Of a stretch of DNA of 64,000 bases, positions 1 to 64,000 are shown in pieces. Position numbers and translations under genes: made by a program. This stretch comes from Polynucleobacter sp. AP-Ainpum-60-G11 (GTDB lineage: Bacteria > Pseudomonadota > Gammaproteobacteria > Burkholderiales > Burkholderiaceae). Under the pieces are notes generated by a model that saw only the letters and a program-made list of their open reading frames with translations, was not told the origin of the DNA and ran no database searches. The DNA is taken from NCBI RefSeq assembly GCF_018688375.1, contig NZ_CP061318.1, positions 1,550,001 to 1,614,000 on the forward strand. The letters run 5' to 3'. Numbering within the stretch: position 1 is the first letter of the stretch; each line of letters begins with the position of its first letter.

Positions 1-812
1 TCAGCATGGAAGGCATGGGGTGCATCAGGATAGATTTCAAAACGACAGGCTTTGGCTGCAGGATTTTTGGGAGCGGCTTTTGCAAGCGCTTCACGCATTT
101 GCTCAACACTCTCCAAGGAGATGCCAGTATCAGCACCGCCATACAATCCCAACACTGGAGCCTTCAGGTCAGCAGCAATATCTACCGGGTGACGCGGGTT
201 GCCTTCAGTTTTTTCGCCGATGACGCGACCGTACCAGGCTACACCAGCCTTAACTTGAGGCAGCGTGGCTGATAGCCAAGTAATGCGACCACCCCAGCAA
301 AATCCAGTGACACCAACTTTTTTCAAGTTGCCGCCGTTCTTGCCAGCCCAGACTAAGGCAGCCTGCAGATCATTAAGGACCTGTGTATCCGTAGTTGGGG
401 CAACGATATTTTTCTGAATCTCAGCAATGGTGCCGTAGGTGTTCGGATCGCCAGCGCGCGTAAAGAACTCTGGGGCAATAGCCAAGTAACCCAATTTAGC
501 AAAACGTCTAGTGACGTCTGCAATGTATTCATGCACACCAAAGATTTCACTAGCGACGATCACAATTGGCAAACTACCTTTGGCTTTTTCTGGACGAGAA
601 ACATAAGCAGGCATCTGAAAGCTGCCAACCGGAATCATTTGCTCGCCAGCTTTAATGCCGGTGAAATCCGTTTCAATCGCCGCTGCCAGAACTGGCTCAG
701 AGGCAGCGACAAAACCAATACCCATTGTTGTTGCGGTAATAGCAGAGGCTTTCATAAAACCCCTTCTATCGCTAGACACTATTTTTGAATCTTGATCTTT
801 TTTTGTTGTCAT
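1..812 (-). CDS. Dienelactone hydrolase family protein, Tat-exported (partial, C-terminus off window)
   Basis: The gene runs off the left edge, so about 270 residues from the N-terminus are visible. I translated it from the reverse strand: the ATG at 810-812 has AGGAG at 821-825. Near residue 15 the protein reads DRRGFMK, a twin-arginine export signal, followed by a hydrophobic stretch ending around LAAA, so the enzyme is probably periplasmic. The rest is an alpha/beta hydrolase of the dienelactone hydrolase family, with the Cys nucleophile elbow GFCWGG, an Asp in GGAD, and a His in PHAFH close to the edge. These would form the Cys-Asp-His triad. The substrate is unknown; such enzymes cleave lactones or esters. 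It lies 15 bases downstream of polA on the same strand. Confidence 0.9.
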   Translation of the reverse strand, partial: MTTKKDQDSKIVSSDRRGFMKASAITATTMGIGFVAASEPVLAAAIETDFTGIKAGEQMIPVGSFQMPAYVSRPEKAKGSLPIVIVASEIFGVHEYIADVTRRFAKLGYLAIAPEFFTRAGDPNTYGTIAEIQKNIVAPTTDTQVLNDLQAALVWAGKNGGNLKKVGVTGFCWGGRITWLSATLPQVKAGVAWYGRVIGEKTEGNPRHPVDIAADLKAPVLGLYGGADTGISLESVEQMREALAKAAPKNPAAKACRFEIYPDAPHAFHA

Positions 813-827
813 TTTTAGTCTCCTGAA

Positions 828-3656
828 TTAGTGCGCTTCTTCCCAATTATCGCCAATCCCAATACCAACTACCAAAGGAACCTTCAGTTCAGCTACTTTG
901 CACATTAAGTCCGGTAACTTTGCCTGCAAGAGTTCCAATTCATCCAAGGGTACGTCAAATACCAATTCATCATGGACTTGAAGCAGCATACGGGTTTTAA
1001 GCTGCTCTTTTTCTAGCCAGTTCTCCACAGCAACCATAGCCAATTTGATCAAATCTGCCGCAGTTCCCTGCATTGGCGCATTAATCGCAGCCCGCTCGGC
1101 TCCTTGGCGGCGAGGACCATTCGAACCCTTAATCTCAGGAAGCCATAGACGTCTGCCAAACACCGTCTCAACATAGCCATTCTCCCTAGCTTCCAAGCGA
1201 GTGCGTTCCATATATTGAGCAACACCTGGATAGCGATCAAAGTACTTGGCGATGTAGTTTTGAGCTGCTGAGCGCTCAATACCCAAATTACCTGCTAAGC
1301 CAAAAGCGCTCATACCGTAGATCAAACCAAAGTTGATGACCTTGGCATAACGACGCTGCTCTGAATTCACGCTCTCTAGCGGCACGCCAAAAATCTCAGC
1401 AGCTGTAGCCTGGTGGACATCTTTTCCAGCAGCAAATGCGGCTAGTAGATTTTCATCTTCGGCAATGTGGGCCATGATGCGCAATTCAATTTGAGAATAG
1501 TCAGCAGAGAGGAGTTTGCAGCCTTCAGCCGGAATAAATGCCTCACGAATACGACGCCCCTCCTCGGTGCGCACAGGAATGTTCTGGAGGTTTGGATCGC
1601 TCGAGGCTAAACGCCCTGTCACTGCAGTCGCTTGAGAGAAGCTGGTGTGAACGCGCCCCGTCTTAGGATCAGCCATGCGTGGCAACTTCTCGATATAGGT
1701 CGACATCAATTTAGCAAGACTGCGGTAGTCCAAAATACGCGCAGGCAAAGGATAGTCTTCAGCCAACTTTTGCAAAACCTCTTCGTCAGTAGATGGCGCG
1801 CCCGATGGCGTCTTCTTAATTACCGGGAGCTCCAACTGACCAAATAAAATTTCTGCGATCTGTTTTGGGGACTGAATATTAAAAGGCTGTCCTGCAAGCT
1901 TATGAATCTCACCCTCTAAAGAGAGTAGTCTTTTGCCAACTTCTTGACCCTGCCGTGAGAGCAGTGCTGAATCAATTCGAATTCCATTGCGCTCCATGAT
2001 GCCAAGGACACGCATCGCTGGCATCTCGATGTTTTCATAAACATAGAGCAGGCCAGGACTAGTTTGGATTTGTGGCCACAAGACATGATGTAAACGCAGG
2101 GTGATGTCCGCATCTTCAGCCGCGTAGTCTGTTGCGATCTTGAGATCTACTTGATCAAAGCCAATCTGATGCGCACCTTTACCGCAAACTTCTTCATACT
2201 TAATGGTCTTCATGCCAAGATGTCGCTCAGCCAAGTTATCCATATTGTGTGGCATGTGTGATTCGAGTACGTAAGACTCCAGCATGGTGTCAAACGCAAT
2301 ACCCTGCAAAGTAATGTCGTAGTTCGCGAAGATGTGGCTGTCGTACTTGAGGTTTTGACCCACCTTCAGATGGGTGGCGCTTTCTAGCCAAGGCTTCAAG
2401 CGCGCTAACACCAATTCGCGGCTAAGTTGAGCCTCTCCATTACGGTGCGCTACTGGGATATAACATGCCTCTCCGGGAGTAATGCAAAGCGAGATGCCAA
2501 CCAGCTCTGCGGCAAGTGCATCTAAGCTAGTAGTTTCAGTATCAACCGCCGTAAGATCAGCGCCTTCAATTTTTTTAAGCCAACGATCTAATGCCGCCTC
2601 ATCAACAACGCATTCATAGTACTTAGCAATCGCACCTTGCAGATCGGTTGTTTCTTGCGATAAGGCAGTTGTCGCTTCTGTAGCAGTGGGACCAAATTTA
2701 TTAGTTGTCGCTTTGAGATTGTCTTCGGCAATAGTTTTGATAGGGCTTCCTGCCAAATCAAAACCACCGCCGGATTCATGAGAGATACCGCCTAATTGCT
2801 TCTCCACGTCACGCAACCAAGTCTTAAATGCGTAGCGCTCAAACAATTCACGCAAGAGCGGCGCATCCTCTGGTTTCGCGTGAAGGTCATCTAAGCCTGG
2901 AAGATAGGGAGATAGATCGCAATCCGTTTTAACCGTAATGAGTTGGCGCGCTTGTGGAAGCCACTCCAAACTGTTTCGTAAATTCTCACCAACAACGCCT
3001 TTCACTTGATCAGCATTTGCCATCAAGTTGTCTAAGTCACCAAATTCAGCCAACCATTTATTGGCTGTTTTAGGGCCGGCTTTTGGTACGCCCGGCACGT
3101 TATCAACCGTATCTCCAATGATCGAAAGATAGTCGACGATACGCTCGGGAGGTACGCCAAATTTGGCAATCACGCCATCGATGTCCAATTTCTCATCGGT
3201 CATCGTGTTGATCAGAGTTACGGAGGAATTGACTAGCTGGGCTAAATCTTTATCTCCGGTAGAAATAATCGTTTCCCAACCGGCTTGGGTTGCTTGGCAG
3301 GCCAAGGTCCCGATGACGTCATCAGCCTCAACCCCAGAAACCATCAGTACCGGCCAACCTAAGGCCTTCACCATAGCGTGGATCGGCTCAATCTGCTTAA
3401 CCAAATCCTCTGGCATGGGAGAACGGTGCGCCTTGTACTCGGAGTACATTTCATCTCGAAAAGTCTTGCCTTTGGCGTCAAAAACACAGGCAATGTGGTC
3501 AGCCTTGAGTTCTGATCGTGCTCGGCGCATCATGTTGACCATTCCATAGATTGCCCCCGTTGGGTCGCCTGCCCCATTTCTGAGGTCTGGCATGGCATGA
3601 AAGGCGCGATAGAGGTAGCTAGAACCGTCTACCAACAAGAGTCTATGTTTAGTCAT
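828..3656 (-). CDS. polA: DNA polymerase I
   Basis: This 942-residue protein fills gaps and replaces primers in replication and excision repair. The N-terminal 5' nuclease domain (about 1-290) starts LLLVDGSSYLYRAFHAM. A 3'-5' proofreading domain follows with DTET near residue 372, NLKYD, and YAAEDAD, so all metal ligands are present. The polymerase domain has DYSQIELR and VHDELV. I start at the ATG at 3654-3656 because the family begins just there; an in-frame extension of 16 residues upstream has no family match. Length is normal. No Shine-Dalgarno is visible, and a -10-like TACGAT ends six bases before the ATG. Confidence 0.98.
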   Translation of the reverse strand: MTKHRLLLVDGSSYLYRAFHAMPDLRNGAGDPTGAIYGMVNMMRRARSELKADHIACVFDAKGKTFRDEMYSEYKAHRSPMPEDLVKQIEPIHAMVKALGWPVLMVSGVEADDVIGTLACQATQAGWETIISTGDKDLAQLVNSSVTLINTMTDEKLDIDGVIAKFGVPPERIVDYLSIIGDTVDNVPGVPKAGPKTANKWLAEFGDLDNLMANADQVKGVVGENLRNSLEWLPQARQLITVKTDCDLSPYLPGLDDLHAKPEDAPLLRELFERYAFKTWLRDVEKQLGGISHESGGGFDLAGSPIKTIAEDNLKATTNKFGPTATEATTALSQETTDLQGAIAKYYECVVDEAALDRWLKKIEGADLTAVDTETTSLDALAAELVGISLCITPGEACYIPVAHRNGEAQLSRELVLARLKPWLESATHLKVGQNLKYDSHIFANYDITLQGIAFDTMLESYVLESHMPHNMDNLAERHLGMKTIKYEEVCGKGAHQIGFDQVDLKIATDYAAEDADITLRLHHVLWPQIQTSPGLLYVYENIEMPAMRVLGIMERNGIRIDSALLSRQGQEVGKRLLSLEGEIHKLAGQPFNIQSPKQIAEILFGQLELPVIKKTPSGAPSTDEEVLQKLAEDYPLPARILDYRSLAKLMSTYIEKLPRMADPKTGRVHTSFSQATAVTGRLASSDPNLQNIPVRTEEGRRIREAFIPAEGCKLLSADYSQIELRIMAHIAEDENLLAAFAAGKDVHQATAAEIFGVPLESVNSEQRRYAKVINFGLIYGMSAFGLAGNLGIERSAAQNYIAKYFDRYPGVAQYMERTRLEARENGYVETVFGRRLWLPEIKGSNGPRRQGAERAAINAPMQGTAADLIKLAMVAVENWLEKEQLKTRMLLQVHDELVFDVPLDELELLQAKLPDLMCKVAELKVPLVVGIGIGDNWEEAH

Positions 3657-3662
3657 ACCGCA

Positions 3663-3668
3663 ATCGTA
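3663..3668 (-). promoter_or_regulatory. Candidate -10 element of polA (leaderless)
   Basis: On the minus strand TACGAT (4 of 6 to TATAAT, with the conserved first TA and final T) is followed by six bases, TGCGGT, and then the polA ATG. A start six to seven bases downstream would fall on the ATG itself. No clear -35 is visible, so this is inferred from spacing and the lack of a ribosome binding site. Confidence 0.4.
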
Positions 3669-3737
3669 CAATCTAGTTGCTAACTGCCTACAGATCAGGT
3701 TCAAATCCTCCTGAAAAGAGGCCTAAAAAGGTGAAAA

Positions 3738-4145
3738 ATGATGCACGCTCTAACTAACTTACTCCACTCTGCTGCGAGCCAAACCCTTGTTCTGACAAGC
3801 TTTTTAGTGGCTTTTGCCTCTTTTGGCCTGAATTCAGCGCATGCCCAAAATAATTCTCAAGCGTTAAGCCCGTCAGAGCTGCAGCGCATTAATAGCCAAC
3901 CCCTAGCACCTGCGGTCAGCGCATCACAAGTCACAAATGCGCCTGAAGGTCGTAAACCCAGCTTTCAGCACAAAGAGGCGACTGGCACTGAAATTACTGA
4001 ATACAAAGATACCAATGCACCCACTCAGGTGGATGTGAAGACACGCTATACCAGCTACGAAATGGCACCTCCGGCAACAGTGATGCCTGGCGTCCCAAGA
4101 GAAACCGATCTCATCAGCGTTCCTAGCGTCAGCATTCCTTTTTAA
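3738..4145 (+). CDS. Small exported protein, possibly DUF2782 family
   Basis: This 135-residue protein has a signal peptide with a hydrophobic core (about 15-33) and likely cleavage after AHA near residue 36. The mature part is rich in Ser, Gln, Pro and Thr. A short central block containing GTEITEYKDT and KTRYTSYEM resembles the DUF2782 pattern of small periplasmic proteins, but the match is judged by eye. Two Met codons in a row open the frame, so the start could be 3738 or 3741. It diverges from polA and stands 41 bases upstream of thrB on the same strand, an arrangement I recall from related genomes. Function is unknown. Confidence 0.75.
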   Translation: MMHALTNLLHSAASQTLVLTSFLVAFASFGLNSAHAQNNSQALSPSELQRINSQPLAPAVSASQVTNAPEGRKPSFQHKEATGTEITEYKDTNAPTQVDVKTRYTSYEMAPPATVMPGVPRETDLISVPSVSIPF

Positions 4146-4186
4146 TATCTGATTCGCTTTATTACCCACGCCCTTCATTTTTAGTT

Positions 4187-5164
4187 ATGGCCGTCTTTAC
4201 ACCTGTTGAGCTGAGCGATATCTCAGACTGGATCGCGAGCGATTTTGACATCGGGCAGGCAATCGATATTCGCGGCATTCATGGTGGCATCGAGAACTCG
4301 AATTTCTTTCTCGACACCAAGAAGGATGGCAAGAAACAAGAATATGTTCTCACTATTTTTGAAAGACTGTCGGCAGAGCAACTACCCTACTACTTAGAGT
4401 TTATGCGTCACTTGGCCAACAAAGGCATTCCAGTACCCAAGCCGCTTGAGAATAAACAAGGGCAAATTCTGTTTAGCCTAAAGGGCAAGCCGGCAGCCAT
4501 AGTGAGCAAGCTTCCAGGCCTCTCCAGACTGACACCTGAAGCAAAACACTGCGCCTTAGTTGGCGAGAACCTAGCAAAGATGCACTTAGCCAGTGCTGAC
4601 TTTCAGCAGCACCAAGAAAATCTCCGCAGCCTTTCTTGGTGGCAAAAAACTGTGCCTCAAGTGTTGCCACACCTCAATGATTCTCAAAAAGAATTACTTA
4701 CAACTGAGCTTGCAACTCAAGAGCAATTCTTTAGCTCTACAGCCTATGCATCACTGCCGCAAGGGGCAAGCCATTGCGACCTCTTTAGAGATAACGTGCT
4801 GTTTGATCCGCAGGGTGCGAGCGATAGTTCTCAAGATCGACTGGGCGGTTTCTTCGATTTTTATTTCGCTGGAACTGATAAGTGGTTATTTGATTTAGCA
4901 GTCACCGCGAATGATTGGTGTCTTGCTGACAATAAACAAGATTTGGATCCCGCTCGCTTCAAAGCCCTGATGGATGCCTACCAATCGGTTCGTCCACTCA
5001 GCCAAGAAGAGCAGGCAAGCTGGCCCCTCATGATTCGCGCAGCAGCTCTACGTTTTTGGATTTCTCGCCTGTGGGATTTTTACTTGCCACGTGATGCGCA
5101 GATGTTGACCCCACATGACCCTCGTCATTTTGAAAATATTCTCTTAAGCCGCAAAGCGATATGA
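4187..5164 (+). CDS. thrB: Homoserine kinase, choline/aminoglycoside-kinase-like type
   Basis: This enzyme phosphorylates L-homoserine with ATP, the step before threonine synthase. It belongs to the aminoglycoside phosphotransferase fold, not the GHMP-kinase form found in E. coli. The 325 residues begin with MAVFTPVELSDI, typical of the betaproteobacterial and pseudomonad enzyme. The catalytic loop is SHCDLFRDNVLFD near residue 198, with the catalytic Asp and the Asn that binds metal, followed by FFDFYFAG with the second metal-binding Asp. The stop codon overlaps the start of the next gene by four bases (ATGA), so the two are probably translated together. Confidence 0.96.
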   Translation: MAVFTPVELSDISDWIASDFDIGQAIDIRGIHGGIENSNFFLDTKKDGKKQEYVLTIFERLSAEQLPYYLEFMRHLANKGIPVPKPLENKQGQILFSLKGKPAAIVSKLPGLSRLTPEAKHCALVGENLAKMHLASADFQQHQENLRSLSWWQKTVPQVLPHLNDSQKELLTTELATQEQFFSSTAYASLPQGASHCDLFRDNVLFDPQGASDSSQDRLGGFFDFYFAGTDKWLFDLAVTANDWCLADNKQDLDPARFKALMDAYQSVRPLSQEEQASWPLMIRAAALRFWISRLWDFYLPRDAQMLTPHDPRHFENILLSRKAI

Positions 5165-5943
5165 AACTAAACTCCGTCCCTCCAAAAGAAGGCTATACCT
5201 GGATACGTCAAGGCATTTGGCTATTCAAGCAAAATCCTTTGGGCTTTTTGATGTTGGTATTCATGTACGTGTTTGTGGCGCAGCTAGCGGTACTCGTTCC
5301 CGTGATTGGTATTTTCGCCGTTTTATTGCTGACACCTACTTTATCGGTTGGCTTTATGACTGCCTGTCGCCAAGCAATTCAGAAAGAGCGTATTCGTCCA
5401 TCGGTATATGTTGTTGCCCTGCAATCCTCACCATTAATTCGTAAGCGTATTCTGCAATTGGGCTTGGTATATGCAGCGCTCATTCTTGCTCTCAGCTTTA
5501 TCTTAAGCATGTTGGTAGATTTTGAATTGCTCATCCCATTGATGACTAATGACAAACCCATTACCCCTGAAGCCGTGCGTCAAATTTATTTGATTCTTTT
5601 TTTCGGCGGACTGTTCTATGTGCCAGTTGCGATGTTGATGTGGTTTTCTCCCGTGCTCGTTGCCTGGGCTGATATGTCAGTTGCACAGGCACTCTTTTCT
5701 AGCGCTATTGCTTGCTGGGCAAATCGCGGGGCATTCTTTTTATATATCGCGATTTGGGGGGCGATCTTAATCGCAATCCCTCTAACGATTGGCTCTATCT
5801 TTGATGCGCTCGATTTAGGTCAAGCGGCATCATTCATCATTGCCCCAATTTCCATGGCGGGTTTGACAGTAATGCACTGTTCATTCTTTGCCACTTGGAA
5901 AGCGTGCTTTGCTGAAAAAGAATCAGCAAGCTTAATTGCATAG
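5161..5943 (+). CDS. BPSS1780-type multipass membrane protein
   Basis: This 260-residue inner-membrane protein resembles the BPSS1780 family, which is common in Burkholderiales and has no known function. After a short cytoplasmic N-terminus with the pattern GYTWIRQGIWLFKQNP come about six hydrophobic segments: around 28-50, 52-65, 95-118, 140-165, 180-205 and 220-245. There are no obvious catalytic motifs. The ATG lies inside the thrB stop (ATGA), which implies coupled translation. The gene ends 20 bases from the convergent uvrD stop with no terminator in between. Confidence 0.85.
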   Translation: MKLNSVPPKEGYTWIRQGIWLFKQNPLGFLMLVFMYVFVAQLAVLVPVIGIFAVLLLTPTLSVGFMTACRQAIQKERIRPSVYVVALQSSPLIRKRILQLGLVYAALILALSFILSMLVDFELLIPLMTNDKPITPEAVRQIYLILFFGGLFYVPVAMLMWFSPVLVAWADMSVAQALFSSAIACWANRGAFFLYIAIWGAILIAIPLTIGSIFDALDLGQAASFIIAPISMAGLTVMHCSFFATWKACFAEKESASLIA

Positions 5944-5963
5944 TAATTTATCTGACTGCTTGC

Positions 5964-8351
5964 TCAGTCTATTGCTGCAAGCTTAGCAATACTGAGCTGC
6001 AACCATTTCACACCATGTCGCTTGAAGTTCACTTGAGCTCGCGCATCAGCATCATTACCCTCTAAGCCTGTAACCTTTCCCTCTCCAAACTTGGTGTGGA
6101 AAACATTTTGCCCAATCGTAAATGGGTAATTACCTCTTGGTGGTGAAGCCATTCTGGTTACAGCAGTCGATGCAGAGCCTACACGCCCAATTTGTCTAGC
6201 GGGTCGCTCGCGTTCATTACCGCTGTCAAAAAAATCATTAGATCCAAATTCACGCTGACGCGTGTAGCCATCCTGCCAAGTCGAGCCTGCGCGACCGCCA
6301 TTGCCACCGGTAGCACCACCCCAACGAGCATCTTTTACTTTTGGGGTAAGCCACTTCAATGAATCAGACGGCAACTCTTCCAAGAAGCGGGAGGGCATGT
6401 TGTAACGCACCTGGCCATGAAGCATCCGAGACTGCGTGTGAGAAAGGTAGAGACGCTCTTTTGCTCGAGTAATCGCGACATACATCAAGCGACGTTCTTC
6501 CTCTAAACCATTCTGCTCATTAATACTGTTCTCGTGCGGGAACAAACCTTCTTCTAAGCCAGTAATAAATACGGAGGTGAACTCCAAACCTTTGGCGGAG
6601 TGCACTGTCATCAACTGCACAGCATCTTGACCTGCTTGTGCCTGGTTATCACCAGCCTCAAGCGAAGCATGCGAGAGGAATGCTGCTAACGGGGAGACCT
6701 CTACTGTCCCGGGTGCGTTCTCACCCGGTAGCGTGGCAGCGGTGGCATCCTGACCATAACCCTCTTCCGCAATAAATGCGGTTGCGGCATTGATGAGTTC
6801 TTGTAAGTTTTCGACACGATCCTGGCCCTCACGCTCTGAGAGGTAATGCTGAATCAATCCGCTGTTCTGAATCACAAACTCCACTGTTTCAGGCAGAGTG
6901 TTGTGACGCGTAGCTTCACGCATGTGATCTACTAAACGTACAAAACCTCCCAAGGAAGCGCCGGCTTTACCATCCAAGGTTGAGGCTGCTAAATACAGAG
7001 AGCAGTTTTGTGCACGCGCTGCATCCTGCACTGCTTCAATGGATCTCGCCCCAATGCCGCGTGTTGGGAAATTGACGACACGAGAGAAAGAGGTGTCGTC
7101 ATTCGGATTTTCTAAAAGGCGGAGGTAAGCCAAAGCGTGCTTAATTTCAGCGCGCTCAAAGAAGCGTAAACCACCATAGACACGATAAGGGATCGCTGCA
7201 GAAAATAAAGCGTGCTCGATGATGCGTGACTGGGCGTTACTGCGATAGAGCAAAGCAATTTCAGTACGCTTGATACCGCTATTTACTAGCGCTTTGATTT
7301 CGTCTACGAGCCAAGCGGCTTCTGCGTGATCACTCGGAGCATCATAAATACGGACTGGCTCGCCATGACCCGCATCGGTTCGCAGGTTTTTGCCTAGACG
7401 ATCCGTATTGTTGGAAATTAGGTAGTTAGCAGTATCCAAGATGTGGCCATGTGAGCGGTAGTTTTGCTCAAGCTTGACCATCATTGGGTGATATTGCTTT
7501 TCATACAGACGCATGTTCTCTACATCGGCGCCGCGGAATGCGTAAATACTTTGATCATCATCGCCCACTGCGAAAACTGCACTGCTTCCCATGCCGCTGA
7601 CATTGACGCGACTAGCATCATGACCGGAGAGTAATTTAAGCCACGCGTATTGCAAGGCATTGGTATCTTGGAACTCATCAATCAAGATATGGCGGAAGCG
7701 CTCTTGGTAGTGCGTACGAATCGCTTCGTTATGTTTGAGCAATTCATAGCTGCGTAAGAGGAGCTCAGCAAAATCAACTACGCCTTCACGCTGGCACTGC
7801 TCGTCATAAGCCTCATAGAGTTGAGCCATCTTTGCTTGGAAGTCATCCCCTACGGATAATTCTTTGGCGCGCTGACCACGCTCTTTGGCATGCGCAATGA
7901 AATACTGCAACTGCTTAGGGGGGTATTTTTCATCATCGACCTTTAAGCCCTTTAAAAGACGCTTAATGGCAGAAAGCTGATCCTGGGTATCCAGAATCTG
8001 AAAAGTAGATGGTAAACCCGCTTCCTTGTGATGCGCACGCAGTAAACGATTACAAAGACCGTGAAAAGTACCAATCCACATACCCCGAGTATTGATGGGC
8101 AACATCGCGCTTAAGCGCAACATCATCTCTTTAGCGGCCTTATTGGTGAAGGTCACTGCTAGAACACCAATGGGTGAAACCTGGCCCGTCTGGATCAACC
8201 AAGCTATACGGGTCGTGAGGACGCGGGTCTTTCCACTGCCGGCACCAGCCAAAATGAGGGCTGACTGGGCCTGGCCATTTGAATTGACAGGCGGGAGGGT
8301 CACTGCCTCGCGTTGTTCTGGATTAAGGTTTGCGAGCAAGTCTGAGTACAT
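5964..8351 (-). CDS. uvrD: DNA helicase II, UvrD/PcrA type
   Basis: This 795-residue superfamily 1 helicase unwinds DNA 3'-5' in mismatch and nucleotide excision repair. Visible motifs are the Walker A AGAGSGKT near residue 36, motif Ia [18 protein letters not shown], Walker [10 protein letters not shown], motif [16 protein letters not shown], motif [21 protein letters not shown], and motif VI VAITRAK. The C-terminal region has a Gly-rich linker and a small domain with [11 protein letters not shown], as in UvrD and Pcr[15 protein letters not shown] favours UvrD over Rep. The ATG at 8349-8351 is only 24 bases from the divergent valS ATG. Confidence 0.96.
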
Positions 8352-8358
8352 CGCCCCA

Positions 8359-8366
8359 ATTATAAT
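8359..8366. promoter_or_regulatory. Symmetric bidirectional -10 element for uvrD and valS
   Basis: The perfect palindrome AATTATAATT occupies 8358-8367. It holds TATAAT on the plus strand (8361-8366) and TATAAT on the minus strand (8364 down to 8359). From the plus copy, transcription would start near 8373, two or three bases before the valS ATG at 8376. From the minus copy it would start near 8352, next to the uvrD ATG at 8351. The 24 bases between the genes leave no room for ordinary leaders. No good -35 is visible in either direction. Confidence 0.7.
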
Positions 8367-8375
8367 TTGCCTCTT

Positions 8376-11267
8376 ATGCCAAATGCTTCGAATACCCCTA
8401 ATTCACCAGCGGCCAGTTCCTTAGACGAACTAGCCAAATCCTACGAACCCGCCCCAATTGAAGCTTATTGGGGTCCGGAATGGGAACGCCGAGGCATTGC
8501 CGACGCCACCCTAGATGAGGGCAAGGGAGATTTCTCGATTCAATTGCCACCACCGAATGTGACGGGCACCCTCCACATGGGTCACGCCTTTAATCAAACC
8601 ATCATGGATGGCTTGGTGCGTCATGCCCGCATGTCTGGCAAAAATACTTTGTGGGTTCCAGGCACAGATCATGCTGGTATTGCCACACAAATTGTTGTTG
8701 AGCGCCAGCTTGATGCACAAAAAGTTTCTCGTCACGATTTAGGTCGTGAGAAATTCTTAGAAAAAGTCTGGGAGTGGAAAGAAACTTCCGGCAATACCAT
8801 TACCCGTCAGATTCGTCGCCTAGGCGCTTCGATTGATTGGGGCAAAGAATATTTCACGATGGACAGCAAGATGTCCAAGGCGGTTGTTGAAGTCTTTGTG
8901 CGCCTACATGAACAAGGTTTAATTTACCGCGGCAAACGTTTGGTGAACTGGGACCCTGTTTTAGGAACTGCAGTCTCCGATCTAGAAGTAGTGAGCGAAG
9001 AAGAAGATGGCTCCATGTGGCACATCCGCTATCCATTAGCTGATGGCTCTGGACATCTCACCGTTGCCACCACTCGCCCAGAGACTCTGTTAGGCGACGT
9101 GGCCGTCATGGTCAATCCAGAAGATGAGCGCTACAAACACCTCATCGGTAAGTCAGTGCAACTACCGCTGTGCAATCGTGAAATTCCGATCATCGCAGAC
9201 GACTACGTGGATTTAGCTTTTGGTACTGGCGTGGTTAAAGTGACACCTGCGCACGACTTCAACGACTATGCCGTTGGACAACGTCATCAGTTACCACTCA
9301 TTAATATCCTTACTCTGGATGCCAAGATCAATGAGAATGCGCCAGCGGTGTATCAAGGTCTTGAGCGATTCGCTGCACGCAAACAAATCGTTGCTGATTT
9401 AGATGCTGCCGGTTTATTGGAAAAAGTACAGCCACATAAATTAATGGTGCCACGTGGTGATCGCACTCAAACCATCATTGAACCCATGCTCACTGACCAA
9501 TGGTTTGTTGCAGTCTCAAAGCCAAGTCCTGATAACAAATATCAACCTGGCGCATCCATTGCTGGCGCTGCATTAGATGCCGTCACTAAAGGTGATATCA
9601 AACTCGTTCCAGAAAATTGGATCAGCACCTATACGCAGTGGTTAGAGAATATTCAAGACTGGTGTATCTCGCGCCAACTCTGGTGGGGTCATCAAATCCC
9701 TGCCTGGTATGGCGATGATGGGCAGATCTTTGTGGCTCGCTCTGAAGAAGAAGCCAAGGCTAAAGCTGCTACTGCCGGATACAAAGGTCAACTCAACCGC
9801 GATCCTGACGTTCTGGATACCTGGTTTAGCTCTGCGCTAGTGCCTTTTAGCTCCTTAGGCTGGCCAGAAGAAACGCCTGCGCTCAATCACTTCTTACCAT
9901 CTTCAGTATTGGTAACCGGCTTTGACATCATTTTCTTCTGGGTAGCCAGAATGGTCATGATGACTTGCCATTTCACCGGCAAGGTACCGTTTAATACGGT
10001 GTACGTTCATGGTCTAGTCCGTGATGCCGAAGGTCAGAAGATGAGTAAATCCAAAGGAAACACTTTGGATCCAATCGACCTCATTGATGGCATCAAGATT
10101 GAAGGCTTAGTTGCTAAGCGCACCACCGGCTTGATGAATCCTAAGCAAGCTGAAAGCATTGGCAAGAAAACCAAGAAAGAATTTCCCGAAGGTATTCCTG
10201 CATTTGGTACAGACGCTCTGCGTTTCACCTTTGCCTCACTCGCATCACTCGGTCGGAATATTAACTTTGACCAGAAACGCTGCGAAGGCTATCGCAACTT
10301 CTGCAACAAGCTCTGGAATGCCACTCGCTTTGTGCTCATGAATTGCCCTGGCAATGATCAAGAGAATGGCTTTGCTCCTTGTGACAGCCAATGTGGTCCA
10401 GAGGGACAGCTTGATTTCTCTCCAGCAGATCGCTGGATTGTTTCTATCTTGCAAAGAACTGAGGCTGATGTTGCTAAGGGCTTCCAGAACTATCGCTTTG
10501 ACAATATCGCTACCAGTATTTATCAATTTGTATGGGATGAGTATTGCGATTGGTACTTGGAGTTGGCCAAGGTTCAACTACAAACGGGCACGCCTGCACA
10601 GCAACGCGCGACTCGTCGTACGCTACTACGCGTTTTAGAAACGATCTTGCGCATAGCTCATCCACTGATTCCATTCATCACTGAAACTCTTTGGCAAACC
10701 GTTGGACCTAAGGTTGGTAAAGAGTTGGCAAAGCAAGATAAACAAACCATTGCTCTGCAGCCTTACCCTGTTGCTCAGCTCGATAAGATTGATGAGCAAA
10801 GCGAAGCTTGGGTAGCTCAGATTAAATCGATTGTGGATGCTTGCCGTAATTTACGTGGAGAGATGCAAGTCTCCCCTGCACTAAAGGCACCCCTCTGGAT
10901 TAGTGGATCGCAAGATTTCTTAAAACAGGCAAGCCCTTACTTAACTGCCTTAGCCAAGCTGTCTGAAGTCAAAATCTATGATGATGAGTCAGCCTTAGAA
11001 AAAGATGCTCCAGGTGCGCCGATGGCCTTGGTTGGGAATCTCAAGTTATTACTCAAAATTGAAGTCGACGTAGCAGCCGAGAGAATTCGCCTCAGCAAAG
11101 AAATTGAGCGCTTAGCCAATGAGATCACTAAAGCCCGCAGCAAGCTTGGCAATGAAAGCTTCGTGGCTCGCGCCCCAGAAGAGGTTGTAGCTCAAGAAAA
11201 GCAGCGTCTTGCTGGCTTTGAGCAAAACCATGAGAAGCTTGTTGCACAATTAGATCGACTGAAATAA
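8376..11267 (+). CDS. valS: Valyl-tRNA synthetase
   Basis: This class I synthetase of 963 residues charges tRNA-Val. The HIGH motif appears as LHMGHAFN near residue 65 and the KMSKS loop as QKMSKSKGN near residue 553. Between them is the CP1 editing domain, with TTRPET. The C-terminus ends in the valyl-specific coiled-coil arm (about 895-963, rich in Arg, Glu and Lys). A TTG three codons upstream is in frame, but the ATG at 8376 gives the usual N-terminus. There is no Shine-Dalgarno sequence; the mRNA is probably leaderless. The gene is followed after 28 bases by galU on the same strand. Confidence 0.98.
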
Positions 11268-11295
11268 AGCAGCAAAATAACTGATCGGAATTGCC

Positions 11296-12180
11296 ATGCC
11301 ATTAAGCACTAAAGCCGTTACTAAAGCAGTTTTCCCCGTTGCAGGTTTGGGCACACGCTTCTTGCCGGCCACCAAGGCTAGCCCAAAAGAAATGCTGAAT
11401 GTAGTAGATAAGCCCCTCATTCAGTATGCGGTTGAGGAAGCAATTGCTGCTGGCATTACCGAAATGATTTTCGTGACAGGTCGCAGCAAGCGCGCGATCG
11501 AGGATCACTTTGATAAGGCCTATGAATTAGAAGCGGAGCTCGAAGCAAAAAATAAGCAGGCTCTGTTAGAGATTGTTCGTAGCGTGAAGCCAAGCCACGT
11601 AGATTGTGTTTATGTTCGCCAACCAGAAGCACTGGGTTTGGGTCACGCTGTCTTGTGCGCAGAAAAGCTCGTACGAGATGAGCCTTTTGCCATCATCCTT
11701 GCAGATGACTTACTCGATGGCCAACCCCCTGTACTCAAACAAATGCTCAAAGTCTTTGATGAGCAAAATGGTTCAGTCTTAGCCGTGGAAAAGATTGATC
11801 CATCTAAAAGTAGCTCCTATGGAATTATCTCTGGCGCAGAGGTACCTAAAGGGATCTATCGTTTAAATGGGATTGTGGAGAAACCACAGCCCAAAGATGC
11901 GCCATCTAACTTAGCGGTAGTAGGTCGCTATGTTCTATCTTCAGATATCTTCAATCACATTCGCAATCTTAAGCCGGGCGCTGGCGGCGAAATCCAACTC
12001 ACCGATGCCATTGCCTCCCTACTTAAGGAGGAGCCTGTATTCGCTTATGAATACGATGGCGTGCGCTATGACTGCGGTAGCAAGCTGGGTTACCTCAAGG
12101 CTTCCGTGGAGTTTGCTTTACGCCACCCAGAGGTGGGCACTGAGTTTGCAGCGTATCTTAAGAGTCGCTCTTTAACTTAA
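11296..12180 (+). CDS. galU: UTP-glucose-1-phosphate uridylyltransferase
   Basis: This 294-residue nucleotidyltransferase makes UDP-glucose from UTP and glucose 1-phosphate, feeding envelope polysaccharide synthesis. The signature [18 protein letters not shown] is near residue 17, with [13 protein letters not shown] after it. LADDLL near residue 137 carries the metal-binding Asp, and [10 protein letters not shown] and GIVEKP are also typical. Length matches bacterial GalU. It sits close behind valS, so it may be read from the same promoter, and ends in a clear hairpin-plus-T terminator. Confidence 0.96.
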
Positions 12181-12225
12181 ATCCAACCCCATCTCCACTG
12201 AGATCAAATCCAGTGAAATAAAAGC

Positions 12226-12258
12226 AAAAAAGGCAGAAATCACTTTCTGCCTTTTTCT
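12226..12258. terminator. Bidirectional terminator between galU and tusA
   Basis: The arms AGGCAGAAA (12231-12239) and TTTCTGCCT (12244-12252) form a nine-pair stem with a four-base loop, flanked by A-run on the left and T-run on the right. This serves galU on the plus strand and tusA on the minus strand. Confidence 0.85.
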
Positions 12259-12284
12259 TTGCTATCAAGAGTTTATAGATCGGT

Positions 12285-12524
12285 TCATCTTCTCTTGAGA
12301 AAGAAAACCAATACATTACCCTCGGTAGTGCTTGAGAGAAGTTCATTGCCAGTCTGCTTTGCGAATGCAGGAAAGTCATGAGCCGCACCAGAATCCGTCG
12401 CCTTCACTTTGAGCACTTCGCCAGATTGCATCGTAGCTAAAGCTTTCTTGGTGCGCAAAATAGGAAGTGGGCAGTTCATGCCAATCGCATCTACCTCGAG
12501 ATTAAATTCGATGGCATCACTCAC
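12285..12524 (-). CDS. TusA/SirA-like sulfur carrier protein
   Basis: This small protein of about 79 residues belongs to the TusA family, which carries sulfur as a Cys persulfide for tRNA thiolation or other sulfur relays. The signature is [14 protein letters not shown], with the active Cys before PLP. I chose GTG at 12522-12524, which overlaps the alaS stop (GTGA) and implies coupling; a TTG five codons upstream is also possible. The C-terminal half has the family's [21 protein letters not shown] pattern. It follows alaS on the same strand, so it is probably on the same mRNA. Whether it is TusA itself or a paralogue cannot be told from sequence alone. Confidence 0.92.
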
Positions 12525-15145
12525 TTGGAAGCCACCCAATCTTTGACGCCAGCCAATGCCGCGCCCAATTTACTTGGATCGGTACCACCAGCCATTGCCA
12601 TCTCTGGTTTGCCGCCGCCTTTACCGCCAACTTGCTGAGCAACAAAGTTCACCAAGTCACCCGCTTTAACTTTGGCAATCGAGTCTGCAGTCACGCCAGC
12701 AATCAAGCTGACCTTGTCGCCCTGGACGGAAGCCAAAACAATCGCTGCTGTTTTCAGCTTGGCTTTTAAGGCATCCATAGTCTCGCGTAATACTTGCGCA
12801 TCCGCACCATCTAAGCGGGCTGCCAAGACCTTGATGCCGTTGACATCAATCGCCTGGGTTGCTAGCTCGTCGCCTTGGCTGGCAGCGAGTTTGGAATTCA
12901 CCTTATCCAACTCACGCTCGGCTTGACGCAGGCTCTCTTGCAGTTGTGCAACACGATTCACTAAATCACCAGGATGGGTTTTCAGAACCGCAGCTGCTTC
13001 ACTAATCTTGTCTTCCAAGTCCTGTAAGAAGTTCAATGCATTTCTGCCGGTGACTGCTTCAACACGACGGATGCCGGCAGCAACACCACTCTCAGAAACA
13101 ATCTTGAGGCTACCAATGTCGCCCGTGCGACCCACGTGGGTACCACCGCATAGCTCTTTAGAGCTACCGATTTCTAGCACACGAACTTCGTCACCATACT
13201 TCTCACCAAAGAGCATCATCGCGCCAGTCTTTTGCGCATCATCCAAAGACATCACTTTTCCGGAAGTCGCAGTATTAGCCAAGATCTCCGCATTCACGAT
13301 ATCCTCTACCCGACGAATTTCTGATGCAGTAATTGGTGCATTGTGGGTAAAGTCAAAACGGGTTTTGCTGGCATCAACCAAAGAACCTTTTTGCTGCACA
13401 TGGTCACCTAAGACTTCACGCAATGCTTTATGCAAAATATGGGTAGCACTGTGATTACGCATCGTTTCAGTTCTTTGCTGGGCATCTACCAAAGCATTGA
13501 TTGCATCGCCCACTTTGAGCTCGCCCTCTTGCACTTCACCTTGATGACCAAAAACATCAGCCTGAATCTTGAAGGTATCTTCAACTGCAAAACGCACCGC
13601 TTCATTACGTAACTCACCCTGATCGCCAACCTGTCCACCAGACTCAGCATAGAAAGGGGTGTTATCCAGCACAACGACTGCAGTATCACCAGCCTTCACT
13701 GATTGCACAGCAGAGCCGTCAACGTAGAGTGCCGTTACTTTCGCGCCTTCATGTTTTAAGGTGTCGTAACCATGAAACTGAGTTGGCTTGCCGGAGTACT
13801 CCAAACCTTGGGCCACTTTGAACTTGCCGGCTGCTCTCGCTTGATCGCGTTGCTTTTGCATCGCCAAATCAAAACCTTCAGCATCCACCGTGACATCGCG
13901 CTCACGGCATACGTCTGCAGTCAGATCCAATGGGAAACCAAAGGTGTCGTGCAAACGGAAAGCGGTTTCACCATCAACGGTCTTAGCACCACCAGCAAGT
14001 GCGCCTTCCAAGATTTCCATACCGTTAGCGATGGTCTGGAAGAAGCGCTCTTCCTCCTGCTTAATTACCTCACTGACTTTATCTTTTGCTGCTTGCAACT
14101 CTGGATAAGCCAGGCCCATTTCTTTTACAAGCGCAGGAACCAATTGATAAAAGAATGGTTTACGTGCACCTAACTTATAGCCATGACGAATCGCACGGCG
14201 TGTGATGCGACGCAGAACATAGCCGCGACCGGCGTTACCTGGAATCACACCATCGACCACGATGAAACTACAGGCGCGAATATGATCAGCAATCACTTTG
14301 AGTGATGGGCTAGTTGCATCACAATTCTCACCACCGGCCGCATCAACAGCTTCTTTAGCTGCTTTGAGCAAATTAACAAAGAGATCAATCTCATAGTTGG
14401 AATGCACGTGCTGCAACACGGCTGCAATGCGCTCAAGACCCATACCGGTATCGACGCTAGGCTTAGGCAATGGATGCATATTGCCCGCTTCGTCGCGATT
14501 GAACTGCATAAATACGTTATTCCAGATCTCAATGTAGCGATCGCCATCTTCGTTAGGACTTCCTGGAGGACCACCGGCAATATGAGGGCCATGGTCATAG
14601 AAGATTTCAGTGCAAGGACCGCAGGGCCCTGTGTCACCCATCATCCAGAAGTTGTCTGAAGCGTAGCGGGCGCCCTTGTTGTCGCCGATGCGAATAATCC
14701 GCTCAGCTGGCACGCCAATTTGCTTATTCCAAATCTCGTAAGCCTCGTCGTCTTCCGCATAGACAGTAACGAGCAGCTTTTCTTCTGGCAATTTAAAGAC
14801 TTCAGTCAATAAACCCCAAGCAAACTGGATGGCATCTTTCTTAAAGTAATCCCCAAAAGAGAAGTTACCCAGCATTTCAAAAAAGGTGTGATGACGGGCT
14901 GTGTAGCCCACGTTATCCAAATCATTATGTTTACCACCGGCACGGATACATTTTTGGGCAGTGGTTGCGCGGTTATAGGGACGCTTATCAAAACCCAAAA
15001 AGACGTCCTTGAACTGATTCATTCCCGCATTGGTAAATAACAGGGTTGGATCATCTCCAGGCACCACGGGGCTGGAAGGGACAATTTGGTGGCCTTTTTG
15101 GGCGAAGTAGTCCAGGTACGCCTGGCGAATTTGGGAGACTTTCAT
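12521..15145 (-). CDS. alaS: Alanyl-tRNA synthetase
   Basis: This class II synthetase of 874 residues charges tRNA-Ala. The N-terminus [19 protein letters not shown] is standard, as is the catalytic core with [17 protein letters not shown]. The editing domain carries HSATHILH near residue 570 and CGGTHV about 100 residues later, the four zinc-binding positions. A C-terminal oligomerisation/DHHA1 region ends in a Gly-rich [15 protein letters not shown] segment. An in-frame extension of 12 residues upstream is not family-like. Upstream, GATAAT ends seven bases before the ATG and no Shine-Dalgarno is present. The gene diverges from tctB. Confidence 0.98.
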
Positions 15146-15152
15146 GCGAATA

Positions 15153-15158
15153 ATTATC
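15153..15158 (-). promoter_or_regulatory. Candidate -10 element of alaS (leaderless)
   Basis: On the minus strand GATAAT (5 of 6 to TATAAT) is followed by TATTCGC, seven bases, and then the alaS ATG at 15145. Initiation at the usual distance would give a leaderless mRNA. There is no purine-rich ribosome site in those seven bases. Confidence 0.5.
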
Positions 15159-15270
15159 GCATTGGCACTAGTCGGGGGCAAACCCTAGTCAAACCCGCTC
15201 AATCCTGCCTTACAATCCCCTAACATTAATAAATAGATCGGCATTTAAGTCGATACATAAGGAGCTCAAC

Positions 15271-15732
15271 TTGAAAATTCGCAATCAAAAAGACTTTGGT
15301 GCAGGGCTGATGTATATGGTCATCGGCCTATTCTTCACCATCATGGCGCTGCAATACCCTATGGGTAATGCGGCCAAAATGGGGCCTGGGTACTTCCCGT
15401 TTTGGTTGGGCCTACTTATGACTGCCTTAGGCCTATTAATTCTGGTGAAATCCCTTGGTGCCAAGGCTGCCATTGAAAAAATTCCACCATTCCACTGGAA
15501 AATCATCGCCCTCATTACTGGTTCAGTCGTGCTCTATGGGCTTTTATTACCAACCATGGGCTTCATCGTTGCTGTATTCGTATTGGTTTTCGTATCCGCC
15601 AGCGCCAGCCATGAGTTTCATTGGAAAGGCACCTTAATCAACGCCAGTTTCTTGGTTGCGTTTACCTATTCAGTCTTCGTTTTGGGCTTAAGTCTTCAGT
15701 TCCCATTACTACCAGCTTTTTTAAATAACTAA
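15271..15732 (+). CDS. tctB: Tripartite tricarboxylate transporter, small membrane subunit TctB
   Basis: This 153-residue protein has four hydrophobic helices (about 13-30, 40-60, 77-105 and 120-145) and matches the TctB family. With TctA it forms the membrane part of a sodium-driven, binding-protein-dependent carboxylate importer. The start codon is TTG at 15271, chosen because AAGGAG lies six bases upstream (15259-15264). TctB starts 125 bases from the divergent alaS. It is followed after 14 bases by tctA; a binding protein TctC is not present nearby. Confidence 0.9.
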   Translation: MKIRNQKDFGAGLMYMVIGLFFTIMALQYPMGNAAKMGPGYFPFWLGLLMTALGLLILVKSLGAKAAIEKIPPFHWKIIALITGSVVLYGLLLPTMGFIVAVFVLVFVSASASHEFHWKGTLINASFLVAFTYSVFVLGLSLQFPLLPAFLNN

Positions 15733-15746
15733 CCGGGAAACTAAAA

Positions 15747-17249
15747 ATGGACTTATTTGCTAATTTAGCCCTTGGTTTCGATACGGCTTTTACCCTCCAA
15801 AACCTGCTGTACTGCTTTATTGGTTGCATATTGGGCACACTAATTGGCGTTTTGCCAGGTCTAGGCCCCATCGCTACGATTGCGATGCTATTGCCAGCGA
15901 CCTATGCACTGCCTCCAGTTGCTGCCTTGATTATGTTGTCAGGCATTTACTACGGATCACAATACGGTGGCTCCACAACAGCGATTTTGCTCAATATCCC
16001 GGGGGAAACGTCCTCGGTGGTGACGGCAATCGATGGCTACCAAATGGCCAGAAATGGCCGAGCGGGTGTAGCCCTCTTTACTGCCGGTATGGGTTCATTC
16101 TTTGCTGGTTGCGTAGCCACACTCGTTTTAGCTGCATTTGCTGCACCACTCTCTGAGCTGGCATTTAAGTTTGGACCAGCTGAATACTTCTCCCTAATGG
16201 TTTTAGGGTTAATCGGTGCGGTTGTGCTGGCTTCCGGATCCTTAGTTAAAGCAATTGGCATGATTGTTCTAGGCCTGCTCATGGGCTTAATTGGCACCGA
16301 TGTTAACTCTGGCGTTTCACGTTATGCGTTTGATATTCCTCAGCTAAGCGATGGTATTGGCTTTGTTTCAGTTGCGATGGGTGTCTTCGGTTTTGCTGAA
16401 ATCATGAGTAACCTTGAGAAAAAGGATGGTGATGAGGGCTTCTTGAACAAGATGACCACCATGATCCCAACCAAGCAAGATCTTAAACGCATGGTTCCCT
16501 CAATCTTACGCGGCACAACCATTGGATCCATCCTCGGAATTCTACCGGGCGGTGGCGCAGCTTTAGCCGCCTTTGGCGCGTACTCAGTTGAAAAGAAATC
16601 TTCCAAGTACAGCCATGAATTCGGTAAGGGCGCCATCGAGGGTGTCGCCGGTCCTGAAGCGGCTAACAATGCGGCAGCTCAAACCTCTTTCATTCCATTG
16701 CTCACTTTGGGTATTCCGCCAAATGCTGTGATGGCCTTGATGGTTGGTGCAATGACCATTCATAACATTCAGCCAGGTCCACAAGTAATGACCAGCAACC
16801 CAGCCTTGTTCTGGGGTCTGATCGCTTCCATGTGGATTGGTAACGTAATGTTGATTCTCTTGAACTTGCCACTAATCGGTATTTGGGTAAAGCTCCTGAA
16901 GATTCCCTACCGCTTCATGTACCCAGCCATTCTGGTGTTCTGCTGCATCGGCGTGTATACCGTAAACAATACGGTGTTTGATGTTTACGTCACCGCAGCA
17001 TTTGGCTTAATTGGCTACCTTTTCTTCAAGCTGGGTTGCGAACCCCCTCCCCTGCTCTTGGGTTTTGTGCTCGGACCAATGATGGAGGAGAACTTCCGTC
17101 GCGCCCTGTTGCTTTCACGTGGTGACTTCTCAACATTCTTTACGCGTCCACTATCCCTCTGCTTGCTGATTGCAGCAGCCCTCTTGGTGGTGATCGTGGC
17201 CTTACCAGCGGTTAAGAAAACCCGTGAAGAGGCCTTCGTAGAGGAATAA
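15747..17249 (+). CDS. tctA: Tripartite tricarboxylate transporter, large membrane subunit TctA
   Basis: This 500-residue protein has about 11-12 hydrophobic segments and the family hallmarks GVLPGLGPIATIAMLLP near residue 31 and ILPGGGAALAAFGAYSVEKK near residue 265, plus GVAGPEAANNAAA. It is the translocation subunit that takes up citrate-like or other carboxylates delivered by a periplasmic TctC protein. The substrate cannot be read from TctA. A strong terminator follows at 17274. Together with tctB it forms a two-gene operon. Confidence 0.95.
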   Translation: MDLFANLALGFDTAFTLQNLLYCFIGCILGTLIGVLPGLGPIATIAMLLPATYALPPVAALIMLSGIYYGSQYGGSTTAILLNIPGETSSVVTAIDGYQMARNGRAGVALFTAGMGSFFAGCVATLVLAAFAAPLSELAFKFGPAEYFSLMVLGLIGAVVLASGSLVKAIGMIVLGLLMGLIGTDVNSGVSRYAFDIPQLSDGIGFVSVAMGVFGFAEIMSNLEKKDGDEGFLNKMTTMIPTKQDLKRMVPSILRGTTIGSILGILPGGGAALAAFGAYSVEKKSSKYSHEFGKGAIEGVAGPEAANNAAAQTSFIPLLTLGIPPNAVMALMVGAMTIHNIQPGPQVMTSNPALFWGLIASMWIGNVMLILLNLPLIGIWVKLLKIPYRFMYPAILVFCCIGVYTVNNTVFDVYVTAAFGLIGYLFFKLGCEPPPLLLGFVLGPMMEENFRRALLLSRGDFSTFFTRPLSLCLLIAAALLVVIVALPAVKKTREEAFVEE

Positions 17250-17273
17250 TTCTCGAATGCTTCCCAGAAACGA

Positions 17274-17300
17274 GCCCGCAGCAGTTTGCGGGCTTTTTTC
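17274..17300 (+). terminator. Terminator of tctBA
   Basis: The seven-base arms GCCCGCA (17274-17280) and TGCGGGC (17287-17293) are separated by six bases and followed by TTTTTTC. It isolates tctBA from glnS, whose candidate -10 begins only 21 bases later. Confidence 0.9.
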
Positions 17301-17321
17301 TTTCTGGGCGGGGGTTTTCTC

Positions 17322-17327
17322 TACAAT
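17322..17327 (+). promoter_or_regulatory. Candidate -10 element of glnS (leaderless)
   Basis: TACAAT (5 of 6 to TATAAT) is followed by GAGCGC, six bases, and the glnS ATG at 17334. The preceding gene ends in a terminator, so glnS needs its own promoter. The expected start is at or beside the A of the ATG. Confidence 0.6.
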
Positions 17328-17333
17328 GAGCGC

Positions 17334-19103
17334 ATGTCCCAAGATAGCAAACCCTCGAAATTACCCGGCACAGTTGCTGAGCCCTCTAACTTTTTGCGCC
17401 AGATCATCGATCATGATCTAGCGACTGGTGCCTACCAGAACCGCAGCAATCGAGATGGCCAAGCTATCCCCTCCATCATTACGCGCTTTCCACCAGAGCC
17501 CAATGGCTACCTCCATATTGGTCACGCTAAAAGTATTTGCCTCAACTTTGGCTTAGCTGCTGATTACAACAATCACGCAGGTGGTGCACGTTGCAATATG
17601 CGCCTAGACGACACCAACCCAGTCAAAGAAGATGTTGAGTACGCAGACAGTATTTTGGATGCAGTCAAATGGCTTGGTTTTGATTGGGGAACACATCTTT
17701 ATCACGCAAGTGATTACTTTGATCAACTTTATGAGTTTGCAGAAATTCTGATCCAGAATGGTAAAGCGTATGTCGACAGTCAAAGCGCAGATGAGATTCA
17801 CACCAATCGCGGTAACTTTGGTCAAGCTGGAAAAAATAGCCCTTACCGCGATCGCACTGCTGATGAAAATCTTGCCTTATTCCGTGAGATGCGTGATGGT
17901 AAATTCAAAGACGGTGAACATGTTCTTCGCTTGAAGATTGATATGGCGCATCCGAATATTGTGATGCGTGATCCCGTGGTCTATCGCATTCGCCATACCG
18001 ATCACCACCGTACTGGTAATAAATGGTGTATCTATCCTTTATATGATTTCACGCACTGCATTTCAGATGCATTAGAAAATGTTTCACACTCTATCTGTAC
18101 TTTAGAGTTTGAAAATAATCGCCCACTCTACGATTGGATTGTGGGTTCACTAGCCGAACTGGGAATCTTCAAAAATCCTGTTCCACATCAATATGAATTC
18201 GCCCGCCTCAACCTCACTTACACCATCACCAGCAAGCGCAAGTTACTGCAATTGGTAGAAGAAAAACGGGTTGATGGATGGGATGATCCTCGCATGCCAA
18301 CTATCGTGGGTATTCGTCGCAGAGGTTACACACCTGAAAGTATTCGCCTGTTCTGTGAACGCATTGGTGTTTCTAAGGCGGATAGCTGGATCGATATGAG
18401 CACTTTGGATCAAGCCTTGCGCGATGATCTTGAGGCGAAGGCTCCACGTGCTACAGCGGTACTTAAGCCACTCAAACTAGTGATTGAAAACTTCGATTCA
18501 TCTGCGAGTGAGCCTTGCTCAGCGCCGCGCCACCCCCAGCATCCTGAGTGGGGTAATCGTGAGTTTCATTTCACAAAAGAATTGTGGATTGAAGAAGATG
18601 ATTTTATGAAAGAACCTATCAAGGGCTTCTTCAGACTTTATCCACCGATTGGTGATCAGCCTGGTGGTCGTGTGCGCTTGCGTCATGGCTTTGTGATTGA
18701 ATGCACTGGCTTTGAAGTAGATGCCAATGGCAATGTGATTCAAGTTAATGCAACACACTTCCCGGACAGTAAGAGTGGCACCCCTGGCTCAAATAATTAC
18801 AAGGTGAAGGGCAATATTCATTGGGTCAGCGCAGCAGAAGCGGTGCCAGCAGAAGTACGTCTTTATGACCATCTGTTTAACGACCCGCATCCAGATAGTG
18901 GCGATAAAAATTTCCTGGATGCGATCAATCCAAACTCCAAGCAAACGATTACTGCGTATTTAGAGCCTTGCATGAAAGACGCTAAAGCGGAAGATCGTTT
19001 CCAGTTCGAACGACATGGTTACTTTGTAGCAGATCAAAGCGATTGCAAACCAGGTCAGCCCGTATTTAATCGTACGGTCGGACTTAAGGATTCTTGGAAA
19101 TAG
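17334..19103 (+). CDS. glnS: Glutaminyl-tRNA synthetase
   Basis: This class I synthetase has 589 residues. After an N-terminal tail it shows PPEPNGYLHIGHAKSI (HIGH motif) near residue 55, DDTNP, and TSKRKL as the KMSKS equivalent. The C-terminal anticodon-binding beta-barrels are complete, ending with FNRTVGLKDSW. Genuine GlnS rather than GluRS is supported by the HIGH context and the C-terminal barrel. The ATG at 17334 is preferred over a longer frame that would begin inside the terminator. Its last 20 bases overlap the convergent gene on the other strand. Confidence 0.97.
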   Translation: MSQDSKPSKLPGTVAEPSNFLRQIIDHDLATGAYQNRSNRDGQAIPSIITRFPPEPNGYLHIGHAKSICLNFGLAADYNNHAGGARCNMRLDDTNPVKEDVEYADSILDAVKWLGFDWGTHLYHASDYFDQLYEFAEILIQNGKAYVDSQSADEIHTNRGNFGQAGKNSPYRDRTADENLALFREMRDGKFKDGEHVLRLKIDMAHPNIVMRDPVVYRIRHTDHHRTGNKWCIYPLYDFTHCISDALENVSHSICTLEFENNRPLYDWIVGSLAELGIFKNPVPHQYEFARLNLTYTITSKRKLLQLVEEKRVDGWDDPRMPTIVGIRRRGYTPESIRLFCERIGVSKADSWIDMSTLDQALRDDLEAKAPRATAVLKPLKLVIENFDSSASEPCSAPRHPQHPEWGNREFHFTKELWIEEDDFMKEPIKGFFRLYPPIGDQPGGRVRLRHGFVIECTGFEVDANGNVIQVNATHFPDSKSGTPGSNNYKVKGNIHWVSAAEAVPAEVRLYDHLFNDPHPDSGDKNFLDAINPNSKQTITAYLEPCMKDAKAEDRFQFERHGYFVADQSDCKPGQPVFNRTVGLKDSWK

Positions 19104-19971
19104 TTTTCAGAAACTCTGCGACGCTGGGATAGCGTAGCGGAGTTTTCAATTCTGCTAGTCGCGTATTCGTTACGCGCCGTGACTCTCGCATAAAAGACCA
19201 CAGCATTGGGGATACGATTTTCTCCAACTGCTCAGCGGGCAATCTTGGTGGTCGCTCTAAACCAAACGCATCAGCTACTTCATCAAAGTAATCACCCATC
19301 TTGGTTTCGCCGCCGTCACAAGCATTAATGACGCGCTGTGGTTTACCGTGATAGACAGCAGCACAAACCAATCTCGCCAAGTCATCACTCTGAATGTGGT
19401 TCGAGTAGGCATCCTCAGTTGCAACTAAAGCAGGTGTTCCCGCCTGAATACGCTCCACTGGCAAGCGGTCAGTGGCATAGATGCCTGGTACGCGCAGAAT
19501 GGTGAGTGCGACTCCATGAGCCGGGGCCCAAAGACGGAGGCAATGTTCTGCATCGACTCTGCGCTTGGCGCGCTCACTTTGGGGATTCACCCGAGTCACC
19601 TCACTCACCCGACCACCCGCATGATCACCATAAACACCAGTCGTGCTCACATAAATCAAGCGCCCAACAGTATCGGAGCCTTGGGATAAAATTCGGAGGA
19701 GGTTGCGAGTTCGGCAATCGCGATGACCTGTATTTTGGGGTGGTGCCAAGTGGATCACGGTTTGCGCTAGTCCACTTAAACGCCACAAGCTATCGGGCTT
19801 ATCCAGATCCCCCAAAATCGGAATCGCGCCCACTGCTCTCAACTCCTTAAAACGGATTTTTTGGGAAGTTAGGGCATATACGCGATGACTTCGAGCAAGC
19901 TGCTTGGCAACACGCAGGCCAATATCGCCGCAGCCGACGATCAGGATTCGAGATTTACCAAAAGGTTGCAT
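19084..19971 (-). CDS. NAD(P)-binding Rossmann-fold protein, epimerase-like
   Basis: This 295-residue protein has the extended short-chain dehydrogenase fold. The nucleotide-binding loop is ILIVGCGDIGLRVAKQL near residue 8, where a GxGxxG pattern replaces the usual GxxGxxG. YVSTTGVYGDHAG near residue 110 contains the active-site Ser/Thr-Tyr region, but the usual YxxxK lysine is not evident (SERAKRRVDAE follows instead). Such proteins resemble sugar-nucleotide epimerases, often called YeeZ-like; the substrate is unknown. It overlaps the end of glnS by 20 bases and diverges from the flavoreductase gene. TACGAT ends seven bases before the ATG. Confidence 0.85.
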   Translation of the reverse strand: MQPFGKSRILIVGCGDIGLRVAKQLARSHRVYALTSQKIRFKELRAVGAIPILGDLDKPDSLWRLSGLAQTVIHLAPPQNTGHRDCRTRNLLRILSQGSDTVGRLIYVSTTGVYGDHAGGRVSEVTRVNPQSERAKRRVDAEHCLRLWAPAHGVALTILRVPGIYATDRLPVERIQAGTPALVATEDAYSNHIQSDDLARLVCAAVYHGKPQRVINACDGGETKMGDYFDEVADAFGLERPPRLPAEQLEKIVSPMLWSFMRESRRVTNTRLAELKTPLRYPSVAEFLKTISKNP

Positions 19972-19978
19972 AGGTCAC

Positions 19979-19984
19979 ATCGTA
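19979..19984 (-). promoter_or_regulatory. Candidate -10 element of the epimerase-like gene (leaderless)
   Basis: On the minus strand TACGAT is followed by GTGACCT, seven bases, and then the ATG at 19971. The hexamer is the same as the candidate in front of polA. No ribosome binding site is present. Confidence 0.4.
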
Positions 19985-20007
19985 ACGATTTATTGAAAGG
20001 AATGAGA

Positions 20008-21048
20008 GTGTCTTACCAAGTCACGCTCAAGACGAGCGGCAAACAATTTACCGTCCAAAAGGATGAGACCCTGCTTGAAGCAGCATTGCAACAGGGCATC
20101 ACCTTGCCCTACGGCTGTAAAAATGGCGCTTGTGGGTCCTGTAAAGGCAAGGTTTTAGAAGGTCAGGTAGAGCATGGTCAACATAGTGCTGCAGCCTTAA
20201 GTCCGACTGATGAAGCTTCTGGAGGCACCTTGTTTTGCTGCGCCCACCCCAAATCAGATCTCATCATCGAGGCTCGCGAAGTTCAAGGCGCTGGCGATAT
20301 TGCGATCCGCAAAGTCCCTTGTCGTGTGAATGCCATTACAAAGCCGAGTGCAGATGTAGCGATTCTGAAGTTGCAATTACCGGCTGCTGAGCGCTTTCAA
20401 TTTCTGGCCGGGCAGTATTTGGAGTTCCTACTGAAGGATGGGCAACGTCGCGCCTATTCGATTGCCAATCCACCAGACCAAGAAGGCCCGCTTGAGCTGC
20501 ATATTCGCCACTTGCCAGGCGGCCTCTTTACTGACTTTGTGTTTGGCGCAAAAGATCCTGCGTTAAAAGAAAAAGATATCCTACGCTTTGAAGGGCCATT
20601 AGGCAGCTTCTTCTTAAGGGAAGATTCCAAGAAACCCATCATCTTTGTAGCCGCAGGCACCGGCTTTGCTCCGATTAAATCCATCGTCGAGCAAATGCAG
20701 CTTAAAAAAATCCAGCGTCCGATTCATCTGTATTGGGGCGGAAGGCGCCCGAGCGACCTTTACCTTGATGCGCTCTGCCGGTCATGGGTAAAAGATATTC
20801 CGAGCTTTAAATACATCCCAGTTATTTCGGACGCCCTTCCCGAAGATCAATGGGCTGGGCGTACGGGCTTTGTGCATCAAGCGGTGATTGCCGACCACCC
20901 CGACCTTGGGCCATACCAGGTCTACGCCTGCGGTGCCCCCGTCATGGTGAATTCAGCCCGGCAGGACTTTTCATCTCACTGTCATTTACCTGAGGAAGAA
21001 TTCTTTGCAGACTCCTTTACCAGTGCCGCTGATCTCGCCGCAAACTAA
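20008..21048 (+). CDS. 2Fe-2S ferredoxin/FAD/NAD(P)H oxidoreductase, AscD-like
   Basis: This protein of about 346 residues fuses a plant-type 2Fe-2S ferredoxin domain (1-90) to a ferredoxin-NADP reductase module. The cluster ligands are in GCKNGACGSCKGKV near residue 35 and LFCCAHP near residue 75. FAD is bound by RRAYSIANPP near residue 150 and NAD(P)H by FVAAGTGFAPIKSI and VYACGAPVMV. It resembles the reductase annotated as CDP-6-deoxy-delta-3,4-glucoseen reductase, and oxygenase reductases. No deoxysugar or oxygenase gene is nearby. I prefer GTG at 20008 because AAGGA lies at normal distance; an ATG two codons earlier is also possible. Confidence 0.9.
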   Translation: MSYQVTLKTSGKQFTVQKDETLLEAALQQGITLPYGCKNGACGSCKGKVLEGQVEHGQHSAAALSPTDEASGGTLFCCAHPKSDLIIEAREVQGAGDIAIRKVPCRVNAITKPSADVAILKLQLPAAERFQFLAGQYLEFLLKDGQRRAYSIANPPDQEGPLELHIRHLPGGLFTDFVFGAKDPALKEKDILRFEGPLGSFFLREDSKKPIIFVAAGTGFAPIKSIVEQMQLKKIQRPIHLYWGGRRPSDLYLDALCRSWVKDIPSFKYIPVISDALPEDQWAGRTGFVHQAVIADHPDLGPYQVYACGAPVMVNSARQDFSSHCHLPEEEFFADSFTSAADLAAN

Positions 21049-21103
21049 GCTCGTAACTAAGCGTGATAATAGAAACTTCATTTGATTTCACTTTGTACAT
21101 GAT

Positions 21104-22297
21104 ATGAATAAGCCAGCCCAATCCGTAGATGCCCACTCAGTGATGTTTATTACCTCACGACCAGAGCTCGTCATGGTTGAGGGCAAAGGCTCATGGCTCA
21201 CTGATAACAATGGCAAGCGTTACCTGGACTTCTTGCAAGGCTGGGCAGTGAACTGCCTTGGTCATAGCAATCCAGGGATGATTGAGGCGCTCAATGCGCA
21301 ATCTAAGAAACTGATTAATCCGAGTCCGGCGTTTTATAACGAGCCAATGATTCGCCTATCTAATCTGTTGACTGATAACAGTTGCTTCAACAAAGTGTTT
21401 TTTGCCAATAGCGGCGCTGAAGCCAATGAAGGCGCCATCAAGCTGGCTCGTAAATGGGGTCAACTCAACAAGTCAGGCGCCTTTGAAATCATCACCTTTG
21501 ATCACAGCTTTCATGGTCGCACCTTAGCGACGATGAGCGCGTCTGGTAAGCCGGGCTGGGATACGATGTTTGCCCCACAAGTTCCCGGTTTTCCAAAAGC
21601 CGATTTGAATGATTTAGATTCTGTCAAAAAACTAGTGACTGATAAAACAGTTGCAGTCATGCTCGAGCCAGTACAAGGCGAAGGTGGTGTGATCCCAACT
21701 ACTAAAGAATTTATGCAAAGCCTGCGTAAATTCACTAAAGAAAATAACATTCTGCTGATCGTAGATGAAGTGCAGGCTGGTTGTGGACGCACCGGCAAAC
21801 TCTTTGCTTATCAGCACTATGGTATCGAGCCAGACATCATGACTCTAGGCAAAGGCATTGGTGGTGGCGTGCCCTTATCTGCACTGATGGCTACTGATGC
21901 TGTTGCTTGTTTTGTGCCCGGCGACCAAGGCGGCACTTATAACGGCAATCCACTCATGACTGCAGTTGGCATCAGTGTGATCGAGCAACTATTAGCGCCA
22001 GGTTTCCTGGAATCTGTTCGCAGCAAAGGCGAGTTACTGAGCAAAGAGCTGCTATCAATCTCCGCAGAATTTAATTTAAACGGTGAACGTGGTGAGGGCT
22101 TGTTACGCGCTCTTATGTTGAGTAGTGATATTGGCAGCAAGCTAGTTGAACTTGCACGTGATCGGGGTCCCGAGGGGTTGTTGATTAACTCTCCTAGACC
22201 TAACCTCTTGCGCTTTATGCCAGCACTCAATGTGTCCGACGATGAAATCCGTCAGATGTGCAATATCTTGAGAGAATTGCTCAAGCAAGTTGCTTAA
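21104..22297 (+). CDS. argD: Acetylornithine aminotransferase family enzyme
   Basis: This 397-residue class III PLP enzyme probably converts N-acetylglutamate semialdehyde to N-acetylornithine in arginine synthesis. The frame shows FANSGAEANEGAIKLAR near residue 103, the substrate-pocket pattern HSFHGRT, the PLP-contacting IVDEVQAGCGRTG, and the Schiff-base Lys in TLGKGIGGGVPL near residue 251. Close relatives act on succinylornithine, 4-aminobutyrate or ornithine, so substrate is not certain. argG and argF occur 17-20 kb away in this window. A terminator follows. Confidence 0.9.
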   Translation: MNKPAQSVDAHSVMFITSRPELVMVEGKGSWLTDNNGKRYLDFLQGWAVNCLGHSNPGMIEALNAQSKKLINPSPAFYNEPMIRLSNLLTDNSCFNKVFFANSGAEANEGAIKLARKWGQLNKSGAFEIITFDHSFHGRTLATMSASGKPGWDTMFAPQVPGFPKADLNDLDSVKKLVTDKTVAVMLEPVQGEGGVIPTTKEFMQSLRKFTKENNILLIVDEVQAGCGRTGKLFAYQHYGIEPDIMTLGKGIGGGVPLSALMATDAVACFVPGDQGGTYNGNPLMTAVGISVIEQLLAPGFLESVRSKGELLSKELLSISAEFNLNGERGEGLLRALMLSSDIGSKLVELARDRGPEGLLINSPRPNLLRFMPALNVSDDEIRQMCNILRELLKQVA

Positions 22298-22317
22298 TAA
22301 ATATTGAAATTCAATTT

Positions 22318-22349
22318 AATAAAGGAGCTGTACGGCTCCTTTATTTTTT
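22318..22349. terminator. Bidirectional terminator between argD and ispH
   Basis: The arms AATAAAGGAGC (22318-22328) and GCTCCTTTATT (22335-22345) make an eleven-pair stem with a six-base loop, followed by a T-rich run. It serves both converging genes. Confidence 0.9.
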
Positions 22350-22353
22350 ATCG

Positions 22354-23319
22354 CTAAGCAACTAAATTCTTTGGTAGCGAGAAGGTGATATCTTCAACCA
22401 CGCCCTCTAAGTTACGAATACTGCGCGGGCCAAACTCTTGAATCTTCTCCACAATCGAGAGGGCTAAGCTTTCAGGAGCCGAAGCCCCTGCAGTAAGACC
22501 CACTCGCTTTTTGCCCACAAACCATTCAGCTTGAAGCTGCTCCGGCGCATCAACCATGTAAGCCGGTACGCCCAGTTTTTCAGCTAATTCGCGCAAGCGA
22601 TTCGAGTTCGAGCTTGCCTTGCTTCCCACCACAATAACTACCTCAACTTGAGGTGCCATAAATTTCACAGCATCTTGTCGATTTTGAGTGGCGTAGCAAA
22701 TATCTTGCTTACGCGGCTGCACAATATTCGGAAATTTTTGAGTCAAGGCGTCGACGATTTCTTTTGTCTCATCTACGGAGAGAGTGGTTTGCGTTACAAA
22801 AGCAATTTTTTCATTCTCAGCAAAAGGCAGATTGGCGACATCGGCCACTTTTTCAATCAGATGAACACCATTTTCAACCTGCCCCATCGTGCCCTCAACT
22901 TCAGGATGCCCAGCGTGACCAATCATCAAAACAGTAAAGCCATCTTTGCACATCTTAACGACCTCAAGATGCACCTTCGTAACCAATGGGCAGGTTGCGT
23001 CATATACCTGCAATCCGCGCGCCTCAGCATCTTGGCGAACCTCTTGAGAAACACCATGGGCACTAAAGACCACAATGCCACCTTTGGGAACCTCATGCAA
23101 TTCATCTACAAACACGGCGCCTTTTTCACGGAGGCCATTAACAACATAGGCGTTGTGAACAATTTCATGACGCACATAAATTGGTGCGCCAAAGCGTGTC
23201 AAAGCCTCATTCACAATATTGATTGCACGGTCTACGCCTGCGCAAAATCCGCGAGGCTGTGCCATCAGAATTTCTGCAGCGTCTGGGGCAGCAGCTTGCG
23301 AAGTAATTTGATTACTCAT
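22354..23319 (-). CDS. ispH: 4-hydroxy-3-methylbut-2-enyl diphosphate reductase
   Basis: IspH is the last enzyme of the MEP isoprenoid pathway, an iron-sulfur protein making IPP and DMAPP. The 321 residues include the three cluster Cys in [11 protein letters not shown] near residue 25, [11 protein letters not shown] near 109, and [13 protein letters not shown] near 209, together with SAHGVS and [11 protein letters not shown]. The start is the ATG at 23317-23319. It lies three bases after the fkpB stop, so both are read on one mRNA, a pairing common in proteobacteria. Confidence 0.97.
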
Positions 23320-23322
23320 CAA

Positions 23323-23769
23323 TTAAAGAATGGCAACGATTTCAGCTTCGAAGGTAACGGGCCTTCCAGCAAGTGGGTGATTGAAATCAAACCAAGCACC
23401 CTCTTCATTAATCGATTGCAATACACCGGCGTATTGCGCTCCACCTGGCGCATTAAATTCAATCACATCGCCAGGATTAAATTCCACATCGTCATCGCGG
23501 CCCTCTTTGAGTGCACCCAAAGAAACCCACTGAATTAATTCTTCTTTACGCTCACCAAAGCTTTCTTCCGGCGGCAGTAAGGCGCTTTTCTTTTCACCCA
23601 CAGCCAATCCAATTAATACCTTTTCAAAACAAGGCGCAAATTGTCCAGAACCCATCAGCACCGTCGCAGGACGATCGATAAAAGTATTGATGTAGTCATC
23701 CCCACTAGGCAAAGTCAGCCGATAGTTGAGGGTGAGGAAGGAGTTGGGCAAAACCGTAAGCTTAGTCAT
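23323..23769 (-). CDS. fkpB: FKBP-type peptidyl-prolyl isomerase, SlpA/FkpB-like
   Basis: This 148-residue protein is a cis-trans prolyl isomerase of the SlyD/FkpB group, cytoplasmic since no signal peptide is present. The core begins LNYRLTLPSGD, with ATVLMGSGQFAPCFEKVLIGLAVGEK, then the inserted-in-flap domain (ESFGERKEELIQWV) and GGAQYAGVLQSI, ending FNHPLAGRPVTFEAEIVAI. The ATG at 23767-23769 is preferred; an upstream extension of 12 residues would overlap radC. TACAAT ends six bases before this ATG, so the fkpB-ispH mRNA may be leaderless. Confidence 0.94.
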   Translation of the reverse strand: MTKLTVLPNSFLTLNYRLTLPSGDDYINTFIDRPATVLMGSGQFAPCFEKVLIGLAVGEKKSALLPPEESFGERKEELIQWVSLGALKEGRDDDVEFNPGDVIEFNAPGGAQYAGVLQSINEEGAWFDFNHPLAGRPVTFEAEIVAIL

Positions 23770-23775
23770 AAGGTA

Positions 23776-23781
23776 ATTGTA
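23776..23781 (-). promoter_or_regulatory. Candidate -10 element of fkpB-ispH (leaderless)
   Basis: On the minus strand TACAAT (5 of 6) is followed by TACCTT, six bases, and the fkpB ATG. The same hexamer and spacing occur before glnS. The divergent radC start codon is only 30 bases from that of fkpB. Confidence 0.55.
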
Positions 23782-23799
23782 TCTAGGCCAGACCCCAGC

Positions 23800-24495
23800 G
23801 TGCATTCACCCATTACAGATTGGCCAAAAATGGAACAGCCCCGCGAGAAACTGCGTACCCTGGGAGCCGCAGCTCTCAGTGATGCTGAGTTACTGGCGAT
23901 CTTCCTACGGGTTGGCGTCAAAGGCAAAACCGCGGTTGCTTTAGCGGAGGACCTACTCCACCACTTTGGCAATTTGCCACGCTTGCTCTCCTGCACCCCA
24001 GCAGAATTAACCCAGATTCATGGCATGGGTATTTCCAAATGGCCACAAATTCAGGCGGCTTATGAGCTTGTAAAGCGAAGTCTTGAGGAAACCCTCTCTC
24101 AAGAGTCTGTTTTTTCATCTCCTGCCTACGTAAGAGAGTTCCTGCAGGCTCGATTTGGGCGCCTGCCGCACGAAGTCTTTCTATGCCTGTACCTCGACTC
24201 CCGACTGCATCTGATTGAGTGCCAGGAGCTCTTTAGAGGCTCCCTGACCCACACAGCTGTGTACCCACGAGAAATCCTCAAGGAGGCCCTTTCTAGGAAT
24301 GCCAGCGCCCTGATCGTGGCGCATAACCACCCCAGCGGCAATCCACTCCCTAGCATTGCCGATCAAGAACTCACCAAGATGCTCGCCAAAGCCTTGCAGT
24401 TAGTGGATATTCCACTGCTTGACCACTGTATTGTTAGTGAGAGCGGATTTTTCTCATTTTCAGATGCGGGTCTTATGAAAAATACTCTAAATTAG
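23800..24495 (+). CDS. radC: RadC family JAB-domain protein
   Basis: This 231-residue protein has an N-terminal helix-hairpin-helix part (LTQIHGMGISKWPQIQAAYEL) and a C-terminal JAB1/MPN-like metal-binding domain. The motif HNHPSGNPLPSIADQELT near residue 172 keeps both His, the Ser and the Asp of the zinc site. Although named for radiation sensitivity, a direct repair role is not established. The start is placed at GTG 23800, which leads directly into ITDWPKMEQPREKL, the usual N-terminus; a longer frame reaches back through fkpB and is not family-like. Confidence 0.92.
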   Translation: MHSPITDWPKMEQPREKLRTLGAAALSDAELLAIFLRVGVKGKTAVALAEDLLHHFGNLPRLLSCTPAELTQIHGMGISKWPQIQAAYELVKRSLEETLSQESVFSSPAYVREFLQARFGRLPHEVFLCLYLDSRLHLIECQELFRGSLTHTAVYPREILKEALSRNASALIVAHNHPSGNPLPSIADQELTKMLAKALQLVDIPLLDHCIVSESGFFSFSDAGLMKNTLN

Positions 24496-24599
24496 AAGTA
24501 AACACTAACTTATTAGGCATTTTTGCCCAATATCAGCAAGCAGGCAGTCCAATCGATAAAACTAAAGCCAATTAGGGGTAGATCAAAGTGCCCGGAGAC

Positions 24600-24608
24600 T
24601 GATACAAT
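24600..24608 (+). promoter_or_regulatory. Extended -10 promoter of rpmB-rpmG
   Basis: TGATACAAT is an extended -10 (TGn plus TACAAT). It sits 31 bases upstream of the rpmB ATG, giving a short leader that contains GGAG before the start. No clear -35 is seen, as often with extended -10 promoters. Confidence 0.6.
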
Positions 24609-24639
24609 CTTCTTTTTTCGCAATTAATGGAGTTATGTC

Positions 24640-24873
24640 ATGGCAAAAGTTTGCCAAGTCACTGGGAAGAAGCCGATGGTTGGCAACAATGTATCCCATG
24701 CAAACAATAAAACGAAGCGTCGCTTTTTGCCGAATTTGCAAAACCGTCGTTTCTGGGTTGAATCTGAAAACCGCTGGATTAGCTTGCGCTTAACCAATGC
24801 TGGTTTGCGCGTTATCGACAAAAACGGCATCGATGCTGTTTTGTCTGATCTCCGTGCACGTGGCGAAATTTAA
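24640..24873 (+). CDS. rpmB: 50S ribosomal protein L28
   Basis: This 77-residue protein starts [29 protein letters not shown] (typical L28), with [13 protein letters not shown] and [17 protein letters not shown] further on. It binds 23S rRNA in the large subunit. Only one Cys is present, so it is the zinc-free form. GGAG lies about eight bases upstream. It is followed after 11 bases by rpmG, the classic pair. Confidence 0.98.
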
Positions 24874-24884
24874 GGAGCGCACAA

Positions 24885-25052
24885 ATGGCTAAAGGCGGCA
24901 GAGAAAAAATTAAATTAGAGTCATCAGCTGGTACTGGTCACTTCTATACAACTTCAAAAAACAAGCGTACAAAGCCTGAGAAAATGGAGATCATGAAGTT
25001 TGATCCAACCATTCGCAAGCACGTTGCTTACAAAGAAACAAAGCTCAAGTAA
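24885..25052 (+). CDS. rpmG: 50S ribosomal protein L33
   Basis: This 55-residue protein begins [13 protein letters not shown] and continues with [14 protein letters not shown] and [19 protein letters not shown], a clear L33. It lacks the CxxC zinc ligands, so it is the zinc-independent form. AAGGAG lies nine bases upstream (24872-24877), overlapping the end of rpmB. It ends in a terminator. Confidence 0.98.
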
Positions 25053-25083
25053 TTTATCGATTCGATATTTATTTGCAGCAAAT

Positions 25084-25112
25084 AAAAAACCCGCTGATGT
25101 AGCGGGTTTTTT
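25084..25112. terminator. Bidirectional terminator between rpmG and the desaturase gene
   Basis: The arms ACCCGCT (25089-25095) and AGCGGGT (25101-25107) enclose a five-base loop, with A-run before and T-run after, so it works on both strands. Confidence 0.9.
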
Positions 25113-25152
25113 ATTATCTTGATTTTTACCAAGATCAAAATCAACTCATTTC

Positions 25153-26352
25153 TTAAGCGTAACGACGCAATCTCAAAGAGAAGTCACGTAGACTTGATAA
25201 ACCACTCTCTTCGGCACGCTGACACCAAGAATGCAACTGAGAAACCAGTTGATCACCTGTAGCATTGGATCGATTCCAAATCGCTTGTAAATCACGGCGC
25301 ATCTCAATCATCTTACGAAGCTGCGCATTCGTTGCCATCAACTCCTCTAGCTTGATTTTTTCTTCTGCACTTAAACGACTCTCATCTTTACCCAGCCAGG
25401 TACGCGCATCTTGCAAATGAGCAGCCAACACATGCATATGCTGAACCTCATTACTGAAAAAGGCGCTCAGGGTCTTACTGTAGCGAGCCATGATTTCATA
25501 ACGGTTGGCAATGATGGCTTCGAGTGTGCCCTGATCGGCAGGACGTAAGTCACTCAGTATCGGCTTGGGAGAGGTCTTCTTCACTTTAGCTAAGCCAACC
25601 GCACTCATCATCTGAATGTACATCCACCCAATGTCAAATTCGTACCACTTACTCGAGAGCTTGGCGCTCGTAGCAAAGGTGTGATGGTTGTTATGCAACT
25701 CTTCGCCACCAATCAAAATCCCCCAAGGGAAAATATTTCTAGAGGCATCTTCGCAGTCGTAGTTGCGATAGCCCCAGTAGTGGCCAATGCCATTAATAAT
25801 TCCAGCGGCAGTAATTGGAATCCACAGCATTTGTACTGCCCACACTGTTAGACCAATTGCGCCAAATAAGAACACATCGACAATCAACATCAAAGCAACG
25901 CCTTGCCAAGAAAACTTGGAATAGATGTTGTGCTCTAGCCAATCATCTGGGGTGCCATGACCAAACTTATCCAAAGTCTCTTGATTACGTGATTCTTCTT
26001 TATACAACTCAGCGCCACGAGAGAGGACGGTATTAATACCAAGAACTTGCGGGCTATGTGGATCATCCACGGTCTCGCACTTCGCATGATGTTTACGATG
26101 AATCGCTGCCCACTCTTTGGTGACCATGCCAGTGGTTAGCCAGAGCCAAAAACGGAAGAAATGAGACATGATTGGATGAAGATCCAAAGCACGATGTGCT
26201 TGGCAACGGTGCAAGAAGATGGTGACGGCTGCAATCGTAATATGCGTCGCCACTAAGGTGAAGACAGCGATTTGCCACCAAGCCCAATTGAGGTAACCGG
26301 AAGAAAGCCAGTTAAGAAATAAGTCAAAACCTGAGGCTGAAACTGTGTTCAA
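25153..26352 (-). CDS. Acyl-CoA/fatty acid desaturase
   Basis: This 399-residue integral membrane desaturase puts a double bond into acyl chains using a di-iron centre. The three His boxes are HRCQAHR near residue 48, HRKHH near residue 85 and HNNHH near residue 220, with hydrophobic pairs between them. The last 140 residues form a hydrophilic, probably helical tail that is longer than in minimal desaturases. The start is TTG at 26350-26352 with AGGG upstream; no earlier ATG is in frame and the next Met would remove the first helix. It is convergent with rpmG. Confidence 0.9.
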   Translation of the reverse strand: MNTVSASGFDLFLNWLSSGYLNWAWWQIAVFTLVATHITIAAVTIFLHRCQAHRALDLHPIMSHFFRFWLWLTTGMVTKEWAAIHRKHHAKCETVDDPHSPQVLGINTVLSRGAELYKEESRNQETLDKFGHGTPDDWLEHNIYSKFSWQGVALMLIVDVFLFGAIGLTVWAVQMLWIPITAAGIINGIGHYWGYRNYDCEDASRNIFPWGILIGGEELHNNHHTFATSAKLSSKWYEFDIGWMYIQMMSAVGLAKVKKTSPKPILSDLRPADQGTLEAIIANRYEIMARYSKTLSAFFSNEVQHMHVLAAHLQDARTWLGKDESRLSAEEKIKLEELMATNAQLRKMIEMRRDLQAIWNRSNATGDQLVSQLHSWCQRAEESGLSSLRDFSLRLRRYA

Positions 26353-26381
26353 AAGGGGTATCCCTGAAAAGATCTAAAACC

Positions 26382-27971
26382 CTATTTTAGTTCTTTAACC
26401 GCTTTCTTGCTTTTGACTTTTACCGACTTTTCGTCATCTTTATCGACAGTTACTGCAGAAACAGCCGCTTTTTTCTGAAAAACAGCCCCAAAGAAGCCAT
26501 CTGTACCATGAATATGGGGCCACAACTGCCACCAAGGGTTATCAGGGCTGCAGCCTAAGGGAATTTTATCCTTTGGAAACAATGATTTAAGAACTTCAGC
26601 AGCAGGAATAGCCTCAAAATTAGGGTGCTTTGCCAAGAAATCTTCTGCAATTTGCTGGTTTTCTTGTGGCAATAGGCTGCAGGTGGCATAAACCAAGCGA
26701 CCACCTGGTTTGAGCAAGCGGCTGGCGGAGGCCAAGATATTCATCTGCTTTTGATTGAGCTCCAATACACCCTCTGGGGTCTGACGCCACTTGAGATCGG
26801 GGTTGCGTCGCAAAGTGCCCATGCCGCTACAAGGAGCATCCACTAACACACGGTCAATCTTGCCGGCTAAGCGTTTGATCTTGGAGTCGTTCTCACTATC
26901 AATCCACACAGGATGAACGTTAGAAAGGCCGCTACGGGCTTGTCGTGGCTTCAAATTGGCCAGGCGACGCTCAGATGTATCTAGGGCGTATAAACGGCCT
27001 GTGGAGCGCATGATTGCCCCAATCGCCAAAGTCTTGCCGCCAGCACCTGCACAAAAGTCCACCACCATCTCACCGCGTTTAGGGGCAAGCAAATAAGCCA
27101 ACAGCTGACTGCCTTCATCCTGAACCTCAAACATCCCTGCTTTAAAGCCAACCGTATTTTGCAAAGCAGGCTTACCCATGATGCGCACACCATCAGGAGC
27201 ATACGGAGTTGGAATTGCTTGATAGCGACCACCAAGGGCATTCATCTCTGCAAGCAATTGCTCGCGAGTTGTCTTCATGGTGTTCGCACGCAAATCCAAA
27301 AGTGCTGGATGCATGAGTGATTTAGCTAACTCTTCACGAGATTCTTCACCAGGATATTTTCCAAAAGCATCCCACAACCATTCCGGTAAATTATTGCGAA
27401 CCAAGGGATTGAGCGCGGATGGATCGACTGTTGCAAAACGTTGCAACCACTCGTACTCGCCTGTCTTTAATACGTGGGCTAAATCAGCAATCGCACTCTC
27501 AGCACGGTTAGCAGAGCCTAAACCACCTTCAGACAAAGCAGACAGCAAACCCAATAGGGCTAAGCGTCTAGCCTGTGAACCCTCGCCACTAGAAGCGAAC
27601 TGTGAGAACTCATTTTTACGACGCAAGATAGCAAAAGCACTCTCAGCAATTAAGGCGCGATCACGATTACCTAGTTGCGGTTCAGAGCGGAAATACCGGC
27701 TCACAACACGATCTGCCGGTTGCTCAAAATTCAACAACTCTGGAAGCAAGCGCTCCAAATGAATTGCATGCTGAGGCAACGCCTTGGCATTAGAAAAGTT
27801 TTTTTGACCTTCTGGCGCAATGATGTTTCCGCTCGCATTACGGCGCTCTGGGCGACGCAATGGATCTTTGGATTTAGCGGCGTAACTTTTTTGTGGGCCT
27901 AGGCGTGATCCAGACCTAGATCCAGACTTTGAACCAGCACTGGCTCCTCGGGATGAACGTTCTTTACTCAT
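26382..27971 (-). CDS. RsmB/NOP-family rRNA m5C methyltransferase
   Basis: This 529-residue SAM-dependent enzyme probably makes 5-methylcytosine in rRNA. The first 50 residues are a basic, Ser/Arg/Gly-rich tail (SKSGSRSGSRLG). An all-helical N-terminal domain follows. The catalytic part has VVDFCAGAGGKTLAIG (SAM site), VDAPCSGMGTLRRNPD with the release Cys, and VYATCSLLPQENQ with the catalytic Cys. A Lys-rich tail closes the protein. RsmB is the likely type, but the exact target base is not proven. Its ATG overlaps the purN stop by four bases (ATGA). Confidence 0.9.
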   Translation of the reverse strand: MSKERSSRGASAGSKSGSRSGSRLGPQKSYAAKSKDPLRRPERRNASGNIIAPEGQKNFSNAKALPQHAIHLERLLPELLNFEQPADRVVSRYFRSEPQLGNRDRALIAESAFAILRRKNEFSQFASSGEGSQARRLALLGLLSALSEGGLGSANRAESAIADLAHVLKTGEYEWLQRFATVDPSALNPLVRNNLPEWLWDAFGKYPGEESREELAKSLMHPALLDLRANTMKTTREQLLAEMNALGGRYQAIPTPYAPDGVRIMGKPALQNTVGFKAGMFEVQDEGSQLLAYLLAPKRGEMVVDFCAGAGGKTLAIGAIMRSTGRLYALDTSERRLANLKPRQARSGLSNVHPVWIDSENDSKIKRLAGKIDRVLVDAPCSGMGTLRRNPDLKWRQTPEGVLELNQKQMNILASASRLLKPGGRLVYATCSLLPQENQQIAEDFLAKHPNFEAIPAAEVLKSLFPKDKIPLGCSPDNPWWQLWPHIHGTDGFFGAVFQKKAAVSAVTVDKDDEKSVKVKSKKAVKELK

Positions 27972-28597
27972 AATTTTATTAATTGCGACTCCGGTGGTTG
28001 AACCTGAACTTGATTACCTTCTATTCGCAATCGTCCATCTAGGAACCATTTTACGGCCCGCGGATAAATCTGATGCTCAGCAGCCAAAACTCGCGCTGCC
28101 AAACTATCCGCATCATCGCCCGGAAGCACAGGAACTGAGGCCTGGCAAATGATGGGGCCTTCGTCTACACCCTCAGTCACAAAGTGCACGCTGGCACCGT
28201 GTTCGGCCACGCCAGCCTCCAAAGCCCGCTCGTGGGTATGCAAACCAGGGAAGGCTGGCAGCAAGGCAGGGTGAATATTGATGAGTCGACCCTCAAAATG
28301 GCGAATAAAGCTCGGGGTCAGAATTCTCATGAAACCGGCTAAAACCACCAAATCAGCACCTAATTCATCGATTTTATGAATGAGGGCAGCATCAAAGGAC
28401 TCTCGGGTGGCGTGCTCCTTGTGCTCAATGGCAAAAGCAGGAATCCCCTGGGAGCGAGCAAAATCAAGGCCCTTAGCTGCAGAGTGATTAGCAATCACCC
28501 CCGCAAATGTGACTGGCCAACGCTCTTTTTGAGCAGTTTTGACTATGGCCTCGAAATTGGATCCGCGGCCTGAGATTAAGGTGACGATAGATGGCAT
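27968..28597 (-). CDS. purN: Phosphoribosylglycinamide formyltransferase
   Basis: PurN transfers a formyl group from 10-formyl-THF to GAR in purine synthesis. The 209 residues start MPSIVTLISGRGSNFEAI. The active-site pattern INIHPALLPAFPGLHTHERALEAG supplies the His, with Asn just before it, and EGVDEGPIICQ the Asp. The ATG at 28595-28597 is used; a GTG two codons earlier is also in frame. TATATT ends six bases before the ATG. It forms an operon with rsmB and diverges from ribF. Confidence 0.97.
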   Translation of the reverse strand: MPSIVTLISGRGSNFEAIVKTAQKERWPVTFAGVIANHSAAKGLDFARSQGIPAFAIEHKEHATRESFDAALIHKIDELGADLVVLAGFMRILTPSFIRHFEGRLINIHPALLPAFPGLHTHERALEAGVAEHGASVHFVTEGVDEGPIICQASVPVLPGDDADSLAARVLAAEHQIYPRAVKWFLDGRLRIEGNQVQVQPPESQLIKL

Positions 28598-28603
28598 GCC
28601 CAC

Positions 28604-28611
28604 AATATAAT
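28604..28611. promoter_or_regulatory. Overlapping divergent -10 elements for purN and ribF
   Basis: The eight bases AATATAAT hold TATAAT on the plus strand (28606-28611) and TATATT on the minus strand (28609 down to 28604). The minus element is six bases from the purN ATG, implying no leader. The plus element would give ribF a leader of about 31 bases. Confidence 0.6.
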
Positions 28612-28648
28612 TGATGGTTACCCCGAAAGCGACCCTGAAAGCGATTTA

Positions 28649-29599
28649 GTGAACGTATTCCGTGGCCCCACCCAGTTTTCTGCAGGACCAGCTTGTGCCT
28701 TAACCATCGGTAATTTCGATGGCGTGCACAGGGGTCACCGCGCCCTGCTCAAACAACTGAAGGATGGCGCACATGATCGTGGCTTGGTTAGCTGCGTGAT
28801 GACTTTCGAACCGCACCCTAAAGAATTCTTTTCCCCAGAACAAGCGCCCCCACGAATTTTAAACTTGCGTGACAAGCTAGCTGCCTTTGCTGACATTGGT
28901 ATTGATCGCGTAGTGGTGGAGCATTTCAATAGCGCATTTGCGCGCCTCACCCCAGAAGAATTTGTTTCTGCAATTATTGTCAAACAACTTAATGCCAAAT
29001 GGATTTTGATCGGTGATGATTTTTGTTACGGTGCAAAACGTGCGGGCAACTTTGCAAGCCTCAAAGCAGCAGGCGAACAATTTGGTTTTGAAGTTTCTAG
29101 TATTCGCACCGTGCTAGAAGATGGTGAGCGTATTTCCAGCTCAGCGCTACGCAATGCGCTAGCCAATGGAGATATGGATCAAGCGACAAAATTACTAGGA
29201 CGTCCTTACGGCATCTCTGGCCACGTGATTCACGGGCAAAAGCTAGGCCGTACCTTGGGCTTTCCTACGCTGAATCTTGCTGTTGCTAATCACCTCCATC
29301 ATCGTAAGCCCGCTTGCACCGGCATCTATACCGCACAAGTATTGGGACTTGGAGATAAACCACTTCCCGCTGTAGCTAGTCTCGGCGTAAGACCAACAGT
29401 TGAAGATGAAGGTCGTGTATTGCTTGAGACGCACATCTTTGATTACAACGCCGATGTTTACGGAAAAATTATTACCGTAGAACTCTTAGAAAAAATCCGT
29501 GATGAGGCGAAGTACTCTGACCTCGACACCCTTACTAAAGCGATTGCATCTGATGCAGCGCATGCCAGAAATTATTTCCAGAAAAAAGCTTATGTCTGA
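28649..29599 (+). CDS. ribF: Bifunctional riboflavin kinase/FAD synthetase
   Basis: This 316-residue enzyme turns riboflavin into FMN and then FAD. The N-terminal adenylyltransferase domain has [18 protein letters not shown] near residue 20 and the later [14 protein letters not shown]. The C-terminal kinase domain has [27 protein letters not shown] near residue 185. GTG at 28649 is taken as start because it leads straight into NVFRG, the normal N-terminus. Its last eight bases overlap ileS, and the run ribF-ileS-lspA is a common bacterial operon. Confidence 0.96.
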
Positions 29600-32453
29600 A
29601 AAAGAAAATTCTTATCCCGTCAATCTTCTAGAGACCTCCTTCCCGATGCGGGGAGATTTGCCAAAGCGAGAGCCGCAGTGGGTTGCGCAATGGCAAAAAA
29701 ACAAGCTCTATGAAAAGATTCGTGCAGCACATGCCAATCAACCAAAGTTCATCTTGCATGATGGCCCCCCATATGCAAACGGTGATATTCATATTGGACA
29801 TGCGGTCAATAAGATCCTCAAGGACATGATTGTGAAGTCCCGCTGGCTAATGGGCTTTGACTCTGCATACGTCCCAGGCTGGGATTGCCACGGCATGCCG
29901 ATTGAGATTCAGATTGAAAAAGAATTTGGCAAAAATTTGCCGACTGCCGAAGTCCAATCAAAAGCACGCGCCTACGCTAAGGTGCAAGTAGATAAGCAGA
30001 AGAAAGACTTTGAGCGTTTAGGCGTGCTGGGCGACTGGAACAACCCTTACCTCACCATGAACTACCGCAATGAAGCTGATGAAATTCGTGCGCTTGGGAA
30101 GATCTGGGAAAAGGGGTATGTTTTCCGTGGCCTAAAGCCTGTCAACTGGTGTTTTGATTGCGGCTCTGCATTAGCTGAAGCTGAAGTGGAATATCAAGAT
30201 AAAACCGATCCAACAGTCGATGTTGGTTTTGCTTTTGATGATGCGCAGCGCCCTCAACTTGCAAAAGCGTTTGGTCTGCCTGAGATTCCAGCTAAACCTG
30301 GAATGATTGTGATTTGGACAACAACACCTTGGACCATTCCATCAAACCAAGCACTCAATGTTCATCCTGAACTCAGCTACGCTTTGGTAGACGCTGGCGA
30401 CAAGTTACTTATCTTGGCTAAAGATCGCGTAGAAACTTGTCTGGAAGATTTTGGTCTTGAGGGCAAAGTAATTGGCACCTGCTTAGGCAGTCAGTTAGCC
30501 AACATCTCTTTCTGGCATCCACTGGCGCCATTGCATGAGGGATACAAACGCCTCTCACCAATCTACCCTGCTGAATACGTCACCTTAGATACCGGTACTG
30601 GTGTTGTGCACTCTGCCCCAGCCTATGGCGAGGAAGACTTTAAGTCTTGCAAGGCAAATAAACTGGCTGATAAAGATATCTTGAACCCAGTCATGGGTAA
30701 CGGTGTCTACGCTTCTTGGTTACCACTCTTTGCCAATGAATATATTTGGAAAGCCAATCCGAAGATTGTGGAAGCTATGCGTGAGGCAGGAAGTCTCTTG
30801 CGAGATAAGACCTATACCCACTCTTACATGCACTGCTGGCGTCATAAGTCGCCGATTATTTATCGCGCGACCTCACAGTGGTTTGCGAGTATGGACAAGA
30901 AACCATCTGATGGCAGCGCGAGTTTGCGTGAGACTGCATTAGCAGGTATCGAGAACACAGAGTTTTTCCCAGCCTGGGGTAAGCAACGTTTGAACAGCAT
31001 GATTACTAATCGCCCAGATTGGACTCTGTCACGCCAACGCCAATGGGGCGTACCTATGGCCTTCTTTGTTCATAAAGAAAGTGGTGAGCCACATCCTCGC
31101 ACAGTCGAATTGCTTGAAGAAATTGCAAAGCGTGTTGAAAAAGAAGGTATCGAAGCTTGGCAAAAACTCGAAGTGGCTGATCTGCTTGGCGAAGAAGCTA
31201 CTCAATACGAAAAGAATCGCGACACCTTGGATGTGTGGTTTGACTCTGGCACTACGCATTGGCATGTCATCCGTGGCTCACACCGCAATGAACTCTATCG
31301 CCCTGAAGCTGAAAATGCAGATGGTCGTTTAGCTGACTTATACCTTGAGGGCTCAGACCAACATCGTGGCTGGTTTCATTCCTCTTTACTGACTGGCGCC
31401 ATGCTTGATGGCAAGCCGCCATATAAAGCACTGTTAACGCACGGGTTTACGGTTGATGGCCAAGGCCGCAAGATGAGTAAGTCTGTGGGTAATGTGATTG
31501 CCCCCCAGCAAGTTGCCGATAAGTTGGGTGCAGAGATTATTCGCTTATGGGTAGCGTCTACCGATTACTCCGGCGAGATGACGATCTCGGATGAGATTCT
31601 GAAACGCGTTGTCGAAAGCTATCGTCGCATCCGCAATACATTGCGTTTCTTATTAGCCAACCTATCCGACTTCGATTCAAGTAAGCACACAATGCCAACA
31701 AGTGAATGGCTAGAGATTGATCGCTATGCGCTTGCACTCGCCAATCAATTGCAGCAAGATGTACAAGCACACTACAAGGCTTATGAATTCCAGCCCGCAG
31801 TAGCACGCATGCTGACTTTCTGCTCAGAAGACTTGGGTGGCTTCTACTTAGATATTCTGAAAGATCGTCTCTATACCAGTGCACCGGATTCGAAAGAGCG
31901 TCGCGCTGCACAGAACGCCCTCTTCCACATCACTCGCAATCTACTCAAGTGGCTCGCTCCTTTTCTCTCCTTCACCGCTGAAGAAGCTTGGTTGTCATTA
32001 CCTCATGGTGAGAATGAGAAGCTTAGTGAATCCATCTTCATGGAAGAGTTCGGGACTTTCCCAGAAATCGCTCAAGCTACTGAACTGCTTGCTAAATGGA
32101 ACCGAGTACGAGAAATTCGTTCTGAGGTAACCAAGGCGATTGAGATTGAACGTGAAGCCGGTAATGTTGGCTCATCACTTCAGGCGGAGCTCACCATTAA
32201 AGTAGGTGATGTCGATTTCGCAATTCTGCATTCCCTGGAAGATGACTTGCGTTTTGTGACCATCACCTCTAGCGCCAATATTGAACTCAGTAATGCAGGT
32301 CTTGAAGTGCTGGTTCGCGGTAGCCAATATAAGAAATGCGGTCGTTGCTGGCATCACACTGCTGATGTTGGTGCAAATGCCGAACATTCCGAGTTATGTG
32401 GTCGCTGTATTAGCAATCTCTTTGGTGATGGCGAATCACGCTTGTTTGCATAA
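29592..32453 (+). CDS. ileS: Isoleucyl-tRNA synthetase
   Basis: This class I synthetase of 953 residues charges tRNA-Ile. HIGH appears as [13 protein letters not shown] near residue 63 and KMSKS as RKMSKSVGN near residue 627. The editing domain has [11 protein letters not shown]. The C-terminal zinc site is complete: CGRCWHHT and then [12 protein letters not shown]. The ATG at 29592 is chosen; a longer frame inside ribF is not family-like. The next gene, lspA, follows after 29 bases. Confidence 0.98.
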
Positions 32454-32482
32454 ACAAAAGATACTCAGACCCATCAAGCTCT

Positions 32483-32977
32483 ATGAATGCAAACTTATCA
32501 TTTCTCCGTTATCTAGCGATTGCAATTGTTACGCTATTGCTTGATCAACTGAGCAAATGGTACGCCTTGAGTAATTTGCAAATTGGTGTGCCGGAACCTG
32601 TTTTGCCATTCATGAACTGGCTCTTATTACTTAATCCTGGTGCCGCTTTTTCATTTTTAGCTCAAAGCTCGGGTTGGCAGCGTTGGTTCTTCACAGTTCT
32701 TGGCCTCGCAGCGTCTATCTATATTCTCTGGCTGCTTCGCAAGAGCCTGGGCGACAAAATGCTTTGCTGGGCCCTCAGTCTCATTTTGGGCGGCGCACTA
32801 GGGAACGTCTTGGATCGGATCATGTATGGCGCTGTAGTGGACTTCATTGACCTGCATTACGCGAATTGGCATTGGCCGGCCTTCAATATTGCTGATAGCG
32901 CTATTTGCATCGGTGCAGCCCTCATCATTTGGGGCGAGCTTCGCAAGTCATTTGGCAAAACCTCTCAACCCCAGTAA
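32483..32977 (+). CDS. lspA: Lipoprotein signal peptidase (signal peptidase II)
   Basis: LspA cuts signal peptides from diacylated prolipoproteins in the inner membrane. The 164 residues hold four helices. The two catalytic Asp lie in the motifs GNVLDRIMYGAVVDFIDLHY near residue 112 and FNIADSAICIGA near residue 137, and LDQLSKW near the N-terminus is also conserved. It is downstream of ileS, the usual place, and ten bases upstream of coaBC. Confidence 0.97.
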   Translation: MNANLSFLRYLAIAIVTLLLDQLSKWYALSNLQIGVPEPVLPFMNWLLLLNPGAAFSFLAQSSGWQRWFFTVLGLAASIYILWLLRKSLGDKMLCWALSLILGGALGNVLDRIMYGAVVDFIDLHYANWHWPAFNIADSAICIGAALIIWGELRKSFGKTSQPQ

Positions 32978-32986
32978 GCTGGCGCC

Positions 32987-34198
32987 ATGCAATCACTTTT
33001 AAATAAGAAAATCGTTCTCGGTATCTCTGGTGGCATTGCAGCCTATAAGTCTGCAGAGCTAGCACGTCAGTTGATGCAAGAAGGGGCTAGCGTTCAGGTC
33101 GTGATGACTGAGGCTGCTCAGCAATTTGTGACGCCAGTCACTATGCAGGCGCTCACAGGCAATCCGGTCTATACCAGTCAATGGGATAGCAGCATTCCTA
33201 ACAATATGGCTCACATTGAACTTTCTAGAGCTGCAGATGCCATTTTGATTGCACCAGCAAGCGCTGATCTCATGGCCAAGCTCTCACTCGGCTTGGCAGA
33301 TGACTTGCTCACCACACTTTGCCTGGCTAGAGACTGCCCTCTATTACTAGCTCCCGCTATGAATAAGCAGATGTGGGAACACGCTGCAACACAAAGAAAT
33401 GCAGAGCGACTCGCAGCAGACAAGGTTGCATTACTCGGTCCGGCTAGTGGCTTTCAGGCATGTGGCGAAGTCGGCTACGGACGCATGCTCGAGCCCGTAG
33501 AAATTACTGAGCAACTCATTGCCTTCTTCCAGAAAAAATCATTGGAGGGCAAACGGGTACTCATCACTGCAGGCCCTACCTTTGAAGCGATTGATCCCGT
33601 CCGCGGTATTACCAATCGCAGCTCTGGCAAGATGGGTTTTGCGATCGCGCGCGCGGCTGTTGAAGCTGGTGCAGAAGCTCACCTGATAGCCGGTCCTTGC
33701 GATTTAGATACACCGCTAGCTGCAACTGGAAAAATTACACGAACTAATGTTGTGAGCGCTAAAGAAATGCACGCCGCCACAATGCAATCCTCTGATTGCG
33801 ATATTTTCTTTGCGGTAGCTGCAGTGGCTGACTGGGGCATTGCCAAGCCATCCAAAGACAAGATTAAGCGTCAAGGCAAGCAAGCTCCCAATTTAGAGTT
33901 CCTTGCAAACCCAGACATCCTTGCCGATATAGCTAAAGTAGTCAAAACCAAAGGCGGCAAGGCGCATCCTTATTGTGTTGGCTTTGCAGCTGAATCCACA
34001 GACCTCCTGAAGCATGCACAAGAAAAACTGCAGCGCAAAGGTATTCCGATGATCGTGGGCAATATTGGCCCAGATACTTTTGGTAGCGATCTAAATGAAT
34101 TACTCATCATTGATGAGAGCGGCAGTAAGAAAATTGCGAAGGCTGAAAAACTTCAACTAGCACGTCAGTTGATTCAGCTAGTCGCCAAGAAAATTTAA
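32987..34198 (+). CDS. coaBC: Bifunctional phosphopantothenoylcysteine decarboxylase/synthetase
   Basis: CoaBC makes 4'-phosphopantetheine in two steps of coenzyme A synthesis. The N-terminal flavoprotein CoaC half (1-185) has [15 protein letters not shown], the catalytic HIELS, and [10 protein letters not shown]. The C-terminal CoaB half begins [29 protein letters not shown] and has KPSKDKIKR and a VGFAAES motif. The 403 residues are a normal length. It lies between lspA and dut; dut is the usual partner downstream. Confidence 0.97.
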
Positions 34199-34217
34199 TC
34201 TCGCTTTAGGAAACTCT

Positions 34218-34667
34218 ATGCAAGCACTTCAAGTCAAAATTCTCGATGAACGTATGCGCGATCAATTACCTACATACGGAACCCCTGGTAGCGCCGGGTT
34301 AGATTTGCGCGCCTGCATTGATGAAGCCATTGAAATTGCCCCCGGCCAAACCGTACTCGTGCCAACCGGCTTAGCAATCTATGTAGAAGACCCGCGCTAT
34401 GCGGCGTTCATCCTGCCGCGCTCTGGCCTAGGCCATAAGCATGGGATTGTTCTTGGGAATCTTGTCGGATTAATTGATTCCGACTACCAAGGCCAACTGA
34501 TGGTTAGCACATGGAATCGCGGATCTACAACATTCAAGCTCGAGCCTATGGAGCGCCTTGCTCAGTTAGTAGTGATGCCCGTGCAACAAGTAGAACTCAA
34601 AGTGGTTGAGGAATTCACCGAGAGTAGTCGTGGCGCAGGTGGGTTTGGAAGTACAGGACGCAGCTGA
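34218..34667 (+). CDS. dut: dUTP diphosphatase
   Basis: This trimeric dUTPase of 149 residues hydrolyses dUTP to dUMP, keeping uracil out of DNA. The five conserved motifs are visible: [41 protein letters not shown] and the C-terminal [11 protein letters not shown] arm. AGGAAA lies about ten bases upstream. It is 19 bases behind coaBC and ends in a terminator shared with clpA. Confidence 0.98.
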
Positions 34668-34692
34668 TTTAGATATTTCGGCCTTACCCAAT

Positions 34693-34719
34693 AAAAAACC
34701 ACCCGTAGGTGGTTTTTTT
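34693..34719. terminator. Bidirectional terminator between dut and clpA
   Basis: The arms AAAACCACC and GGTGGTTTT are separated by CGTA, with the A-run and T-run continuing outward. It serves dut on the plus strand and clpA on the minus strand. Confidence 0.9.
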
Positions 34720-34721
34720 CC

Positions 34722-37028
34722 TCAAATCTCCTCGACTGGAGCTACATCAGCTTTAGGTCTCTTACCCGGTACCACTGGGGCATCAAACTGAAGCTGCACT
34801 TTGCCATCAGCATCAATGTCGACATCCACATGACCGCCTTGCGCCAACTTACCGAATAGCAATTCATCAGCGAGTGCTTTGCGAACTGTGTCCTGAATAA
34901 TTCGCTGCATTGGTCTTGCGCCCATGAGTGGATCAAAGCCATGCTTAGCCAAATGCGCGCGTAATGCTGTGCTGAATGTAGCATCCACCTTCTTCTCGTG
35001 GAGCTGCTCCTCCAACTGCATCAGGAACTTATCAACCACACGCATGATGATGGTTTCATCAAGCGCCTTAAAGGACACAATCGCATCCAAGCGGTTGCGG
35101 AACTCTGGGGTGAAGAACTTCTTAATATCCGCCATCTCATCGCCAGACTCACGCGCATTGGTAAAGCCGATGGTGGACTTCTGCATCGCTTCTGCACCAG
35201 CATTGGTTGTCATGATGATGATGACATTACGGAAGTCTGTCTTACGACCATTGTTATCCGTGAGAGTGCCATGATCCATTACCTGCAAGAGGATATTGAA
35301 AATGTCAGGATGGGCTTTTTCGATCTCATCGAGCAGGAGAACACAATGCGGCTTCTTATTGACAGCCTCAGTGAGCAAGCCGCCCTGATCAAAGCCAACA
35401 TACCCTGGAGGCGCACCAATCAAACGGCTAACTGCATGGCGCTCCATGTACTCGGACATATCAAAACGTAAAAGCTCAATGCCTAGGATGTACGCAAGCT
35501 GCTTAGCAACCTCAGTTTTACCTACACCTGTTGGACCTGAGAATAAGAATGAGCCAATTGGCCTGTCAATCTTGCCAAGACCAGCGCGAGTCATCTTAAT
35601 GGCACTTGCTAAGGCCTCAATTGCAGGATCCTGTCCGAAGACCACACTCTTGATGTCACGATCTAGTGTTTGTAGCTTGCTACGGTCATCCACGGTTACA
35701 GACTGTGGCGGTATACGGGCAATCTTCGCTACGATCTCTTCAATCTCTGGGCGACCAATCGTTTTCTTCTGCTTAGACTTTGGCAAGATGCGTTGGGCTG
35801 CGCCAGCCTCATCAATCACGTCAATTGCCTTATCTGGCAAATGGCGATCGTTGATATAGCGTGAAGAGAGCTCAGCGGCCGCCACTAAAGCAGCAGAAGC
35901 ATACTTAACGCCGTGATGCTCTTCGAAACGGGACTTGAGACCACGCAAGATTTGTACGGTTTGGTCGACGGTTGGCTCAACTACATCAACCTTCTGGAAA
36001 CGACGTGACAATGCCGCATCTTTTTCGAAAATGCCGCGGTACTCAGTAAAGGTGGTTGCGCCAATACATTTGAGCTGACCATTCGATAAGGCGGGCTTTA
36101 ATAAATTACTAGCATCTAAGGTCCCGCCCGATGCGGCACCTGCACCGATTAAGGTATGAATCTCATCAATAAACAAAACACCATGAGCGCTGTCTTTCAA
36201 AGACTTCAAAACACTCTTGAGGCGTTGCTCAAAATCTCCACGGTATTTAGTGCCAGCCAATAGCGCACCCATGTCCAATGAATAGACCGTAGCATCAGCC
36301 AGAATTTCAGGGACATCGCCTTTGACAATTCTCCAGGCCAGGCCTTCAGCAATCGCAGTCTTACCAACGCCGGCCTCACCCACCAATAGCGGATTGTTTT
36401 TACGGCGACGGCACAGCACCTGAATGACGCGCTCAACTTCACTATCACGACCGATGAGCGGATCAATCTTGCCCTGCTTAGCGAGCACATTGAGATTTTG
36501 GGTGTACTGCTCCAAGGGGCTCTCTTTACCGCCAGAGGATGCGTCTTCAGCCTCCTGAGTAGATTCAGCAGGCTTCACTTGCTCAGTTTGATCTTTGCGA
36601 ACACCGTGACTAATAAAGTTCACTACGTCTAAGCGGGTTACACCTTGCTGCTGCAAGAAATACACCGCATGCGAATCTTTTTCACCAAAGATAGCAACTA
36701 ATACGTTTGCACCAGTAACTTCTTTTTTACCGCTTGAGGTGGATTGCACGTGCATGATGGCACGCTGAATCACACGCTGAAAACCCAAGGTTGGCTGCGT
36801 ATCAACCTCATCGTTACCAGGTACAACCGGTGTGTTGTCATTAATAAAGTTTTTGAGTTGCGCACGCAATTCGGCAATATTGACAGCGCAGGCCTTTAAA
36901 ACCTCGACTGCGGTTGCGTTATCCAACAAGGCGGCAAGCAAATGCTCGACCGTAATAAATTCGTGTCTTGAAGCTCGCGCATCAACAAACGCCATGTGCA
37001 AACTGACTTCTAGTTCCTGGGCAATCAT
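34722..37028 (-). CDS. clpA: ATP-dependent Clp protease ATP-binding subunit ClpA
   Basis: ClpA is the hexameric AAA+ unfoldase that feeds ClpP. The 768 residues have the ClpN repeat domain ([14 protein letters not shown] onward), a first ATPase domain with [10 protein letters not shown] near 217 and [12 protein letters not shown], and a second with [10 protein letters not shown] near 500 and [11 protein letters not shown]. The IGFT loop after the second Walker B is the ClpP-docking loop. The ATG at 37026-37028 overlaps the clpS stop (ATGA), so adaptor and unfoldase are coupled. Confidence 0.97.
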
Positions 37029-37372
37029 GCTTCCTCCATAGTGCACTGTAGTGGGTGACCCGCTTCGCGGGAGAGCTCGATAACTTGATGCACTTTTGTT
37101 GCCGCAACATCACGTGTAAATACACCGCAAATGCCTTTGCCAACTAAATGAACCTGCAACATGATCCGTGTAGCTGTTTCATGATCTTTATTAAAATACT
37201 CCTGAATGACCATCACTACAAATTCCATTGGCGTGTAATCGTCATTCAATAGTAAAACTTTATACATCGAAGGCGCCTTTAATTTCTCGGCCTGCTTTTC
37301 GAGAAGAATAGTGTCTTCAATATGGGGGTTGTTTGGATTGCCAACCGTGGGATTTTTCGTTGTACGACTCAT
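37025..37372 (-). CDS. clpS: ClpS adaptor of the N-end rule
   Basis: ClpS delivers N-degron substrates to ClpAP. The 115 residues have a flexible N-terminal tail, then [17 protein letters not shown] with the NDDYTPMEF signature near residue 42, and [11 protein letters not shown] and TKVHQV later. The ATG at 37370-37372 fits the family; the 58-residue upstream extension runs into AT-rich intergenic sequence. TAGAAT ends seven bases before the ATG and there is no Shine-Dalgarno. Confidence 0.96.
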
Positions 37373-37379
37373 GAGAAAC

Positions 37380-37385
37380 ATTCTA
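37380..37385 (-). promoter_or_regulatory. Candidate -10 element of clpS-clpA (leaderless)
   Basis: On the minus strand TAGAAT (5 of 6) is followed by GTTTCTC, seven bases, and then the clpS ATG. The pyrimidine-rich spacer cannot act as a ribosome binding site. Confidence 0.5.
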
Positions 37386-37518
37386 AACACAGATATAAAA
37401 ATTGGGATTTGAGGGCTTTGTTGCAAAAAAACCATCAAGAAAGACCTCTTAACCCCATATTGGGCCATTTTTCGATAAAAAAAGGGGGCTTTAACAGTAA
37501 CTATCTTTACCCAACCCC

Positions 37519-37547
37519 TTGACACCCCACCATAAAGGGCAAACAAT
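37519..37547 (+). promoter_or_regulatory. Sigma-70-type promoter of the cold-shock gene
   Basis: A consensus -35 TTGACA (37519-37524) is followed after 17 bases by AACAAT (37542-37547, 4 of 6). Transcription would start near 37554, giving an untranslated leader of roughly 100 bases before the cold-shock ATG. Long leaders are typical of cold-inducible csp genes. Confidence 0.65.
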
Positions 37548-37657
37548 CAGGGGGTAGGCTTTATTTGAAGTCCTATTTAGGCGTGTTGTAGAGCGAGACT
37601 GATTAAAAAGTATTCACCCTCATCACGGTTGTTTTAAGTTTATGTAATGGAGTTCGC

Positions 37658-37861
37658 ATGGCGACCGGAATTGTTAAGTGGTTCAATGATGCAAAAGGTT
37701 TTGGCTTTATCAAACCTGATGATGGTGAAGAAGAGTTGTTTGCGCATTTCAGCGCAATCACAATGCCTGGGTTCAAAACCCTCAAGGAAAACCAAAAGGT
37801 AACGTTTGACATTACCCAAGGTCCTAAAGGCAAACAAGCTACTAATATCCAAGCAGCTTAA
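37658..37861 (+). CDS. Cold-shock domain protein
   Basis: This 67-residue protein is a single cold-shock domain that binds single-stranded RNA and DNA. RNP1 is KGFGFI and RNP2 is ELFAHFSA, preceded by [12 protein letters not shown] lies seven bases before the ATG. It has its own promoter and long leader and ends in a strong terminator, so it is a single-gene unit. Which Csp paralogue it is cannot be said. Confidence 0.97.
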
Positions 37862-37879
37862 TCTGCTTTAGATCATTAT

Positions 37880-37913
37880 TAAAAACCCAGGACTTGTTCC
37901 TGGGTTTTTTTTC
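37880..37913 (+). terminator. Terminator of the cold-shock gene
   Basis: The arms AAAACCCAGGA and TCCTGGGTTTT surround a five-base loop and are followed by a run of T. Confidence 0.92.
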
Positions 37914-37994
37914 GTCTGGATTTTTTCTTGTCTTACCAGCGCTGCCTTAGAATTACCCCACTTATTCTTACTAAGATTTGCCACTCAGAACACC

Positions 37995-38450
37995 ATGCGC
38001 TTACCCAACATCAAATCATTTATCTTTTCGCTGGCAACAATTGCCGGCATCTTTTCCAGCGCTACATTTGCACAGCAAAATGTTGGTCTACCGATAATTG
38101 AACTCAAGACTGGAATCTATCGCATTCAGGCGGAGTTGGCGGATACACCCAAGGCTCGTGAAGTTGGACTTATGAATCGGACCAACATGCCTACTAACTC
38201 TGGAATGCTGTTTATCTTTGAGCAGAAGGCAGGCCATTGCTTTTGGATGAACAACACCAAGATCCCTTTATCGATTGCCTTCATTGCTGACGACGGCAAG
38301 ATTGTGAACATCGAAGAGATGCAAGCCGAGACCACTAACAACCACTGTCCTAAAGCGGCTGTACGTTATGCGCTAGAGATGAATAGGCAATGGTTCTCTG
38401 AAAGAGTTATCGTGCCCGGCATGAGCATTCAAGGTCTGCCTAAGAAATAA
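37995..38450 (+). CDS. DUF192 exported protein
   Basis: This 151-residue protein has a signal peptide (hydrophobic core about 9-24, cleavage near TFAQ) and a DUF192 domain. Diagnostic stretches are TPKAREVGLMNRTNMPTNSGMLFIFE, CFWMNNTKIPLSIAFI and VRYALEMNRQWF. The function of the family is unknown; it is a small periplasmic beta-rich domain. No Shine-Dalgarno is evident. The last 22 bases overlap the convergent hydrolase gene. Confidence 0.93.
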   Translation: MRLPNIKSFIFSLATIAGIFSSATFAQQNVGLPIIELKTGIYRIQAELADTPKAREVGLMNRTNMPTNSGMLFIFEQKAGHCFWMNNTKIPLSIAFIADDGKIVNIEEMQAETTNNHCPKAAVRYALEMNRQWFSERVIVPGMSIQGLPKK

Positions 38451-39196
38451 GGCGCTGAGTTCTTGAGGATAAATTGGGCTGCAGCCTGAATGAATTCAGG
38501 CTCTTTCTCATTAAAGCCGTGATAGGCCTTTGATCCACAGATATCACCCTCGCTAACACCACCCTCGATTGCCACAAATTGGCTCGCCGAATTGCTAGGC
38601 CTGCTTTTGATAATACTTTCTGACGTAGAAAATGGTGTTGATGCACAGCCGTCATCCACATGATGAATCGCTTGAACTGGCATCGATACGCCCGAGTCTA
38701 TGGAGGCGGAGCGATAAGTCCCAGCAACAATTACCCCAGAAATAAGTGCTGCCTGATCTTCCCCGCCATTTACAAACTCAGTAACACTCACCGTCCCCAT
38801 GCTATGCCCAAATATCCAAATGGGTAAGTTGAGTTTTTCTTTATAAAAGCGCACGACATTGAAGATTCTTTGTTGATGATCTCGAATAGATCGGGAGTGA
38901 GCCCGGCCATTGCCAAGGTCATAAGGCGTATCAACCAATACAGCATCAATTCCGTATTGAGCCCATAAATTTTTAGATCTCATGAAGGTATGAAAATTAG
39001 CGCTTGATCCATCTTCCTTCAGACGCAACATGCCGCCGCCACCGGGAAACAATAAAACTACCGCTTTTGCCTTTTGGGTCGGCACCAATAGCGTTCTTGT
39101 CGGGGCATCATCCTTGTAAGGAACGTCAAAAACCTGCGCACTCACTAAATTAGAGAATGCAATCCCCGCAAACATGATTATTTGAATTAGCTTCAT
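38429..39196 (-). CDS. Exported alpha/beta hydrolase-like protein
   Basis: This 255-residue protein has an N-terminal signal peptide (MKLIQIIMFAGIAFSNLVSA). The fold is an alpha/beta hydrolase: VVLLFPGGGG near residue 47 as oxyanion region and IFGHSMG near residue 133 as nucleophile elbow. A candidate acid Asp lies in HHVDDGC and a His in KAYHGFNE near the C-terminus. The substrate is unknown. I start at ATG 39194-39196, with AGAGAG just upstream. Its 3' end overlaps the DUF192 gene by 22 bases. Confidence 0.82.
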   Translation of the reverse strand: MKLIQIIMFAGIAFSNLVSAQVFDVPYKDDAPTRTLLVPTQKAKAVVLLFPGGGGMLRLKEDGSSANFHTFMRSKNLWAQYGIDAVLVDTPYDLGNGRAHSRSIRDHQQRIFNVVRFYKEKLNLPIWIFGHSMGTVSVTEFVNGGEDQAALISGVIVAGTYRSASIDSGVSMPVQAIHHVDDGCASTPFSTSESIIKSRPSNSASQFVAIEGGVSEGDICGSKAYHGFNEKEPEFIQAAAQFILKNSAPYFLGRP

Positions 39197-39223
39197 ACTC
39201 TCTTTTTTACACCGATCCAAATG

Positions 39224-39246
39224 AAAAAACCACCCGCAGGTGGTTG
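39224..39246 (-). terminator. Terminator of ppnP
   Basis: The arms AACCACC and GGTGGTT surround CGCA; read on the minus strand the stem is followed by TTTTTTC. On the plus strand the tail is poor. Confidence 0.75.
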
Positions 39247-39269
39247 TTCAGCTTTTAAGCATTCGGCCT

Positions 39270-39575
39270 TTATTCGAAGTGGCAAACGTAATGCACTGGG
39301 GATTCAGCGCGGATGATGAAATAACCCCCCTTTTCCACTTCCCAGCTTTGGCCCGCCTTAAATTCGACTTCTGGAGCGCCATTGATACTAACGAAGGCAT
39401 TTCCATCCACCACTTCCATGACTTCTTTAGTGCTGAGGTCAAAACGCAAAGTGCTTGGCAACACTACGCCAACTGACTTACGAACGCCGTTTGGCAAAGT
39501 CACGGTATGGGATACGCACTTACCATCGAAGAATACATTGGCTTTTTTGCCTACAGAAACTTGATCAAATTGCAT
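39270..39575 (-). CDS. ppnP: Pyrimidine/purine nucleoside phosphorylase
   Basis: PpnP is a small cupin-like phosphorylase that splits nucleosides with phosphate. The 101 residues contain the family features KCVSHTVTLPNGVRKSVGVVLP and FKAGQSWEVEKGGYFIIRAESPVHYVCHF, and the length is exactly usual. AGAAAG lies upstream of the ATG. It follows argG on the same strand after 45 bases and may share its transcript. Confidence 0.94.
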   Translation of the reverse strand: MQFDQVSVGKKANVFFDGKCVSHTVTLPNGVRKSVGVVLPSTLRFDLSTKEVMEVVDGNAFVSINGAPEVEFKAGQSWEVEKGGYFIIRAESPVHYVCHFE

Positions 39576-39620
39576 CTTTATTCTTTCTAATCTGAATTAC
39601 TAGCTTATTGTTTATCTAAA

Positions 39621-40850
39621 TTATTTAGCACGCTTGCGTCTTGCAGTTTCAGCAATCCGCATACGTAATGCGTTGAGCTTAATAAATCCACCTGCATCAG
39701 CTTGGTTATAAGCACCACCATCATCATCAAACGTAGCGATAGTCTGATCAAACAACGTGTTCGCCGAATCACGTGAGATCACAGAGACAGATCCTTTATA
39801 AAGCTTGAGACGTACAACACCATTAACCATCTGTTGGGTGTGATCAATCAAGGTTTGCAGTGCGAGGCGCTCTGGCGCCCACCATAAACCGTTATAGATC
39901 AAGCTAGCGTAACGTGGCATCAAGTCATCCTTGAGGTGAGCTACTTCACGGTCCAAAGTAATACTCTCAATACCGCGATGTGCTTTTAGCAAGATAGTGC
40001 CGCCAGGAGTTTCATAGCAACCGCGGCTTTTCATACCAACAAAGCGGTTCTCAACTAAGTCGAGGCGACCAATGCCGTGCATGCCGCCGATACGATTAAG
40101 CTCAGCCAACAGATCGTGCGGCTTATATGCTTTGCCATTAATTGCTACTGGATCACCAGCGCGGAATTCAATTTCAATAATTTCTGGGGCATCTGGAGCC
40201 TTCTCGGGAGACACGGTCCAGCGCCACATGGATTCTTCTGCTTCAGCATTGGGGTTCTCGAGATGACGACCTTCATAACTGATGTGCAACAGGTTGGCAT
40301 CCATGGAATAAGGTGAGCCGCCTTGCTTATGCTTCATCTCCACTGGAATGCCATGCTTTTCTGCATAGGCCATCAATTTTTCACGTGAGAGCAAATCCCA
40401 TTCACGCCATGGAGCAATCACTTTGATTCCTGGCTCGAGTGCGTAGTAGCCCAATTCAAAACGGACCTGGTCATTACCCTTACCAGTAGCGCCATGTGAT
40501 ACAGAGTCTGCGCCAGTCTGACGAGCAATTTCAATTTGACGCTTAGCAATCAATGGGCGCGCGATAGAGGTGCCCAATAGATACTCGCCTTCGTAAATCG
40601 TATTAGCTCGGAACATAGGGAATACAAAGTCACGCACAAATTCTTCACGCAAGTCATCGATAAAAATATTTTCTGGCTTGATGCCAAATTGCAGCGCCTT
40701 AGCGCGTGCTGGCTCCAGCTCTTCACCTTGACCTAAATCAGCAGTGAAAGTCACGATCTCGCATTGGTAAGTATCTTGAAGCCATTTCAAGATCACGCTA
40801 GTGTCAAGACCACCGGAATACGCTAAAACTACTTTTTTAATATCAGACAT
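39621..40850 (-). CDS. argG: Argininosuccinate synthase
   Basis: ArgG joins citrulline and aspartate with ATP to form argininosuccinate. The 409 residues begin with [18 protein letters not shown], the PP-loop ATP site. [21 protein letters not shown] and [16 protein letters not shown] are also conserved. It sits 58 bases downstream of argF on the same strand, so two consecutive arginine steps are together. Confidence 0.97.
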
Positions 40851-40908
40851 GATTTCTATTCAATCAAAAAATTAATTAACAAGCCAATGAAACAAATTAC
40901 TTCAACGA

Positions 40909-41889
40909 TTAATCTAAACGACCACAGAGCAAATACTCCATCAAAGCCTTTTGCACATGCAGACGATTTTCAGCCTCTTCCCAAACAATACTTTGAGGGC
41001 CATCAATCACTTCGGCCGCAACCTCTTCACCACGATGCGCTGGCAAGCAATGCATGAACAAAGCATCTGGCTTGGCTAAAGCCATCAACTCTTCATCCAC
41101 CATCCAGTCCTTGAATGCAGCCATACGCGAAGTGTTCTCATCTTCGTAGCCCATACTGGTCCACACATCTGTCGTGACTAGGTCAGCGCCCTTGCAAGCA
41201 TCATTTGGATCGGCGCAAACGGTCAAATGCTTTAACGCTTTTTCGGTCAACCTAGAGTCATCTAGCTGATAACCGCCAGGCGCAGAAAAGCGAATTTGAA
41301 AATCTAAACATTCGGCCGCCTGAATCCAGGTATAGGCCATATTGTTGGCATCACCAACCCAAGCAACGGTTTTGCCTTGGATGGGGCCGCGCGCCTCTAC
41401 AAAAGTAAAGATATCAGCCAACACTTGGCAGGGATGGTATTCATTGGTTAAGCCATTAATCACAGGCACACGAGAATTGGCAGCAAAGCGCTCAATAATC
41501 TCTTGGCCAAAAGTGCGGATCATGATGATGTCAGTCATTCTGGAAATCACCTGCGCAGCGTCCTCTACAGGCTCGCCACGACCCAACTGGGTATCGCGGG
41601 TGTTCAGGTACACAGCGTGACCACCAAGCTGGTGTATGCCAGCCTCAAACGAAAGGCGCGTCCGGGTGGAATGCTTCTCAAAGATCATCGCTAAAGTGCG
41701 ATCGTGCAAAGGATGCCAAGTCTCATAACTTTTGAACTTGGTCTTAAGCCAAGCAGAGCGCTTAAGAAGATAGTCGTACTCTTCACGCGTCAGGTCAGCA
41801 AACTGCAAGTAATGCTTAACCTGGCCAGGCACTTGAGGCTTTGCCAATGATGTCATTGTTGAGCTTTCTACTAGAGTTTTAGCTTGCAT
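40909..41889 (-). CDS. argF: Ornithine carbamoyltransferase
   Basis: ArgF makes citrulline from ornithine and carbamoyl phosphate. The carbamoyl-phosphate site is EKHSTRTRLSFEAG near residue 71, with HPCQVLADIFT, and the ornithine site is MHCLPAHRGEEV near residue 284. The start shown is ATG 41887-41889 (326 residues). A second ATG at 41854-41856 gives 315 residues, has GAAAG upstream, and is at least as likely. It diverges from the DUF3579 gene and leads into argG. Confidence 0.95.
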   Translation of the reverse strand: MQAKTLVESSTMTSLAKPQVPGQVKHYLQFADLTREEYDYLLKRSAWLKTKFKSYETWHPLHDRTLAMIFEKHSTRTRLSFEAGIHQLGGHAVYLNTRDTQLGRGEPVEDAAQVISRMTDIIMIRTFGQEIIERFAANSRVPVINGLTNEYHPCQVLADIFTFVEARGPIQGKTVAWVGDANNMAYTWIQAAECLDFQIRFSAPGGYQLDDSRLTEKALKHLTVCADPNDACKGADLVTTDVWTSMGYEDENTSRMAAFKDWMVDEELMALAKPDALFMHCLPAHRGEEVAAEVIDGPQSIVWEEAENRLHVQKALMEYLLCGRLD

Positions 41890-42010
41890 TTTTTGTTTGA
41901 AGCACCGAACTGCACGAAAATAGTTCCTAAAGTCATCTTAAGGCCTTCGCAGACTGTTAAGCTAGAGGGCTGAAGCAACACCGATTCCTTACAACGATTT
42001 CTACGCCAAC

Positions 42011-42325
42011 TTGAACCACAAAAAGCTTTTCATTCAAGGCATTACAACTTCTGGCAAACCTTTTCGTCCCAGCGACTGGGCCGAACGTCTTTGCGGAGTG
42101 ATGGCTACTTTTCGCCCTCCAGGCGATGCTGGAGACCCCCGCTTCACTTACTCGCCCTATGTCAGACCAGTGGTTATTGCAAAAGTGAAATGCGTTGTTA
42201 TTGATACCAGACTAAGAGACCTTGATCCGAGAGCGCTCGACTTTGTCATGAACTTTGCCAAAGACAACGGCCTACCAATCGAAGAGGCCTGTGAATTCGA
42301 ACCGAATTCACAATCCCAGTCCTAA
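42011..42325 (+). CDS. DUF3579 family protein
   Basis: This 104-residue cytoplasmic protein matches DUF3579, found mainly in betaproteobacteria and without known function. Conserved stretches are FIQGITTSGKPFRPSDWAERLCG near the N-terminus and YVRPVVIAKVKCVVID, then LDPRALDFVMNFAKDNGLP. The start is TTG at 42011; no ATG occurs before the conserved block. It diverges from argF, a neighbourhood I recall from relatives. Confidence 0.88.
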   Translation: MNHKKLFIQGITTSGKPFRPSDWAERLCGVMATFRPPGDAGDPRFTYSPYVRPVVIAKVKCVVIDTRLRDLDPRALDFVMNFAKDNGLPIEEACEFEPNSQSQS

Positions 42326-42326
42326 A

Positions 42327-42355
42327 AACAAAAACCCGCTCTGATAAGGAGCGGG
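42327..42355 (-). terminator. Terminator of rpsT
   Basis: The arms CCCGCTC (42335-42341) and GAGCGGG (42349-42355) surround seven bases. Read on the minus strand the stem is followed by TTTTTGTTTTT. On the plus strand the hairpin lacks a clear T-run. Confidence 0.85.
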
Positions 42356-42400
42356 CTTAGACCCAGATTTCTCTAGAGTCTGCCTAAAACTATAAAAGTC

Positions 42401-42667
42401 TTACGCTGCCATTGCCTTGATAGCTGCAGACAAACGTGACTTTTGACGTGATGCAGTATTTTTGTGAGCAATCTTTTTATCAGCAATCTTGTCGATTGTT
42501 GATTGAGTTGCTGCGAACACTTTAGCTGCAGCAGCCTTGTCGCCAGTTTCAATTGCTTTACGAACTGCCTTGATGGAAGTGCGAAGCTTTGAACGCAAAC
42601 TGGAGTTGTGCTCATTCTGTTTTACTGCCTGCCGTGCGCGTTTACGCGCTTGTGCGGTATTGGCCAT
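42401..42667 (-). CDS. rpsT: 30S ribosomal protein S20
   Basis: This 88-residue basic, helical protein binds 16S rRNA. It starts [30 protein letters not shown] and has the S20 pattern [41 protein letters not shown] lies upstream of the ATG. It diverges from murJ, a common arrangement. Confidence 0.98.
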
Positions 42668-42820
42668 CTTTAAACCTTGCTATATAAAAATTACAAAATA
42701 CGATTAACTGAAAATCTGCGTGGGTTCGCCAAATTTGTAAGCTGACTCACCAAAACCCAAGATTTTACATTAAAGGACTAAAAAAGCCCAGTCGCTTGAT
42801 AAATAGGGGAAAATTGACCC

Positions 42821-44374
42821 ATGAATCTGCTTTCCGCTGCCGCCAAGGTCAGCTCCCTCACGATGCTCTCCAGGATCACCGGACTTCTCCGGGAGACCCT
42901 GATTGCCCGTAGTTTTGGGGCTTCGGAGTGGACAGATGCCTTCAATGTAGCCTTTAGACTGCCTAATTTGCTACGCCGCCTCTTTGCCGAGGGAGCCTTT
43001 TCTCAGGCATTTGTACCCATTTTGGGGGAAATTTCAAGCCAAGGGGATGTAAAACAGTCCCAAATCCTCGTAAATGCTGTTGCTACGCTCTTATTTTGGG
43101 CTTTGCTACTGACGGTATGCCTTGGAGTGATTGGCGCCCCGGCGCTGATTCTAGTGATTGCCACGGGCTTTGAGGGCGGACCAGCATATGAGGCAAGCGT
43201 GGTGATGACTCGCATCATGTTTCCCTATATTGGCCTCATTTCAATGGTTTCCCTGTCAGCCGGGATCCTCAACACCTTTGGCCGTTTTGCCATTCCAGCA
43301 TTTACTCCGGTTTTACTGAATTTAGCCCTCATTGGCAGCGCTATCTTTTTAGCGCCCCACCTGGAACAACCAATTTACGCCCTTAGCATCGGCGTACTCT
43401 TGGGCGGTTTTTTACAGCTTGCGATTCAGGTACCGGCACTATCTCGCCTCGGCTTATTACCTAAAGTGGGTCTCTTGCCCGGCGCCATCAAAGCAGCCAT
43501 TCAAAATCCGGACGCAAGGCGCGTCATGAAATTAATGGGCCCTGCAGTGTTCGCGGTTTCTGTTGCTCAGATTTCCCTCATCATCAATACCAATATTGCT
43601 TCTCGCCTACAGGCAGGTAGCGTCTCTTGGCTCTCTTATGCAGATCGTCTGATGGAATTTCCGACGGCTCTCTTAGGTGTGGCACTCGGAACGGTTTTGC
43701 TGCCAAGCCTGAGCAAGGCAAATGCAAAAAATGATTTAGTGCATGCTGGTGAACTTCTCATTTGGGGACTGCAACTCACCTTTTTGCTAGCTGCCCCTTG
43801 TGCAATTGCGCTCTTTGTATTTGGGGAGCCCCTCGCTGCAGTTTTGTACCACTACGGCAAATTCAATGCCTTGGACGTATTAATGACGCAGCGGGCACTT
43901 GCGGCTTATGGCGTTGGGCTCATTGGCCTCATCTTGGTGAAGATCTTGGCCCCCGGCTTTTACTCGCGCCAAGATATCCGTACGCCAGTCAAAATCGGCT
44001 TGCTAGTCTTGGTGGCCACCCAATTAGCTAATTTAGTTTTTGTTCCCTGGTTCGGCCATGCTGGCCTTGCACTCTCCGTTGGTACTGGCGCCTGCCTAAA
44101 TGCCGCACTATTGTGGGTCGGACTGCAGCGACGTGGCGCTCTACCTAGCGCCGCATGGTTAAAGTACTTAGGGCAGCTCTTGCTTGCCTTAATTCCTTTT
44201 ACGCTCCTGCTCTATTACGCCGCCACAGCACATGATTGGATTGGATTGCAAACTAGCCCCTGGGTTCGTATTGGGCTGGTGGCTGCTTGGCTAGCCGCAG
44301 CTGCGGTAGTGTATTTTGCCGCCCTAGGCCTCGTTGGCATCCGCTGGCAAAAATTTCTGCGTCATGCAAAATAG
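42821..44374 (+). CDS. murJ: Lipid II flippase MurJ
   Basis: MurJ moves lipid II across the inner membrane for peptidoglycan synthesis. The 517 residues have about 14 hydrophobic segments and the signature start LSRITGLLRETLIARSFGASEWTDAFNVAFRLPNLLRRLFAEGAF-like region with the essential Arg residues. There is no normal Shine-Dalgarno before the ATG: GAAAAT and then TGACCC precede it, a weak leaderless pattern. A SirB1-type gene follows after five bases. Confidence 0.96.
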   Translation: MNLLSAAAKVSSLTMLSRITGLLRETLIARSFGASEWTDAFNVAFRLPNLLRRLFAEGAFSQAFVPILGEISSQGDVKQSQILVNAVATLLFWALLLTVCLGVIGAPALILVIATGFEGGPAYEASVVMTRIMFPYIGLISMVSLSAGILNTFGRFAIPAFTPVLLNLALIGSAIFLAPHLEQPIYALSIGVLLGGFLQLAIQVPALSRLGLLPKVGLLPGAIKAAIQNPDARRVMKLMGPAVFAVSVAQISLIINTNIASRLQAGSVSWLSYADRLMEFPTALLGVALGTVLLPSLSKANAKNDLVHAGELLIWGLQLTFLLAAPCAIALFVFGEPLAAVLYHYGKFNALDVLMTQRALAAYGVGLIGLILVKILAPGFYSRQDIRTPVKIGLLVLVATQLANLVFVPWFGHAGLALSVGTGACLNAALLWVGLQRRGALPSAAWLKYLGQLLLALIPFTLLLYYAATAHDWIGLQTSPWVRIGLVAAWLAAAAVVYFAALGLVGIRWQKFLRHAK

Positions 44375-44379
44375 CTCTT

Positions 44380-45222
44380 ATGCCAACACAACAACTCGAC
44401 TATTTCACATCCCTCGTTGCTGAAGACGAGCACCTCCCTTTAACTGAGGCGACGATAGCCGTTGCACAGCATGCCTATCCTGATCTCGATGTTCAAGGAG
44501 TCCTCGATCAGATTGATCAGTGGGGCAACAAGCTCAAGCAACGGATTACTCCTGATACGCCACCGATTCAGCGTCTGCAGTTGCTCAAGCATTTCTTTTA
44601 TAACGAGTTAGGTTTTGGCCCTAACCCGAATGATTTTTACGCCCCTGAAAATTCATATCTCCATCAGATCATTGAGAATCGTCGCGGCATTCCGATTTCT
44701 CTAGCCATCTTGATGATGGAGCTGGGTCAGCAAATTGGTTTAAATATTCGCGGCGTATCTTTCCCAAACCACTTCATGATGCGCATCTCCTTGCAACAAG
44801 GCGAAATCATCATGGACCCATTGAACGGCGAGTCCCTCTCAAAAAATCAATTGCAAGAAATGCTTGATCCCTACCTCGATGCTAAGGGCTATCGCGGTGA
44901 ACTGAGTCTGCCACTTAATATCTTCTTGCGCGCTTCAAGCTCCCGAGAAATTATTTCCCGCTTTATGAGGAATCTGAAAATGATTTACTCAGAAGATGAG
45001 CGTTGGGAGCGCCTGCTTGGCATTCAAGAGCGTCTCGTGATTTTGTTGCCCGATTCAAGCGAAGAGGTGCGTGATCGTGGCTTAATCTTTGCGCAATTGG
45101 AGTACGTTCGACCTGCAATAGCGGATCTTCATCACTACCTCAGCGAAATGCCTGGTGCGGATGATGCTGCAGATATTCGTGAGCATATTGCTACGCTCGA
45201 AGGTCAAACTAAGCTGCACTAA
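44380..45222 (+). CDS. SirB1/transglutaminase-like family protein with TPR-like C-terminus
   Basis: This 280-residue protein belongs to the SirB1 family. The N-terminal two-thirds are transglutaminase-like: NDFYAPENSYLHQIIENRRGIPISLAILMMEL, then RGVSFPNHFMMR with a His, and IMDPLNGESLS with an Asp; the expected Cys is replaced by Ser in GIPISLA. The C-terminus has a tetratricopeptide-like repeat (about 195-275). The role is unknown. The ATG at 44380 lies five bases after the murJ stop, so they are one operon; a longer frame inside murJ is rejected. Confidence 0.88.
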   Translation: MPTQQLDYFTSLVAEDEHLPLTEATIAVAQHAYPDLDVQGVLDQIDQWGNKLKQRITPDTPPIQRLQLLKHFFYNELGFGPNPNDFYAPENSYLHQIIENRRGIPISLAILMMELGQQIGLNIRGVSFPNHFMMRISLQQGEIIMDPLNGESLSKNQLQEMLDPYLDAKGYRGELSLPLNIFLRASSSREIISRFMRNLKMIYSEDERWERLLGIQERLVILLPDSSEEVRDRGLIFAQLEYVRPAIADLHHYLSEMPGADDAADIREHIATLEGQTKLH

Positions 45223-45271
45223 TCAGTGTTAAGCAACCCATCTCAGCAATCTTATTTTTAGCTCTAAGAAC

Positions 45272-45919
45272 TTATTTCTTTTTGCGCTGAAATAATTTGT
45301 AGAGTGCGGCCAATACGATTGGAATAGCTGCGGCACCAATGCCGACCAATACGATTACATTGAGGTTTTGACGAATGATCGGAATATTGCCAAAGAAGTA
45401 ACCGGCAACGACCAAACCAAATACCCACAAGAGAGCGCCAGTGATGTTAAAAAACTGGAAGCGAGAGAAATTCATGGCAGAGACACCAGCAACGAATGGT
45501 GCAAAAGTACGAATGATCGGTAAAAAGCGCGCCACGATAATTGTTTTACCGCCATGCTTCTCATAAAAAGCATGTGTCTTACGCAAAGCAGCCTGATCAA
45601 TCCAGCGTGACTCACTACTAAAAATTCTTTCGCCAATCCAACGTCCAATAAAGTAGTTCACGGTATTGCCCGCAATCGCAGCAATTAACAAACCAATGCA
45701 GAGTGTCCATAAATTGAAATGCTCAGTAGCGCAGTAGGCCCCAGCAATAAATAACAAGGAGTCACCCGGCAAAAATGGGGCCACGACTAATCCGGTCTCC
45801 GCAAAAACGATTGCAAAAAGTAAACCATAAGCCCAATAGCCGTATTGCTGAATCACCACGTCCAAATGACGATCAATGTGTAATAGCAAATCGCCTAACT
45901 GCAATAAGGTGTCGATCAA
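45272..45919 (-). CDS. DedA family membrane protein
   Basis: This 215-residue protein has the DedA (SNARE-associated) domain: FAIVFAETGLVVAPFLPGDSLLFIAGA near residue 35, then GNTVNYFIGRWIGERIF and FLPIIRTFAPFVAGVSAMNFSRF. About five hydrophobic segments are visible. DedA proteins flip or recycle lipid carriers such as undecaprenyl phosphate or phospholipids, and which applies here is unknown. The start is TTG at 45917-45919 with GGAG seven bases upstream. It converges on the SirB1-type gene. Confidence 0.92.
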   Translation of the reverse strand: MIDTLLQLGDLLLHIDRHLDVVIQQYGYWAYGLLFAIVFAETGLVVAPFLPGDSLLFIAGAYCATEHFNLWTLCIGLLIAAIAGNTVNYFIGRWIGERIFSSESRWIDQAALRKTHAFYEKHGGKTIIVARFLPIIRTFAPFVAGVSAMNFSRFQFFNITGALLWVFGLVVAGYFFGNIPIIRQNLNVIVLVGIGAAAIPIVLAALYKLFQRKKK

Positions 45920-45987
45920 ATCGTGCTCCAGGTATTCGTTGCAAGGATATTAACAGGCCAGCAATACAGATTGCGACATTTCATTCT

Positions 45988-45993
45988 TATAAT
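45988..45993 (+). promoter_or_regulatory. Candidate -10 element of miaA (leaderless)
   Basis: A perfect TATAAT is followed by five bases, GAGGG, and then the miaA ATG at 45999. The GAGGG touches the ATG and is too close to act as a normal ribosome site. No good -35 lies 16-18 bases upstream. Confidence 0.5.
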
Positions 45994-45998
45994 GAGGG

Positions 45999-47003
45999 AT
46001 GCGTACTGAACCCCACATTCAGCCCAAGCATGCTCCTAATCAAGCGCCAATACTCTGTATTGTTGGTCCTACAGGCGCAGGCAAAACCCATCTCGCAATG
46101 GCATTAGCGGAACATGCGAAATCCATTGGTCAAACCCTTGAATTAATCAGCATGGACTCCGCCTTGGTATATCGCGGACTAGATATTGGGAGCGCTAAGC
46201 CGACCAAAGCAGAACAAGCCGCAGTTCAGCATCACCTGATCGATATCCTAGAGCCAACTGAATCCTACTCTGCGGCACGCTTCGCAAACGATGCCAAGCG
46301 ACTGTGTCAGGAAATTCGAGAGCGTGGAAATATTCCTATTGTGGTGGGGGGCACGATGCTCTACTGGCGCGCGTGGGCATATGGCCTTTCCTCACTTCCG
46401 CCAGCAGACCCAGTAATCCGTGCCCGCCTTGATGAGCAAGGTAAAGCGATTGGCTGGCCTGCGATGCATGCTGAATTAGCCAAGGTAGATCTCATTACTG
46501 CTGCACGTTTACAGCCCAATGACTCTCAACGCGTGCAACGTGCTTTAGAGGTTTATGAAATTACTGGCAAACCCATGTCGGAACTACTGGCTGATGCCCC
46601 AAGCGAAGATGGTAGAGAAGGCTCCTCTATTCCAGAATGGATTGACCTGATCTCACTAGAACCAAGCGATCGCTCACGCTTGCACCAGAACTTAGAAAAG
46701 CGCTTTGATGAAATGCTTGCCGGGGGATTGCTAGAGGAAGTTGAGCTACTCAAAAAGAATCCAGATCTTCATGGCGATCTGCCTGCCATTCGCTCTGTTG
46801 GCTATCGACAAGTCTGGGAATACTTATCCGATCAAGTAGATCAAACTGAAATGCGCTACAAAGCCCTGGCAGCAACTCGGCAGCTTGGTAAACGACAGTT
46901 AACGTGGTTGCGAGCAATCGCCGGAAGAAAAACATTTGACCCGTTCAACCCAACCGAGCTGAACGCGGCCCTAGAGTACTGCAAGCAAAGTCTGAGTCAA
47001 TAG
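45999..47003 (+). CDS. miaA: tRNA dimethylallyltransferase
   Basis: MiaA adds a dimethylallyl group to A37 of tRNAs reading codons that start with U. The 334 residues show the P-loop VGPTGAGKTHLA near residue 21, ISMDSALVYRGLDIGSAKPT, VGGTMLYWRA, and the later DSQRVQRALEVYEITGKP and RSVGYRQVWEYL. The start is the ATG at 45999. It converges on purM with 14 bases between. Confidence 0.97.
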   Translation: MRTEPHIQPKHAPNQAPILCIVGPTGAGKTHLAMALAEHAKSIGQTLELISMDSALVYRGLDIGSAKPTKAEQAAVQHHLIDILEPTESYSAARFANDAKRLCQEIRERGNIPIVVGGTMLYWRAWAYGLSSLPPADPVIRARLDEQGKAIGWPAMHAELAKVDLITAARLQPNDSQRVQRALEVYEITGKPMSELLADAPSEDGREGSSIPEWIDLISLEPSDRSRLHQNLEKRFDEMLAGGLLEEVELLKKNPDLHGDLPAIRSVGYRQVWEYLSDQVDQTEMRYKALAATRQLGKRQLTWLRAIAGRKTFDPFNPTELNAALEYCKQSLSQ

Positions 47004-47017
47004 ACTTGTATCGAGTT

Positions 47018-48070
47018 TTAAATCACGATAGTTTGTGGGGCACCAGCTGGACGCTCTACAACCTCACCAACAGTCCAAGCATGCAAGCCTTCAGCCTTGA
47101 GTGACTTGATTGCCGCATCTGCCTGATCAGCAGACACAATCACCACCATGCCAATACCGCAGTTAAATACGCGCACCATTTCTGCATCAGCCACTCCGCC
47201 CTTCATCTGCAACCAACGGAAAAGCTCTGGCATTTGCCAACTGTCACGATGTAATACGGCCTGGGTATTTTCTGGGAGTACGCGCGGCACGTTGTCCACT
47301 AAACCACCGCCAGTAATGTGAGCCATGCCCTTCACATTGATCTCGCCAATTAATTTCAGCAATTGCTTTACGTATATTTGTGTAGGCGCCATCACGACAT
47401 CACCCAAAGGACGGCCACCCAAATCATCAGTCGGTTTTGCACCAGCACGCTCAATAATTTTGCGAACCAATGAATAACCATTGGAATGCGCACCACTCGA
47501 GGCGATTGCAACAACGATATCACCCGGAGTAATTGTTGCACCAGTAATAATTTTGGATTTTTCAACGGCACCAACAGCAAAGCCAGCTAAGTCGTACTCA
47601 CCTGGAGGGTACATTCCCGGCATCTCTGCAGTTTCACCGCCGATCAATGCACACCCAGATAACTCACATCCTTTGGCAATCCCGCCAACCACGGTGGCAG
47701 CAGTGTCTACAGTGAGCTTGCCGCAAGCAAAGTAATCCAAGAAAAAGAGGGGTTCAGCACCCTGCACCAAAATATCGTTCACACTCATCGCTACCAAATC
47801 CTGGCCGATCGTATCGTGACGGTTCCACTCAAAAGCCAATCTGAGTTTTGTACCAACGCCGTCAGTCCCAGATACCAGCACTGGCTCTTTATAACGTTTT
47901 GGCACCTCAAATAGAGCTCCAAAGCCGCCAATTCCGGCCAATACGCCTTCGCGCATGGTTTTCTTAGCCAAAGGCTTTATGCGATCGACCAGGTCATCCC
48001 CAGCGTCGATATCGACACCAGCATCACGGTAGGAAAGGCCTTTTGAGGAAGAATTGGTAGATGAGTTCAT
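47018..48070 (-). CDS. purM: Phosphoribosylformylglycinamidine cyclo-ligase
   Basis: PurM closes the imidazole ring to form AIR in purine synthesis. The 350 residues start with a Ser-rich tail, then [41 protein letters not shown] and [26 protein letters not shown], all diagnostic. The C-terminal domain has [16 protein letters not shown] and [11 protein letters not shown]. It diverges from an AI-2E-type transporter gene. Confidence 0.98.
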
Positions 48071-48143
48071 GGCAGAGATAGAAGATTAGTAAAAAACACT
48101 ACTTGGTCGGTAGAATCATTGAATTCTAGAGGATTCGAGCACG

Positions 48144-49133
48144 ATGGCTGAAATTTTTACCCCTTTTTTAACTGCATTTATTCTGGCTTATGCCTTACGC
48201 CCAGTTTGTTTGTGGCTTGAGGGTCATAAGCTACCCCGCGCAGCCGCAGCTGCAATTGCCATGATTTTTGGTCTGGGAGTGGTTTTTTTGATTTTGAGTC
48301 TGTTTGTAACCCTGCTCAAAACCGAAATTCCCCTCATTAGGACCCAATTTCCAGAATGGATCCAAAACACCCAAGCTTGGCTTGGACCTAAGCTGAGCGA
48401 ATTAAATATCAATGTGGATTGGGGTGCCCTGAAATCCAGTGCGACCCAAAAAATTACGACTCACCTCAATGACAATTCCGATGCGCTCATGACATCCACT
48501 TTAGAGACTGTGTTGATGTCTGGTAGCTCAGTTATTACAGGGTTCGTTAATGCAGTTCTGATTCTATTTGTGATGTTTTATCTGTTGATCGACTGGGATC
48601 ATTTTTTTAAGCTGGTTAAAAAAATCGTACCGCTTCGTGCACAAGATACAGTTCATCACTTGATCATGCATGCTGATGGCTTGTTATCTCAATATCTTCG
48701 AGGCATGTTGATCGTTATCTCCATTATGTCTGTTTTCTACAGCGTTGGATTAAGTCTTATTGGAATCAAAGGCGCTGTGGCATTTGGTGTATTCACAGCG
48801 CTCATGATTGTGATTCCTTATATCGGCATTACCTTAGGCTTCAGCTTGGCCATCCTTGCAGCCCTTTTGCAATATGGTCCTGGCGGCGCAATCATCGGCG
48901 TCCTAGTGCTGTATGGACTGGGGCAGTTTATTGAAGGCTTCTTCCTAACGCCACGCCTCGTGGGCGAGCGTATTGGTCTTCACCCAGTTGCCGTGCTCTT
49001 TGCCTTACTGCTGTTTGGAAAATTATTTGGCTTCTTTGGCGTGCTACTGGCATTACCAACGAGTGCTGTTGGCTTGGTCCTTCTCCAATACGGCTGGTCG
49101 CGTTATACCCAAAGCTCTTGGTACCAAAAGTAA
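48144..49133 (+). CDS. AI-2E/PerM family transporter, short N-terminus
   Basis: This 329-residue membrane protein belongs to the AI-2E exporter (PerM, UPF0118) family. It starts MAEIFTPFLTAFILAYALRP, which aligns with the second half of the first helical hairpin in longer relatives; their first membrane helix (about 30-40 residues) is absent. An in-frame TGA eight codons upstream excludes a hidden extension. The rest is intact, with the family's VIPYIGITLGF and the C-terminal segments FFLTPRLVGERIGLHPVAVLFALLLFGKLFGFFG-like block. Substrate is unknown. GAGGA lies eleven bases upstream of the ATG. hda follows after 12 bases. Confidence 0.9.
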   Translation: MAEIFTPFLTAFILAYALRPVCLWLEGHKLPRAAAAAIAMIFGLGVVFLILSLFVTLLKTEIPLIRTQFPEWIQNTQAWLGPKLSELNINVDWGALKSSATQKITTHLNDNSDALMTSTLETVLMSGSSVITGFVNAVLILFVMFYLLIDWDHFFKLVKKIVPLRAQDTVHHLIMHADGLLSQYLRGMLIVISIMSVFYSVGLSLIGIKGAVAFGVFTALMIVIPYIGITLGFSLAILAALLQYGPGGAIIGVLVLYGLGQFIEGFFLTPRLVGERIGLHPVAVLFALLLFGKLFGFFGVLLALPTSAVGLVLLQYGWSRYTQSSWYQK

Positions 49134-49145
49134 ATTTCTGTAGTA

Positions 49146-49904
49146 ATGAATAGCTCTCCACTACCAAAACAGTTTGCGCTCGACATCGGTCATACGCCTA
49201 AACCCAGCTTAAATAATTTTTTGGCCGGAGAAAATTTAGCGCTGCACTCTGCTTTGTCAGCTTTGGTTAAATCTTGGGAAGAAAACATCCCAAGACCACC
49301 AACTGAAAATCCCTTAAATCAACGCTGGATCTATTGGTGGGGGCCAGAGGGCTCTGGTCGCACCCATTTGCTCAGTGCAATTGGTAATGCTGCTCAGCAA
49401 TTGGGTCTCGAATACTTTCCACTCACGCCCAATGAACCGATTTCCTGGATTCGCCTAGAAGAGCGTCTATCCGCCTTTTGCGTGAGCGATAAGCCCTCGA
49501 TAATTACTGTAGATGACGTGGATCGACTGGATGAGCGCTTGGTCGCCTCTTTATTTCGCATTCTGAATGCCATTCAAGGTAGCAAAGCGGTTCATATCTT
49601 TATGGTTGGCAATGCCGCCCCTGGCGCATTAAGGCTTAGAGAGGACTTGCGTACTCGATTGGGCTGGGGTTTGATGTTTCAAACTCACCTTTTAGGCGAT
49701 GATGAGAAAATAGAGGCATTACAGCAAGCGGCGCAAGCGCGCGGCTTGGTTTTATCGCCAGAGGTATTGCCATGGTTGTTAAATCGCTTTTATCGCGATA
49801 TGCCCAATCTCATGGCCTTGATTGATGCTTTGGATGCTTATTCACTAGAAACAAAACGTGCTGTCACATTGCCTCTTGTTAGAGAGCTATTGCAGCCTAA
49901 ATAA
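49146..49904 (+). CDS. hda: DnaA regulatory inactivator Hda
   Basis: Hda is a DnaA-like AAA+ protein that, with the sliding clamp, stimulates ATP hydrolysis by DnaA and limits re-initiation. The 252 residues have a clamp-binding-type N-terminus (KQFALDI), the P-loop GPEGSGRTHLLSAI near residue 71, the Walker B ITVDDVDRLDE near residue 119, and LREDLRTRLGWGLMFQ. The DnaA DNA-binding domain is absent, as expected. The next gene, a HAD phosphatase, starts 20 bases on. Confidence 0.93.
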   Translation: MNSSPLPKQFALDIGHTPKPSLNNFLAGENLALHSALSALVKSWEENIPRPPTENPLNQRWIYWWGPEGSGRTHLLSAIGNAAQQLGLEYFPLTPNEPISWIRLEERLSAFCVSDKPSIITVDDVDRLDERLVASLFRILNAIQGSKAVHIFMVGNAAPGALRLREDLRTRLGWGLMFQTHLLGDDEKIEALQQAAQARGLVLSPEVLPWLLNRFYRDMPNLMALIDALDAYSLETKRAVTLPLVRELLQPK

Positions 49905-49923
49905 ATTAATTCATATTCAATTC

Positions 49924-50604
49924 GTGACCCAATTAGCCCTTTTCGATTTAGATCACACCCTTCTTCCCTGCGATAGCGATTACGAATGGGGCCAGTTTTT
50001 GGCGCGCATTGGTGTAGTAGATAGCAAGTACTATGCGCAGCAAAATGAACGTTTCTATCAGGACTATAAAGATGGAAAACTCAATATTCAGGAGTTTTTG
50101 CGCTTTGCTTTAAAGCCGCTCTCGGAGCATTCTCGTGCGCAACTTAAAGAGTGGCATGACGCATTTATGGAAGAAGTCATTACCAGCCAACTGCGTCAAC
50201 AAGCACTTGATTTAGTAAAGCGCCACCAAGATGCTGGTGATCTTTGCTGCGTTGTCACCGCAACCAATAGTTTTGTCACTCGGCCAATCGTAGAAAGCTT
50301 TGGAATTCAACATCTTGTAGCTACTGAGCCTGCCACCGCGGGAGATAACCCCCTGGCTAATTTCACTGGCGAAGTTAAAGGGATTCCGAGTTTTCGGGAA
50401 GGCAAGATACAACGCGTACACGATTGGCTTGCCACGCAAAATCTCGTATTGGATCAATTACCGCAAAGTTATTTTTACTCAGACTCTATGAACGATTTAC
50501 CTCTCCTGGAAAAAGTCAGCAACCCTGTTGCTACCAATCCAGATGCTCGCCTACGTGATGAAGCTCTCAAGCGTCACTGGCCCATACTTGAACTGTTTGC
50601 ATGA
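49924..50604 (+). CDS. HAD-IB family phosphatase
   Basis: This 226-residue protein is a haloacid-dehalogenase phosphatase of subfamily IB (SerB-like). The nucleophile motif LALFDLDHTLLPCDSDYEWG is near residue 4; motif II is CVVTATNSF, and motif III SDSMNDLPLL near residue 188. The substrate could be a phosphomonoester such as histidinol or lysophosphatidate, and I cannot choose. I start at GTG 49924, just after hda ends; a longer frame inside hda is rejected. Its stop overlaps the pcnB ATG (ATGA). Confidence 0.9.
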   Translation: MTQLALFDLDHTLLPCDSDYEWGQFLARIGVVDSKYYAQQNERFYQDYKDGKLNIQEFLRFALKPLSEHSRAQLKEWHDAFMEEVITSQLRQQALDLVKRHQDAGDLCCVVTATNSFVTRPIVESFGIQHLVATEPATAGDNPLANFTGEVKGIPSFREGKIQRVHDWLATQNLVLDQLPQSYFYSDSMNDLPLLEKVSNPVATNPDARLRDEALKRHWPILELFA

Positions 50605-52001
50605 TTACCAAATTTATTAAACGCATTTTGCGTCGCGACCCGATGGTCCGACATACCGCAGCCCATACCTCGGGCGCTCCAAAACGAATCCCTAAAAAAT
50701 CGCATCGCATCGATCCGCATTTGCTATCTAAAAATGCTGTGAAGGTAACCCAAACATTGCAACAGGCTGGCTACGATGCATTTATCGTCGGTGGGGCAGT
50801 CCGAGATTTAGCTTTAGGAATTGGCCCAAAAGATTTTGATGTGGCAACCAATGCAACACCCGAGCAAGTACAAAAATTATTCCGTAAAGCGCGTTTGATT
50901 GGGCGTCGCTTTCAGATTGTGCACGTGACTTTCTTTGGCAAAGGCCAACCTGAAATCATTGAGGTCTCAACCTTCAGAGCTCTACTAGAAAACGCCGGTG
51001 AGCATGTCGCCGAAAATGGCCGCATCTTGCGCGATAACGTCTGGGGAAGCCAGCATGAAGATGCCGCTCGCAGAGATTTCAGCATCAATGCGATGTACTA
51101 CGACCCTGCTACTGAAACCGTACTCGACTACCACGGTGGTATGGCCGATATGCAGAAGAAAACTTTACGTATGATTGGTGATCCTTCTAAGCGCTATCGC
51201 GAAGACCCGATTCGGATGTTGCGGGCTGTTCGTTTTGCTGCGAAGACAGGCTTTACTCTAGATGCAGCTACAAGCGCGCCCATCGCTAAGCTAGGCAAGC
51301 TAATTCATGATGTTCCCTCTGCACGCCTCTTTGATGAAATCCTCAAACTACTCATGTCAGGTTATTCATGGGCCGCGATTCAAGGTCTGAAAGATGCAGG
51401 ACTGCATCATGGCCTGCTACCTTTGCTGGATCACATCTTGGATCAGAGTGCAGAATCGAAAGAGGCGAATGATTTTGTACGAATAGCTCTTGCTAATACC
51501 GACCAACGCATTCAATCAGGCAAAAGTGTCTCAGCTGGCTTCTTGTTTGCGACCTTGCTCTGGCCAGACCTGCTCAGCAACTGGAAAAAGAATATCGCCA
51601 AAGGACTTTCCAATATTCCTGCATTGCATGATGCAATGGATGAGACTATCGCCAGCCAAAGTAGCGGCATGGTGATCCAGCGTCGCTTCGAGAGTGATAT
51701 GCGAGAAATCTGGTCTATGCAGCCCCGTTTTGAAAAGCGTGTTGGACGCTACCCTTATCGCTTGATTGAATCCCCACGCTTCAGGGCGGGTTATGACTTT
51801 ATGTTGCTACGTTGCGCTACCGGCGAGAAAAGCCCATCCCTAGGCCAATGGTGGACTGACTTTATTACTGCCGATCCAACAGGCCAGGAAGCCCTGATGG
51901 CCAGCGTCAAAAATGAGACTGGGAATAGCGCCTCCCCAGCAAAGCGACGTCGTCGTAGAAAACCCAAATCAGCTGTGCCCGCCGAAGGTGCAGCAGACTA
52001 A
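50601..52001 (+). CDS. pcnB: Poly(A) polymerase I
   Basis: PcnB adds A tails to RNA 3' ends and so speeds decay. The 466 residues contain the nucleotidyltransferase signature FIVGGAVRDLALGIGPKDFDVATNATPEQV near residue 60, the RRDFSINAMYYDP block, and the RNA-binding RYREDPIRMLRAVRFAAKTGF. The long basic N-terminus and Arg/Lys tail (AKRRRRRKPKS) are family-typical and separate it from the CCA-adding enzyme. It overlaps the HAD gene stop by four bases. Confidence 0.95.
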   Translation: MITKFIKRILRRDPMVRHTAAHTSGAPKRIPKKSHRIDPHLLSKNAVKVTQTLQQAGYDAFIVGGAVRDLALGIGPKDFDVATNATPEQVQKLFRKARLIGRRFQIVHVTFFGKGQPEIIEVSTFRALLENAGEHVAENGRILRDNVWGSQHEDAARRDFSINAMYYDPATETVLDYHGGMADMQKKTLRMIGDPSKRYREDPIRMLRAVRFAAKTGFTLDAATSAPIAKLGKLIHDVPSARLFDEILKLLMSGYSWAAIQGLKDAGLHHGLLPLLDHILDQSAESKEANDFVRIALANTDQRIQSGKSVSAGFLFATLLWPDLLSNWKKNIAKGLSNIPALHDAMDETIASQSSGMVIQRRFESDMREIWSMQPRFEKRVGRYPYRLIESPRFRAGYDFMLLRCATGEKSPSLGQWWTDFITADPTGQEALMASVKNETGNSASPAKRRRRRKPKSAVPAEGAAD

Positions 52002-52070
52002 GCAGACTTGAGAAAAATTCAGTAAAGTAGGCCGATAGTTTCATGTAGTTTTCTCTTGTTTGGAATAAGT

Positions 52071-52598
52071 ATGGCTCGAGCTTTTATTGGATTTGGCGGC
52101 AATATCGGTGACACGCGTCAGCTTATTACTGACGCGATTGTGTGCCTTGCGCAACGCTGCGAACTCCAAATCCTGGCCAAAAGCTGCTTCTATCAAAGCG
52201 CCCCCTTCCAAGCTACTGGTGGCGACTACATCAATGCAGTGATTGAAATTGAAACGCAATTAAGCCCTTATGGTTTACTGCACGTCTGCCAAGCCGTTGA
52301 ACAAGAATTTGGCCGTGAGCGCCCTTACGCTAATGCACCCCGCACGATTGATCTAGATATTCTGGCATTTGAGGGCGTATCCCAAACAGATACCGAGCTC
52401 ACGATTCCTCACCCCAGAATCATTGAGCGCTCTTTTGTCCTCCTACCTTTACTGGAAATTGCTCCAGATTTCTTCTTGCCCAACTGGGGCGAGCTCAAGG
52501 CATATTTACCCAATGTAGCCGATCAGCGCATCGAAAAACTCCCTTGCCGCAACTGTAATTGCGGTGAAAAAGACGTTTATAGCCAAGTCGCGCATTAA
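52071..52598 (+). CDS. folK: 2-amino-4-hydroxy-6-hydroxymethyldihydropteridine pyrophosphokinase
   Basis: FolK transfers pyrophosphate to the pterin in folate synthesis. The 175 residues start RAFIGFGGNIGDTRQLI and carry the signature NAPRTIDLDILAFEG near residue 95, with the two metal-binding Asp. IPHPRIIERSFVLLPLLEIAP is also conserved. GGAA lies seven bases before the ATG at 52071; a TTG five codons earlier is possible. It is followed after 17 bases by panB. Confidence 0.95.
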   Translation: MARAFIGFGGNIGDTRQLITDAIVCLAQRCELQILAKSCFYQSAPFQATGGDYINAVIEIETQLSPYGLLHVCQAVEQEFGRERPYANAPRTIDLDILAFEGVSQTDTELTIPHPRIIERSFVLLPLLEIAPDFFLPNWGELKAYLPNVADQRIEKLPCRNCNCGEKDVYSQVAH

Positions 52599-52615
52599 TT
52601 CATTAAACTCACGCC

Positions 52616-53431
52616 ATGGGTTACTTACAGGGCGAAAAGCCAACTACGATTTCTAAACTCCTCGCCATGCGTGCTGAGGGTGAAAAAATTACCATGCTGA
52701 CGGCATACGATTCAACGATGTCAGCCTTGTTAAATCGTTGTGGGGTGGAAACCATCCTGATTGGAGACTCCCTAGGCAATGTGATTCAAGGTCACTCAAG
52801 CACAACCCCAGTAACCGTCGAGCAAGTGGCGTATCACACTGAATGTGTAGCCCGCGCCAATACCCATGCATTTGTGATTGCCGACCTTCCCTTCGCAAGC
52901 TATGGTGATCCAGTACAAGCCTTAGAGTCAGCTGCAGAACTCATGCGTGCTGGCGCTGATATGGTCAAGCTTGAAGGTGGCGACTGGCAAATCGACATCA
53001 TCCAGTATTTAGTAGAGCGCAGCGTTCCCGTTTGTGCACACCTGGGCTTATTACCCCAGTCTGTTCATATTCTAGGCGGCTACAAGGTGCAAGGTAAGTC
53101 GAAAGATGCCGCAAGCCTCATGCTTGAGCAGGCGCTTGCTTGTGAGCAAGCCGGTGCGCAAATGATTGTGCTCGAAGCAATTCCTTCTTCATTGGGTAAG
53201 CTGATTACTGAATCGCTTTCCATTCCTACGATTGGAATTGGCGCAGGATCAGATTGCGCTGGGCAAGTTTTGGTTCTGCAAGATATGCTGGGCATCAGCC
53301 CCGGAAAGCCACCGAAGTTTGTCAAAAACTTTATGGATGGACATGCCTCGATTGAGGCGGCAGTCAAAGCCTATGTTCGAGAAGTGAAATCCGGAAAGTT
53401 TCCCGGACCCGAACACGGCTTTGCTGGATAA
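52616..53431 (+). CDS. panB: 3-methyl-2-oxobutanoate hydroxymethyltransferase
   Basis: PanB makes ketopantoate in the pantothenate pathway, using methylene-THF, so its place next to folK is sensible. The 271 residues have [16 protein letters not shown] near residue 25, [13 protein letters not shown] with the metal Asp, VKLEGGD, and [23 protein letters not shown]. The C-terminus shows [21 protein letters not shown]. No Shine-Dalgarno is evident: TAAACT and CACGCC precede the ATG. It converges on dnaJ with 14 bases between. Confidence 0.96.
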
Positions 53432-53445
53432 GCTTGAACTACTAG

Positions 53446-54576
53446 TTAGCTAAAAAAACTCTTCACGCCGTCAAACCAACCCTTTTGATGTGGGTTATGT
53501 TTGTCACCACCAGACTTCAAGCTGTCATCGAACTTTTGCAGTAATTTCTTCTGCTCATCAGTCAGCTTCACTGGGGTCTCCACGGCAACGTGAACGAAGA
53601 GATCACCCGCCATCGTAGAGCGCAGTCCTTTAATGCCCTTGTTACGTAGACGGAATGTTTTACCAGTCTGCGTACCCTCAGGAATCGGAAACTCCACGCG
53701 TCCTGAAAGCGTTGGCACTTCAATATCGCCACCAATCGTTGCAGTTGCAAACGAGATTGGCATTTGGACATGCAAATCACTGCCATCGCGCTCAAAGACC
53801 TTGTGTGGCTTTACTCGCACTTCTACATAGAGATCGCCGGATGGTCCACCATTGACGCCTGGCTCGCCGTTACCAACGGAGCGCACGCGCATACCATCAT
53901 CAATGCCCGCAGGGATTTTGATTTCGAGTGTTTTTTGTTCTTTATGTTTACCACTGCCATGACAAGTCTTGCATGGCTTAGGAATGTACTCGCCTGTACC
54001 GCGGCACTTAGGGCAAGTTTGTTGCATTGAGAAGAAACCTTGCTGAACACGAACTTGGCCATGACCATCGCAAGTAGTACATCTCTCGGGTTTGCTACCA
54101 GGTTCAGCACCAGTACCGTTACAAGGCTTGCAGTTACTCCAGCTTGGCACGCGAATTTGGGTGGTGTATCCCTCGGCAGCCTGCTCAAGAGTGATCTCCA
54201 TGTTGTAACGTAAATCAGCGCCTTTATAAACCTGGGGTCCTGATTGACGTCCGCCACCTTGGCCAAAGATATCGCCGAAGATATCGCCGAAGGCATCCGC
54301 AAAACCTCCACCGCCAAAGCCGCCACCGCCAAAGCCACTGGATTGATCAACACCCGCATGGCCATATTGATCATAAGCAGCGCGCTTGTTTGGATCCGTG
54401 AGGGTTTCGTACGCCTCCTTAACTTCTTTGAATTGCGCTTCCGCTGTTTTGCTATCGGGGTTGCGATCAGGGTGATGCTTCATCGCCATTTTCCGATAAG
54501 CCTTTTTTAGCTCCTCATCGCTGGCACCTTTCGCAACACCAAGCACTTCGTAATAATCGCGTTTACTTTTAGGCAC
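53446..54576 (-). CDS. dnaJ: Chaperone protein DnaJ
   Basis: DnaJ delivers substrates to DnaK and triggers its ATPase. The 376 residues have the J domain with the HPD motif ([11 protein letters not shown] near residue 34), a Gly/Phe linker with a doubled GDIF unit, the four CxxCxGxG zinc repeats ([34 protein letters not shown]) at about 145-210, and the C-terminal substrate domain. The start is GTG at 54574-54576 with AGAGGA upstream. It lies 98 bases after dnaK, with a strong hairpin between. Confidence 0.97.
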
Positions 54577-54603
54577 AAAATTCCTCTCAACAACCTGAAT
54601 GAC

Positions 54604-54628
54604 ACAAGTCGGCACGAGGCCGACTTGT
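54604..54628 (-). repeat. Perfect inverted repeat in the dnaK-dnaJ spacer
   Basis: The ten-base arms ACAAGTCGGC (54604-54613) and GCCGACTTGT (54619-54628) are separated by five bases. In the minus-strand transcript the stem is not followed by a T-run, so it is not an ordinary terminator. It could protect the dnaK 3' end or mark a processing site. Confidence 0.85.
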
Positions 54629-54674
54629 TATTTAAGTACTTCCAAACTACGTTAAATGGCTCTCAATTAGGGGA

Positions 54675-56609
54675 TTACTTCTTGTCATCCACTTCTTTGA
54701 AATCTGCATCCACTACGTCAGCATCCGGAGCAGCAGCTTGCGCGCCACCAGGAGCTGCGCCGGGAGCAGCGCCACCAGCTTTAGCTTGTTCAGCGGCCAT
54801 AGCCTTTTCGCCCAACTTCTGACTTGCTTTACCCAAAGCTTCAGTCTTCGCTTCAATAGCAGCTTTATCGCTACCCTTGATGGCTTCATCCAATTCTTTC
54901 AAGGCAGCTTCAATTGCCTCTTTCTCAGAAGCCTCTAAAGCAGAGCCATGCTCTTCCAAAGCCTTCTTGGTTGAGTGAGCCAAAGCATCAGCAGTGTTGC
55001 GTGCTGTTACTAATTCCAATGCTTTTTTATCTTCATCGGCATTAGCTTCAGCATCTTTCACCATGCGTTGAATTTCTTCTTCAGTCAAACCAGAGTTCGC
55101 CTTGATGGTGATCTTGTTTTCTTTGCCTGTCGTTTTGTCTTTTGCAGCTACGTGCAAAATACCGTTGGCATCGATATCAAAAGTCACTTCAATTTGTGGC
55201 ATACCGCGTTGCGCTGGAGCAATACCTTCCAAATTAAACTCACCGAGCAATTTGTTGGCAGCAGCCATCTCACGCTCACCCTGGAAACACTTAATCGTTA
55301 CCGCAGGCTGGTTGTCTTCCGCTGTGGAGTAAACCTGTGAATGCTTAGTAGGAATAGTCGTGTTCTTAGGAATCATCTTGGTCATTACGCCACCCAAGGT
55401 TTCGATTCCCAATGACAATGGTGTTACGTCCAAGAGTAATACGTCTTTACGATCGCCAGACAATACGGAGCCCTGAATGGCAGCACCAACGGCAACCGCT
55501 TCGTCTGGGTTCACATCTTTACGTGGCTCTTTACCGAAAATCTCCTTAACTTTGTCCTGAACTGCAGGCATACGGGTTTGACCGCCAACCAAAATAACGT
55601 CATCGATATCAGCTACATTGACGCCAGCGTCTTTAATTGCAGTTAAGCAAGGACCAGCTGTACGGTTGATCAACTCCTCTACCAAAGACTCCAACTTAGC
55701 GCGAGTGAGCTTCAAATTCAAATGCTTAGGGCCGCCCGCATCAGCAGTCACGTATGGCAGGTTGATTTCAGTTTGCTGTGCAGATGACAATTCGATCTTG
55801 GCTTTCTCAGCAGCGTCTTTCAAACGTTGCAATGCCAATACGTCTTTGCTCAAATCGACGCCCTGCTCTTTCTTGAACTCAGCAATGATCCAATCAATGA
55901 TGCGTTGGTCAAAGTCCTCACCACCCAAGAAAGTATCGCCGTTAGTGGAAAGCACTTCGAACTGCTTCTCACCATCCACGTTAGCAATTTCAATGATGGA
56001 CACGTCAAATGTACCGCCGCCCAAGTCATACACAGCGATCTTGCGATCCACTTTGTCTTGCTTGTCTAAGCCGAATGCCAATGCAGCTGCGGTTGGCTCG
56101 TTGATGATGCGCTTCACATCTAAACCCGCGATACGGCCCGCATCTTTAGTTGCCTGACGTTGGCTATCGTTAAAGTAAGCGGGGACAGTAATCACTGCCT
56201 CAGTCACTTCTTCGCCGAGGTAGTCTTCGGCCGTCTTTTTCATTTTTCGCAGAATTTCTGCTGACACCTGTTGTGGTGCCATTTTTTTGTCACGCGCTTC
56301 AACCCAAGCATCACCATTGTCCGCTTGAACAATCTTGTAAGGCATCAGACCGATGTCTTTCTGCACTTCAGCATCAGTAAATTTGCGACCCATCAAGCGC
56401 TTTACTGCATAGATCGTATTTTTAGGATTAGTAACGGATTGGCGTTTTGCAGGTGCGCCAACCAATACTTCGCCGTCTTCAACGTAAGCAATGATCGAGG
56501 GAGTTGTACGACCGCCTTCGGCGTTCTCAACAACTTTTGGTGCATTGTTTTCAACAACAGAAACGCACGAGTTCGTGGTTCCTAAGTCAATTCCGATAAT
56601 CTTTCCCAT
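54675..56609 (-). CDS. dnaK: Chaperone protein DnaK (Hsp70)
   Basis: DnaK is the central ATP-dependent chaperone. The 644 residues begin [17 protein letters not shown], with [36 protein letters not shown] and [14 protein letters not shown] in the ATPase domain, then the peptide-binding domain after the [14 protein letters not shown] linker region. The C-terminal lid ends in an Ala/Gly/Pro-rich stretch and the EEVD-like DFKEVDDKK. It has its own sigma-32 promoter and is separated from grpE by two terminators. Confidence 0.98.
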
Positions 56610-56671
56610 AATGGCTCCAAAAATTAAGTTATGTGTAATTTCGTAAAACTGTGAATAAATCGATATTTCAT

Positions 56672-56699
56672 AAATGGGGTCAAAAAGAGAGAATTCAAG
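56672..56699 (-). promoter_or_regulatory. Sigma-32 heat-shock promoter of dnaK
   Basis: On the minus strand CTTGAAT (6 of 7 to CTTGAAA) is followed after 13 bases by CCCCATTT, which fits CCCCATnT fully. The dnaK ATG lies about 62 bases downstream of the -10. Confidence 0.88.
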
Positions 56700-56710
56700 G
56701 CCTAAAAATG

Positions 56711-56731
56711 CAAAAAGGCAGATTTCTGCCC
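56711..56731 (-). terminator. Second terminator downstream of grpE
   Basis: The arms GGCAG (56717-56721) and CTGCC (56726-56730) enclose four bases. Read on the minus strand the stem is followed by TTTTTGC and more T. Confidence 0.7.
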
Positions 56732-56749
56732 TTTTACCCCGCTTTGTGC

Positions 56750-56775
56750 TGAAAAACCCCTAATTTAGGGGTTTA
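56750..56775 (-). terminator. First terminator downstream of grpE
   Basis: The arms AAACCCCT (56754-56761) and AGGGGTTT (56767-56774) enclose five bases. On the minus strand the stem is followed by TTC after a run of T. It begins eight bases after the grpE stop codon. Confidence 0.8.
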
Positions 56776-56781
56776 AATGAC

Positions 56782-57342
56782 TTATTTGGGTGCGCTCACG
56801 GTTACCAAAGCTGGGCGCAGAATGCGATCGGCAATAGAGTAACCCCTCTGCAGCACTGAAACCACCGTATTGGCTTCTTGATCCGAAGGCACCGAAGCAA
56901 TAGCCTGATGATGGTGCGGGTCGAACTTATCACCTACCGCAGGATTAATCTCGCTCATGCGGCCTTTTTCAAAGGCTGAGAGCAACTGCTTTAGGGTGAT
57001 CTCCAAACCTTCTTTAAAAGCTTTAGCATCAACGGCCTCTGCGTTCAAGGCCGCGTACAAGCTGTCTGTTACTGGCACGAGATGCTCAGCAAAACTCTCA
57101 ATCGCAAACTTATGCGCCTTAGAGACATCTTCTACCGCGCGGCGACGAATATTCTCGCCTTCAGCTTTTGCGCGCAGGTAGTTATCTTGCATCTCCGTTA
57201 GCTTTTGATTTAACTCGGCAATTTCTTGTTCTGGAGTCTTTACTTCAGCTTCTGTAGGAGCTGTGTCTGCACTTACCTGAGCCTGAGGATCGGCGGCTGT
57301 GTTTTCCTGCTCAGTAGATGGGTTTTGATTTTCTTGGGTCAT
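56782..57342 (-). CDS. grpE: Nucleotide exchange factor GrpE
   Basis: GrpE releases ADP from DnaK. The 186 residues have an acidic, Gln/Thr-rich tail (about 1-45), a long helix, then [45 protein letters not shown] and the beta-wing [14 protein letters not shown] and [20 protein letters not shown]. Its ATG lies about 36 bases downstream of the predicted start from a near-perfect sigma-32 promoter. Tandem terminators follow it. Confidence 0.97.
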
Positions 57343-57385
57343 AGGTACAAATTCACTTTTCTATCAGAATGGCTGCTTCTCATCA

Positions 57386-57413
57386 ATATGGGGCCAATTA
57401 AAGCAATTTCAAG
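57386..57413 (-). promoter_or_regulatory. Sigma-32 heat-shock promoter of grpE
   Basis: On the minus strand CTTGAAA is followed after 13 bases by CCCCATAT. Both boxes match the E. coli sigma-32 consensus fully (CTTGAAA, CCCCATnT), and the spacing is in range. It lies between hemH and grpE. Confidence 0.92.
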
Positions 57414-57425
57414 TGTCACTGAGTT

Positions 57426-58520
57426 TTAAGCAATTTTCGCTTTAGCCAACTCAGCCAGTCGATCTCGCTCCTGCAACACTGCATCGGACTCTACCCCTAA
57501 GCTCCAGCCTGACAAATGCTGTTGGGCAATGTCATACATCGCATCAATCCATTTTGGGTTGCTATTCAGGCAAGGGATGTAACGGTAATCCTTACCGCCA
57601 TGCTCCAAGAAGATTTCACGGGCTTCCATAGCAATCTCTTCCAATGTCTCCAAGCAGTCTGCCGGAAAGCCGGGGCAAAAAATATCTACTCGCTTGCAAC
57701 CTTCTTTGCCTAGCTTTTCAATCATTGGTGCCGTGTAAGGCTTAAGCCATTCTGCTTTACCAAAGCGAGATTGGAAGGTGACTAAATATTGCCCAGACTC
57801 CAAGCCCAATGACTCACCAAGTAAGCGACCGGTTTTTAAGCACTCGCAATGATAGGGGTCACCCTTCATTAAGTTACGCTTAGGCAAGCCATGGAAAGAC
57901 AGAACGAGACGATCTCCAGCAGCAAAATCTGGGCGGCCATCCTTATCCCATGCACTCAGTACTTGATCCCGTAGTGCGGTAATGTAAGCAGGGTTATCGT
58001 GATAGTGCTTTACCAAGCGCAACTCAGGTTGATTACGCCAAGTTCCGAGCACTCGAAACACTTCATCAAAACTGGAAGCAGTCGTTGTCGCTGAATACTG
58101 CGGATATAGTGGCAACAACAAAAGACGCTCCATCCCTTGTGCCTGCAGGGCTTCCAGGGCTTGTTGGGTTGATGGTTGACCATAGCGCATGGCCAAATCT
58201 ACCAGCACTACCTCACCGTGATTAGCGAATTTCTCACCCAACTCTTTTGCTTGCAGACGCGAGTAATGCATTAATGGAGAGCCTAGTTTTGGCAACCAAA
58301 TGGAAGCGTATTTCTTTGCAGAGGCACCACTACGAATTGGCAAAATAATGCCGTTCAAAATGCACCACCAAATAATGCGGGGAATTTCAACGACACGTGG
58401 ATCAGATAAAAATTCTTTGAGATAAGCTCTCACTGCTTTAGCAGTTGGCGCAGAAGGAGTGCCCAAGTTCAGCAATAAGACAGCTGTCTTGGAGGGGCGT
58501 AAGTGGGGATTTTGATTCAA
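57426..58520 (-). CDS. hemH: Ferrochelatase
   Basis: HemH inserts iron into protoporphyrin IX. The 364 residues have TAVLLLNLGTPSAPTAKAV near residue 12, LPLYPQYSATTTASSFDEV near 140, LVLSFHGLPKRNLMKGDPYHCECLKTGRLL near 210 with the active-site His, and FCPGFPADCLETLEEI near 285. The start is TTG at 58518-58520; no ATG precedes the conserved block. The gene lies between hrcA and grpE, so it may be read from the hrcA promoter. Confidence 0.96.
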   Translation of the reverse strand: MNQNPHLRPSKTAVLLLNLGTPSAPTAKAVRAYLKEFLSDPRVVEIPRIIWWCILNGIILPIRSGASAKKYASIWLPKLGSPLMHYSRLQAKELGEKFANHGEVVLVDLAMRYGQPSTQQALEALQAQGMERLLLLPLYPQYSATTTASSFDEVFRVLGTWRNQPELRLVKHYHDNPAYITALRDQVLSAWDKDGRPDFAAGDRLVLSFHGLPKRNLMKGDPYHCECLKTGRLLGESLGLESGQYLVTFQSRFGKAEWLKPYTAPMIEKLGKEGCKRVDIFCPGFPADCLETLEEIAMEAREIFLEHGGKDYRYIPCLNSNPKWIDAMYDIAQQHLSGWSLGVESDAVLQERDRLAELAKAKIA

Positions 58521-58564
58521 GGAGGATCCGTCTTAATTAAAGAGAGCTAAAAATAAAATTACTA

Positions 58565-59587
58565 TCAAGTTCCCATTGAGGAACTCAATGCGCCTGATAA
58601 CAACTTAGAAGTAATGTCGACAATCGGAATCACCCGATCGTATGCCATACGAGTAGGGCCAATAACGCCAAGCGTTCCGACGATCTGCCCATCTACGCTA
58701 TAAGGTGCGCTGATGACTGCGAGATCTTCATAAGGCAGCAAATCACTTTCGCCACCAATAAAGATCTGAATACCATCAGCATGACTTGATACATCCAGCA
58801 ACTGCATAAGCACCGACTTCTGCTCCAGCATGTCAAACATCTTACGCAGCTTATCTAAATTAGTACTGAGATCACCAACATTGAGTAGGCGTCGCTCACC
58901 CGATAGCAGCATGTCTCCTTGGCCCATACCGTAATCGCTAACGCCACTGTGTAGGGCCAAGGCCATCAAGCCAGAAATATCACTACGCAAGTTATCGAGA
59001 TCAGAGGCTAGATGCGCCCGCACTTCAGCAAAGCTCTTACCAGCGAACTGCATATTGATGTAATTGCCAGCCTCCACCAGCTGACTTGGGGTGTAGTCCT
59101 GCGTTGTCGGGAGGATGCGATTCTGGACATCACCCTCTGGGGTCACCATGATGAGCAAGATCTTGCCCTCGCCAAGTCGTAAGAACTCGATATGCTTAAA
59201 CACCTGAGCCCGCTTAGGCGTCATCACCACCCCAGCAAAATGGGTCAAATTAGACAGAATTTGCGCAGCAGAGTTCAGCACTCTTTGCGGGGAATCTGGC
59301 AAAAGTCCTTTTTCCATCTCCCGAGTAGCGATTTCTTCTAAGGGGCGAACGGTCACCATCGTATCTACAAAGAGTCGATAACCTCTTGGGGTTGGTATAC
59401 GCCCAGCTGATGTGTGGGGGCTGGTAACCAGGCCCATGTCTTCTAAATCCGCCATAACATTGCGGATCGTAGCCGCAGAAAGATCCAATCCCGAGAATCG
59501 AGACAGGGTGCGTGAGCCAATAGGCTGCCCCTCTTCGATATAGCGCTCGATGAGGGTTTTCAGTAAGGCGCGGGAACGATCATCCAT
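58565..59587 (-). CDS. hrcA: Heat-inducible transcription repressor HrcA
   Basis: HrcA represses chaperone genes by binding CIRCE repeats, usually before groESL. The 340 residues have an N-terminal winged helix ([64 protein letters not shown] in outline) and a GAF-like C-terminal part with the late [18 protein letters not shown] found no CIRCE sequence in this window. Its ATG is 37 bases from the divergent nadK ATG. Confidence 0.97.
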
Positions 59588-59597
59588 AGTGGAAGGG

Positions 59598-59603
59598 ATT
59601 TTA
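59598..59603 (-). promoter_or_regulatory. Candidate -10 element of hrcA
   Basis: On the minus strand TAAAAT (5 of 6) ends ten bases before the hrcA ATG, giving a leader of about three bases. It is one of two divergent -10-like hexamers in this 37-base gap. Confidence 0.45.
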
Positions 59604-59612
59604 TGCGTATGG

Positions 59613-59618
59613 TTTAAT
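59613..59618 (+). promoter_or_regulatory. Candidate -10 element of nadK (leaderless)
   Basis: TTTAAT (5 of 6) is followed by CGTTAT, six bases, and the nadK ATG at 59625. No Shine-Dalgarno is present. Confidence 0.5.
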
Positions 59619-59624
59619 CGTTAT

Positions 59625-60530
59625 ATGTTAAGCCCATCCCCAAATTCCAGCAAAAAGGCATTTAGCCGGGTTGCGCTCGTCGGCAAATATCAAGCCGATG
59701 GCATACAAGAGCGCCTCAAGGACCTGGCAACCCTATTAAGCCAGCAAGATTGTGAAGTCTTTGTCGAGAGCGCTACTGCAGGCCATCTTGGGCTGACCAC
59801 CTACCCTATTAAAAAAGTCGAAGAATTTACAGGCGCCATTGATTTAGCAGTCGTTTTGGGTGGTGATGGCACGATGCTCGGTATTGGACGCCAATTAGCC
59901 GGTAGCGATGTGCCTCTGGTGGGCATCAATATGGGTCGCTTGGGTTATATGACCGACATCCCCATTCAGAATGTTCAAACTGTCCTGCCGCAAATTATTG
60001 CTGGTGAATACGAAGCTGACACCAGAACTCTGCTTGATGCAGTTGTCATGCGCAACGGCAAAGAGATTAATCAGGCTCTTGCCTTAAATGATGTTGTGGT
60101 CAATCGCTCTGGAATTTCTGGAATGGTAGAGCTCGCAGTGCGTGTCAACGGCTCATTTATGTACAACCAGCGTTCAGATGGCTTGATTGTCTCGACCCCT
60201 ACCGGTTCTACGGCCTACGCTCTCTCTGCCGGCGGCCCCATTCTGCATCCGCGCGTAGCTGGAATTTTATTGGCACCCATTGCGCCACACTCTTTATCTA
60301 ATCGCCCCATCGTATTGCCACAAGATATCGTGGTGAGCATTGAGGTGGTTGATGGCAGGGAAGTCATTGTGAACTTTGATATGCAGTCACAAACCAACTT
60401 GCAATCAGGTGACACTATTGAGGTCAGTCAATCTAAAAAAACAATCACCCTACTTCATCCTCGCAGTCATAGTGACTACAAAACCTTGCGAGAAAAGTTA
60501 CATTGGAATGAGTACCCATCGACATTCTGA
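59625..60530 (+). CDS. nadK: NAD kinase
   Basis: NadK phosphorylates NAD to NADP. The 301 residues have [14 protein letters not shown] near residue 74 with the GGDGT signature and the catalytic Asp, LNDVVVNR, and [21 protein letters not shown] near residue 188. The start is ATG 59625, since the longer frame would extend into hrcA. recN follows after 26 bases on the same strand. Confidence 0.97.
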
Positions 60531-60556
60531 TGTCGAATTTTTTGGTACGCTAGAGC

Positions 60557-62227
60557 ATGCTTCAAACCCTATCGCTTCGCGACTTTGTCATTGTTGACCA
60601 GTTAGAGCTAGATCTTTCCTCAGGCTTTACAGTCCTCACCGGTGAAACGGGTGCCGGCAAATCCATCCTCCTAGATGCGCTCAGCTTGGTATTGGGTGAA
60701 CGAGCCGACAGCAGCCAGATTCGTGAAGGCAGCAACCGCGCCGAGATCAGCGCGCTCTTTCGGATTGATCCACAGCAAATTGACCACTTCAATCACTGGC
60801 TTGATGAACAAGGCTTTCCACTTGAAGATGAAGGGCAAAGCCTGTTCCTCAAAAGAACTGTGGAAGCAAATGGTCGCAGCCGCGCTTTCATTAACGGCAG
60901 CGTAGCAACCTTGGCACAACTGCGTGAAGCAGGCGATCAGTTGGTGGATATTCATGGGCAACACGCGCACCAACTGCTACTGAAAGGCGGGGCGCAACGC
61001 GAATTGCTCGATCGTCATGCGAATCACATGGATCTCGTTACTGAGGTCGCTCAATTATTTAAAACTCTCAATGAGTCACGTCGCAAACTAGAGCAAGCAG
61101 AAAATGCTGGGCAAGATATTGAACGTGAACGTGAGCGCCTGGAATGGCAACTAGAAGAACTCAGCGAACTCTCTCCGCAAGAAGGCGAATGGGCAACCAT
61201 TCAAAGTGAGCACGCTCGTCTAGCCAATGGTGCAAAAATTATCAGCGGTTGCCAAGAGGCAATTGATGTACTGAGCGATGCCGAGAACTCGGTAGAGTCA
61301 ACCCTCTCTAAAGCTAGCGCCAATATGAGTGCATTGGCAGAGCATGACTCCGCACTGAGCGACATTAGCCAAGCCTTAGAGTCAGCGCAAATTCAGATTG
61401 ATGAGGCAGTACACAGTCTTAATCGCTATTTGCAAAAACTCGATTTAGATCCTGCACGTCTTAGTGAAGTCGAGGAGCGCATGCAAGCCCTCCATGGCGC
61501 AGCTAGAAAATATCGCACTGAAGCAGATGACTTGCCAAAGCTACTGCTCGATACCACTGAACGCTTAGAGGCATTAACTGCCTCTCAAAATATAGAGGCC
61601 TTACGCGAGAAGGTGCAACAAGAAGAGTTAGCCTATCTTAAGCAAGCAAAGCAACTCACGCAAAAGCGTAATGAAGCTGCGCTCGATTTAGGAAAGCAAG
61701 TTACCGCCGCAATGCAAGACCTATCCATGGCAGGCGGGCAATTAGAAATCGCATTACTACCCCTTGCTGAAGGTGGCGCTCATGGTCTCGAGCAAATTGA
61801 ATTTCTGGTGGCCGGTCATGCTGGTAGCACCCCACGCTCATTGGCAAAGGTGGCATCGGGCGGCGAATTGGCTCGTATCAGCCTAGCCATTAGTGTGATC
61901 ACCAGCAAAGCATCGTTCACACCTACACTTATATTTGATGAAGTTGATGCGGGGATTGGGGGAGCTGTTGCAGAAACAGTGGGCAAGTTATTACGACAAC
62001 TGGGCGAGTCCCATCAAATTCTTTGCGTGACCCATCTACCCCAAGTAGCCGCGCAAGGTAATCACCATCTGAAAGTCAGCAAATCTCAGGCGGGTGATAA
62101 AACTCTGTCCCAAGTCGCACCGCTTGGGAGGTCTGAGCGTGTAGAAGAGGTTGCTCGCATGCTGGGTGGTGCAACCATTACCGACACTACGCGTCGACAT
62201 GCTCGAGAACTACTAGAGCAACACTAA
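60557..62227 (+). CDS. recN: DNA repair protein RecN
   Basis: RecN is an SMC-like ATPase acting in double-strand break repair. The 556 residues have the Walker A GETGAGKSILLDALSLVLGERA near residue 30, long coiled coils at about 150-360 with a central break, and the C-terminal signature ASGGELARISLAISVI followed by Walker B TLIFDEVDAGIGG. TACGCT ends five bases before the ATG; a weak leaderless pattern. It converges on glnE with five bases between. Confidence 0.97.
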   Translation: MLQTLSLRDFVIVDQLELDLSSGFTVLTGETGAGKSILLDALSLVLGERADSSQIREGSNRAEISALFRIDPQQIDHFNHWLDEQGFPLEDEGQSLFLKRTVEANGRSRAFINGSVATLAQLREAGDQLVDIHGQHAHQLLLKGGAQRELLDRHANHMDLVTEVAQLFKTLNESRRKLEQAENAGQDIERERERLEWQLEELSELSPQEGEWATIQSEHARLANGAKIISGCQEAIDVLSDAENSVESTLSKASANMSALAEHDSALSDISQALESAQIQIDEAVHSLNRYLQKLDLDPARLSEVEERMQALHGAARKYRTEADDLPKLLLDTTERLEALTASQNIEALREKVQQEELAYLKQAKQLTQKRNEAALDLGKQVTAAMQDLSMAGGQLEIALLPLAEGGAHGLEQIEFLVAGHAGSTPRSLAKVASGGELARISLAISVITSKASFTPTLIFDEVDAGIGGAVAETVGKLLRQLGESHQILCVTHLPQVAAQGNHHLKVSKSQAGDKTLSQVAPLGRSERVEEVARMLGGATITDTTRRHARELLEQH

Positions 62228-62232
62228 TTTTT

Positions 62233-64000
62233 TCAAGCTTCAGAAGGAGCAAGAAAGATTTCTTGCCACAAGGCCAGCACAACCTCTCTTGCTTGAACTA
62301 GCTGAGGCTCAAGCTCCAAATTTGCCCGTGTCTTTTCTGCGCCATCTAAACGCAAGCGATGTTGACGCGCCCTGAGCAGTCGATAGGCATCGCCCACCTC
62401 TTCTGCCATTGTGGCTTGAATTAGACCCGCCTTTGCAGCAATACGCAGCAAGGCAATATTGCCCAAATTACCGATGAGTTGTGGGTGTGTATTTGAAAAC
62501 GCCAAGACTAAAAATTGCACAATGAATTCAATATCCACCATGCCACCGGCATCATGCTTTAAATCAAAGTCAGGGCTCGGATTTGGATGTCCGGCATGAA
62601 CCTTGCGCCGCATTTCTAAAATCTCATGGCGCAACTGATCAACATCGCGCTTCTGACCTAAGACCTCAAAACGCACGCCATCAAAAAACTCCCCAACTGT
62701 TTTACTTCCCGCGGAAAATCTGGCGCGGGTGAGAGCTTGGTGCTCCCAAACCCATGCGGCGTTATCACCCTCACGCAGTTGGTATTTTTTAAACGCGTCG
62801 GCATTCGTTACTAAAAATCCTGCAGAACCATTAGGACGAAGGCGTGTATCGATTTCAAAGAGGCTGCCAGCGGATGTATAGGCAGTTAACCAATTAATCA
62901 TCCGCTTAGCGAGTAAGGCATAAATTTCTTGAGCAGCAAAATTAGCTTCTTCAGCTTGATATAAGAAAACGATATCTAAGTCAGAGGCGTAACCCAACTC
63001 TTTGCCGCCCAACTTGCCATAGGAGATCACTGCAAATGGCACTGCTGCATCGGGCGGTAACTCAAACTTCTGAGCGACACTAGGCCAAACACGCTCAAAA
63101 GTAGTCTGCAATATTAAGTCCGCTAAAGCAGATAAATGATCGCTGACCTTTTCAACCGATAGTTCGCAATCAACACCAATACCCAAATCTGCCAACAAAG
63201 TAATAAAGGTTTCAGTGTGGTGAGTGATGCGCAAAATATCCATGGCCTGCTCTGAGCCATCACCATCAGCCATCACATCGTCCAGACGCATATCTAAAGT
63301 CGCCTTTACTTCCCGCCAATATTGCTCCGGATGTTCAATCAGCGCCTTCTCGGTGCGCGAGTTGAGTAAGTAATCCAATAGATGCGGATGCCTGGTTAAA
63401 TACTCCGCACCCCATTGAGAGGCTTTGAGCAAAGCCAATACATTCGACAGCGCCTGTGGATACTCGGCAAGAATCGACAAATAAGCGCTACGGCGGGCAA
63501 CCGCCTCCAATAAATCAAAGAAGCGGAGCAGGGTCTGATCCGAACTCATTCCAACAGGCTGCTCCGCTTGCAAACTATCCGCAGCTTTACGAATGAGGTT
63601 GTTGAAAATGATTCTGCTTTTCTCTGGTAACTGTCTTTGCTTGGAACCATCCGTCCAAGATAGCCAACGTGCTGCAGACTCCGGGAACAGCGTGCTATCT
63701 GGCTCCCACCCAGCAGGCAAGGATGTACTGTCTAGACGCGCAGCATCATCGAGTACAAATGCTTTCTCAAAATACTGGGCCACGGCCGCTTGGTGTCGGT
63801 CAAGCCCAGATAGGAAATTGGACTGCTCTTGAATTTGATTGGGGCCAGCCATGCTTCCCGCTAAACGAGTGCGAGCACCCTCATCTTCAGGCAAATAATG
63901 TGTCTGCTGATCCTCCCATACCTGGATCCGATGCTCTAAGCGACGCAAGTAAACATAGGCTGTCTTGAGGTCATCCACTTCATCGGCCGGCAAAATTCCC
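62233..64000 (-). CDS. glnE: Glutamate-ammonia ligase adenylyltransferase (partial, N-terminus off window)
   Basis: GlnE attaches and removes AMP on glutamine synthetase in response to nitrogen status. The last 588 or so residues are here; the rest lies beyond the right edge. The visible part begins at the end of the deadenylylase half (YLRRLEHRIQVWEDQQTH) and contains the complete adenylyltransferase half with YGKLGGKELGYASDLDIVFLYQ, the GG-x-DxD nucleotidyltransferase site, near residue 350 of this fragment. GMVDIEFIVQFLVL near the C-terminus is also diagnostic. Confidence 0.95.
   Translation of the reverse strand, partial: GILPADEVDDLKTAYVYLRRLEHRIQVWEDQQTHYLPEDEGARTRLAGSMAGPNQIQEQSNFLSGLDRHQAAVAQYFEKAFVLDDAARLDSTSLPAGWEPDSTLFPESAARWLSWTDGSKQRQLPEKSRIIFNNLIRKAADSLQAEQPVGMSSDQTLLRFFDLLEAVARRSAYLSILAEYPQALSNVLALLKASQWGAEYLTRHPHLLDYLLNSRTEKALIEHPEQYWREVKATLDMRLDDVMADGDGSEQAMDILRITHHTETFITLLADLGIGVDCELSVEKVSDHLSALADLILQTTFERVWPSVAQKFELPPDAAVPFAVISYGKLGGKELGYASDLDIVFLYQAEEANFAAQEIYALLAKRMINWLTAYTSAGSLFEIDTRLRPNGSAGFLVTNADAFKKYQLREGDNAAWVWEHQALTRARFSAGSKTVGEFFDGVRFEVLGQKRDVDQLRHEILEMRRKVHAGHPNPSPDFDLKHDAGGMVDIEFIVQFLVLAFSNTHPQLIGNLGNIALLRIAAKAGLIQATMAEEVGDAYRLLRARQHRLRLDGAEKTRANLELEPQLVQAREVVLALWQEIFLAPSEA

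Follow-up and report, generated by a model that had tools for sequence, protein, structure and literature searches.

The window analyzed here, a stretch of 64,000 nucleotides (G000:C1:1550001-1614000), belongs to the genome of Polynucleobacter sp. AP-Ainpum-60-G11, which consists of one contig of 1,906,556 bp; the closest named relatives are Polynucleobacter, with 92-93% identity in ValS. Near its start two divergent genes lie back to back. A uvrD-family DNA helicase gene occupies 5964-8351 on the minus strand (ATG at 8351), and valS, encoding valine--tRNA ligase, occupies 8376-11267 on the plus strand (ATG at 8376). The valS match scores above the NCBIfam cut-offs, and the best match of the helicase is uvrD (TIGR01075) with 933 bits, below the equivalog cut-off of that model (1144). 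The gap at 8352-8375 is the entire interval between the two start codons, 24 bp, a length also found in most loci of the genus crown. The first-pass annotation had called both genes essential or nearly so, a description apt for valS; E. coli can do without uvrD.

In this gap, AATTATAATT (8358-8367) forms a ten-base perfect palindrome and reads as a perfect TATAAT on each strand, exactly as first described. The -10 element of valS (8361-8366, plus strand) is placed 9 nt upstream of its ATG and that of uvrD (8359-8364, minus strand) 7 nt upstream, the two overlapping reciprocally on opposite strands with four shared bases (TATA), an arrangement seen in all 101 genus loci. Together they form the shared bidirectional core ATTATAAT (8359-8366), the centre of AATTATAATT. 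Counting +1 as the seventh nucleotide past each -10 reproduces the starts predicted earlier, 8373 on the plus strand and 8352 on the minus strand. A uvrD start at 8352 would leave a leader of 1 nt; the -1/+1 step there is pyrimidine/purine in 81 of the 82 crown loci and the +1 is a purine in all of them, within gap columns (8352-8355) that are variable. For valS the seventh nucleotide is a C, not a purine, and the predicted start zone spans 8373-8376 (seventh to tenth nucleotide past the -10, leader of 0-3 nt). This zone holds a single pyrimidine-purine step, T8375/A8376, and initiation at A8376 would be 10 nt away from the -10. The predicted separation of the divergent starts is 21 bp, or up to 24 bp if valS starts at A8376.

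The palindrome by itself is not a rarity. In 100 shuffles of the 64-kb window, AATTATAATT occurred on average 0.13 times per shuffle (one copy in 12 shuffles), so that the presence of the palindrome in 64 kb by base composition alone is not very improbable. The 8-mer ATTATAAT is found once in the window against 0.86 expected. Scaled to the whole genome, the shuffle rate gives about four expected copies of the 10-mer against the one found, which is the copy in the uvrD/valS gap; the 10-mer is thus not over-used, merely well placed. The pattern ATTATAATN{6,11}ATG matches this genome twice, both times at this gap, once per strand. The decisive test is conservation, and the aligned junctions show that it is passed.

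The comparison covered 101 genus genomes, a sample drawn from a larger group. The pattern ATTATAATN{6,11}ATG was present in 100 of them, the exception being G093, where valS runs off the contig. The junction set also numbers 101 loci (82 crown and 19 deep-branching), made up of 97 of the searched genomes plus four named loci; it contains at least one duplicate, L048 being the same record as G003, and G078, G085 and G119, known only as matched pattern strings, stand outside the placed junctions. Exactly one ATTATAAT lies between uvrD and valS in each of the 101 loci. Columns 8356-8369 are invariant across the 82 crown loci, and columns 8359-8367 (ATTATAATT) across all 101, whereas all 82 fourfold-degenerate sites near both starts vary in the crown (four bases at 75 of them, three at 7), as do all 68 in the whole genus. 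Loss of the palindrome among relatives had been named as a ground for rejecting the idea, and the element persists; the conserved unit, however, is ATTATAATT rather than the full ten bases. Position 8358 is an A in this genome and a C in five of the 19 loci that branch deeply, and the outer base of the palindrome is therefore not conserved. Other ATTATAAT sites flanked on each side by an ATG at a distance of 6-11 nt occur at G001:C40:12935-12966 and G080:C182:19222-19249.

Spacing to the start codons is conserved to different degrees. The valS ATG lies 6-9 nt past its -10 in 99 of the 101 loci, the exceptions being G091 (21 nt) and G015 (35 nt), and this spacing is kept despite variation in both the length and the sequence of the ValS N-terminus. 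An ATG or GTG for uvrD stands 7 nt past its -10 in 82 loci; in the remaining 19, the deep-branching ones, the start is 21-25 nt away. Both starts fall within 6-9 nt of the -10 in 81 loci, which supports, for the crown of the genus, the earlier prediction that both messages are nearly leaderless. Double leaderlessness is evidently not needed for function, since uvrD is spaced by 21-25 nt in 18 loci, both genes are spaced in G015 (valS 35 nt, uvrD 22 nt) and valS is spaced in G091. The last (L188/L208) is the only crown locus without an ATG at the usual valS place, the next ATG lying 21 nt from an intact -10, and it reads as a natural return to a leader. In G015 (L113), an ATG 9 nt past the valS -10 begins a frame of eight codons, and the stop codon of this frame overlaps with the ATG of valS in TAATG; the frame may be a leaderless mini-ORF translationally coupled to valS.

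Is there another promoter nearby? Within 300 bp of the crown junctions, no other -10-like hexamer (at least 5/6 matches, with A2 and T6) is common to at least 30% of the 82 loci on either strand, the offsets being ungapped, so that indels could blur sites deep in valS. The proposal of a single symmetric -10 for both genes is thus supported. The best -35 hexamers mostly match at 2-3 of six positions in both directions, no better than at random positions. A generic -35/-10 scan of 7900-8900 reported one promoter-like site, inside valS, and as many in shuffled sequence; it did not report the uvrD/valS gap because no -35 is present there. Both observations suggest that the promoter may be weak.

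A start codon a few nucleotides past the -10 is not exceptional in this genome. The window and 20 further stretches, 464 kb in all, hold 384 ORFs with an ATG, their starts picked by rule and not by annotation. In 28 of these ORFs a -10 (at least 5/6) precedes the first ATG by 6 nt (17 ORFs), 7 nt (6), 8 nt (2) or 9 nt (3), where the rate at 1303 internal ATGs predicts 0.58. Of the 116 genes whose neighbour is divergent, 15 carry such a -10; when distances of 16-19 nt are taken as a control, the number is 3. This excess indicates that leaderless architecture is common here, and the view that leaderless coding genes would be unusual in this organism is not supported: 28 of 384 ORFs is a sizeable class. 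The favoured spacing is 6 nt; uvrD, at 7 nt, falls inside the peak, and valS, at 9 nt and with no Shine-Dalgarno site, belongs to its tail. A genome-wide count of TATAAT at 4-14 nt upstream of ATGs of any kind shows no enrichment, with 50 cases compared with 93 of the reversed pattern; this count is unhelpful, and the peak becomes clear once it is restricted to the starts of long ORFs. A near-leaderless candidate in the window is miaA (45988-45999), with TATAAT 5 nt before the ATG and GAGG between them. Searches found no literature on leaderless genes in Polynucleobacter. Leaderless transcripts are known in the family: 4.67% of primary starts are reported as leaderless in C. metallidurans (PMC7563307), and in B. 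cenocepacia transcription of 72 genes begins on the start codon itself and that of 42 no more than 10 nt away, tRNAs accounting for 24 of these leaderless-type transcripts (PMC4603805).

Outside the genus the two genes are served by two promoters. Fourteen named outgroup loci (from Burkholderia, Paraburkholderia, Caballeronia, Trinickia and Cupriavidus) have a longer gap, with one plus-strand TATAAT before valS in each and a minus-strand TATAAT before uvrD in 13; L060 lacks the latter, and that of L043 is 590 nt from the ATG. Seventy genomes of the family were also searched, 65 of them outside the genus (2 without a valS match, 7 not fetched, 56 fetched). The genes are adjacent and divergent in 42 of the 56, from 15 other genera, some of these pairs being the same records as the named outgroup loci. 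One perfect -10 faces each gene in all 42 pairs; the two are 16-1068 bp apart in 41 and are shared as ATTATAAT in one, G250. Two genomes of the same genus as G250 (g91), G230 and G265, carry CATTATAAGCG and CGTATAATCG 67 bp apart, and G250 reads CATTATAATCG, the remnant expected from a deletion between two TATAA copies. In two reduced genomes (1.2 Mb) of g85, G224 (L323) and G273 (L321), the valS -10 is ATTATAAT and uvrD retains a separate -10 some 55 bp from it. They illustrate another possible route, with the base change first, and a possible intermediate before sharing. Among 120 genomes of the order, inspected by eye, the only close pairs seen were those of the family; outside it the nearest pair was about 6.6-7 kb apart (G155, G043), in a set where fragmented assemblies could hide others. 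Since close uvrD/valS pairs were seen only within the family, the state with two promoters must be the older one, and the opposed -10s of all 42 pairs, separate in 41, point to a shared element derived by merging two promoters. Most simply, this would have happened at least twice.

A FastTree phylogeny of UvrD and ValS parts, built from 103 loci after 12 of the 115 were set aside as too short, and rooted on the 14 outgroup loci, agrees with this order. Two deep clades in which uvrD is spaced by 21-25 nt branch before the crown in which both genes are of the leaderless type, and the four promoter states need three changes on the tree, the least possible. Local support is 95-100% at the deep forks, in a quick tree with many inner forks open. 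The branching supports a succession from two promoters with leaders, through one promoter with a uvrD leader, to one promoter and no leaders.

These data bear on an alternative in which only the valS promoter is real, ATTATA being kept as an A/T-rich upstream aid and uvrD having its promoter at another place, such as within valS. Because four of the eight bases belong both to TATAAT and to its mirror, conserving one largely conserves the other, and variation is indeed lower on the valS side, which reads TTGCCTCTTATG in 69 of 82 crown loci, than on the uvrD side. However, positions 8359-8360 (A and T), which only the uvrD direction requires, are invariant in all 101 loci, and no other minus-strand -10-like hexamer is common within 300 bp in the crown. 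The fixed uvrD start codon of the 82 loci, with its nearly constant pyrimidine/purine start step, and the perfect -10 that uvrD owns in all 42 relatives argue in the same direction, and the alternative is unlikely.

A further claim was that polymerase, able to occupy only one orientation at a time, links DNA repair to tRNA charging, so that competition for the shared -10 would act as a regulatory switch. It is true that overlapping -10s cannot be used simultaneously and that the element is retained across the whole sampled genus, but neither a regulator site, nor regulation data, nor opposite expression of the two genes was found. At five E. coli bidirectional promoters competition is reported to be absent, their basal activity being too low for it (PMC12825309), and after UV treatment of P. 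asymbioticus UvrD changed just 1.29-fold, valS being absent from the main text of that study (PMC7522526). The claim has gained no support, and a coupling of this kind is very improbable.

Least probable of all is that the palindrome is primarily the operator of a dimeric regulator, with any promoter role secondary: a perfect palindrome between divergent genes would suit one, but neither several genomic sites nor a conserved outer symmetry was found (there is a single copy, and 8358 may be A or C), the relatives with two separate -10s lack the palindrome in 41 of 42 pairs, the two g85 genomes apart, and a second divergent gap with a comparable arrangement, that of a pdxH/tcdA-like pair, has only the TATA centre in common with it.

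This second gap (L268:799-820; G000:C1:570799-570820) is 22 bp long and was found by eye. Its sequence CAGTATAAAGA is invariant in the best 30 of the 57 matching genomes (61 searched), and the TcdA-like gene beside pdxH scores below the cut-off of its model. It is probably a second near-leaderless pair with a shared TATA, resembling uvrD/valS in its TATA centre, in its register (AGTATAAA) and in its conservation in 30 of 30 loci examined, and differing in its imperfect hexamers, TATACT and TATAAA. A scan of 58 sampled divergent pairs for leaderless-type -10s on both sides (at least 4/6, with A2 and T6 kept) gave four rows, one of them implausible (gap of 1 nt), with a shared -10 only at uvrD/valS; it missed the pdxH/tcdA-like pair because TATAAA has no T6. 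Divergent gaps can be shorter still: 8 bp between pyrE and xth (L281:6876-6883) and 11 bp between a KpsF/KdsD-type isomerase gene and a transporter-like gene (L280:7562-7572), gaps so short that the promoters must sit inside the opposite gene. In the window, two divergent ORF pairs have longest-frame ATGs that overlap by 38 nt (59550-59587) and 87 nt (19885-19971); their true starts are probably further in, or else the promoters lie within coding sequence.

The preferred reading is therefore that ATTATAAT is a bidirectional sigma-70-type -10, the sole core promoter of uvrD and valS, derived by merger of two promoters; we give it a probability of roughly 0.77. RNA polymerase would occupy the element in either orientation, starting near 8352 for uvrD or near 8373-8376 for valS. 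Leaders of about 1 nt and 0-3 nt would follow, and with no Shine-Dalgarno site translation of both mRNAs would be of the leaderless kind. The ancestor of the family would have had two separate, opposed -10s, each gene with a leader. Because TATA reads identically on both strands, a short direct repeat is present in any two -10s of opposed orientation (ATTATAA... / ...TATAAT). A single perfect two-way promoter could thus arise if the DNA between the repeat copies were deleted, or if a substitution in the valS -10 were followed by loss of the other -10. This step is placed in the Polynucleobacter stem, after which the leaders would have been lost from one gene and then the other, that of uvrD later, in the crown group. 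Strong selection would then keep the merged element, as the sole promoter of an essential gene, throughout the genus.

Judged by its sequence, the uvrD/valS element is an extreme form of a known kind of promoter. The bidirectional promoters described by Warman, Grainger and colleagues in E. coli and Salmonella likewise have reciprocal overlapping -10s on opposite strands and a poor -35, and in chromosomes lie mostly between divergent genes (PMC12825309, PMC10268837). They are defined by starts 7-25 bp apart, 18 bp being the commonest distance and 10 and 23 bp common (PMC10268837, PMC12825309); the 21 bp predicted here falls within that definition and off these peaks. Unlike them, the uvrD/valS hexamers are both perfect consensus sequences sharing TATA, both genes are coding and nearly leaderless by prediction, and the element is conserved genus-wide and apparently derived from two promoters. 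Leaderless genes of Deinococcus-Thermus and Actinobacteria also have a -10 a few nucleotides before the ATG and no Shine-Dalgarno site (PMC12340547). The known examples are single-direction, whereas here one element is predicted to make two genes leaderless. Judged by title, no literature was found on leaderless divergent genes at bidirectional promoters or on divergent uvrD/valS.

Grainger's group has proposed that bidirectional promoters are an early stage that evolution later removes (PMC10268837). At uvrD/valS the opposite order is indicated, and it is about an even bet that such promoters can also be evolved end products, reached here at least twice in shrinking genomes, and not only primitive states. 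The locus offers a minimal, selection-tested case, in which eight shared base pairs would serve two coding genes, one of them essential, with virtually no leaders, and a natural series running from two promoters with leaders, through a shared promoter with one leader, to a shared promoter with none. Together these open the origin of bidirectional promoters, and what such promoters cost, to testing, and they suggest that leaderless expression may be a by-product of genome compaction in this abundant freshwater genus.
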